From Candidatus Methanoperedentaceae archaeon HGW-Methanoperedenaceae-1 (GTDB taxonomy: Archaea; Halobacteriota; Methanosarcinia; Methanosarcinales; Methanoperedenaceae), in contig PGYG01000015.1 of the NCBI GenBank assembly GCA_002839545.1, forward strand, positions 1-35,311: a stretch of DNA of 35,311 nucleotides, in the 5' to 3' direction. The position numbers and the translations under genes were made by a program. This document shows positions 1 to 35,311 of the stretch, one piece after another (position 1 is the first letter of the stretch; each line of letters opens with the position of its first letter). Below the pieces are notes generated by a model. That model had not been told where the DNA came from. It saw only the letters and a program-made list of their open reading frames with translations, and ran no database searches.

Positions 1-497
1 TTTTCCAGTTTACTCCAGAGTCTTGTCAATGCATCAACAAGATCAAGCTTCCTTGATTTTCGCCGCAATTCAGGGGACAATGAAATGCTTTCAAGTTTCC
101 ATTGCTCCCAGATTTTTGCTTCGTCTTTAATTACAGACCCAATTCTATCTTTGAGTGGTATTGAGATGGAATACTGTTTTGATATTGCATCCAGAAGGGA
201 GGAAGTGAAGACATCAGGGCTTTCGCATACTGAAGGTTTCAATGGAAATAAGACCGAGAAAACATTTATTGAGTCTTTTTTGTCATTATGGAGTATATCC
301 TGGAATTTCAAAAGTGTTGAAGTCTTGCCAATGCCCCAGTTTCCAAGTATTGTGATGTTGTCTGGCTTCGTATTCTTATTTTGTGCAGCATCTTCAACAT
401 TTTGAACGAAGAATTGAAGCAACTCTCCCCGGTTCGCGAAATACTGCGGCTCTACGGGTCCCCTGGCATAAAATGGATTTCCTGTCATTTTTGTCAT
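1..497 (-). CDS. P-loop ATPase, N-terminal part, cut by window edge
   Basis: This reading frame is absent from the ORF track because it has no stop inside the window. Read on the minus strand it begins MTKMTGNPFYARGPVEP and continues open to base 1, about 165 residues. A clear Walker A motif, GNWGIGKTS, lies at about residues 53-61, preceded by a hydrophobic strand (NITIL). The NPF-RGPV-P-F-NR opening resembles archaeal and bacterial AAA-type ATPases whose N-terminus precedes the P-loop. Walker B and any C-terminal effector domain lie outside the window. Start candidates are ATG at 497 or ATG at 488. It lies downstream of the Type III restriction genes on the same strand, so a defence role is possible but is inference only. 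The plus-strand ORF 85-405 is its shadow. Confidence 0.75.
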   Translation of the reverse strand, partial: MTKMTGNPFYARGPVEPQYFANRGELLQFFVQNVEDAAQNKNTKPDNITILGNWGIGKTSTLLKFQDILHNDKKDSINVFSVLFPLKPSVCESPDVFTSSLLDAISKQYSISIPLKDRIGSVIKDEAKIWEQWKLESISLSPELRRKSRKLDLVDALTRLWSKLE

Positions 498-531
498 CTC
501 TGTCCTTTTGTTATTTTTGTCATCTCTGTCC
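484..531. repeat. 26-bp tandem duplication over the ATPase start
   Basis: On the plus strand GTCATTTTTGTCATCTCTGTCC at 484-505 recurs with one mismatch at 510-531, a period of 26 bp. On the coding (minus) strand each copy carries GGACAGAGATGACAAAAAT, so the ribosome-binding region and start codon are duplicated. Because 26 is not a multiple of three, the upstream copy opens a short out-of-frame ORF (MTKITKGQR) whose TGA overlaps the real ATG as ATGA. Confidence 0.8.
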
Positions 532-664
532 CTTTATCATCTATGTCATAATTTATACCATATAGCCCTTGCAATCTGAAGACATTTTCTATGAATGAGC
601 CTGTGATTGAAAAACATCCCTTCCCCCCTCAAACAGCACAGTGTTTTTTCTGAGACATTGGTTT

Positions 665-739
665 TTACCTTCCGCCTTCATGGTTACACGTTCTTATTTT
701 CTTGTCATGGAAGACTTTCAATGATTTTTCCGAATCCAT
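665..739 (-). pseudogene. Possible N-terminal stub of a Bro-N/RhuM-like protein
   Basis: A 24-codon minus-strand ORF reads MDSEKSLKVFHDKKIRTCNHEGGR and then stops. The pattern 'LKVF--KKIRT' resembles the opening of Bro-N and related phage antirepressor or RhuM-type proteins, which continue with a D-E-W-Y-F block. That continuation is missing here in all three frames I could read. It lies directly downstream of the methylase-tail remnant. The match is short, so this is a weak call and could be chance. Confidence 0.25.
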
Positions 740-740
740 A

Positions 741-839
741 TCATTCCCCCTCATTGAACCCCTCGACAATAGCTATCTCTTCGGGGGTCAGGTCGTAGAG
801 TTTGTAGACGAGCTGGTCTATTTGGTTTTCAAGGGTTTT
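741..839 (-). pseudogene. C-terminal remnant of an N6-adenine methylase / restriction enzyme
   Basis: On the minus strand the 32 codons KTLENQIDQLVYKLYDLTPEEIAIVEG... end in TGA at 741-743. This motif, E-QID-LVYKLY-LT-EEI-IVEG, is characteristic of the last residues of large Type II/IIG-like DNA methylases and BREX/Eco57I-type enzymes. The frame is closed by a TAA immediately upstream (840-842) and there is no start codon, so only the tail survives. It lies just downstream of res on the same strand, consistent with successive insertion and loss of restriction-modification genes at this site. Confidence 0.6.
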
Positions 840-897
840 TTATTCAGTATAATATTATGTATTATTTGAAAAGATTGTGGCATTGTCTTGAACAGGC

Positions 898-3690
898 TTA
901 TTCTTTTGAGTGTTTTATAATTATATCCTTTAGGTCTGATGTTCTGAATGAAACATCCCAGCACCATTTACCAAATCTGCCATCGGAATTTACAGCGTTT
1001 ACCCATTCATCCAGATATTTTCTTTTTGTTTTATTTTGCTGGTCATCTTTTCCTTTGACTTCTAAAATCAACATTTTTCCATTATTTAATCTTATTAAAA
1101 AATCAGGATAATACTTATGAATGACTCCCCTATAAACATAATTAATTATAAAACCAAGATGGTCATTTTTAGCCCAAGATATAACGTCCGTATTTCTATC
1201 AAGCTCGAAGGCTTCTGACGCTTCCCAAGAACTATCAAAAACCACATGGCTAATATGTGAATGATTTATGATTTCACATGGTTTGCTTGTGTACCATGTA
1301 ATCATTTTTGAAGTTGATTTGATAGGCATTTCTTTATCAAATATCGGAACCAAGTCTTGTGTGTTTTCAAATCGTATTGCATTAAATATATGCTGGACAA
1401 TTTTATTCATGTTAAGAAGTATTAGCAGTCTTTTTTTCAGGTCTTCCTGATAACTTTTGCTTTTGATTATCATCCTGTTAGAATCAATAAACTCTTCAAC
1501 AATTTTGACTACCTGTATGAGCAAATGTTCTTTATTTCCTGTCCACGTTGGCTTTACTTGCTCATAAATATCTCTTGAAATTTCAAAAATCAATCTTTGT
1601 TTTCTTAAAACCGTAAGTACTTTCTCGACTTGCTCGTCAGCTAAATTAATGTCGTACAATCTTAGTTTTGTAACATCTGGCTTGCCTTCAATAAATGGAG
1701 CTAATTCAGTCCTTAGGGGCGTATCTTCCGGTCTTAATTCAATTCTTCTTACCTTTGAAATATCCAAGGACAACTTAGGCTTATAAATATGATTTATTCT
1801 TATAACATTCGGCCATGTGATTTCAAATTCTTTCTTATTTTCATCCACAAATATTCTTGTTTTTGGTTTTGGTGGAGGTGGGGGAGTATCTTCGCCCCCC
1901 TCATGTGGCAAAAATGTGAAAGGGATTCCAAAAATATTCACATATTCAGCCTCAAAAAGCCCTGTTTCGGGAGTTATATCATAAGATGTTCTCCGTAATC
2001 CTCTGCCTACAACCTGTTCGCAGAGAAGCTGACTGGAAAAAGCCCTTAATCCCATAATGTGCGTTACAGTTTTAGCATCCCACCCTTCTGACAGCATGCC
2101 GACAGAGATAATATTCTGGATTTTTTCTCCCGGTTCCCCGACTTTTCCAACGGTGTCAACCTGCCGTCTTAATCTTTCAGCTTGGTCTTTTTTTGATAAT
2201 TTCTTTTCTTCTTCATTGTTTTCTTCTGCAACCCCAGACGCTTCTTCTTTACTTTCAGCTTCGTCTAAAACTTTCGAGTCTATTCTTAACGTCTTTTCAG
2301 GATTTTTCAATTCATCAATTATGATTTTTCCGTGATTAAATGCATTTTCAAGTCGTGCGGCTGTCTCTGTCCTGTTACATACAGTAATCATTACTGGGGG
2401 AGTCTCAACTTTTCCGTTCCATCTCTTTAAAGTTTCCAGCCAATCCAGACCAAGATGATAATACGCAATAGTTACGAGGTCTGGTAAAGGTTCGTGTGGT
2501 TCCGCTTGCCTGCTAAGATCTGGTTTTACTTCAGGGTCGTTGTAAATATGATAAAATCTTGACTTCATTTTCTTTGTTAATCTTCCATCGTCCCGGATTA
2601 CAACTCTTGGAGTTTTAACCAACCCGGATTCAATAGCATCATTCAATCCAAAATCGCTCACAATCCAGCCAAACAAAACCTCTTCTGTTACTTTTTTACC
2701 AGAAGGATAATATGGTGTCGCTGAGAAATCGTAACATCTTACAATTCCTCTTGTATTGTTGATTCTGTCAAGCCCGCCAATCCAGATGGTTGCTTCTTCG
2801 GCGCTGTCTTTCAAGTCCCTTTCACGTTTATACTTTCCAACAGCTTCAGGATTTAATCTCCATGCGTGATGCGCCTCGTCATTTATTACGATGAAATTCT
2901 TGGCATTAGCCATCTCTCCAAGAACTTCCCGGACATAAGCTTCATCACTTTTAACCCCTCTTTTGTCCACGCTTTTTTTTCTATTAAGCTGTTGTTCTGT
3001 ATCCCAAGCCAGAGCATGCCAGTTTATTACTTTTATTGCGCCCCGCCTTAGTTTGTCAAACATATCAGAAGGGACAATATCAAACTCCTGATAGTAGTTT
3101 TTTTCATTTGAAGGATACAATACCTGCAACCTGCTTTTTACAGTTAGTCCGGGAGCAATAACAAGAACATTTTTTGAGAATTTTGTCTCTTTCGGATAAG
3201 TAACCTTATTTATCATCTGCCATGCAATGAGCATAGCCATAACGATTGTTTTTCCAGAACCTGTTGCCATTTTTGAGCATAATCTTTGAAATGGACTTCC
3301 GTCTCCGGTAATTTCGATTCCCTGTTTCTCGCTTTCAGGGGCTTCGACAAACCAGATTAAGGTTTCGATAGCCTCCAACTGACAGAAAAACAACTTCATC
3401 TCCCTATCAGGAGCTTTCCAGTGTTCCAGTAGTTCTTTTGTTATGCTTGTAATTCCGGGATAGCCTGCGTCCCGCCACTTATCAACTCTTTCCCTGATTT
3501 GATTGACTAAAGGCAGTTCGATAACAATTCCGGGGTCGTCAAAACTTTCGGAAGCTTCGGAAGCGACAACATAACCAGCAGGTCTTCTTCCATCAATCAG
3601 TTCAAATCTTCTGATTTCCCTTATGTATTTGAGGTGCTGTTCAGGCATTTCATACGGGCTGTTTATTATTAGATGGTCTGTTGTCTTCAT
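898..3690 (-). CDS. res: Type III restriction endonuclease subunit Res
   Basis: This 930-aa protein is the DNA-translocating nuclease subunit of a Type III restriction-modification system. It needs ATP and the Mod subunit to cut away from the recognition site. Visible features are Walker A (MATGSGKTIVMAM, about residue 136), a DEAH-type Walker B (VINDEAHHAW, about 270), SATPYY (motif III), a helicase motif VI (VVGRGLRR), and a C-terminal PD-(D/E)xK nuclease site, YYPDFLIRL followed by ILEVKGK near residues 861-880. The length is typical. Its ATG overlaps the mod stop codon as ATGA, so translation of the two is coupled. An acidic, lysine-rich insert (EESKEEASGVAEENNEEEKK) lies between the two helicase domains. 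All catalytic motifs look intact. Confidence 0.95.
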   Translation of the reverse strand: MKTTDHLIINSPYEMPEQHLKYIREIRRFELIDGRRPAGYVVASEASESFDDPGIVIELPLVNQIRERVDKWRDAGYPGITSITKELLEHWKAPDREMKLFFCQLEAIETLIWFVEAPESEKQGIEITGDGSPFQRLCSKMATGSGKTIVMAMLIAWQMINKVTYPKETKFSKNVLVIAPGLTVKSRLQVLYPSNEKNYYQEFDIVPSDMFDKLRRGAIKVINWHALAWDTEQQLNRKKSVDKRGVKSDEAYVREVLGEMANAKNFIVINDEAHHAWRLNPEAVGKYKRERDLKDSAEEATIWIGGLDRINNTRGIVRCYDFSATPYYPSGKKVTEEVLFGWIVSDFGLNDAIESGLVKTPRVVIRDDGRLTKKMKSRFYHIYNDPEVKPDLSRQAEPHEPLPDLVTIAYYHLGLDWLETLKRWNGKVETPPVMITVCNRTETAARLENAFNHGKIIIDELKNPEKTLRIDSKVLDEAESKEEASGVAEENNEEEKKLSKKDQAERLRRQVDTVGKVGEPGEKIQNIISVGMLSEGWDAKTVTHIMGLRAFSSQLLCEQVVGRGLRRTSYDITPETGLFEAEYVNIFGIPFTFLPHEGGEDTPPPPPKPKTRIFVDENKKEFEITWPNVIRINHIYKPKLSLDISKVRRIELRPEDTPLRTELAPFIEGKPDVTKLRLYDINLADEQVEKVLTVLRKQRLIFEISRDIYEQVKPTWTGNKEHLLIQVVKIVEEFIDSNRMIIKSKSYQEDLKKRLLILLNMNKIVQHIFNAIRFENTQDLVPIFDKEMPIKSTSKMITWYTSKPCEIINHSHISHVVFDSSWEASEAFELDRNTDVISWAKNDHLGFIINYVYRGVIHKYYPDFLIRLNNGKMLILEVKGKDDQQNKTKRKYLDEWVNAVNSDGRFGKWCWDVSFRTSDLKDIIIKHSKE

Positions 3691-6200
3691 TCTCTGACCT
3701 TTATGATTTTCAGGGATTCGATGCCCCTGTCGTCAATGATTTTTACGGCTATTTGCTTATTGGCTCCTAATTTAAAGGGTAAAGAGCCATTGCCCCTATA
3801 TTTTTCGATTAATTCCTCGTCAATCTGGGCTTTGAGGTTCTTTGCCAATCTGCTCCAGCCTTCTTTTGCGCCTGCCATCGGGAAGAATACCTGTCTTGGA
3901 TAAAGGCTTCTTCCATCGTAATCTGTGTCCAATTCCCACATTGCTATTTTTGAAACATCCCCGGATTCAATCTCTCCTGTTTTTGTGTTGTAATAGTCAA
4001 AGCCATTGACCACAACGGCATATTTGCTTCCCTGTTTCTTTAATTCAATATCGGGCTGTCCGACCAGCCAGAATGAAGGAGAATCTCTTGGTTTTTTCTT
4101 CAGGTCTTCAGTCAGAATATCGGTATCCATTTGAGCCTTTAATACTGTAACTCCTCCCCATTTCAATTCATCAATATCTTTTGCAGCTTCAGGATCGAAT
4201 TGGAATGATGCAAAAATTACTATTTTTGGCATTGGCACTAACGTCTGGGATTCCTCAATTGCCAATTCTACCTGCCTTTGCTCTAACGGAGCATATTCAG
4301 GACCAAAAGAAATAACTACTTTTTGTCCATCTTTTGTTTCTGCCTCAGCGTGAATCCATCTTGTAGCAGGCAAAGGCTCAATTCTGACAAATTTCATAAT
4401 CTGCCCACCTTTTCCTCTAATCCCGGCTGAAAGCATCTTGTCAATCCATTCGTTCTGCTTTAATGTCTCTCCAGAACGGGCAATTGTAATGTCTGCTTCC
4501 TGCTTTGTCTCAATATCAATATCTTCAAAGCTTCTTACTCTCTGGGAGGGGACAGCTTCTAAGGTGAATGGTCCTGTTACTCTTTTTCTGGTTCTGTCGA
4601 TATTTGGCTGGTCATAAAGGGTTTCCTGCGCGGGAGGCTCGTTGTTTGCGATTGATTTTAAAGTGATGTGTGGAACGGTGTTATAGTTGAAACCGGAAGA
4701 AACTCCTTCTTTTGGATGCGCCAATTCATAATAATCAAAAATAGAAGTCATTAATCTCTGCTTTGCCAAGGTTATAGAGACTCTTGATGTATCGCAGGTT
4801 ATCCAGCGCCTGCCCCATTTTTCAGCTACGAATGCTGTAGTACCGCTACCGCAGGTGATGTCCAGCACCAAATCGCCGGGGTCAGTGGTCATGAGAAGAC
4901 ATTTGGCAATAACCTTTGGCTGAGTTTCCACAACATATTTTTTATCTTCACCGAATGAACCCGTGCCTGTATCGAGCCAAATATTTGTAAATTGTTTATA
5001 TGGAAAATCATCGTTGAAGCGAATATATTGAATGCTATTTTCAGCAACATGAATACGATTATTTCTTGCCAGATTATTTAATCCTTCAACAGAAGTTTTC
5101 CAGTGATGAGAGTTGCCCGACAGGTATTTTTTATCTTTATAAATAAATTCCTGTGGCGTATTTGTTGCACCTTGAGATTTAATACTGGTTGCTTTGTAAA
5201 CTTTTCCCTCTTTTGGAATTAAAGATGGATTTCTTTTTTCTTCAGCAGTTAATCCTCTTGAAGTCCCATCAGAGAATATGATCCAATTATATCCAACTTC
5301 CCCAACCTCCGGCTTATATTCTTCAAATAGTTTTCGAAATTTTATTTTCTCGATATCCTTGGCATACCAAATCAAATAATCACCAACTCTGGATAAAGTA
5401 GAGGTGTCAAAACCTCCTGTTGTTTTGAAAATAATTAAACTGACGAAATTTTTGCAATCAAACACCTCATCCATCAACTCCCTTACATGATGCACATTCT
5501 CATCGCTGATCTGCACAAACACACTCCCGCTCTCTGTTAACAACTCCCGCGCCAGAAGCATCCTGTTTCTCAAATAAGTCAAATACGAATGAATCCCAAG
5601 CTCCCAAGTATCCCTGAAAGCCTTAATCATCTCAGGCTCCTGCGTCAAATCCTCGTCTTTGCCGTCTTTAACATCTCTTTTATTCACAAAAGGCTGGAAA
5701 TTTGAGCCGTACTTAATTCCATAAGGCGGGTCAATGTAAATCATCTGAACCTTGCCAGCCATGCCCTCTTTTTCCAGAAGCGAATTCATCACAAGCAGGG
5801 AATCCCCTGCAATCAATCTGTTAGACCAGCCCTGTGAATGTTTATAGAATTCAATAGCCTCTCGTATTGGAGGATTATTTTCCTTAGTCTCAAAATAGTG
5901 GAATAAAGTCTGCTGTTCCTGCAATTCTTTCTTCTTTACACCTTCAATAATCGTCAAAGGGTCTATTCTTTCATGGACATGCAAAGAAACAGTATCAACA
6001 TCAAAGCTTACTCCTTCCGCTTTTCCAGCCCATTGAAGCTGTGGGTCAAGATGAGGGTCAAACTGATAAGTTTTCTTTCCATTCAGATGGTCTGTTTCTG
6101 CTGTAACTAAGCCGACAGGAGGGTTATTCACTCTTTTTTGTTCTTCATGGATATATTGTTTAACTCCCTCTTGATTGGATTTAGATTTTTTCACTGGCAA
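3687..6200 (-). CDS. mod: Type III restriction-modification methyltransferase Mod
   Basis: This 837-aa protein is the modification and recognition subunit of the Type III system, methylating adenine N6 on one strand of an asymmetric site. The catalytic motif IV DPPY (IYIDPPYGIKYGSNF, about residue 154) precedes the SAM-binding motif I (LDITCGSGTTAFVAEK, about 447). This order marks the beta class typical of Type III Mods. The variable stretch between them should hold the target recognition domain. The C-terminal 300 residues likely bind Res. The start is TTG at 6200, supported by GGTGG seven bases upstream; an in-frame GTG at 6194 is the alternative. It is followed by res with a 4-bp overlap. 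No homopolymer tract suggesting phase variation was noticed. Confidence 0.93.
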   Translation of the reverse strand: MPVKKSKSNQEGVKQYIHEEQKRVNNPPVGLVTAETDHLNGKKTYQFDPHLDPQLQWAGKAEGVSFDVDTVSLHVHERIDPLTIIEGVKKKELQEQQTLFHYFETKENNPPIREAIEFYKHSQGWSNRLIAGDSLLVMNSLLEKEGMAGKVQMIYIDPPYGIKYGSNFQPFVNKRDVKDGKDEDLTQEPEMIKAFRDTWELGIHSYLTYLRNRMLLARELLTESGSVFVQISDENVHHVRELMDEVFDCKNFVSLIIFKTTGGFDTSTLSRVGDYLIWYAKDIEKIKFRKLFEEYKPEVGEVGYNWIIFSDGTSRGLTAEEKRNPSLIPKEGKVYKATSIKSQGATNTPQEFIYKDKKYLSGNSHHWKTSVEGLNNLARNNRIHVAENSIQYIRFNDDFPYKQFTNIWLDTGTGSFGEDKKYVVETQPKVIAKCLLMTTDPGDLVLDITCGSGTTAFVAEKWGRRWITCDTSRVSITLAKQRLMTSIFDYYELAHPKEGVSSGFNYNTVPHITLKSIANNEPPAQETLYDQPNIDRTRKRVTGPFTLEAVPSQRVRSFEDIDIETKQEADITIARSGETLKQNEWIDKMLSAGIRGKGGQIMKFVRIEPLPATRWIHAEAETKDGQKVVISFGPEYAPLEQRQVELAIEESQTLVPMPKIVIFASFQFDPEAAKDIDELKWGGVTVLKAQMDTDILTEDLKKKPRDSPSFWLVGQPDIELKKQGSKYAVVVNGFDYYNTKTGEIESGDVSKIAMWELDTDYDGRSLYPRQVFFPMAGAKEGWSRLAKNLKAQIDEELIEKYRGNGSLPFKLGANKQIAVKIIDDRGIESLKIIKVRE

Positions 6201-6258
6201 TTTACCACCATCTTATTTTATTGAGCTTAAAAAAAATAGATTCATTGACAAATATCAT

Positions 6259-6411
6259 CTATTTCTTCTTATAAACATTCAACCCGATTTTAATCTCTTC
6301 ATGTTCAGGTAGTGACTGGTTGCCCTCACTTGATGCAATGATAATCGTCTTCCCTGAATCCACTTTGATTGTTAAAATATCTCCTTCTATTGCAATACCT
6401 ACATTCTTCAT
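6259..6411 (-). CDS. Conserved 50-aa protein of unknown function
   Basis: This gene is too short for the ORF track. The ATG at 6411 is preceded by AGGAG (AGGAGATTAAAAATCATG) and the frame reads MKNVGIAIEGDILTIKVDSGKTIIIASSEGNQ, ending IGLNVYKKK. The pattern G-ILTI-VD...GKTIIIAS-EGN...EIKIGLNVYKK is one I recognise from small uncharacterised proteins found in both bacteria and archaea. In those, a longer S-rich loop often follows TIKVD; here it is missing. Beta-strand-rich composition suggests a small all-beta fold. An A/T-rich, TATA-like stretch (CTTTTATACTC on the minus strand) lies about 40 bases upstream. It ends about 60 bases before mod starts, so it may be read through into mod. Function is unknown. 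Confidence 0.8.
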   Translation of the reverse strand: MKNVGIAIEGDILTIKVDSGKTIIIASSEGNQSLPEHEEIKIGLNVYKKK

Positions 6412-6628
6412 GATTTTTAATCTCCTCTTGTCAGTTAGTTACACAGTTATTGAGTATAAAAGTATTCATTTTATGAATTACACTTCAGCGCCTAAAGCAA
6501 GTCTCCCACCGTCAGGCGCATATCAAGAAATCCCCAATCGGTGCAATTATACCAACAGCGAACTGGTGCGAACTCAATACGTTGGTGTTTCCTTAAGAGG
6601 AGTATTTCAGGGCGTAAATCTTCGGTTA
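6412..6628. other. Intergenic region between small protein and afpA
   Basis: I see no convincing gene here. It holds the likely promoter of the 50-aa gene (TATA-like CTTTTATACTC on the minus strand, near 6453) and a 6-bp inverted pair GCGCCT/AGGCGC (about 6489-6520) with a 20-nt loop. The plus-strand ORF 6320-6892 crosses it and runs antisense through afpA, and is rejected as a shadow. Confidence 0.5.
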
Positions 6629-7186
6629 TTAACTTGTCTTCCCCACAAATTCCCTCACAATCCCCCGAATCTCCTCAGGATGCCCCAGCACAGTAATCCC
6701 GCGCATCCTCCTCAGCTTCTCAACAGCCTCAATATCCACATCCCGCATCGTAAGCGTAAGCTTCTTCCCATTCGGCAATTCAGTAACAATATCCCCCGGT
6801 TTCTGGTCAGGCGGGAAAATATACACAGGCACATTCGCTTTCATAGCCTGCGCAGCCGCATTTGTAAGCAGCGTATCAGAAATACCTGCTGAGAGCTTAA
6901 CCGTCGTATTCGAGGTTGCAGGCATGATAAGCAGGAAATCATATCGCCCTGTCTGCAGCTCCCCCACAAGGAAAGGAATATTCGGCGACTTTTCAACAAC
7001 CGTTTTCGGGAATGCGGCTTTCAGCTCACGGAACAGCTTGTACCACTTAACAACCATCTCGCCAGCCTCGGAAAGATAAACATCCACCTTGAGATTATGT
7101 TCCTTGGTAACATCCTTCATAATCCTGAAACTCTCAGGCAAGTAGTCGCCGCAGCCTGTTATTCCCCATGCGATTCTGATAGTCAT
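6629..7186 (-). CDS. afpA: Archaeoflavoprotein AfpA
   Basis: This 185-aa flavoprotein belongs to the AfpA family (related to the phosphopantothenoylcysteine decarboxylase flavoprotein fold and to DmrX-type flavoproteins). The characterised Archaeoglobus member is an FMN homodimer that takes electrons directly from ferredoxin and can pass them to quinones, ferric citrate, cytochrome c or oxygen. Visible features are the N-terminal IAWGITGCGDYLPES loop, the PATSNTT flavin-binding segment near residues 89-95, and a C-terminal region ending in VREFVGKTS. It lies 20 bp downstream of the iron-sulfur flavoprotein gene on the same strand, which fits a short ferredoxin-linked electron chain. A dihydromethanopterin reductase role (DmrX/DmrB-like) is the main alternative. 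Confidence 0.8.
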   Translation of the reverse strand: MTIRIAWGITGCGDYLPESFRIMKDVTKEHNLKVDVYLSEAGEMVVKWYKLFRELKAAFPKTVVEKSPNIPFLVGELQTGRYDFLLIMPATSNTTVKLSAGISDTLLTNAAAQAMKANVPVYIFPPDQKPGDIVTELPNGKKLTLTMRDVDIEAVEKLRRMRGITVLGHPEEIRGIVREFVGKTS

Positions 7187-7206
7187 ATAATAATCGTCCT
7201 CTTACC

Positions 7207-7824
7207 TCATCCAGTCTTCTTAAGCATTAAGGCTGTTTCCATTAACCTGTTCACCGTTTTGCGCATGCTTTTCAATCCCTCTTCGTCTTCTTGCGCTCCC
7301 TCTGCACCCCTGTCCTTTGACCATAATGCGCCTCCGAGGTTTGCGCCGAATGACCCCCCGCCCACAGGTAATGCAAAGTTAATCACGTAAAAATTATGAA
7401 TCGCCTGGATAGACGGCTCCTGCCCGCCTGTCCTGTCCCCGCCGACTGCAATAGCAGCACCCGGTTTGTTCTTGATAAAATCAAGATTCTGTGCAGCAAT
7501 CGCCCTGCACCTGTCCATAACAGTCTTGGTCTGGGCGCTGACCATCCCCTGGTAAACAGGCGTCCCGATTATGAGCGCATCAGCCCACACAAATTTATCA
7601 TACACCTCTTTCATATCGTCATTATAGACGCACCCTTTCTTCTCACGTATGCAGAAGTCGCAATGGATGCAGAAGTTGAGCTTCTTCCCTTTCACAGAAA
7701 AATATTCAGTTTCCGCATGGTATTTTCCAGAAGCGTACCGCAAGGCTTCCTGTACGATATAATCGGTTGAGCCCGACCTTGGGCTTCCCGAAATCCCGAA
7801 AAGTTTTATTATTTGTCCGCCCAC
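7207..7824 (-). CDS. Iron-sulfur flavoprotein (Isf family)
   Basis: This 205-aa protein has a flavodoxin-like NADPH-dependent FMN reductase fold (GISGSPRSGSTDYIV phosphate loop at the N-terminus). It carries the compact cysteine motif FCIHCDFCIREKKGC (CX2CX2CX6C), which in the methanogen Isf family holds a [4Fe-4S] cluster. Isf proteins receive electrons from ferredoxin and reduce oxygen or peroxide. The central PVYQGMVSAQTKTVMDR and GGDRTGGQE segments are the usual FMN-binding stretches. The start is GTG at 7824 with GGTGA upstream. It forms an operon with afpA and diverges from the DUF302/ferritin-like genes, supporting an oxidant-response role. Confidence 0.88.
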   Translation of the reverse strand: MGGQIIKLFGISGSPRSGSTDYIVQEALRYASGKYHAETEYFSVKGKKLNFCIHCDFCIREKKGCVYNDDMKEVYDKFVWADALIIGTPVYQGMVSAQTKTVMDRCRAIAAQNLDFIKNKPGAAIAVGGDRTGGQEPSIQAIHNFYVINFALPVGGGSFGANLGGALWSKDRGAEGAQEDEEGLKSMRKTVNRLMETALMLKKTG

Positions 7825-7892
7825 GGTTTCACCTTTGTGTATATTCAGCCCGTATTCCCAGATAAGTTTTGTGCAAAACCGAAAGCAGATTA

Positions 7893-7903
7893 TTTTTTAT
7901 ACC
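7893..7903 (+). promoter_or_regulatory. TATA-like box upstream of DUF302 gene
   Basis: TTTTTTATACC lies about 35-40 bases before the ATG at 7935 in the 110-bp gap separating the divergent isf and DUF302 genes, with an A-rich BRE-like flank (GAAAGCAG). The spacing fits an archaeal promoter with a short leader carrying GGTGGAGG. Confidence 0.5.
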
Positions 7904-7934
7904 TGAAACACTAACTATTGTTAAGGTGGAGGTT

Positions 7935-8330
7935 ATGAAAATAGATTATTCAAGAGAAACAAGCCTTAATGTTAAAAAGGCAGTAGAGAAACTCACCGCG
8001 GACTTAAAATCCAGCGGATGGGGTGTGCTTGGCGTCATCGATGTAAAGAAAATATTTTCCGAGAAATTGAACCTTGAATACGATGAGTACATTATACTGG
8101 ATGTTTGCAATCCCGCCCTTGCAAGCAAAGGGCTCAGGATAAACAAGCAGGCAGGGCTGATACTTCCGTGTAAGATTATAGTCTATGACGACAACGGAAA
8201 GACAAAAGTCTCCCTGTATAAACCAACTGTGGCATTAAGTACAGCCGCATCTCTTCCGGGATACGATGAACTCGCAAACCTTGCACGCGAGGCTGAAAAG
8301 GGATTAAAGGAAATCGTGGATAAGCAGTAG
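7935..8330 (+). CDS. DUF302 family protein
   Basis: This 131-aa protein matches the DUF302 fold seen in many archaea: an opening SRETSLNVKKAVEKLTADLKSSGWGVLGVIDVKKIFSEKL, then DEYIILDVCNPALASKGL, and a late LPCKIIVYDD segment. DUF302 proteins are small alpha/beta homodimers of unknown biochemical role, often found beside sulfur or redox genes. I place the start at ATG 7935, with GGTGGAGG immediately upstream, rather than the longer ORF from 7869. The conserved Cys in DVCNP and LPC may bind a ligand. Its stop lies 8 bp before the ferritin-like gene, so they form an operon. Confidence 0.85.
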   Translation: MKIDYSRETSLNVKKAVEKLTADLKSSGWGVLGVIDVKKIFSEKLNLEYDEYIILDVCNPALASKGLRINKQAGLILPCKIIVYDDNGKTKVSLYKPTVALSTAASLPGYDELANLAREAEKGLKEIVDKQ

Positions 8331-8338
8331 GTGATACC

Positions 8339-8719
8339 ATGCAGACTATTAAAATAATGGAAGAAACATTACAATCCGAATCAGGTGATATAGCCCTTTA
8401 CCTTGCAATGTCCAGGAAAGCACATGAAGAAGGACACGAAGAAATATCACTTTACCTGAGAAAGGTTGCCATGGACGAGGCGGTACATGCTGCGCAGTTT
8501 GCGGGACTTCTTGGCAAGTTAAGGGATACGAAATCGAATCTTGAGATGATGCTTGACAGCGAGATAAGGGCGGAAAAAAAGAAAGCAGAGGCTGCACAAA
8601 TCGCACTTTTCGAAGGACATGAGGAGGCGCACAGGGTTTTTGAGAGGACAATGCGTGATGAAACCAGCCACAAGGAAGGCTTAAAAAAAGCTATTTTAAA
8701 ATTACACGAAAAGGATTAA
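8339..8719 (+). CDS. Ferritin-like diiron protein (rubrerythrin-type, no rubredoxin domain)
   Basis: This 126-aa protein is an all-helical ferritin-like domain. The metal ligands can be read as E-S-G in helix 1, DEAVHAAQF (ExxH) in helix 2, the E-H-E-E-A-H segment and DETSHKEG (ExxH) in the later helices. Rubrerythrins reduce peroxide using electrons from rubredoxin; here the C-terminal rubredoxin domain is missing, so an external donor would be needed, such as the rubredoxin-like tail of the nearby disulfide reductase. GGTGAT lies just before the ATG. It sits between the DUF302 and AhpD-like genes in an apparent oxidative-stress cluster. Confidence 0.85.
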   Translation: MQTIKIMEETLQSESGDIALYLAMSRKAHEEGHEEISLYLRKVAMDEAVHAAQFAGLLGKLRDTKSNLEMMLDSEIRAEKKKAEAAQIALFEGHEEAHRVFERTMRDETSHKEGLKKAILKLHEKD

Positions 8720-8764
8720 GTCACAAGTTAAACAATGGTATAGAATAATCTGGAGAGAAAGATT

Positions 8765-9181
8765 ATGGAACACAAGAAAATCATAGAGAAAATCGACAGC
8801 AAAATGGGCTTCACTCCTGAAATCCTGAATATGATGGGGGATATGAATCCTGAGCTTTTTGCACATTATAAGAAATGCGAGGAGGGCATACAGGAAGACG
8901 GGGCGCTTCCCGCAAAGGTAAAAGTCCTGATGGGGCTGGCGGTTGTGGCATCCCAGAGGTGCGAGTCGTGCTGTGAATCCCAGATGAGAAGCGCACTTCA
9001 CCACGGCGCTACAATGGAAGAAATAATGGAAACAATGAATGTCGTATTCATTACATCAGGCGCGCCAGGTGTTGCAGCATGCCGCAAAGCCCTGAAGATG
9101 ATTGAAGGTAAAGGGGAACATGGATGCGGGCATGGCAGCGGACACGGCGGTGGACATGGCTGTGTACCACGCAAAAGATAA
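8765..9181 (+). CDS. AhpD/carboxymuconolactone decarboxylase-like protein with Cys/His-rich tail
   Basis: This 138-aa protein matches the CMD/AhpD family, whose redox-active members carry CxxC in an alkylhydroperoxidase site. Here the site reads RCESCCESQM. The two cysteines are kept with an additional Cys, but the usual His four residues after the second Cys is Gln. The last ~25 residues form GEHGCGHGSGHGGGHGCVPRKR, a Gly/His/Cys tail that could bind a transition metal. GGAGAGAAAG precedes the ATG. It follows the ferritin-like gene and precedes mcrC by 64 bp, with a separate promoter for mcrC. A peroxide or disulfide role is inferred from the family. Confidence 0.85.
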   Translation: MEHKKIIEKIDSKMGFTPEILNMMGDMNPELFAHYKKCEEGIQEDGALPAKVKVLMGLAVVASQRCESCCESQMRSALHHGATMEEIMETMNVVFITSGAPGVAACRKALKMIEGKGEHGCGHGSGHGGGHGCVPRKR

Positions 9182-9212
9182 TGAACCAGGCAATTAAATA
9201 TCCCTCCTTAAT

Positions 9213-9222
9213 GATTTATACC
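9213..9222 (+). promoter_or_regulatory. TATA-like box of the mcrC-por operon
   Basis: GATTTATACC lies about 25-30 bases before the ATG at 9246 in the gap after the AhpD-like gene. It would place the transcript start close to the mcrC start codon. The genes downstream are joined by overlaps or gaps under 12 bp, so this may drive eight genes. Confidence 0.5.
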
Positions 9223-9245
9223 ACATAAGGAATATAGGCTGGAAC

Positions 9246-9926
9246 ATGTTCGGAAGAGAAACACAACTTGTTGATTGCAGGGAAGCAATGGGACTTGGTC
9301 GCGGCGGCGGTATAGCCCAGCGGGGAACAATATCTGAAGCAGCAAGACCTGATGTTGTTGCCATTGCAATGACACCAGGCAGGCGGCATATCACAAAACC
9401 TGTATGTGAGATAACATACGGACTCCGCAGGGAAAATATACAGGTAAGTGTGCTCGTGCTGGAAGCGGGCGCTGGAATTCCAATGGATGATACAGGAGCA
9501 TCCGTCTCGTCAAAAGGTTACGGACCAAAGTTCGGTATAACCGCAAAAGAAATTGACCAGATTGCAAGACATAAGATTGTGTTGATAAATATGGGAAATA
9601 TCAATTCCCACGTTGTCTCGAAAACCAAGAGAATCCTGAAATTTGTCGATATACCTGCGGTAATTGCCTGTGAATATCCCCTTGATTTCGAGGATTTTGC
9701 AAAAGAAGGAATAAAGACAAAAAACGTCATGCCGAAAAACCCGCAAACAGAAGGTACTGTCATGGCTATTGTCAGCGGTATTACAAGGGGTGAGACCTGT
9801 TCAAGGATTGTCATCAATGAACTTGTCAGGGAAATCAGGGATATATTGGGTCAGGATATTAAACAAACCCACGCAGTTAGAAGTGATTTACTTATCAGTG
9901 AAGGTCTGATGTCAGGCGAAGAATAA
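9246..9926 (+). CDS. mcrC: Methyl-coenzyme M reductase operon protein C (McrC)
   Basis: This 226-aa protein shows the McrC signature: VDCREAMGLGRGGGIAQRGTISE, then AIAMTPGRRHITKPVCEITYGLR, a central IARHKIVLINMGNINSHV, and CEYPLDFEDFAKEGI. In methanogens McrC is a non-subunit protein of the mcr operon and part of the ATP-dependent complex that reductively activates the F430 nickel of methyl-CoM reductase. Here it is not beside mcrBDGA. It heads a packed operon with two DUF2180 genes and the pyruvate:ferredoxin oxidoreductase. The related marker protein 7 is longer, near 300 residues, so McrC proper is the better fit. Whether the genome has a second mcrC next to mcrA cannot be seen here. Confidence 0.9.
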   Translation: MFGRETQLVDCREAMGLGRGGGIAQRGTISEAARPDVVAIAMTPGRRHITKPVCEITYGLRRENIQVSVLVLEAGAGIPMDDTGASVSSKGYGPKFGITAKEIDQIARHKIVLINMGNINSHVVSKTKRILKFVDIPAVIACEYPLDFEDFAKEGIKTKNVMPKNPQTEGTVMAIVSGITRGETCSRIVINELVREIRDILGQDIKQTHAVRSDLLISEGLMSGEE

Positions 9927-9934
9927 ACGGGAGA

Positions 9935-10156
9935 GTGAAAGATTTGAAATGTTATATATGCGCCAAAAAGGGAATAAATGAGGATGCAGTAGCAATATGT
10001 ATTGTCTGCGGTATGGGAATATGCATGGAACATTCCATCAGGGAAGAAACGCCAGTGTGGAAAGGTGACTACCCTGTAAGGCTTGAAAAGGATGTTGAGC
10101 ACCTGAAACGTATATTGTGCCAGCCCTGCCATGAAGCATTAAAGGAGAACTGGTGA
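9935..10156 (+). CDS. DUF2180 family zinc-finger-like protein, copy 1
   Basis: This 73-aa protein matches the archaeal DUF2180 family. The cysteine and histidine pattern CYICAKKG...CIVCGMGICMEHS...CQPCHEAL suggests two zinc sites in a B-box-like arrangement. The start is GTG at 9935 or TTG at 9944; the second lies a better distance from GGGAG. It begins 8 bp after mcrC and its stop overlaps the start of the second copy, so it is surely cotranscribed. The family has no established function. A chaperone, metal-handling or adaptor role would be guesswork. Confidence 0.85.
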   Translation: MKDLKCYICAKKGINEDAVAICIVCGMGICMEHSIREETPVWKGDYPVRLEKDVEHLKRILCQPCHEALKENW

Positions 10157-10383
10157 TTGCCATGTTGAAATGTTACGAATGCGCTGAAAATGGGGCGAAT
10201 GAAGAGGCGGTTGCCGTATGTATCACATGCGGTATGGGGTTGTGTATGGAACATGCCATAAGGTATGACCTTTCGATATGGGAAGGAGGCTACCCTGCGC
10301 CTGTTAAGATTTTAAAGAAAGGTCTTCCAAGGTTCCTGTGCAGTTATTGCAGGGACACAATCATCCCTGGCGCATGTGAGTGA
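10153..10383 (+). CDS. DUF2180 family zinc-finger-like protein, copy 2
   Basis: This 76-aa paralogue of the preceding gene keeps the same spacing: CYECAENG...[13 protein letters not shown]...CSYCRD. The two are clearly a tandem duplication, but they have diverged through their middle and C-terminal parts (the first has VEHLKRILCQPCHEAL, this one [14 protein letters not shown]). GTG at 10153 overlaps the upstream TGA, with GGAG a few bases before it; ATG 10162 is possible. It ends 11 bp before the porGD start. Confidence 0.85.
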
Positions 10384-10394
10384 GGGGAGCGCAC

Positions 10395-11294
10395 ATGTTT
10401 GAAGTGCGCTTCCACGGCAGGGGAGGACAGGGGGCGGTCATGGCAGCCCAGACCCTTGCGGAAGCTGCTGTAATTGAGGGGAATTATGCCGTAGCGTTCC
10501 CTTTTTTTGGGGCGGAAAGACGGGGCGCGCCGGTTCTTGCATTTACAAGGATAGATTCCGGGAAAATTTACAGCAAAACGCAGGTCTATACTCCTGACTG
10601 CGTTGTGGTTCTTGATGATTCACTGCTGGATACTATTGATGTCGTAGCTGGTTTAAAACCCGATGGTTCTGTTGTAATAAACTCAAAAGACGCACCCACA
10701 GATATTGACCTTGGTATGGAGGTGCATACAGGCGCGGTGAATGCTACTTCGGTTGCACTTGAAATCCTGAAAGCGCCGATAACTAATACCGCAATCCTTG
10801 GCGCACTTGCAAAGGTCACGGGGATTGTCAGTATAGAGTCGATTGAAGCTGCGATTAAAAGACGGTTTGGTGAAAAGCTTGGTGAAAAAATAGGGGAAAG
10901 GAACGCTGTTGCTGCACGGACTGCGTATGAGAGGACAGTTACAGGCAAAAGCATGGGCGTTAAACGGCTTGAGCAGAAAAAACAGTGGCTTCCAACGCAC
11001 CAGGAACTGCCTGTCGGCGGTGCGCTTGTTGCGGGAAAAACTGATGCCGGCTTAATCGGACCCGGAAGTTTTACAGAGAATAATGTAAGCGGATGGGCAA
11101 CATTCCGTCCTGTGCGTGACAGGGAAAAGTGTACCATGTGCCTTTTATGCTGGTTTTACTGTCCCGAAGGTACAATTGTCAGAATCTCTGATAAAGGCGA
11201 CCTTATGACAAATTACGATTACTGCAAAGGCTGCGGCATCTGTGCAAACGAATGTCCGGTTGATGCGATTAAAATGGTGAGGGCGAGAGTATGA
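10395..11294 (+). CDS. porGD: Pyruvate:ferredoxin oxidoreductase, fused gamma-delta subunit
   Basis: This 299-aa protein joins the gamma subunit (residues 1-185; [22 protein letters not shown] opening and [13 protein letters not shown]) to the delta ferredoxin domain. The delta part holds two [4Fe-4S] motifs, [14 protein letters not shown] and [16 protein letters not shown], at about residues 240-290. The complex oxidises pyruvate to acetyl-CoA and CO2 with ferredoxin, or works in reverse as pyruvate synthase. In many archaea gamma and delta are separate genes; here a linker of about 50 residues joins them. I choose ATG 10395, with GGGGAG seven bases upstream, over the ORF-track GTG at 10380. 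The stop overlaps porA as ATGA. Confidence 0.92.
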
Positions 11295-12463
11295 AACATG
11301 TAATTACCGGCGACCATGCAGTTGCAATAGGTGCAAAACTCTGCCGCGTGGAAGTTGTGCCTGCATACCCGATAACGCCGCAGACACTCATTATCGAACA
11401 TATTGCCGAGTTTGTAAACGATGGCGAGATGAATGCGAAATTCATGACAATGGAATCAGAGCACAGCGTCATGAGCGCAGCAGCAGGTGCTTCTGCCGCA
11501 GGTGCAAGGGTATTCACAGCAACATCATCGCAGGGACTTGCATTCATGCACGAGATGGTTTATGCCACAGCACCCCTGAGACTGCCGGTGGTCATGGTTA
11601 ACGTGAACCGTTCACTTTCCTCTCCGCCCGGAATCTGGGTCGAGTACAATGATTCCATGGGTGAGCGGGATTCGGGATGGCTCCAGGTATATGTGGAAGA
11701 TAACCAGGAAGCACTGGACATGGTTATCCAGTCGTACAGGATAGCAGAGGACAAACGCGTCCTTCTTCCCATAATGCCCTGCCTTGACGGCTTCGTGCTT
11801 TCGCATACGGTTGAGCCGGTTGATGTTCCTGATGAAAGTTTAGTTGATTCGTTCCTTTCCCCTTACGAACCTGATGTTTACCTGAACCCTGAACAGCCTG
11901 CGGTTATAGGGATGTTAATGCCGCCCCAGTATTTCATGGAAATGCGCCGCCAGACAGCAGGAGCTGTGGAAGCTGCAAAAGAAGTTGTGGTGGAAGTGAA
12001 CCGCGAATTTGCAAAAGTTTTTGGCAGGGATTACGGGGGATTGATTGACACGTACAGGATGGAAGATGCGCAAATCGCCCTTATTACCATAGGCACGGTT
12101 ACAAGCACAGCGCGCAAGGTTGTGGATGACATGAGAAACGAGGGCAAGAAAGTGGGTATTGTGAAACTGCGGTTTTTCCGTCCCTTCCCGGCTGAGGAGT
12201 TGAGGGCTGCGCTTTCAGGCATGGGCGCTGTGGGTGTGATTGACAGGTCAATATCATACAACGGCGGCGGACCTATTTTTAGCGAGGTAAGGTCAGCGCT
12301 TTACGGAATGACTATGCCTGTAATTAACCATCTCGCCGGAATCGGGGGACGGGATGTTACAGAGAACCTTATCATGACAATGTTTGAGCTGACACTGGAA
12401 GCTGCAAAAGGCGGGAAAGTAAAGGAAGTTATCTGGCATGAGACAAGGGGTGAAACGTTATGA
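11291..12463 (+). CDS. porA: Pyruvate:ferredoxin oxidoreductase alpha subunit
   Basis: This 390-aa subunit carries the N-terminal TPP-enzyme pyrimidine domain and the C-terminal transketolase-like domain II. Landmarks are [89 protein letters not shown] and [16 protein letters not shown]. The combination fits pyruvate rather than 2-oxoglutarate or indolepyruvate enzymes, though substrate cannot be proven from sequence alone. Both ends overlap neighbours by 4 bp (ATGA), so stoichiometric coupled translation is likely. Confidence 0.92.
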
Positions 12464-13419
12464 AATTAAAAGACCTGCCTGATGAGAACCTTTTCACGCA
12501 GGGACATACTGCTTGTCCGGGGTGCGGGGCTGCGATGTCTATCCGCAATACTATCAGGATATTTGGTAAAGATACTGCCGTGTATGTGCCTGCAAGCTGC
12601 GCTGTCGTTTTCGGCACGACTTTCCCGCTTGCCGCGTGGAAAGTGCCTTTTTTCCATACTGCTTTTGAGAATACGGGTGCCTCTATAGCAGGCATGAAAG
12701 CTGCATACGAGGTAAAAGGAAAGGATGTTACAGTTATCGGGTTTGCGGGTGATGGCGGGACGTATGATATTGGCTTGCAGAGCATGTCAGGAGCGGCTGA
12801 GCGCAATGATGATGTGCTGTATATCTGCCTTGATAACGAGGCATACATGAACACAGGAATCCAGCGAAGCGGAGGAACTCCTTTCGGGGCATGGACAACG
12901 ACCACGCCTGTTGGTAAAAAGACACAGGGAAACAGGACTTTTAAGAAAAACCTTGCTGAAATCGTGGCTGCCCATGATATTCCTTATTTTGCCACGCTGT
13001 CCATCGGGCATCCGGTTGATTTTATAAGGAAAGTGGAAAAGGCAAAAAGCATGAAGGGATTCAGGTTCCTGCACATGTTCACGCCGTGCATTCCGGGCTG
13101 GAAAATGGACCCTGCCAAAACCGTGGAAGTTACAAAACTTGCAGTTGAATCCGGGATGTGGACACTGTTTGAGATTGAAAACGGCGAGAAAAAAATCACA
13201 TACAAACCCCAGAAGATGAAAAGGGTGAAGGATTACCTGATGATGCAGGGCAGGTTCCGCCACATGAGCGAGGAAGATATTAAAAAACTCCAGATGTGGG
13301 TTTGCCATAAATGGAACCTTAATTATAATGAGAAAGGCGCGCCAGGTGTATGTGAGATTGAACCGCCTGAGGAACACCATGGTGTTACCGAGGAACACAG
13401 GGAGATGCACGGATTATGA
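12460..13419 (+). CDS. porB: Pyruvate:ferredoxin oxidoreductase beta subunit
   Basis: This 319-aa subunit binds thiamine diphosphate and a [4Fe-4S] cluster. Visible are HTACPGCGAAMSIRN (cluster cysteines with later Cys residues), GFAGDGGTYDIGLQSMSGAAERNDDVLYICLDNEAYMNTGIQRSGGTPFGAWTTTTPVG (the TPP motif and substrate loop), and an ICXX-type C-terminus rich in charged residues. The TTTTPVG loop and QRSGGTP are typical of PorB. The C-terminal extension EPPEEHHGVTEEHREMHGL is His/Glu-rich. The gene overlaps porA upstream and the glutaredoxin-like gene downstream by 4 bp each. Confidence 0.92.
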   Translation: MKLKDLPDENLFTQGHTACPGCGAAMSIRNTIRIFGKDTAVYVPASCAVVFGTTFPLAAWKVPFFHTAFENTGASIAGMKAAYEVKGKDVTVIGFAGDGGTYDIGLQSMSGAAERNDDVLYICLDNEAYMNTGIQRSGGTPFGAWTTTTPVGKKTQGNRTFKKNLAEIVAAHDIPYFATLSIGHPVDFIRKVEKAKSMKGFRFLHMFTPCIPGWKMDPAKTVEVTKLAVESGMWTLFEIENGEKKITYKPQKMKRVKDYLMMQGRFRHMSEEDIKKLQMWVCHKWNLNYNEKGAPGVCEIEPPEEHHGVTEEHREMHGL

Positions 13420-13670
13420 ATAAAACACGACCAAAACTTTACACGTTAAGCACATGCGTTCATTGCAAGGCGACCAAGAATTTCCTGAAGGAGAACGGCA
13501 TAGGGTATGATTATGTGGATGTGGATATGCTGGCAGGGAGTGAAAGGGAGAAGGTAATTTCCGAAGTTATGGAACTTACAGGAACGTGCAGGTTCCCGAC
13601 TATAATTGTCGGGAAGAGGGTGATTCTCGGCTTCCGCGAGGATGAACTGAGAGAGGCACTGGAGTTATGA
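13416..13670 (+). CDS. Glutaredoxin-like/NrdH-type redoxin
   Basis: This 84-aa protein has a glutaredoxin fold with the active site STCVHCKATKNFL (CVHC) and the cis-Pro loop CRFPTIIVGKRVILGFREDEL. It would exchange dithiol and disulfide with target proteins. In Methanosarcina barkeri an NrdH-like redoxin works with a ferredoxin disulfide reductase to deliver electrons to class III ribonucleotide reductase. The same pairing, redoxin then reductase with an ATGA overlap, occurs here, but the operon is that of pyruvate oxidoreductase, not a ribonucleotide reductase. The target is thus open. Confidence 0.85.
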   Translation: MNKTRPKLYTLSTCVHCKATKNFLKENGIGYDYVDVDMLAGSEREKVISEVMELTGTCRFPTIIVGKRVILGFREDELREALEL

Positions 13671-14161
13671 GAACCATTGAGGAAATGTTTCTGGAGATGA
13701 AGAAGATTGCAGATGAGGAAGGGTACATGTTCACTCCCAATAAGGAGGAACTGGATAGTATCCTTGCAGGTCTTCGGGAGAATGAGCAGAGGTACGGTTA
13801 TCCTCTTTGCCCGTGCAGGATAGGAAGCGGCGAGCTTGCAAAGGACATGGATATAATATGTCCGTGCAATTACCGGGATGCTGATATTGCAGAATTCGGA
13901 AGCTGCCTGTGTACGCTGTATGTGGGCGGGGAATGGGGAAATACGAAAGCACATGAGCCTGTACCCGAACGCCGGGCGCAGGAGAATTTTATAAAAGGTT
14001 ACCAGGCTATTATGGAGCAAAAAGGTGCAGGAGGAAAGGATATGGCAGAAGTTTACAGGTGTACAGTGTGCGGGTATTTGTGTGCGCGGGATGAGCCGCC
14101 TGAGCTTTGCCCGATTTGCAGGGCTAAGAAGGAACGGTTTGAGAAGTTTGGGATGAAGTGA
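13667..14161 (+). CDS. Ferredoxin:disulfide reductase with C-terminal rubredoxin-like domain
   Basis: This 164-aa protein combines a ferredoxin:thioredoxin reductase catalytic domain (residues 1-115; LCPCRIGSG, IICPCNYRDAD and SCLCTLYV supply the [4Fe-4S] and redox-active cysteines) with a short rubredoxin-like domain (YRCTVCGYLCARDEPPELCPICRAKKERF, about 125-160). The FTR-rubredoxin fusion is known from methanogens, where it takes electrons from ferredoxin and reduces a partner redoxin. Here it is the last gene of the mcrC-por operon and overlaps the glutaredoxin-like gene by 4 bp. Reduced ferredoxin made by POR is the obvious electron source. Confidence 0.88.
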   Translation: MRTIEEMFLEMKKIADEEGYMFTPNKEELDSILAGLRENEQRYGYPLCPCRIGSGELAKDMDIICPCNYRDADIAEFGSCLCTLYVGGEWGNTKAHEPVPERRAQENFIKGYQAIMEQKGAGGKDMAEVYRCTVCGYLCARDEPPELCPICRAKKERFEKFGMK

Positions 14162-14170
14162 ATATCTCTA

Positions 14171-14193
14171 AATGGAACAAATGGCATTCCATT
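14171..14193. terminator. Hairpin after the disulfide reductase gene
   Basis: AATGGAA-N9-TTCCATT forms a 7-bp stem ten bases after the FDR stop, flanked by direct copies of GAATATC. No strong T tract follows on the plus strand, so a role in ending or stabilising transcripts is only possible. It also lies downstream of the 38-aa minus-strand gene. Confidence 0.35.
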
Positions 14194-14241
14194 GAATATC
14201 GCTCCAATTGCATAAATAACAGAAAGCTTATTTTTCTTCAT

Positions 14242-14358
14242 TCATGTGAGCATCCACCACACGATAAATAAGACTATTCCTACCACAAATAACTTTGTAA
14301 GAAATTCTCCAAGCTCCATATATGCCGTGACTAGGTCGTCTAATGTGTATTTTGCCAT
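14242..14358 (-). CDS. 38-aa single-span membrane protein, unknown function
   Basis: This gene is missed by the ORF track, which lists an overlapping frame (14228-14467). On the minus strand, AGGAGGTGAATAAATATG gives a strong ribosome-binding site for ATG at 14358. The protein is MAKYTLDDLVTAYMELGEFL followed by a hydrophobic span TKLFVVGIVLFIVWWMLT. An amphipathic N-terminal helix followed by one transmembrane helix is typical of small membrane regulators or subunits of a larger complex. A TATA-like TATATATAAA lies about 60 bases upstream (14418-14428). I do not recognise a family. Strong RBS and promoter argue that it is expressed. Confidence 0.75.
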   Translation of the reverse strand: MAKYTLDDLVTAYMELGEFLTKLFVVGIVLFIVWWMLT

Positions 14359-14368
14359 ATTTATTCAC

Positions 14369-14407
14369 CTCCTGAACAATATCAGGGATTTTCTCCTGAA
14401 TAATATC
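14369..14407 (-). repeat. Duplicated GATATTRTTCAGGAG in the leader of the 38-aa gene
   Basis: On the minus strand GATATTATTCAGGAG (14393-14407) recurs as GATATTGTTCAGGAG (14369-14383), offset 24 bp, with one mismatch. The second copy supplies the Shine-Dalgarno sequence. The first copy could act as a standby ribosome site or an operator half. Confidence 0.75.
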
Positions 14408-14417
14408 CGAACTCTTG

Positions 14418-14428
14418 TTTATATATAT
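14418..14428 (-). promoter_or_regulatory. TATA box of the 38-aa membrane protein gene
   Basis: TATATATAAA on the minus strand is followed about 25 bases later by the duplicated leader, giving a short 5' untranslated region before ATG 14358. Confidence 0.5.
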
Positions 14429-14478
14429 CGTCAAAATCATGTATATGTGCTGATATAAAATTAACATACGGATAAGGA

Positions 14479-14716
14479 ATGAATCAAACAGACAAAGCCA
14501 AAACTATAATAAAAACCAATATTTTTGAAATATTGCAAAATGCAGGAACCTCAGCCAGAATTATCTTGTTTGGTTCAAGAGCAAGAGAGGATTCCACAAG
14601 ATTCAGTGATTACGATATTCTCTTGATAACGGATAGAACAATTGAAATTAAAAAAATGGGTCATGAAAGCGATAAATGACATCAATATCTCAAACTTCAA
14701 ATGCGCACCCGCCTGA
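14479..14716 (+). pseudogene. Frameshifted MNT-type nucleotidyltransferase
   Basis: The first 66 codons encode ARIILFGSRAREDSTRFSDYDILLITD, the GSRAR-D and SDxD motif of minimal nucleotidyltransferases (often antitoxins that adenylylate an HEPN partner). The frame then ends early at 14679. The neighbouring frame from 14660 reads VMKAINDINISNFKCAPA and stops at 14716, plausibly part of the missing C-terminal half. This suggests a one-base frameshift plus truncation, as intact members run to about 100 residues. GATATAAAATT and AAGGA upstream may still give expression of the stub. No HEPN partner gene is adjacent. Confidence 0.65.
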
Positions 14717-14761
14717 ACTATTCTCAAAGAATTTATAAAACCCTTCAACCAATAACATTTG

Positions 14762-15317
14762 ATGATTGAAACACTTACGTTCCTTGTCTCAGGGATGATT
14801 TTCGGGCTGACATCAGGCATATCACCCGGCCCCCTCCTGACACTTGTGATTTCAGAAACATTGAAAAACGGCAGTAGTGGGGGCATGAAAGTCGCGGTTG
14901 CGCCCCTGATAACTGACATACCTATCAGGCGCGGTTTTTATCGGGTATCTTGCTTATGAGAATTTATTTACAAAAGATGTCGAATTTGATATAAGGGATT
15001 TAAATCCACAGTCCTTAAGAAAAGGTGTAATCACGAACTTCCTGAACCCGCACCCGTACCTGTTCTGGTTCACTGTCGGCGCGCCAACGGTATTAAAAGC
15101 AATGGGGGTCGGAGTTTATTCTGCTGCTGCTTTTGTATCAGGGTTTTACGTGTTCCTTGTCGGCTCAAAAATCCTTGTGGCAATTATTACTGAGAAATAC
15201 AGCCTGTTCCTGAAAAGCAGGACTTACATTTACCTTCTCAAAGTTCTTGGTGTAATATTGTTGTTGTTTGCCTTCTCATTCTTGCGCGAGGGACTGGAAT
15301 TATCTGGTGTGATATGA
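14762..15317 (+). pseudogene. LysE-family exporter with internal deletion
   Basis: The first part (14762-14923) reads IETLTFLVSGMIFGLTSGISPGPLLTLVISETLKNG...APLITDIPI, the typical start of LysE/RhtB-type transporters. From about 14925 the sequence continues in another frame as SGAVFIGYLAYENLFTK...NFLNPHPYLFWFTVGAPTVLKA, the latter half of the same family. About 25 residues (one membrane span) are missing between them and the frame is broken, so the gene cannot make a full transporter. A TATA-like ATTTATAAAA remains at 14731-14740. A sequencing or assembly deletion is the main alternative. Confidence 0.8.
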
Positions 15318-15333
15318 CTAAACAAGCAGCGGC

Positions 15334-16215
15334 TTAACCCATTAATTTCAGGAAAATCTCCTCAAGGGAGGCTTCTTTTGTTTTAATGTCAATAATACTG
15401 CCGTTGTTCTTTGCAACCCATCCCGTAATCCTGTTAAACTCATCCAGTTCATTTGTGCGTGCAATGTAGTTCCCGTTCACTTTTTCAGCATCAAAACCAA
15501 CTTCCTCTTCAACAGAAAACTCGATGGTATACTCAACCTCACCGCACATTTCCTTAATCTCATCCATCGTCCCGCTTGCGAGCTCCTGCCCCTTGTTTAT
15601 AATCAGCACATGGTCGCACAGGCTTTCGACCTGGTAGAGGTTGTGCGCGCTGAAAACAACAGTCTTCCCCTGTTCCTTAAGCCCTGCCACAAAATCCACG
15701 AGATACTTAGACGTTGTCGGGTCAAGACCTGATGTCATCTCATCCAGTACAAGGTACTCCGGGTCGTTAATCAGCGCCCTTGCAATTGCAACCTTGCGCT
15801 GCATTCCCTTTGACATCTCGCCAAGCCTCTTTGACCCGGCATCGAGCCTCAGTGCAAGAAGAATTTCCTTTATCCTTGCCTGAGCCACCGGCTTTTCCAC
15901 TCCGTAAACCTGTGCAAAAAACATGAGGTAATCGTTTGCAGTCATACCTTCATACAAGGGGCTTTCTTCTGGAAGGAAACCGAGTTTCTGTTTTATTTCC
16001 CGTGCATGCCTGGTAATATCCATTCCCTGGATTGTTATCGTCCCGCGGGTGGGTTTAATCAAACCGCTTAGCATTTTAAGGGTTGTTGTTTTTCCTGCAC
16101 CGTTTGGTCCGACTATCCCGAAAATCTCGCCTTTCCCAATCTCAAAATCAAGGTTTTCAACGGCAGCAAAACCGTCATATTCTTTTCCAAGTCCTTCAAC
16201 CGCAAATTCGCTCAT
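15334..16215 (-). CDS. ABC transporter ATP-binding protein (ABC-2 type exporter)
   Basis: This 293-aa ATPase contains Walker A GPNGAGKTTTLKML (about residue 37), the Q-loop LPEESPLYEGM, the signature LGEMSKGMQRKVAIARAL, Walker B YLVLDEMTSGLDP and the H-loop FSAHNL. It resembles the NatA/CcmA-like family that energises ABC-2 permeases. I start it at ATG 16215 (MSEFAVEGLGKEYDG), not at the 16404 start of the ORF track, which would run antisense into the permease. A C-terminal domain (residues 225-293) ends in EASLEEIFLKLMG, typical of this family. It diverges from its two predicted permease partners across 37 bp. Confidence 0.9.
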   Translation of the reverse strand: MSEFAVEGLGKEYDGFAAVENLDFEIGKGEIFGIVGPNGAGKTTTLKMLSGLIKPTRGTITIQGMDITRHAREIKQKLGFLPEESPLYEGMTANDYLMFFAQVYGVEKPVAQARIKEILLALRLDAGSKRLGEMSKGMQRKVAIARALINDPEYLVLDEMTSGLDPTTSKYLVDFVAGLKEQGKTVVFSAHNLYQVESLCDHVLIINKGQELASGTMDEIKEMCGEVEYTIEFSVEEEVGFDAEKVNGNYIARTNELDEFNRITGWVAKNNGSIIDIKTKEASLEEIFLKLMG

Positions 16216-16252
16216 AGAAACAGTTATAAAATTACTCACTAATATAAATACA

Positions 16253-18007
16253 ATGCGAATACTAACGATTTCCAGGTGGGAACTCAGGAAAGGCGGGACG
16301 GATTTTGATAAAAAAACCATTGCCTTTACTGCTTTTCTCCTGGTTTCAATAGGTATATTATCCTTATTATTAGCCCAGAACGGTCTCCACATAAACGATA
16401 ACATCTACAAAGCTGCGGTCACAGACCCGTATATCGCCTCTGTACTGGAGACAGACGACAGGTTCTACGTGCGTGTGGCTGCGGAGGATGAGGCAAGGTC
16501 TCTTTTTTATTACGAAGGTTATGACCTCCTGATAATCGGGAATGCTGTTACCCATCACAGGAAAGAAAAGTCAATTGCAGCACTTGATGCACTTGACAGG
16601 GCAGTTTTAAGATATGACGAAGCCAGACTGCTTGGCTATAACGATTTGAATAATACCTTCCCTGTATGGATTAATGTGGAGCGGCTTTCAAGAGAGCAGG
16701 TTTTCCAGCAGCCATCGTTACAGAAACTCCCGGAATTTGAAAAAACACCACTTGAGGATGCCGGACAGGCGCCTGTTATGCAAACGCCTGTTCAGGGAAA
16801 AACCGCACAGCCCGCGCGAACCCCGTCATTTACGGAACTTTCTGGCATAAAAAAAGGTCTTCCTATGAAAGAGCAAGACCTTGCAACTCCCTCTCATTTT
16901 AATCCGCCCATACCGTTTAAATCCGTTGTCATGAGTTTCCTTTTCATCTTCCCATTATTCTTTATTGCACAGCTTTATTCATCAAGCATCATGGAAGAGA
17001 GGGTGAAGCGCAAAGGCGAGCTACTGCTTGTTTCCCCGGCAGCGCCCTATGAGATTGTTATCGGGAAACTTCTGCCGTATCTTCTTATCTCAATGCTGTT
17101 AACGGCAGGCATAATAGCATATATCGGCGGCACGGCTTTGATGCTCCATATCCTGCTTCCCGTATCACTGATGTTTCTTTCGACAGCATTCCTTGGTGCG
17201 ATAATCGCGCGCAGTTTCAAGGAACTGACATTTGTCCTGATTTTCCTTTCGGTTATCCTGTCAGGATACATTTTCCTGCCAGCGATGTTTTCAAACATCC
17301 ATGCAATCAGCATCGTTTCCCCGGTAACCCTTGTCGTCAAGCTGCTTGAAAATGAAATGATTACCCTGCATGAGTACCTTTTTTCAACCACCCCGTTTTA
17401 CCTTGTCTCGACACTGGTTTTCATGTTCGGTATTTTCATTTACCGTGAAGAGGATTTATTCACGCAAAAACCCATAAAAAGTAAACTTGCGGATTCACTC
17501 CAGGTATTTATCGGGAAAGTCCCTGCTCCTTTATTCTTTTTAAGCATCGTAATGTTACCAGTCGTATTACTTATCCAGCTAATGTTAATCGTGCTGATGT
17601 TCAATATTCCCCTGCGATACGGTATTGTTGCTTTCATATTTCTTGCAGCCTTTGTGGAAGAAGTCGTAAAATCAGCAGGGATTTACACGGTTTTTTCAAG
17701 GGATTTAAAGGAACTAACCACACGGAATGCCCTGGCTGCCGGGATTTTATCAGGAGCAGGGTTTTTTGCAGGCGAGAAGGTCTTACTGCTTGTTGTCATT
17801 TCAAGTATTGCAGGCTCGGTTTTCGGGTCAGTGATGGGTATCGGTCTTCTGGTATATCCCCTGATGCTGCATGTAACCAGTACCACGGCAGCAGCGCTTG
17901 GAATGAGGTATATGGGAACAGGGAAGTACCTTTTATCCGTGCTAATTGCAACACTGATTCATGCGGCATACAATCTTTATCTTGTAAGGGGGGTTATTTT
18001 TGGGTAA
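16253..18007 (+). CDS. ABC-2 permease fused to a PrsW-like intramembrane protease domain
   Basis: This 584-aa membrane protein starts at ATG 16253 (MRILTISRWELRKGGTDFDKK). Residues 1-430 form an ABC-2 permease: one TM helix, a large extracytoplasmic region with a Pro/Gln-rich linker, and a cluster of TM helices after KRKGELLLVSPA. Residues about 430-584 form a separate multi-span domain with EEVVKS (about 469), GAGFFAGEK (about 500-507), HVTSTTAAALG (about 540) and HAAYNLYL (about 570), the Glu and His pattern of PrsW/CPBP-type glutamic intramembrane proteases. The substrate and protease activity are not known. It overlaps the next permease by 8 bp and pairs with the divergent ATPase. Confidence 0.85.
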   Translation: MRILTISRWELRKGGTDFDKKTIAFTAFLLVSIGILSLLLAQNGLHINDNIYKAAVTDPYIASVLETDDRFYVRVAAEDEARSLFYYEGYDLLIIGNAVTHHRKEKSIAALDALDRAVLRYDEARLLGYNDLNNTFPVWINVERLSREQVFQQPSLQKLPEFEKTPLEDAGQAPVMQTPVQGKTAQPARTPSFTELSGIKKGLPMKEQDLATPSHFNPPIPFKSVVMSFLFIFPLFFIAQLYSSSIMEERVKRKGELLLVSPAAPYEIVIGKLLPYLLISMLLTAGIIAYIGGTALMLHILLPVSLMFLSTAFLGAIIARSFKELTFVLIFLSVILSGYIFLPAMFSNIHAISIVSPVTLVVKLLENEMITLHEYLFSTTPFYLVSTLVFMFGIFIYREEDLFTQKPIKSKLADSLQVFIGKVPAPLFFLSIVMLPVVLLIQLMLIVLMFNIPLRYGIVAFIFLAAFVEEVVKSAGIYTVFSRDLKELTTRNALAAGILSGAGFFAGEKVLLLVVISSIAGSVFGSVMGIGLLVYPLMLHVTSTTAAALGMRYMGTGKYLLSVLIATLIHAAYNLYLVRGVIFG

Positions 18008-19049
18008 CACTTCTATCATAGTACGCAAGGAGGTAAGTTCACTTCTCAACGAGAAGACACTTATTCTTGCAATTATCATCCAGCTTCTGATTGCATCCCT
18101 GTCATCCCTGCTTGTATTGGGTCTTGCATCGTTTTTTGACCCGTCAGCCCTTGGTAAGTATGATACGCCAAATTCGGATATCGGGATTGTCGGGGAAGGG
18201 GAAATAAACAGGTTTATCGAAAAAAGCGATGCACGGGTGTTCCATTATATGGATTTAAGCGTTGCACTGGATGATTTCTATGCTCATAAGATAGATGCAG
18301 TCCTCGTTGTCCCGCAGGTTAAATCAGGTGATGCCGGGATTATACGGTTTACACTGTACCTTCCTGATTCTGATATAAGGGGCACACTTGCAACGTTACA
18401 GCTTAAAGCACCGCTAGAAGCGTATGAAGCGTATGTCCGTGATGTCAGGGGCACGAGAATCGGTTTTGAACCTGTAAGACTGTATGTGGGCGACATGCCG
18501 AAGAAAACGTCCACGTATTTTGAGTTTATTTACGGGGTACTCATACCCCTGCTGGTATTCACGCCGGTTTTTATCTCAGGCGGGCTGATTATTGATATGC
18601 TGACAGAAGAATACGAGCGAAAGACCATGGAACTTTTGATGGTAACGCCTGTGTCTTTTTCTGAAATAGTTAACGGGAAGATGATAACTGCAATAGTTAT
18701 TGTCCCTGCACAGGTTTTGTTGTGGCTTGTGCTTGTTGGGATAAACGGGGTTTCAGTCCATAATACCTGGATAATCCTGTTAATGGTCAGTATAATTGCT
18801 GCCATTATCGTATTAACGGGTGCGATTGTTGCTGTAAGATTCAAAAAACGGGTAATATCGCAGTACCTGTATTCCCAGATCCTGATACTGATGTTTCTTG
18901 TGGCGTACCTGTTTCCTGATTCGCCGTTTAACCTTGCGGCAGGGCTTTCTGCCGGAAGTATCGGGATTAGCTCACTTCTCTATTGCGGCGCGTATGCTGT
19001 GCTTTTGCTTCCGCTGTATGTGTACCTTAAGAAAACCAGCGCATCCTGA
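18000..19049 (+). CDS. ABC-2 type permease
   Basis: This 349-aa protein has one N-terminal TM helix (LILAIIIQLLIASLSSLLVLGLASFF), a soluble stretch of about 130 residues with DIGIVGEGEINRFIEKSDARVFHYMDLS, then six TM helices beginning FIYGVLIPLLVFTPVFISGGLIIDML. The motif EEYERKTMELLMVTPVSFSEIVNGKM is characteristic of ABC-2 permeases (NatB/YhgE-like). The start is TTG at 18000 with GGGGGG before it, overlapping the stop of the fused permease. The two permeases probably form a heterodimer with the divergent ATPase. Confidence 0.88.
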   Translation: MGNTSIIVRKEVSSLLNEKTLILAIIIQLLIASLSSLLVLGLASFFDPSALGKYDTPNSDIGIVGEGEINRFIEKSDARVFHYMDLSVALDDFYAHKIDAVLVVPQVKSGDAGIIRFTLYLPDSDIRGTLATLQLKAPLEAYEAYVRDVRGTRIGFEPVRLYVGDMPKKTSTYFEFIYGVLIPLLVFTPVFISGGLIIDMLTEEYERKTMELLMVTPVSFSEIVNGKMITAIVIVPAQVLLWLVLVGINGVSVHNTWIILLMVSIIAAIIVLTGAIVAVRFKKRVISQYLYSQILILMFLVAYLFPDSPFNLAAGLSAGSIGISSLLYCGAYAVLLLPLYVYLKKTSAS

Positions 19050-19086
19050 TACTGGAATTTATCGGATATGGTGATGCGCCAGACTG

Positions 19087-20052
19087 TTATTCGACCTCGG
19101 TGTACACCACTTTACTGTCCGCAACCTTGTTGTTGAGTACCAGGTCGATGGTAATTGAGTACTTTCCTGTTGGTCTTATCCCGTTTACTTCTGCTGGTAT
19201 GGTGACCCTGATAGGAATGGTATATTTATCACCCGGTTTTAGCTCTGGCGTGTATTTATCAGAGAATGCCATCCGTGCAATATCGCCCATCCACTCGTAT
19301 TTTTTGTTAATAGCGAGGGTATTTATGCCGAATTCCGATATGGTGGTTGACCCTGTGTTCATTACAATTATTTTCCCGTTTACCGTATCGCCTGCCTTGT
19401 ATTTCGGTGCGACCTCAATCTTGTTTATTTTTACATCACTTATCTCTTTTACCTCGATGGAACCGGAGGCGAGCGTTTTGCCCTGGTACTCTGCTTTCCA
19501 TGAATGCTTCCCTGCAGGAAGGGGTTTTGTTGTTACCTGTCCGCAGGGATTGACTTCCTGTGCAGGATTTGAATCTATGGAAACAAATACAGCTTTTACA
19601 CCCATTTTCTTGCTGTTGTAGAGCGTCTGGAACCGCCACTGGCTGCCGGATGCGGCATTGTTTAGTGAAATGCCGTTTATTGAATCAACAACGATTACGG
19701 ATTTTTTTGCCTGGTATGTGTTATCGCCTGATTTTACGTTTAGGATTACAAGGTGTTCTCCCATGCCGAAATTTATTGCACCTGTTGAGTTTTTCCCGTC
19801 TATTATCCACTGGTATTGCGGGGTTTCGATGTTTTTTACGGTTGCAAGTAGTTCAAGTCCGTCCCCGTTCCATATCACGCGGTCGCAGCCTATGGAGACG
19901 TAGGGTTCTTGCGCAGGTGTTATTTCAAGAGGCGGGAGGAGGGAGGGAAGGGCGAGTGCTGATATGAGTGATATGAGGAGGATGAGGATGAAGTAGGTTA
20001 TGGTGGAGTTTTTGAGAGGGTTTTTGGGAAGTTTTAGTGATTTTATGGACAT
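19087..20052 (-). CDS. Membrane-anchored surface protein with CARDB-like domain
   Basis: The protein (321 aa from ATG 20052; 324 aa if ATG 20061 is used) begins with a basic stretch and a hydrophobic segment (ITYFILILLISLISALALPSLLPPL), a signal anchor. The remainder is beta-rich: one domain with DRVIWNGDGLELLATVKNIETPQYQWIIDGKNSTG like a PKD/Ig fold, and a C-terminal domain (residues 210-321) with YKAGDTVNGKIIVMNTGSTTISEFGINTLAINKKYEW and GDKYTIPIRVTIPAEV, resembling CARDB/COG1470-type adhesion or cell-surface domains. No enzyme motif is visible. It ends 37 bp from the convergent permease gene. Confidence 0.65.
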   Translation of the reverse strand: MSIKSLKLPKNPLKNSTITYFILILLISLISALALPSLLPPLEITPAQEPYVSIGCDRVIWNGDGLELLATVKNIETPQYQWIIDGKNSTGAINFGMGEHLVILNVKSGDNTYQAKKSVIVVDSINGISLNNAASGSQWRFQTLYNSKKMGVKAVFVSIDSNPAQEVNPCGQVTTKPLPAGKHSWKAEYQGKTLASGSIEVKEISDVKINKIEVAPKYKAGDTVNGKIIVMNTGSTTISEFGINTLAINKKYEWMGDIARMAFSDKYTPELKPGDKYTIPIRVTIPAEVNGIRPTGKYSITIDLVLNNKVADSKVVYTEVE

Positions 20053-20212
20053 GAGTGGCATCAGTTTTTTTATGTTTCAATTAACTTCCTGTTATGATGG
20101 GGCGCAGGGCACAGATTTGCGTGTGAGGGATATTTTTATTTCAGATACTTACCAGTAACGTCCCTTATATTTAAAAATACAGCCATGCCTGCGCTACAAT
20201 TCCCGCCTGCCA

Positions 20213-20224
20213 GATTATATAAAC
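20213..20224 (+). promoter_or_regulatory. TATA box upstream of the RNA ligase partner gene
   Basis: ATTATATAAACA lies 40-50 bases before ATG 20263, giving a leader of about 15-20 nt. It sits in the 201-bp gap between divergent genes; a second AT-rich stretch (ATATTTAAAAATA, 20167-20180) lies further upstream. Confidence 0.5.
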
Positions 20225-20262
20225 AGAAACATTCTTAACCCGACAAATATAAAGTAGTTAAT

Positions 20263-20961
20263 ATGATTCGCCAGCGTTTCGTCATAGATACCAGCGCCCT
20301 CACAGATACCCAGACCCGCGAGCTTGAAGGAGCCGGAACCCTCTGCATAGCAATGGGTGGCATCCTTGACATCATTGCAGATGCAAGATTAAACCTGGGG
20401 ATAAGCTGTTACATACCTTTTCCCTCTGTGTATAACGAGATGAGGGATTTTGCCAGGAACAATGGCTGTGACGAAGAAACCCTTGCAAAAATAGATACAT
20501 GGCTTGTTAAGAAAACCCCTGACAGGTTCGAGGTGAAAATCCCGTCCAAGATTTTCTATGATTATGTGGACTTCATGCGCGGACGCATCAACAAGGGAAT
20601 GGGCGTTGCAGAAGAAGCAATCTGGGAATCAGCGACAGAATGCCTGTTCCGCACAACCAAAGCCACATCAAAACACCAGATTGAGCCTGAAATCGAGCGT
20701 GAGGTAATTGGTGAAATTATCGGCAAGTTCAGGGACAAGTACAGGAACGCGCTTCGTTATGGGATTCTTGACAGCGCGCCCGACATAGACGTGCTCCTGC
20801 TTGCAAAGGAACTGGATGCGGCAGTTGTAGCCAGCGACATGGGGATACAAAAATGGGCAGAACAGCTCGGTCTTCGTTTCGTGAACGCAAAGTCATTTCC
20901 CGCGATGATAAAAGAATACCTGAAACGGACAAAACCAGGATATACTGGCAGGCTGGAGTAA
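20263..20961 (+). CDS. RNA ligase partner protein (PIN-domain-like)
   Basis: This 232-aa protein matches the archaeal family named RNA ligase partner, whose members sit beside a homodimeric archaeal RNA ligase. The opening [20 protein letters not shown] and the late [20 protein letters not shown] carry the acidic residues of a PIN nuclease fold (D in FVIDTS, and the D in ASDMGI). Between them, [17 protein letters not shown] supplies a third acidic site. Its own enzymatic activity is unknown. No RNA ligase gene is adjacent here; instead it is followed directly by a 99-aa membrane protein, so it is an orphan in this window. Confidence 0.88.
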
Positions 20962-20962
20962 C

Positions 20963-21262
20963 ATGTCAATCTATGTATATATTGCATTGTTCGGTTTTAT
21001 TTCGATTATTTACCTGACCCTGCGGGATATTCGCATATACCACCGCACAAAAATCGAATCATACCGAAAGGGTGCGCTAAAAGGTATGCTGGCAGGTGCG
21101 CTGGCGCTTGTTGGTATGGGCACCACGGCAGGAAACCCGCAGATAGGGCTTACGATACTTCTGGTTGCGATTTATTTTAACGGGAAAGGTGTGCGGGAAA
21201 ACGTATTCAAGGATGCGCCTTTGATTAAGAGACTGCTTGGCGAAACGAATATCGGGAAATGA
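20963..21262 (+). CDS. Small membrane protein, unknown function
   Basis: This 99-aa protein starts one base after the stop of the RNA ligase partner (TAACATG), with GGAG overlapping that stop, so it is translated from the same mRNA. It has an N-terminal TM helix (YVYIALFGFISIIYLTL), a basic region RIYHRTKIESYRKGALKG and a glycine-rich pair of further helices (MLAGALALVGMGTTAG and IGLTILLVAIYFNG). I do not recognise the family. Coupling to a PIN-fold RNA-related protein suggests it could tether that protein to the membrane, as inference only. Confidence 0.7.
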   Translation: MSIYVYIALFGFISIIYLTLRDIRIYHRTKIESYRKGALKGMLAGALALVGMGTTAGNPQIGLTILLVAIYFNGKGVRENVFKDAPLIKRLLGETNIGK

Positions 21263-21327
21263 TTCTCCTGGAAAGAGGCATCCGGTTTTAAAAAACATGG
21301 GGTTAAGTTCATATACCAGATTAATAT

Positions 21328-22047
21328 ATGATTAGCCGCATGATTCAGCCATACGGATTGGAAGAAAATATTGGAATACATGTATTAATCTCAAATGTAT
21401 TCTGGTGGCTATCAATTAGTCTTGTGATTGTAGCTTACAAACATCGGAAGATGTGGAATATAGACAGGGTTACATGGATTTTATTATTCCTGACTTTTTT
21501 ATTTTTCGGAATCCGTGAACTGGGACATTTAAGTAATTCGTTAATAATAGGTTCAATCAGGCATATTTTTGGTATATGGTCTGCAACTTTCATGACTTTT
21601 ACATTCATCAGCCTTTATGAAATACTGTATAAAAGAAAGAAAAGTTCAGGAATAAAAATTCACGTTCCACTTGCACTGGCTTTAATTTTTCCGGTTCTGG
21701 TATTTGTCCTATATTTTTCCGGGATTCAAGAGACAGGTTTGAAAAATACCCTGTCCGGTTTGGAATCACTGGCATGGATATTTGGAAGCATAATAACCAT
21801 TTTCACAACATACAGGCTTGGAACCCATGCAATAGGAGGGTTTGTTAATGTTTTCATGTTTTTCCAGTTCGCAGCCTATTCAGCCCTTTTATGGAAATTA
21901 TTAGGGTTTCTGGGAACAATCGGCTATCCTGCACCCTATTATATCAGGGAGTCCATTGAGACGCTATTTGGTCTATTTGGACTGGTTGCTATTTACCTGC
22001 TTTTAAAAATGTTGAGAGGCTTATCACATAAACTCTCCCGTGATTGA
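21328..22047 (+). CDS. Seven-TM membrane protein, unknown function
   Basis: This 239-aa protein has seven predicted TM segments, including LISNVFWWLSISLVIVAY, VTWILLFLTFLFFGIREL, FGIWSATFMTFTFISLYEI and TLFGLFGLVAIYLLLKML. An in-membrane RELGHL and several aromatic residues are noticeable but do not form a motif I know. The start is ATG 21328 or the in-frame ATG 21340; no clear ribosome site is present, and TTAATATATG suggests a short leader. It is coupled to the Roadblock/LC7 gene that follows, which points to a sensing or regulatory membrane receptor. Confidence 0.75.
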   Translation: MISRMIQPYGLEENIGIHVLISNVFWWLSISLVIVAYKHRKMWNIDRVTWILLFLTFLFFGIRELGHLSNSLIIGSIRHIFGIWSATFMTFTFISLYEILYKRKKSSGIKIHVPLALALIFPVLVFVLYFSGIQETGLKNTLSGLESLAWIFGSIITIFTTYRLGTHAIGGFVNVFMFFQFAAYSALLWKLLGFLGTIGYPAPYYIRESIETLFGLFGLVAIYLLLKMLRGLSHKLSRD

Positions 22048-22048
22048 A

Positions 22049-22414
22049 ATGGTTACAAAATCTGAATTATTTATAAAACTCCTCCAAAAAATGGAAAAAT
22101 CTGTTGAGGATATTTTAATGTCCGCACTGGTTACCCGGGACGGGCTTATTATGGCGTCCACAGAATCAGACAGGGTTAAAAACGAAACTTTAGCTGCATA
22201 CGGCGCAGTTGTCTTTAATCGTGCTGATGAAACCATGCAATTATTTTCGAATGATACTATTAATTTGTTGGTATTTGACGGAAAAGAGAACAGGGTTATG
22301 GCTATCCGTGCCGGGGAGGCAATCCTGATAGTCCTGGCCGGCAAGAATGCACCCGCTGGTCTTTTGCTCCATGAGGTGCAAAACACAGCCGGGAAGTTGG
22401 CAGAACTTATGTGA
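22049..22414 (+). CDS. Roadblock/LC7 domain protein
   Basis: This protein (121 aa from ATG 22049; 124 aa if the overlapping GTG 22040 is used) is a Roadblock/LC7 domain, a small alpha/beta fold that binds Ras-like GTPases or other regulators. The pattern DILMSALVTRDGLIMAS...TLAAYGAVVFNRADETMQ...RVMAIRAGEAILIVLAGKNAPAGLLLHEVQ fits the archaeal members, which often act with small GTPases or serve as dimerising sensors. ATG 22049 follows the stop of the seven-TM gene by one base. No GTPase gene lies nearby in this window. Confidence 0.85.
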   Translation: MVTKSELFIKLLQKMEKSVEDILMSALVTRDGLIMASTESDRVKNETLAAYGAVVFNRADETMQLFSNDTINLLVFDGKENRVMAIRAGEAILIVLAGKNAPAGLLLHEVQNTAGKLAELM

Positions 22415-22484
22415 TTTCCATTTTCTTCAATAATCCCCGCTTCTTATTATTCAATGCAATAAGACCGTGGTATTATTTAGAATA

Positions 22485-22494
22485 AAATTTATAG
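22485..22494 (+). promoter_or_regulatory. TATA-like box of secreted thioredoxin gene
   Basis: AAATTTATAG lies about 25-30 bases before ATG 22517, so the message may be nearly leaderless; there is no Shine-Dalgarno before the start. Confidence 0.45.
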
Positions 22495-22516
22495 CAAAAA
22501 GCCAATCAGTCATGTA

Positions 22517-23023
22517 ATGAGGTTTATTGGAATACTATTATTTATTCTCTTATTTGCACTCCATCCGGCAGGTGCCGCGGAAACACACTGGTATACCTAC
22601 GAGGAAGGCATGATTGCATCAGGCGTAAAAAACATGCCGGTACTTATTGATTTTTATGCTGACTGGTGTTCTCCCTGCGTGGCTATGGAAAAAGGAACAT
22701 ATCCTGATTCGCGCGTGGTTTCAGAACTGTCTGATTTTATTGCCATTAAAGTAGATACCCAAAAAAGAATCGATATTGAAACAAAATACATGATTGAATA
22801 CTATCCAACGATTGTATTTCTAAATCCAAAAGGAAACGAGGTCTCAAGGCATATCGGGTATCTGGGTCCAGACGAAATGGTCGGGGAAATTAAAAAGGCG
22901 CGAAAAGCCCTCAATGAACCCGGAATTCTGGAAAATAAGCCAAAAGAATCGCCTGCATCTGGGATTTTGGCTTTATTGTCTGTTTCACTCCTTTTATCAA
23001 GGCGGAAATGCTCATCGAACTGA
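22517..23023 (+). CDS. Secreted thioredoxin-like protein with C-terminal membrane tail
   Basis: This 168-aa protein has a signal peptide (RFIGILLFILLFALHPAGAAE), a thioredoxin fold with active site DFYADWCSPCVAMEKGTY (WCSPC, about residue 50) and the cis-Pro loop IEYYPTIVFLNPKG. It resembles the C-terminal domain of DsbD and thioredoxin_7-type proteins, so it would handle disulfides outside the membrane. The last 25 residues, SPASGILALLSVSLLLSRRK, form a short hydrophobic stretch followed by basic residues, reminiscent of PGF-CTERM-like archaeosortase signals though the PGF triad is not present. Its 3' end overlaps the convergent thiI gene by 12 bp. Confidence 0.85.
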   Translation: MRFIGILLFILLFALHPAGAAETHWYTYEEGMIASGVKNMPVLIDFYADWCSPCVAMEKGTYPDSRVVSELSDFIAIKVDTQKRIDIETKYMIEYYPTIVFLNPKGNEVSRHIGYLGPDEMVGEIKKARKALNEPGILENKPKESPASGILALLSVSLLLSRRKCSSN

Positions 23024-24178
23024 CTTCTTGATATTCTTCATCGAAGAGTCCACAAGTGAGGGAACGTCAATTTTTGCCTCTGCCTTCACGACCTCATCGA
23101 TTTTTGCAGCGGTGGATGGATATTCAGGAACTGCCAGGCAGCATGTAGCAGGTTTTGTTGACGGTTCAAACGTCCCGATTCTTCGTGCAATATTTGTAAT
23201 CTCTAATTTATCCATCCCGATAAGGGGATGGTATATCGGGTATTCCATACCGTACATCTCAGAGAGCATGTTCTGTGATGTCTGGGAGGCTACCTGTCCA
23301 AGGGAAGCGCCTGTGATAATCCCGTGCGCCCCTTCAAGTTCAAGGACTTCAAAAGCTACCCTGTACATCATCCTCCTGCACAAAACACAGTTCAGCCTGT
23401 TATTACATTTTTCAAGGAAAGCAAGAAGGCTGTCACCATGCGGGGCTTCGTAAACAGTGAATTTCTTATGCGGCGACCATTTCTGCAATATATCTATACA
23501 CTCCATTGCCCGCTCGCGTGTCGTCTCATCGGAAAACGGCTCGTTGTTCAGGTACAGTGGTATAATATCACAACCCCGTTTCATCATCATCCACGCTGCC
23601 ACAGGCGAGTCAATCCCGCCTGAGATAAGCGCAACCATCTTACCCTGCGTTCCAAGCGGCAGACCTCCAACGCCCTTAACCGATTCTGTGAAAACATAGG
23701 CTTTTTTCTGCCTGACTTCAACGAAAATCTCGCGGTCAGGGTTAGTAAGGTTAACACTGATAGTCCCGTTGAATTTTTTATAAACTGCATCGCCGCATGC
23801 AACACCAACATCACGTGATGTGAAATCATGTATTCCTGCCCTGCGCGCCCTTATCCCGAAAGACTCACCTTTTTGGATGAAGCCCTCTGCCAGTTCGGCA
23901 CACAGCCCGGCAGTTGATTCAAGGGTTGGCTCGCATGTATATGCAGGGCTTGTGGAAACAACGCCGAATACCTTTGCAGCGCTTTCTACTGCACTTGCAT
24001 CGCCTGTGTGTATGAAAATCCGCCCCATTTCCCTGCTTACGTCTGAGTACGAGCAACCGTCAGAATCAAGCATTGCTTTTATGTTTTTTACAATTACCTG
24101 TTCGAACCTTGACCTGACTTTCTTGCTTTTAAGCGCCAGCTCATCATAACGGACTATAATAATATCCTGTAAAATCAC
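23012..24178 (-). CDS. thiI: tRNA 4-thiouridine sulfurtransferase ThiI
   Basis: This 388-aa protein shows an N-terminal ferredoxin-like/THUMP region (residues 1-165, with DIIIVRYDELALKSKKVRSRFE opening) and a PP-loop ATPase domain with MVALISGGIDSPVAAWMMMKRG (about residue 180) and NRLNCVLCRRMMYRVA. ThiI adenylates tRNA U8 and inserts sulfur to make 4-thiouridine. It lacks the C-terminal rhodanese domain of the E. coli enzyme, as in archaeal ThiI, where a cysteine within the PP-loop domain can serve. The start is GTG 24178, overlapping the preceding metzincin gene as GTGA. It is the last gene of a three-gene operon. Confidence 0.93.
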   Translation of the reverse strand: MILQDIIIVRYDELALKSKKVRSRFEQVIVKNIKAMLDSDGCSYSDVSREMGRIFIHTGDASAVESAAKVFGVVSTSPAYTCEPTLESTAGLCAELAEGFIQKGESFGIRARRAGIHDFTSRDVGVACGDAVYKKFNGTISVNLTNPDREIFVEVRQKKAYVFTESVKGVGGLPLGTQGKMVALISGGIDSPVAAWMMMKRGCDIIPLYLNNEPFSDETTRERAMECIDILQKWSPHKKFTVYEAPHGDSLLAFLEKCNNRLNCVLCRRMMYRVAFEVLELEGAHGIITGASLGQVASQTSQNMLSEMYGMEYPIYHPLIGMDKLEITNIARRIGTFEPSTKPATCCLAVPEYPSTAAKIDEVVKAEAKIDVPSLVDSSMKNIKKSVR

Positions 24179-24942
24179 GGGGACACCATTGTATTAACAA
24201 GATTTAAGACTACCGAATATAAAGGCTCATAAGGTTTTATCGGGAAAATAAAACGGGAATTGTGTTTTTCACCGAGGAGCTTTTTCTCCTTTTCAGAAAA
24301 ATCGTTTGGCAGCCCGTCAAAAAGATGGCTGATAATGTACTCGTCAAGATGTACGTTCATTATGTCATTGCTGTTGTTTGAGTGTTCAAGCCCCCACAGG
24401 TGCCCTGTTTCATGGATGAGGATTGCGGTTTCGGTTTCAGCGTCCGGGATTATTTCCTTAAAAACCATCATTGAATTGGCATTGTAAGTTACCCCGGCGG
24501 CGCTGGACTTTGTTTCACCTGACCATTTCGCACCTGTGTAAATAATGTATATGACAATCCTGCCTGTGAACCAGTCAGTGTGGTACTGCGTATGGTTCTT
24601 TATAATTTTATTACCAAGCCGCGTAACATCATAATCCTTTATAACAGGCGGTATCTCATCATTCCCGATGTCATGGAATGTTGCCACAATGACTTCCTTG
24701 CCTGTGTATTGCCTGACACGGTCTCCAAGTACGGCAAGGGAACTATTATACGGTTCAACTCCTTCCTGTGCGTGGACTTCAAGCAGTATTGTATCGTAAG
24801 GCGAATATTCCGACAGGTACAGTGTATCATAAGCTCCTGTGTACCTGACAGCAGTATAATGTACATACAGGGGAATCATAATCCCGAACGTAAGAACCAG
24901 GAAAATAACCACGTTTAAGAGCAGGCGCTGGATTTTATGCAT
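24175..24942 (-). CDS. Membrane-anchored metzincin zinc metalloprotease
   Basis: This 255-aa protein has an N-terminal TM helix (LLLNVVIFLVLTFGIMIPLYV) and an outward-facing protease domain. The zinc site ILIHETGHLWGLEHSNNSNDIMN (HExxHxxGxxH followed by the Met-turn IM, about residues 178-200) identifies a metzincin, similar to matrixin and archaemetzincin families. The first half contains SEYSPYDTILLEVHAQEGV and GKEVIVATFHDIG. The substrate is unknown. It sits between a TudS-like desulfidase (8-bp overlap) and thiI (4-bp overlap), an unexpected place for a surface protease. Confidence 0.88.
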   Translation of the reverse strand: MHKIQRLLLNVVIFLVLTFGIMIPLYVHYTAVRYTGAYDTLYLSEYSPYDTILLEVHAQEGVEPYNSSLAVLGDRVRQYTGKEVIVATFHDIGNDEIPPVIKDYDVTRLGNKIIKNHTQYHTDWFTGRIVIYIIYTGAKWSGETKSSAAGVTYNANSMMVFKEIIPDAETETAILIHETGHLWGLEHSNNSNDIMNVHLDEYIISHLFDGLPNDFSEKEKKLLGEKHNSRFIFPIKPYEPLYSVVLNLVNTMVSP

Positions 24943-25369
24943 CCTGATACCTTGCCCTGATACCCCGTTTCTCCAATTCCTTTTCGATTTCCTCGAAAAA
25001 GACGCCCATGCCGCCTATATGTTCGTGTTTTGCCTCATGTGCCTTTTTAATCATCCCGCCCCTGTATCCGATAGTTGTTGTAAGGGCTGCACATGACGGG
25101 CTTTTGGATATACCGATAATGGTTATTCCGCTATCCTTATGCTGTTCCAGAATGTCAGCGACCGGCTGGAACAACTCCCTGCAGAAGCGCCTGTACATGG
25201 GTATTTCCAGTTGTTCCTTTGAAACTTCCCAGCGTCTCTTCCCGAAATATACCGATTCCGGGCATGGCAGCTGGATGACGTTTCCTTTTATGCCAGGCTT
25301 CTTCCCTGCAAGACCCTGTACCCGGACAGACGGGTTCAAAAGACAGTGGGCAACAACTACCAGTTCCAT
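24935..25369 (-). CDS. TudS-like (DUF523-related) putative desulfidase
   Basis: This 144-aa protein resembles the short TudS-related desulfidases (CD3072-type) of the DUF523 superfamily. The three cysteines of VAHCLLNPS, QLPCPESVYFG and SKSPSCAAL match the positions that bind the catalytic [4Fe-4S] cluster in TudS, which removes sulfur from 2-thiouracil. The substrate here cannot be known from sequence. It is the first gene of an operon with a metzincin and thiI, so enzymes that attach and may remove thio groups on uracil bases are in one transcript. The upstream 84-bp gap is shared with the divergent deoxyribosyltransferase gene. Confidence 0.75.
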   Translation of the reverse strand: MELVVVAHCLLNPSVRVQGLAGKKPGIKGNVIQLPCPESVYFGKRRWEVSKEQLEIPMYRRFCRELFQPVADILEQHKDSGITIIGISKSPSCAALTTTIGYRGGMIKKAHEAKHEHIGGMGVFFEEIEKELEKRGIRARYQDA

Positions 25370-25453
25370 GAATTAATCATGATGCCATATACCGATAAAT
25401 ACTTTCATCCTGCTTAAGAAAACTTATTTACTTATCAGGACTATCCTGTTTTC

Positions 25454-25858
25454 ATGAGAAGTGTTTATCTTGCAGCTCCGCTTTTTTCAGACGCAGAGAA
25501 GGAATTTAACTGTAAGCTGAGGGACGAAATTAAAAAAACAGGACATGATGTTTTCCTGCCGCAGGAGGATTCGAATAACATAAAGGATATAAAAAACAGG
25601 CAGGACATTATTTTTAGTAAGAACATCGCAGCAATGGACACATCTTTTGTCATGGTTGCGGTTCTTGACGGCGCTGATGTGGATTCAGGCACAGCATGGG
25701 AGATAGGGTATGCTTATTCAAAAGGAATGCCTGTTTTCGGGTTAAGGACGGATTTCAGGACACTTGGTATTGAAGGTATGGTAAACCTCATGATAGAGCG
25801 CTCAGTTACGATGTGCGGGAGTATTCAGGAGTTATTAAATCATTTAAAGTCATTGTGA
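25454..25858 (+). CDS. Nucleoside 2-deoxyribosyltransferase-like protein
   Basis: This 134-aa protein has the family landmarks RSVYLAAPLFSDAEKEFN, the FLPQED loop and GADVDSGTAWEIGYAYSKGMPVFGLRTD, where the Glu of WEIG is the catalytic nucleophile position. Relatives swap the base of 2'-deoxynucleosides or hydrolyse deoxynucleoside 5'-monophosphates. The length is slightly short but includes all conserved blocks. It overlaps the following flavoprotein gene as TGATG and lies divergent to the TudS-like gene, so a nucleobase or nucleotide-cleaning theme connects both sides of the promoter region. Confidence 0.87.
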   Translation: MRSVYLAAPLFSDAEKEFNCKLRDEIKKTGHDVFLPQEDSNNIKDIKNRQDIIFSKNIAAMDTSFVMVAVLDGADVDSGTAWEIGYAYSKGMPVFGLRTDFRTLGIEGMVNLMIERSVTMCGSIQELLNHLKSL

Positions 25859-26427
25859 TGCGCATGAAAATCACTGGTATTTCAGGAAGTCCGAACATTG
25901 GCGGGAATAATGAACGGATAATTGACCTTGCACTTGGTATTGCAAAAGAAAAGGGATTTGAAACCGATAAAATATTTATCTCACAGCTTGAAGTTTCACC
26001 GTGTACAGACTGCGGTGCCTGCAAAAATGGCAGGGAGTGTTCTATTAATGACGACATGGCTAAACTTTACGGGATACTTGAAAACTCGGACGCTTTCATT
26101 GTAAGCTCGCCTGTCTTTTTCGGGTGCGTTTCAGCGCAGTTAAAGGCTCTGTTTGACCGTTCCGTTCTGTTGAGGCGAAACGGCTTTCTGCTCAAGGGCA
26201 AAATAGGCGGGGCTGTTGCAATTGGCGGCTCAAGGAACGGAGGGCAGGAATTCACGATACAGGCAATTCATTCATGGATGCATATCCACGGTATGGTTGT
26301 TGTCGGGGATTCAGCGCATTTTGGCGGGAGCGCGGTTAAGCCTGTGGACTCTGACGATGATGGTTTGAAGACGGTAAGGGATACAGTGGAAATGGTTTGC
26401 GATACACTTACAAGAATGGGAAAGTGA
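25858..26427 (+). CDS. Isf-like flavoprotein (NADPH-dependent FMN reductase fold)
   Basis: This 189-aa protein opens with MRMKITGISGSPNIGGNNERII, has the cysteine motif CTDCGACKNGREC (CX2CX2CX5C) and the FMN segments SSPVFFGCVSAQLKALFDRS and GGSRNGGQEFTIQAIHSW. It is a paralogue of the Isf protein at 7207-7824 and shares the same layout but differs in the cysteine spacing. I start it at ATG 25858, which overlaps the upstream stop, rather than at 25813. The electron donor is probably ferredoxin; its substrate is unknown. It immediately precedes an unknown gene, with stop and start adjacent. Confidence 0.85.
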   Translation: MRMKITGISGSPNIGGNNERIIDLALGIAKEKGFETDKIFISQLEVSPCTDCGACKNGRECSINDDMAKLYGILENSDAFIVSSPVFFGCVSAQLKALFDRSVLLRRNGFLLKGKIGGAVAIGGSRNGGQEFTIQAIHSWMHIHGMVVVGDSAHFGGSAVKPVDSDDDGLKTVRDTVEMVCDTLTRMGK

Positions 26428-26835
26428 ATGGATAAATACCACCTGGTTAAACAGTTCTCAAAACCCGAAGACGGGGAATACGTACCAATAACCTTCATAG
26501 AGTTCACGCGAAAACTCGTTGGCTGGTCGCCTGGATTAAGAAGAAGTGTGTATGTCGAAAATGAGGATGATAAAGATAAGCTGAAAAGGGTGCGTGAAGT
26601 TAACCTCATGATTGCCATAAACCACCTTTCAGGCAATACTTCATCCATTGAACTCACAGATGAGGAAATGGCGCAGTTTGAGGAAGTTTACAATTCATTC
26701 ATCGGGAAAGGCGGGCAGTTGATGTACACGCGGAAAAAGGTGGATAAAAAGACTGTTTCCTTTTTTGAGGTTCATGAAACCGGCAGGAAGACTGCTGAAG
26801 CGCCTGGGAAATATATGTTATCTGACAGGATGTGA
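26428..26835 (+). CDS. Conserved hypothetical protein
   Basis: This 135-aa protein begins directly at the base after the flavoprotein stop (TGAATG). Residues 1-65 contain KPEDGEYVPITFIEFTRKLVGWSPGLRRSVYVENEDD and a helical block VREVNLMIAINHLSG; the second half is charged, with ELTDEEMAQFEEVYNSF and KKVDKKTVSFFEVHETGRKTA. No membrane segment, signal peptide or cysteine motif is present. I do not recognise it. Its position last in a three-gene operon with a nucleoside deoxyribosyltransferase and an Isf-like flavoprotein is the only clue. Confidence 0.7.
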   Translation: MDKYHLVKQFSKPEDGEYVPITFIEFTRKLVGWSPGLRRSVYVENEDDKDKLKRVREVNLMIAINHLSGNTSSIELTDEEMAQFEEVYNSFIGKGGQLMYTRKKVDKKTVSFFEVHETGRKTAEAPGKYMLSDRM

Positions 26836-26899
26836 ACCTGCTTTATTCCGGTGAATGGTTACCATACAATTAATTATATTCCAGCCGTTTTAACCTCTG

Positions 26900-27199
26900 A
26901 TGAAAGATGCGCTCAGGCAGGTTCAGGACGGGGTGATACTTGACCTTGAGATAACACCGAACGCAAAAGAAACAGAAATACACGGGTACAATCCCTGGCG
27001 CAAACGCATCGAAGTCCGCCTCTCCGAACAGGCGCAGAAAGGTAAAGCCAACGACCAGCTCATTTTGTTTTTCTCGGATTTGCTGCATATAAGTCATGGC
27101 AAGGTACAGATAATCGCTGGACATACAAGCAGCAAGAAATCAGTAAAGATTACAGGGGTAACATCAGAGGAAATTCTGGGGATATTAAACAGGACATGA
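26900..27199 (+). CDS. DUF167/UPF0235 (YggU-like) protein
   Basis: This 99-aa protein has the YggU/DUF167 core: LEITPNAKETEIHGYNPWRKRIEVRLSEQAQKGKANDQLILFFSDLL, followed by VQIIAGHTSSKKSVKITGV. The GKAN and ITGV segments are diagnostic. The family is widespread in bacteria and archaea with no firm function. A TATA-like TTAATTATATTCC lies about 20-30 bases before ATG 26900, suggesting a leaderless message. Its stop overlaps the next gene as ATGA. The UPF0235-UPF0292 pairing just ahead of dnaG suggests nucleic-acid-related work, an inference only. Confidence 0.88.
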   Translation: MKDALRQVQDGVILDLEITPNAKETEIHGYNPWRKRIEVRLSEQAQKGKANDQLILFFSDLLHISHGKVQIIAGHTSSKKSVKITGVTSEEILGILNRT

Positions 27200-27621
27200 A
27201 CAAAAGAATCCTTGAGGATATTGAACGTCTTGAAAAGCTTGAAGAAATAATTGAGGAACTCAAAAACCTTGCAGGCTCCGGGGCGGTTATAGTGGTTGAA
27301 GGGAGAAAAGACTCAGAATCACTCAGGCATCTGGGCATCGAAGGGGATATCAGGTTTGCTACCCAACAGCCATTGATCGGGTTTACGGAATCGTTATCAA
27401 AATCCAGTGGCGGGATTATCCTGTTAACCGACTGGGACAGAAAAGGCGGCATAATTGCGCGCAAGATTATAGCATACCTTTTGACTTATGGTGTTATGCC
27501 AAATACTGAAATACGGTCGAAAATCAGGGGTCTTGTAAAAAAAAGGATAAAGGATGTTGAAAGTCTTGGGAATTACATCGACAAACTCAGGGCAGAACTA
27601 TATGGTGTTCCGGAATTTTGA
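27196..27621 (+). CDS. Toprim-domain protein, UPF0292 family
   Basis: This 141-aa protein is a stand-alone small Toprim domain. After a helical lead (ILEDIERLEKLEEIIEELKNLAG) come AVIVVEGRKDSESLRHLGI (the conserved Glu) and IILLTDWDRKGGIIARKI (the DxD pair), the metal site of primases, topoisomerases and OLD nucleases. Archaeal UPF0292 proteins keep this fold with no proven substrate. It precedes dnaG, another Toprim protein, by 328 bp. Start overlaps the YggU-like stop by 4 bp. Confidence 0.9.
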   Translation: MNKRILEDIERLEKLEEIIEELKNLAGSGAVIVVEGRKDSESLRHLGIEGDIRFATQQPLIGFTESLSKSSGGIILLTDWDRKGGIIARKIIAYLLTYGVMPNTEIRSKIRGLVKKRIKDVESLGNYIDKLRAELYGVPEF

Positions 27622-27809
27622 AAACCGAATTCAAAAAAGGTATAACCACAACGCTTTTAAGCTATTCAGCCCTTAATGGGATTGTTTAAGTTTGCTTAAG
27701 ATGCAGTTAAACATTAATACAATCATCCAAAGAATAGTAGTTAGTTTAAAATATTCATTATCATAAAGGGTTTAAACAGACAATTTATACCCAAATATAA
27801 AATATTGGT

Positions 27810-27833
27810 TATCATTTCCGGCATGGAATGATA
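27810..27833 (+). promoter_or_regulatory. Hairpin 1 in the dnaG leader
   Basis: TATCATTTCC-GGCAT-GGAATGATA forms a 9-bp stem with one unpaired T and a five-base loop. It is well separated from both neighbouring genes. Confidence 0.45.
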
Positions 27834-27878
27834 CTGATAAACAATCATGTGACATATGATTTAGTAAAGTAAAAAAAC

Positions 27879-27903
27879 GTATGGAGTAATACAGATTCCA
27901 TAC
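27879..27903 (+). promoter_or_regulatory. Hairpin 2 in the dnaG leader
   Basis: GTATGGA-N11-TCCATAC forms a perfect 7-bp stem about 47 bases before the dnaG start codon, just upstream of GATATACTTTTC. It could be an operator palindrome or an RNA stem. Confidence 0.45.
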
Positions 27904-27949
27904 CGATGATATACTTTTCTAGCTACTTTTTAAAAGGAGGGTTACATAT

Positions 27950-29440
27950 ATGCAAAGTTCAGATACTATAAAATATATAATTCACGCTAAAATAAAAGCA
28001 GATGGAGTAATAGAACGCCCTGACGTTATCGGCGCTATATTCGGGCAGACAGAAGGTTTGATAGGTAATGACCTTGACCTGCGCGAACTCCAGAAAAGCG
28101 GAAGAATCGGCAGGCTTGAGGTTAATATCAAGTCCAACATGGGTAAATCACAGGGCTCGATAGAAATCCCGTCAAGCCTGGACAGGGTTGAGACCGCAGT
28201 TCTTGCCGCAAGTCTTGAGACCATTGACAGGATTGGACCATGTCTTTCCCACATCGATGTTGTAAATATCGAGGACGTCAGGACATCGAAGCGAAAACAG
28301 ATAGTTGACCGTGCAAAAATAATTCTCACGGAAATGTTTGATGCCGGTCTTCCTGAAAGCCAGGAAATCACTGCCGAGATAAGGCAGTCTATAAGAATCG
28401 AAGACATGACAACCTATGGTAAGGACAACATTCCGATGGGACCGAATGTTCTTGATTCTGACGCAATACTTGTGGTTGAAGGGCGGGCAGACGTGCTGAA
28501 CCTTCTTAAATATGGCATTAAGAACGCCATTGCAGTTGGCGGGACAAACGTCCCTGTTGCCATTGTTGATATATGCAAGAAAAAGATATGCACTGCCTTC
28601 ACTGACGGTGACAGGGGCGGTGAGTTGATTATAAAGGAACTGCTCCAGGTTGCTGATATAGATTATATTGCACGTGCTCCTGACGGTAAGGGAGTTGAGG
28701 AATGTGTCCAGAAAGAGATTGTCAAATCTCTGAGACAGAAGATACCTGTGGAACAGGCACTTGACTACTACCAGGTAAGCAGGAAAAGACGGCTTGCAAT
28801 TGCTGCTGCAACAAAGAAAAAGACATCCCGTAAGGGCGGCGATTATTCTATAAGGGCAGAGGTTGAGCCTGAAATAGAACCAGTCGAAAGAGCCGAGAGA
28901 ACTGATAGGTTTGAGAGAACCGAGAGACCAGAGAGAACCGAGAGGACTGAAAGAACCGAAAGACCTGAGAGGACTGAAAGAACCGAAAGACCTGAGAGGA
29001 CTGAAAGAACCGAGAGGACTGAAAGAACTGAAAGACCTGAGAGGACAGAGAGAACCGAGAGGCATGATAGGACAGAGAGAACTGGTAGAACAGGCAGAAC
29101 TGACAAATTCCCGGTTGTTGAAGAGGTAGTGGAAACGGTTGAGCCAGAGGGCAAAGATAGTGTTTTCATGGAACACATTGAGAAACTCAGCGGAACACTC
29201 AGTGCGCGTTTGCTTGATGAAGGAAACAAGGTTATACGTGAAGTACCTGTCCGTGACCTAGCCACTGCATTGAAAGATGCAAACGGGAACGTCACAAGCG
29301 TGGTGTTCGATGGTGTGATAACACAACGGATAGTTGATATTGCAGCTAATAAAGGCATAAATACCCTTATAGGCGCAAAAATCGGGAACGTTGTAAAAAG
29401 CCCGTCATCAATGATAATAGAAGCCTCAAAGAATTTGTAG
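27950..29440 (+). CDS. dnaG: DNA primase DnaG (archaeal), with RTER/RPER repeat insert
   Basis: This 496-aa protein is the archaeal DnaG-type primase, which also associates with the exosome in archaea. The N-terminal domain reads [36 protein letters not shown], and the Toprim domain carries [29 protein letters not shown] (about residue 173) and [19 protein letters not shown]. Between about residues 308 and 386 an insert of repeated RTE, RPE and RTER units separates the catalytic part from the conserved C-terminal domain ([19 protein letters not shown]...[13 protein letters not shown]). The insert is positively and negatively charged in alternation and probably disordered or helical. The start is ATG 27950 behind AGGAGG. 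It is followed by cobT after 7 bp. Confidence 0.95.
28873..29103 (+). repeat. Coding repeat tract in dnaG (RTE/RPE units)
   Basis: The DNA consists of about 20 degenerate 9-bp units of the type GAGAGAACC, GAGAGGACT and GAAAGACCT, encoding ERT/ERP triplets. Copies vary by synonymous and single substitutions, as expected from slippage-driven growth of a simple tract. On the reverse strand it gives the VLSVLSGLS shadow ORFs. Confidence 0.9.
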
Positions 29441-29447
29441 GTCTGGT

Positions 29448-30482
29448 ATGTGGGTTGACCCATTCCCGGATTTCAATCCTGTAAAACCACTGTTCATTTG
29501 CATACTTGCAAATACCGAGACTGCCAAAATCCCGAATATATCAGCAGCAGGGAAGTCGCCTGAACTGACAGATTACACACCTGCTGCGGATGCGGAACTT
29601 GTTGAAACAGGCAATGCCATAAGTCTCAAGGAGCCGGCGATGTGTCCTTCGGGCGCTCCCACGCCTGCGATACTGACAAGGGCGGCAGTCCTGCTCACAG
29701 GAATACCATGTATCTATGTGGATGCAGGTTTGAATGTTAAGCCGAAGGTTCCTTTTGTTGACCTGAATGGCAGTCCTGGCGGAGACATCAGGACAGGAAA
29801 GGCGGTTGTAGATGCGGCTGGAATCTATGAAAGTGCCCGTATGTTTGGGAAAAGTATCGGGAAACTTTCGGATTGTGTGATAATCGGCGAGAGTGTTCCG
29901 GGCGGTACAACTACTGCTCTTGGCGTAATGCGGGCACTGGGTTATGATGGCAGGGTTTCATCAAGTTTCCCTGACAACCCTGTTGGGATAAAGGATGCGG
30001 TTGTAAACGAAGGTATGAATAATGCGGGCATCTCGTTTGGCAGTCTGGAAAATGACCCGATGCGGGCTGTGCAGTGTCTTGGCGACCCGATGATGCCGGC
30101 AGCAGCAGGGCTTGTTGACGGACTTGGTGTAAAAACAGTTCTTGCAGGCGGAACCCAGATGGTTTCGGTACTTAGCATAATAAAAGCACTCGGGCTTAAG
30201 AGGGATGTTTCAATAGCAACAACGCGGTATGTGGCTGATGACCCGACAGCCAATTTCAGGGAAATGACTGATAAGCTCGGGTTCAGGGCTTATGCTGCTG
30301 ACCCCGGATTTGGCACATCAAGGGTTAAAGGTCTTAAGATGTATGAAAAAGGTGACGTGAAAGAGGGAGTTGGCGCAGGGGGGGCGATGTTTGCGGCAGC
30401 CATGATGGGGATTTCCCAGAAGGAGTTCAGGGAGAAAGTGGAAGAAGTGTATGAGAGTACGTTTTTGAATAAAAATGCATGA
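29448..30482 (+). CDS. cobT: Archaeal CobT-type phosphoribosyltransferase
   Basis: This 344-aa protein matches the archaeal nicotinate mononucleotide-dependent phosphoribosyltransferase family, which activates the lower-ligand base for cobamide synthesis. Recognisable parts are KPLFICILANTETAKIPNISAAGKSPELTDYTPAADAELV, EPAMCPSGAPTPAILTRAAV and the central DLNGSPGGDIRTG. The GESVPGGTTTALGVMRALGYDG and AGGTQMVSVLSIIKALG blocks also fit. It starts 7 bp after dnaG without a clear ribosome site, so translation may depend on the upstream gene. Cobamide is needed by the CdhDE corrinoid protein encoded 2 kb downstream. Confidence 0.9.
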   Translation: MWVDPFPDFNPVKPLFICILANTETAKIPNISAAGKSPELTDYTPAADAELVETGNAISLKEPAMCPSGAPTPAILTRAAVLLTGIPCIYVDAGLNVKPKVPFVDLNGSPGGDIRTGKAVVDAAGIYESARMFGKSIGKLSDCVIIGESVPGGTTTALGVMRALGYDGRVSSSFPDNPVGIKDAVVNEGMNNAGISFGSLENDPMRAVQCLGDPMMPAAAGLVDGLGVKTVLAGGTQMVSVLSIIKALGLKRDVSIATTRYVADDPTANFREMTDKLGFRAYAADPGFGTSRVKGLKMYEKGDVKEGVGAGGAMFAAAMMGISQKEFREKVEEVYESTFLNKNA

Positions 30483-30498
30483 TTTATTAAATATACTC

Positions 30499-30527
30499 AA
30501 CAAAACATGTCTTTTAAGTATTTTGTT
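30499..30527. terminator. Hairpin between cobT and the convergent antitoxin gene
   Basis: AACAAAA-N15-TTTTGTT can pair with a 7-bp AT-rich stem and overlaps the end of the minus-strand antitoxin gene. It would serve both converging genes. The stem is weak, so this is a low-confidence call. Confidence 0.3.
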
Positions 30528-30798
30528 CTTGTAATTTCTCTTGCAACCACAAATTTAAAAGAGTGTCTGGCGATACACCGTGACGCTTGGCAAATTCCCG
30601 GACCTTTGCAGATAATTTATTGTCAACAGCATAGTATGTAACTTCGGATTTAATATCAACTTCAAATTCGGCTGGTTTTGTTTCTTCCCAGTGTTCGGCG
30701 ATGTCGTGCTTATCCCAGTATTCGCCAATTTCTTTGTAGCTCTGTGCTTTTGATACTGAACTTTTATTTTTGCTCAAGCTTTTCGATAATGTTTTCAT
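30514..30798 (-). CDS. Orphan CopG-type (BrnA-like) antitoxin
   Basis: This 94-aa protein fits the CopG-antitoxin family found with BrnT-like toxins. The region YKEIGEYWDKHDIAEHWEETKPAEFEVDI is typical, followed by a ribbon-helix-helix-like end, KLSAKVREFAKRHGVSPDTLLNLWLQEKL. Such antitoxins bind DNA and neutralise a ribonuclease toxin usually encoded immediately upstream in the same operon. Upstream here (30799-30954) there is no toxin ORF on either strand. It is therefore an orphan, a stand-alone regulator or the last part of a decayed toxin-antitoxin module. Confidence 0.82.
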   Translation of the reverse strand: MKTLSKSLSKNKSSVSKAQSYKEIGEYWDKHDIAEHWEETKPAEFEVDIKSEVTYYAVDNKLSAKVREFAKRHGVSPDTLLNLWLQEKLQEQNT

Positions 30799-30954
30799 AC
30801 CAGATTAGACCAACGATTTTCAATATATATCCTTTTCTTTTTAATTACTTAAATCCTCCCCAAGTATTATTTTTCATCTTTTATCTGAATGCGACAGGCG
30901 TTATTATGCTCATATAATGCGATAGAAGCCAAACACCCCCTTAAATCAAAAAAT

Positions 30955-31326
30955 TCACGCCATAATATCCTTATCAATATCCTCAGCAAGTTTTTTCATT
31001 TTATTATGCCACTCGTCAATATTTAACTTAATCATCTCTTTCATCTTGCTCGGTTCAAGTGCGATATATTCATAATAATAACCGCCTGAACTTATTGTCC
31101 TCGTTTCCCTGTAAACAAGACCGCACGTAATCAGGTTCTGAAGCGACCTGTAAGCAGTACTCCGTTCCCTGTCCAGGACTTCACCGAGCTTCTCGGCAGT
31201 CATTGGACCTTTTGTCACAAGTGCTTTATACGTATCAATATCGACATTCTTGAGTCCGAGGATACATTTGGCAATATCCTCGCATTTAAACTCACCTTTA
31301 ATCATTTCAGGAATGGAGCTGGGCAT
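30955..31326 (-). CDS. HTH transcriptional regulator, TrmB/MarR-like
   Basis: This protein, 123 aa from ATG 31326 (MPSSIPEMIKGEFKCEDIAKC), is a winged helix regulator. The helix-turn-helix reads DIDTYKALVTKGPMTAEKLGEVLDRERSTAYRSLQNLITCGLVYRET, as in the TrmB and MarR-like archaeal families, followed by a wing (SSGGYYYEYIALEP) and a C-terminal helix rich in Lys and Asp. I reject the longer start at 31461 because it runs antisense through the ferredoxin gene. CACGTG lies just upstream of the start. It shares a 67-bp divergent promoter region with the 59-aa ferredoxin, so it may control it and itself. Confidence 0.82.
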   Translation of the reverse strand: MPSSIPEMIKGEFKCEDIAKCILGLKNVDIDTYKALVTKGPMTAEKLGEVLDRERSTAYRSLQNLITCGLVYRETRTISSGGYYYEYIALEPSKMKEMIKLNIDEWHNKMKKLAEDIDKDIMA

Positions 31327-31393
31327 AATAATCACGTGTTTTGCACAATTTATACAAAACCTATCTATACCTGTAAGCATATATAATTTGTGA

Positions 31394-31573
31394 ATGCCGG
31401 AAGGACTAATTGCGGTACAGGGATGCAGGAAATGCGGACGGTGTAATAACATATGCAGCACCGGCGCACTTGAACGTATTGACGGCTATTCAAGGATAAA
31501 TAACGAGCTTTGTGAGCTGTGTATGAAATGTGTCATAAAGTGTCCAAACAAGGCTCTCAGGTTAATAGAGTAA
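31394..31573 (+). CDS. 59-aa 2[4Fe-4S] ferredoxin
   Basis: This gene is too short for the ORF track by one residue. ATG 31394 opens MPEGLIAVQGCRKCGRCNNICSTGALERIDGYSRINNELCELCMKCVIKCPNKALRLIE. The two motifs CRKCGRCNNIC and CELCMKCVIKCP are the eight cysteine ligands of a clostridial-type two-cluster ferredoxin. No Pro follows the first motif, unlike the classic CP ending. The length is normal for the family. It diverges from an HTH regulator and could serve POR, FDR or CODH as a low-potential carrier. Confidence 0.9.
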   Translation: MPEGLIAVQGCRKCGRCNNICSTGALERIDGYSRINNELCELCMKCVIKCPNKALRLIE

Positions 31574-31698
31574 TGATTTGCCTGGCAGAACCCGCATCCA
31601 CGATTTCGGGTCAGTACAGGATGATTCCTATACGCATACGATTGCTGACTGGAGTTTATAGGATAAAGATATAAGCATGAAACCGGAATCATAGCTTG

Positions 31699-31854
31699 AT
31701 GAGTCCAAAAGAGATTATAATTGTAATTATTGCCCTGATTGTTGCAGGTTTCATATTCCAGTTATTGCTCGGGATTACAATGCTTCTTATCAAGACAATT
31801 GCGTTTATGATAGTCGCATACGCGGTTTACCTTTTCTTGAAAAGGATTTTGTAA
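31699..31854 (+). CDS. 51-aa hydrophobic membrane protein
   Basis: This ORF is below the track limit: MSPKEIIIVIIALIVAGFIFQLLLGITMLLIKTIAFMIVAYAVYLFLKRIL. It has two hydrophobic segments and ends in a basic stretch. A TATA-like GTTTATAGG lies about 40 bases upstream (31654-31662); the ribosome site is weak. It converges with another small membrane protein on the minus strand, their stops being 14 bp apart. I do not recognise a family. Confidence 0.6.
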   Translation: MSPKEIIIVIIALIVAGFIFQLLLGITMLLIKTIAFMIVAYAVYLFLKRIL

Positions 31855-31868
31855 ACGCTAACGTGCAG

Positions 31869-32054
31869 TTAATCAGAATGCCTTCTTTCAAGAAGCTGGT
31901 GCACGATAAAAATAACTATCCAGAAGCCAATAGAACCAATTAAAGCCCCCTCAAAATCCACAACCTTTTGCAGTAAATATTTTAACATAAAATAAATTAT
32001 GAAATACACAATTGAGGCAGCGGACGCTGTAAAATAAGGGCTTTTTTTATCCAT
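31869..32054 (-). CDS. 61-aa membrane protein, unknown
   Basis: MDKKSPYFTASAASIVYFIIYFMLKYLLQKVVDFEGALIGSIGFWIVIFIVHQLLERRHSD has two TM helices separated by a short Asp/Glu-containing loop and ends in a charged tail. Composition and helix boundaries are those of a real small membrane protein. No family is recognised. It ends convergent to the 51-aa gene and diverges from cdhD across 170 bp. Confidence 0.6.
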   Translation of the reverse strand: MDKKSPYFTASAASIVYFIIYFMLKYLLQKVVDFEGALIGSIGFWIVIFIVHQLLERRHSD

Positions 32055-32153
32055 GCTCTGAAATCAAGTCTTCAGAATAGTATTATTGTCTCAAATAACT
32101 TTGCATTTAATATTTATCGAGATTTACAGATACTGTTTACACGGTTTTTAATA

Positions 32154-32167
32154 TAAAATTATATATG
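32154..32167 (+). promoter_or_regulatory. TATA box of the cdhDE operon
   Basis: AAAATTATATATG lies about 60 bases before the cdhD ATG, leaving room for a leader that contains the GACGATTAA tandem repeat and a GGGATG ribosome site. Confidence 0.5.
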
Positions 32168-32184
32168 TAGCCAGTCCTATCTTG

Positions 32185-32202
32185 GACGATTAAGACGATT
32201 AA
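32185..32202 (+). repeat. Exact 9-bp tandem repeat in the cdhD leader
   Basis: GACGATTAA is repeated exactly twice in tandem, close to the expected transcript start of cdhDE and about 22 bases before the ATG. An operator or a local duplication are both possible. Confidence 0.7.
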
Positions 32203-32224
32203 TAGTGCGAAATGGGATGAAAAA

Positions 32225-33520
32225 ATGACGAAGAAAATCAAACTCTCAGAACTTGGAAGCCTGTTCGGTGACCTTGATGTCGAGGCTCTTGAAGGAGTGA
32301 AAATAGAAGGTGATGTAGAGCTTGACCTCGGGCAGGTTGGTTTAAATCCGCAGCTGGCATATGCGCTGGGTCATGAAACAACACAAATTGCGTTACACTT
32401 AATGAATATTTCCAGGATACTGGGTTATCCTGTTGACCAGATGCTTGGCGCGGCATCACCTATGGCTGCCCCCAGAAGGCTGAGCCGGTTAATCGATTCA
32501 AAATTCAGTGTCGGTAAAATTGAGGAATGGAAAAATCCGATACAGGAAGTTGTGCTTGGTGCAACATCATCTGACGGCGGCACCAGAAAGAGCACGATAA
32601 CACTGGGTGGCGAGAATGCGCTTCCTTATTATTTTGACAGTCCTATGCCGCACCGTAACCACATAACAATGGACGTTTTTGATATGCCAATCGGCATGGC
32701 AAAAGCCGTGAAATCCAATTATGAGGATGTTATGGAAAGCCCGGCTGAATGGGCAAAGAAAGTCGTGCGTGATTTCGGGGCTGACATGGTGACAATCCAT
32801 CTTATCAGCACAGACCCGAATATCAAGGACACGTCTCCCGCCGAGGCTGCAAAAACAGTAGAAGAGGTGCTTCAGGCAGTAGATGTGCCAATCGTTATCG
32901 GCGGCTCAGGCAACCCTGAAAAAGACCCTGCGGTGCTTGAGAAAGCAGCAGAAGTGGCAGAGGGTGAAAGATGCCTTCTGGCGTCTGCAAGCCTGAACCT
33001 TGATTATGCGCGTATAGCAGAGGCGGCAAAGAAGTACAACCATGTTGTTCTTTCATGGACGCAGCTTGAGATAAATGCCCAGAAGGAGCTTAACCGCAAA
33101 CTCATGAAACAGTGCGGGGTGGCGCGGGAAAATATCGTGATGGACCCGACAACTGCGGCTCTTGGTTACGGGCTTGATTACGCTTATACAAATATGGAAC
33201 GGATAAGGCTGGCTGGATTGTCAGGCGACAAGGAACTGAACTTCCCGATGTCAAGCGGCACAACAAACGCATGGGGCGCTCGCGAGTCCTGGATGGTTTC
33301 TTCGCCATTGAAAGAGGATTCTGACTGGGGACCGCGTGAGTACAGGGGACCGATATGGGAGATTATCACAGGACTTACCCTGTCACTTGCAGGGAATGAC
33401 CTGTTCATGATGATGCACCCGACAGCAGTCCAGGTATTAAAAGAGATTACGCAAACCCTTTATGGCTCCAAGGAAAATGAGCCGGTTGATATAAGCAACT
33501 GGGTTTCGGCGGTGGTATAA
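32225..33520 (+). CDS. cdhD: Acetyl-CoA decarbonylase/synthase complex, delta subunit
   Basis: This 431-aa protein is the small corrinoid subunit of ACDS/CODH, which with CdhE carries the methyl group between tetrahydrosarcinapterin and the acetyl-CoA synthase site. Landmarks are [93 protein letters not shown] and [30 protein letters not shown]. The length is normal. It starts ATG 32225 and is directly followed by cdhE with no gap. The complex's cdhABC genes are not seen in this window. Confidence 0.95.
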
Positions 33521-34930
33521 ATGAAAGTTAACAGCCCGCTCCAGGTTTACAAGTATTTGCCGCAGACAAACTGCGGCGAGTGCGGTGAAACGACATGCAT
33601 GGCTTTTGCATCCCATCTTATTGACAGGTCGATGAAACTTGAGGACTGCCCGCCCCTGCTTAAGGATGAGTTCAAGGAAAAATACCTTGAGCTTGAGACA
33701 CTGCTTGCGCCGGAAATCCGCGAGGTAATCATTGGCACGGGTGAGCACGCAAAGGCGATTGGCGGGGATGATGTGCTTTACCGCCACCAGTTAACATTTT
33801 TTAATCCTACAAAGTTTGCCTATGATGTCTGGGATACGATGCCAGAAGCAGAGCTTGTGGAGAGGGTTAATAAAATCCAGAATTTCCAGAAGTTCTATGT
33901 TGGCAAGTTCCTGAATGTGGATATGGTTGCTGTAAGGTGTGTTTCAAATGATGCCGCGAAATTCGCAGAAGCTGTAAAGAAAGTCAGCGAAACCACGGAA
34001 TTCCCGCTTATCCTGTGTTCGTTTGACCCTGCTGTCCTGAGGGCAGGTCTTGAGGTCGTGAAGGACAAGAATCCGCTGATTTATGCGGCAACCGAGGAGA
34101 ACTGGGGCGATGTAGCGGAACTGGCGCTTGATTATAATGTCCCGGTCGTACTGTTCTCACCTGACCTTGATAAGCTAAAATCCATTGCAGCGACATTCCT
34201 TGAGATGGGAATCAAAAACCTCGTGCTTGACCCTGGAACGTATCCGCAGGGGAACCAGTTGAAAGGGACGTTTGACAGGTTTATCCAGATTCGAAGAGCA
34301 GGTATCAGGGAGGGACAGAAAGAAATTGCCTTCCCGATTATGGCTGTTCCCATGAACACGTATCTTGTGTATGACGAGCCTGTGACTGCTTCGTACTGGG
34401 AAACGGTGCTTGCTTCTATTTTCACGGTGCGGTATGGCGATATTATGATTTTGCACAGTCTTGAGCCGTACGCGCTCTTGCCTGAAGTGCATATCAGGGA
34501 TACGATTTACACTGACCCGAGAACGCCTGTGAAGGTCGAGCCTGGTGTCTTTGAGGTCGGCTCGCCTACAAAGGATTCGCCTGTTATTGTGACCACGAAT
34601 TTCGCGCTCACGTATTATACGGTTGAGAGTGACCTTTCGTCTAACAAGATTGACTGCTATATTGCTGCTGTTGATACTGATGGAATCGGTGTTGAGGCAG
34701 CGGTTGCTGGAGGACAGCTTACGGCAGCCAAGATTAAGGAGACGTTTGATAAGGCAGGGTTTGATTTTGCCGAGAAGACGTCCCACGGTGCAGTGATATT
34801 GCCTGGTCTTTCTGCAAGGCTTCAGGGTGATGTCGAGGATGCCACAGGGCTTAAGGTTCTGATAGGTCCTCCTGATTCAGGAAGGATTCCGGGCTGGATG
34901 GAGAAGAGCTGGCCGCCCAAGGCTAAGTAG
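33521..34930 (+). CDS. cdhE: Acetyl-CoA decarbonylase/synthase complex, gamma subunit
   Basis: This 469-aa protein is the larger corrinoid subunit. Near the N-terminus, TNCGECGETTCMAFASHLIDRSMKLEDCP (CX2CX4CX16C) binds the [4Fe-4S] cluster that reactivates the cobalt. A TIM-barrel region follows (VRCVSNDAAKFAEAV, FDPAVLRAGLEVVKDKNPLIYAATEENW, LVLDPGTYP), and the C-terminus (HGAVILPGLSARLQGDVEDATGLKVLIGP) is the corrinoid-binding part. ATG immediately follows the cdhD stop. A hairpin with a T tract ends the operon. Confidence 0.95.
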   Translation: MKVNSPLQVYKYLPQTNCGECGETTCMAFASHLIDRSMKLEDCPPLLKDEFKEKYLELETLLAPEIREVIIGTGEHAKAIGGDDVLYRHQLTFFNPTKFAYDVWDTMPEAELVERVNKIQNFQKFYVGKFLNVDMVAVRCVSNDAAKFAEAVKKVSETTEFPLILCSFDPAVLRAGLEVVKDKNPLIYAATEENWGDVAELALDYNVPVVLFSPDLDKLKSIAATFLEMGIKNLVLDPGTYPQGNQLKGTFDRFIQIRRAGIREGQKEIAFPIMAVPMNTYLVYDEPVTASYWETVLASIFTVRYGDIMILHSLEPYALLPEVHIRDTIYTDPRTPVKVEPGVFEVGSPTKDSPVIVTTNFALTYYTVESDLSSNKIDCYIAAVDTDGIGVEAAVAGGQLTAAKIKETFDKAGFDFAEKTSHGAVILPGLSARLQGDVEDATGLKVLIGPPDSGRIPGWMEKSWPPKAK

Positions 34931-34949
34931 AATTTTTGGTTTGTTGATG

Positions 34950-34979
34950 TGTGACTTTTAAAGTCACATTTTTTTCTTT
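34950..34979 (+). terminator. Hairpin terminator after cdhE
   Basis: TGTGACTTTTAAAGTCACA forms an 8-bp stem with a three-base loop and is followed by TTTTTTTCTTT. It begins 20 bases after the cdhE stop, as expected for an end-of-operon signal. Confidence 0.7.
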
Positions 34980-35311
34980 GTAGTTTCTATTTATCAAATT
35001 AACCGCAGATACACGCGGATGAACGCAGATGTCGATAAAAATCTGTATTTATCTGTGCCCGATGTGGTTTTTTATTTTACTGATGAAAGTTAACTCAAAA
35101 TCGCAATATTTTGTACTATTTTACTACTATTGAAACAAGCGTTTAAATTAGAGATATAATTAATTAAAGGATTTAAATGCTTGTATATCAAGTATAAAGT
35201 AAAAGTTAACCGTAAAAACCTTACTGTGTTATTGTACGTTGGTATATTTGAGAAAATAATCCTTAAAACTTTGTATCAAAAATTGATTCTATGCAGAAAT
35301 CAGGTTAACAA
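34980..35311. other. Non-coding right end of the window
   Basis: After the cdhE terminator no gene is visible. It contains the 10-nt periodic GC-rich element (35001-35060), then about 240 bases of AT-rich sequence with several TATA-like stretches (AGAGATATAATTAATTAAAG near 35150). This could be the promoter region of a gene beyond the edge. Confidence 0.5.
35001..35060. repeat. Extragenic element with 10-nt period and inverted halves
   Basis: CGCAGAT or CGCGGAT occurs at 35004, 35014 and 35024, exactly 10 bases apart. After a ten-base spacer, ATCTGTA and ATCTGTG follow at 35041 and 35051, the reverse-complement form with the same period. The whole can fold back on itself. Similar 'CGCAGATGAACGCGGATGAACGC' strings are seen between genes in widely different prokaryotes, as I recall; their origin is unclear. 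Confidence 0.65.

Follow-up and report, generated by a model that had tools for sequence, protein, structure and literature searches.

The gene at 16253-18007 (+ strand) of a 35,311-nucleotide stretch of DNA from Candidatus Methanoperedentaceae archaeon HGW-Methanoperedenaceae-1, the whole of which we call the window, raises the question of whether an intramembrane protease has been built into an ABC pump and what such a machine would do. The first-pass annotation had proposed that an ABC-2 permease is joined here to a PrsW-like domain. The ORF runs in one frame from an ATG start to a TAA stop (584 aa). Residues 22-392 match PF12698 ABC2_membrane_3 (51.6 bits against a cut-off of 31.6; E 1e-13), and the permease part as a whole (residues 1-400; 16253-17452, + strand) comprises TM1, a large external domain and TM2-TM6, the helices being taken from a full-length AF2 model of low confidence. 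The PrsW-type domain covers residues ~426-579 (17528-17989, + strand) and was recognised with PF13367, AF2, Foldseek and hhalign. PF13367 (PrsW-protease) was absent from the listing of the whole-protein scan and was seen when the C-terminal part was scanned alone (28.1 bits against a curated cut-off of 23.5, E 1.8e-6); this is the sole PF13367 match in the genome. Profile-profile, fold and conservation tests agree with the two family matches, and the proposed joining of the two domains was thus borne out.

The same joined frame was found in 23 of 23 aligned proteins from Methanosarcinales and in nearly all of 80 named loci, the exceptions being loci cut off by the end of a contig and two copies interrupted by stops in frame. 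Both domains lie in a single frame across 99 aligned fusion proteins. Since the joined frame recurs in independent genomes, an assembly join, an annotation artefact and chance were all rejected, and the fusion is real. The two stop-bearing genes are interrupted in the permease or linker (L074:2490-2492, TAA; L037:563-565, TGA) and are either pseudogenes or sequencing errors.

The fusion gene is accompanied by a second permease gene and an ATPase gene, as had been claimed, and both travel with it in related loci. The second ABC-2 half-permease (18000-19049, + strand; 349 aa, TTG start; PF12698, 65 bits) begins within the 3' end of the fusion gene, which it overlaps by 8 bases. The ABC ATPase (15334-16215, - strand; 293 aa) is of the DrrA/NatA type (PF00005, 113.6 bits; TIGR01188, 257.7 bits, below that model's cut-off) and diverges from the fusion gene 37 bp upstream of it. 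This gap (16216-16252) is very short for two archaeal promoters, and gaps of small size are seen in Methanoperedens relatives too. The ATPase gene adjoins the fusion gene in nearly all loci, and the second permease gene adjoins it in related loci. The ATPase gene is divergent in Methanosarcinales and in the locus of Ca. Pyrohabitans, and it lies upstream in the same direction in haloarchaea. Comparison of the two permeases with hhalign gave a common ABC-2 core of 145 columns (E 2.4e-7, probability 93.5), which would be in keeping with a heterodimeric transporter made up of two such halves. The pump would consist of two unlike half-permeases driven by one type of ATPase. Upstream, at 14759-15314 (+ strand), the two parts of a LysE-like transporter gene, identified by eye, lie in different frames, and this gene appears to be broken by a frameshift. 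A gene for an RNA ligase partner protein (PIN_5, TIGR03875; 20263-20961) also lies near the module.

Which kind of glutamic protease is attached to the permease? The hallmarks of PrsW, which has been grouped with APH-1 and the CAAX proteases, are EExxK, HxxxD and an additional His absent from Rce1 (PMC4602095). In PrsW proteins EExxK belongs to the third core helix, the additional His to the fifth and HxxxD/N to the last. The fused domain carries these hallmarks, its final motif having N in place of D (two relatives have D), and the motifs claimed from the sequence were all found: EEVVK at residues 469-473, GEK at 507-509, H540, and H570 within HAAYN. In this respect it resembles the PrsW family at large (PF13367; B. 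subtilis PrsW, haloarchaeal HVO_0408), with its EExxK, FxxxE, extra His and HxxxD/N. Alignment of the domain with stand-alone archaeal PrsW proteins extended over 148 columns (hhalign probability 96.2%, E 2.6e-9). At E <= 0.1 just 24 of 62 relatives matched PF13367, so the Pfam model does not reach the more divergent members of the clade. A CPBP identity was rejected because PF02517 (Rce1/CPBP) did not match the fusion protein; three other genes of the genome match this family, none of them on the window's contig. A PDB sequence search with the protease domain gave no match, and an NCBIfam scan of it gave chance matches only.

Structure prediction pointed the same way. The AF2 model of the domain, built from 62 relatives, was confident (pLDDT 90.6, pTM 0.86) and places H540 in the helix preceding that of H570. 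Its top two PDB matches were gamma-secretase APH-1B (Foldseek probability 0.90 and 0.82), both of them weak (E 0.28-0.37, TM 0.46), and the comparison with APH-1 is supportive, not decisive, for membership of the PrsW/Rce1/APH-1 superfamily. By the helix count of the model, the domain has about five transmembrane helices and one amphipathic helix. Most PrsW members have about eight transmembrane helices, according to the passages on PrsW in PMC3482391, where this number is not treated as a strict criterion. The fused domain may therefore be a shortened core variant of PrsW. Profile, fold and conservation taken together support a PrsW-like, not CPBP/Rce1-like, glutamic intramembrane protease.

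A protease-like fold may have lost its activity, and conservation bears on this directly. Across the protease domain of 99 fusion proteins the only invariant columns are E469, E470, K473, E508, K509, H540 and H570. The first three form the predicted catalytic EExxK motif (17657-17671, + strand). E508 and K509 belong to the GEK motif (17771-17779, + strand), whose G507 is kept in 95 of 99 proteins; family f10 sometimes loses this glycine and retains all seven invariant residues. H540 (17870-17872, + strand) is the additional His of PrsW that is absent from Rce1/CPBP, its role being assigned after PMC4602095. H570 opens the HxxxN motif HAAYN (17960-17974, + strand), in which position 574 is N in 96 of 99 proteins and D in two, the remaining row ending at a contig end. 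One of the two peptide patterns with which the named loci were fetched contained GEK, so the conservation of E508 and K509 is in part a product of selection; the other five invariant residues lay outside the fetching patterns, and profile searches supplied 19 of the 99 rows. Between pairs of proteins, identity in the C-terminal part averages 41% and goes down to 17%; the seven residues stay invariant although overall identity of the domain drops to 17-23%. Homologues without the Glu and His set, the outcome that would have spoken against a protease, did not occur among the 99. Because this predicted catalytic set alone is invariant, proteolytic activity has very probably been kept.

These data also bear on the simplest alternative, that the complex is an ordinary NatAB/DrrAB-type exporter of small molecules or ions in which the PrsW fold serves as a non-catalytic assembly module. 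APH-1 has such a non-catalytic role in gamma-secretase. This non-catalytic member of the superfamily is the closest fold match, and the ATPase is DrrA/NatA-like, both of which favour the alternative. The invariance of seven catalytic-type residues in 99 proteins at 17-23% domain identity argues in the other direction, and we consider a purely structural role improbable.

Where in the membrane would cleavage take place? The full-length AF2 model was poor (mean pLDDT 64), and for this reason Foldseek gave no significant match with it; the topology described here was read from the model helices, at that low confidence, and from loop charges. These suggest an N-inside protein with TM1, the external domain, TM2-6, a charged cytosolic linker (residues 397-425) and then five helices. 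E469 would lie mid-helix in TM8 and H570 mid-helix in TM11, with E508 and H540 toward the outer side of the membrane. The predicted active site would accordingly occupy the middle-to-outer half of the membrane, a position well suited to cleavage close to the external face, like that of RsiW by PrsW.

Such a position is also compatible with a regulatory role, in which the ABC half is a sensor of flux or damage that responds to membrane-active compounds, and a regulator tethered to the membrane undergoes site-1 cleavage by the PrsW domain, comparable to the action of PrsW on RsiW in Bacillus. Transport would then be the signal, and the cleavage product would not be exported. In B. subtilis, resistance to antimicrobial peptides involves PrsW as a site-1 protease (PMC4602095), and bacterial PrsW domains fused to signal-sensing PilZ, cyclic-nucleotide-binding and FHA domains are described in the PrsW passages of PMC3482391. 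However, no membrane-anchored regulator conserved beside the module across clades was found among the ORFs around 82 loci. To our knowledge archaea also have no sigma/anti-sigma pairs of the RsiW kind, which counts further against this role, and we regard it as unlikely.

The same 82 loci were searched for a linked substrate. When ORFs of at least 30 aa were clustered, no plausible neighbour was shared across clades besides the module itself, and the search for small secreted peptides near homologues, put forward with the original proposal, yielded none conserved across clades. The substrate would therefore be encoded elsewhere or be diverse. DUF5803, which adjoins the module in several Methanoperedens, does not qualify as a specific partner and was rejected: in the same class and order, DUF5803 is present in many genomes that lack the fusion, and the reverse holds for most of family f10. 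A defence system was likewise rejected, PADLOC returning generic ATPase matches only. Sixteen Methanosarcinaceae loci encode a single-pass surface protein of ~615 aa, in many of them just after the module. This protein (for example L068:7589-9442, directly downstream of the module) has a signal peptide, a C-terminal helix and DUF11/CARDB-like domains, and could be a client in this family only.

The best-supported reading of these data is an ABC exporter of archaea into which an intramembrane protease has been built, and which would cleave and export within one complex; we hold it tentatively. That the system could export a peptide which it also cuts had been put forward in the first-pass annotation. 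The two unlike half-permeases and the ATPase would form the pump, and the PrsW-type domain borne by one of them would provide a glutamic active site from E469/E470/K473, E508, H540 and H570. This domain would cut a membrane-inserted segment, which might be a remnant signal peptide, a small membrane protein or a membrane-anchored precursor, and the pump would then expel the peptide released. A precedent for coupling of this kind comes from Staphylococcus aureus, where peptides derived from lipoprotein signal sequences disappear wholly or almost wholly from the supernatant of eep and of ecsAB mutants (PMC7157817). It can serve by analogy only, because Eep is an S2P metalloprotease and not a PrsW protein. 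In Firmicutes more generally, Eep/RseP with EcsAB/PptAB jointly release peptides as an intramembrane protease and an ABC transporter (PMC7157817); these are bacterial systems of separate genes with an S2P-type metalloprotease, whereas the archaeal protein is fused and PrsW-type. No Ecs-type family was among the matches listed for the module permeases, both of which match PF12698.

Other systems share parts of this arrangement. In the YydFGHIJ epipeptide locus of B. subtilis a single peptide is served by both a membrane protease and an ABC transporter, but the locus has a dedicated linked peptide gene and a radical-SAM enzyme, is not fused, and its transporter has been discussed as an immunity factor (PMC7026026). 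In PrsW-dependent export of polymorphic toxins the PrsW domain acts as a processing and transit module; there it sits at the N-terminus, joined directly to the toxin, and the PrsW passages of PMC3482391 name no ABC partner. The PrsW fusions described in those passages are with toxins, PilZ, cyclic-nucleotide, FHA and Zn-ribbon domains and DUF2324 (PMC3482391). Stand-alone archaeal PrsW proteins of related genomes are encoded by separate genes of about 210-360 aa, in contrast to the probably shortened C-terminal module of an ABC-2 permease seen here. A review of Haloferax membrane proteases gives one PrsW-like gene, HVO_0408. Haloferax elongans has a stand-alone PrsW gene distinct from its fusion gene, and HVO_0408 is presumably the counterpart of the former.

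The first-pass annotation had considered the pattern notable for an archaeon, and in this it did not hold up: the architecture is widespread in archaea and not peculiar to this one. Among near relatives 23 of 40, in seven genera, gave a match. In a Halobacteriota sample of 394 genomes from 136 genera, 204 genomes and 84 genera gave a match to the full-length fusion profile (E <= 0.001), an approximate tally that includes at least one stand-alone PrsW (G532) and some contig fragments. Full-length relatives occur in Methanosarcinia, Halobacteria, other Halobacteriota and Hydrothermarchaeota. Named carriers outside the haloarchaea are Candidatus Methanoperedens, Methanolobus, Methanosalsum, ANME-2c, GoM-Arc1 and Ca. 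Pyrohabitans (Hydrothermarchaeota); the many haloarchaeal ones include Natrinema, Haloferax, Halobellus and Haladaptatus. In Methanosarcinales, Halobacteria and Hydrothermarchaeota alike, the genes for the ATPase and second permease accompany the fusion gene in named loci. In a tree of 34 fusion proteins, in which deeper forks were not resolved and several rows were long, the Methanoperedens relatives including the protein of the window, Methanosarcinaceae with ANME-2c, the haloarchaea, and families f10/f11 came out as clades. The fusion gene tree broadly follows taxonomy, which fits mainly vertical descent without proving it.

The constant gene company across clades and the taxonomy-following tree fit a housekeeping machine and speak for the exporter with a built-in protease. 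A further alternative is a quality-control function, in which the complex would extract and shred misfolded or leftover membrane segments of no specific kind with the ABC motor pulling. Its broad distribution, which largely follows taxonomy, and the lack of a linked substrate gene across clades agree with this. However, the module is missing from many related genomes, including one of the window's own genus (95% complete) and several genera of the same order, and is thus dispensable, a point that weighs against cleave-and-export as well. We also know of no ABC-2 transporter that acts as a processive extractor of membrane proteins, which makes quality control, in our estimate, slightly more unlikely than a regulatory role. 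Returning to the exporter with a built-in protease, a stronger form of it would be an archaeal machine dedicated to cleave-and-export, dating back at least to the origin of the Halobacteriota, that releases and pumps out intramembrane-cut and possibly signalling peptides. We consider this form doubtful; the lack of a linked small gene across clades counts against a single dedicated peptide. If true, it would offer a route to peptide communication in archaea.

In the literature searched, mostly without subscription papers, we found no description of an ABC-2/PrsW fusion, which does not prove its absence. The one annotated relative found is named merely 'ABC transporter permease subunit', and the H. 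elongans fusion copy matches no Pfam family at E <= 0.01. A module present in about half of the sampled Halobacteriota genomes has thus been labelled just as part of a pump, although in it an intramembrane protease and an ABC pump are physically linked; couplings of the two have so far been seen chiefly between products of separate genes. Since Haloferax, Methanolobus and other culturable archaea carry the module, it is directly testable.

The earlier statement that ABC-2 fusions to CPBP-type proteases exist is correct, as NCBIfam model NF041647 (ABC_perm_CPBP, ABC transporter permease subunit/CPBP intramembrane protease) describes one. It too joins an ABC-2 permease to a glutamic intramembrane protease, of the CPBP type there and the PrsW type here, and the fusion protein of the window does not match it at E <= 0.1 (threshold 435 bits). 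The second, unfused permease does resemble its permease part (41 bits). In Ca. Pyrohabitans there is a second, distant ABC-2/PrsW fusion (L162:487-3314; 572 aa; PF13367, 34 bits). In its permease it is similar to the unfused partner and to the bacterial model NF041647 (82.8 bits). This likeness in a protein with a PF13367 domain suggests that ABC-2 permeases may have been fused to intramembrane proteases on more than one occasion, or that partners were exchanged.
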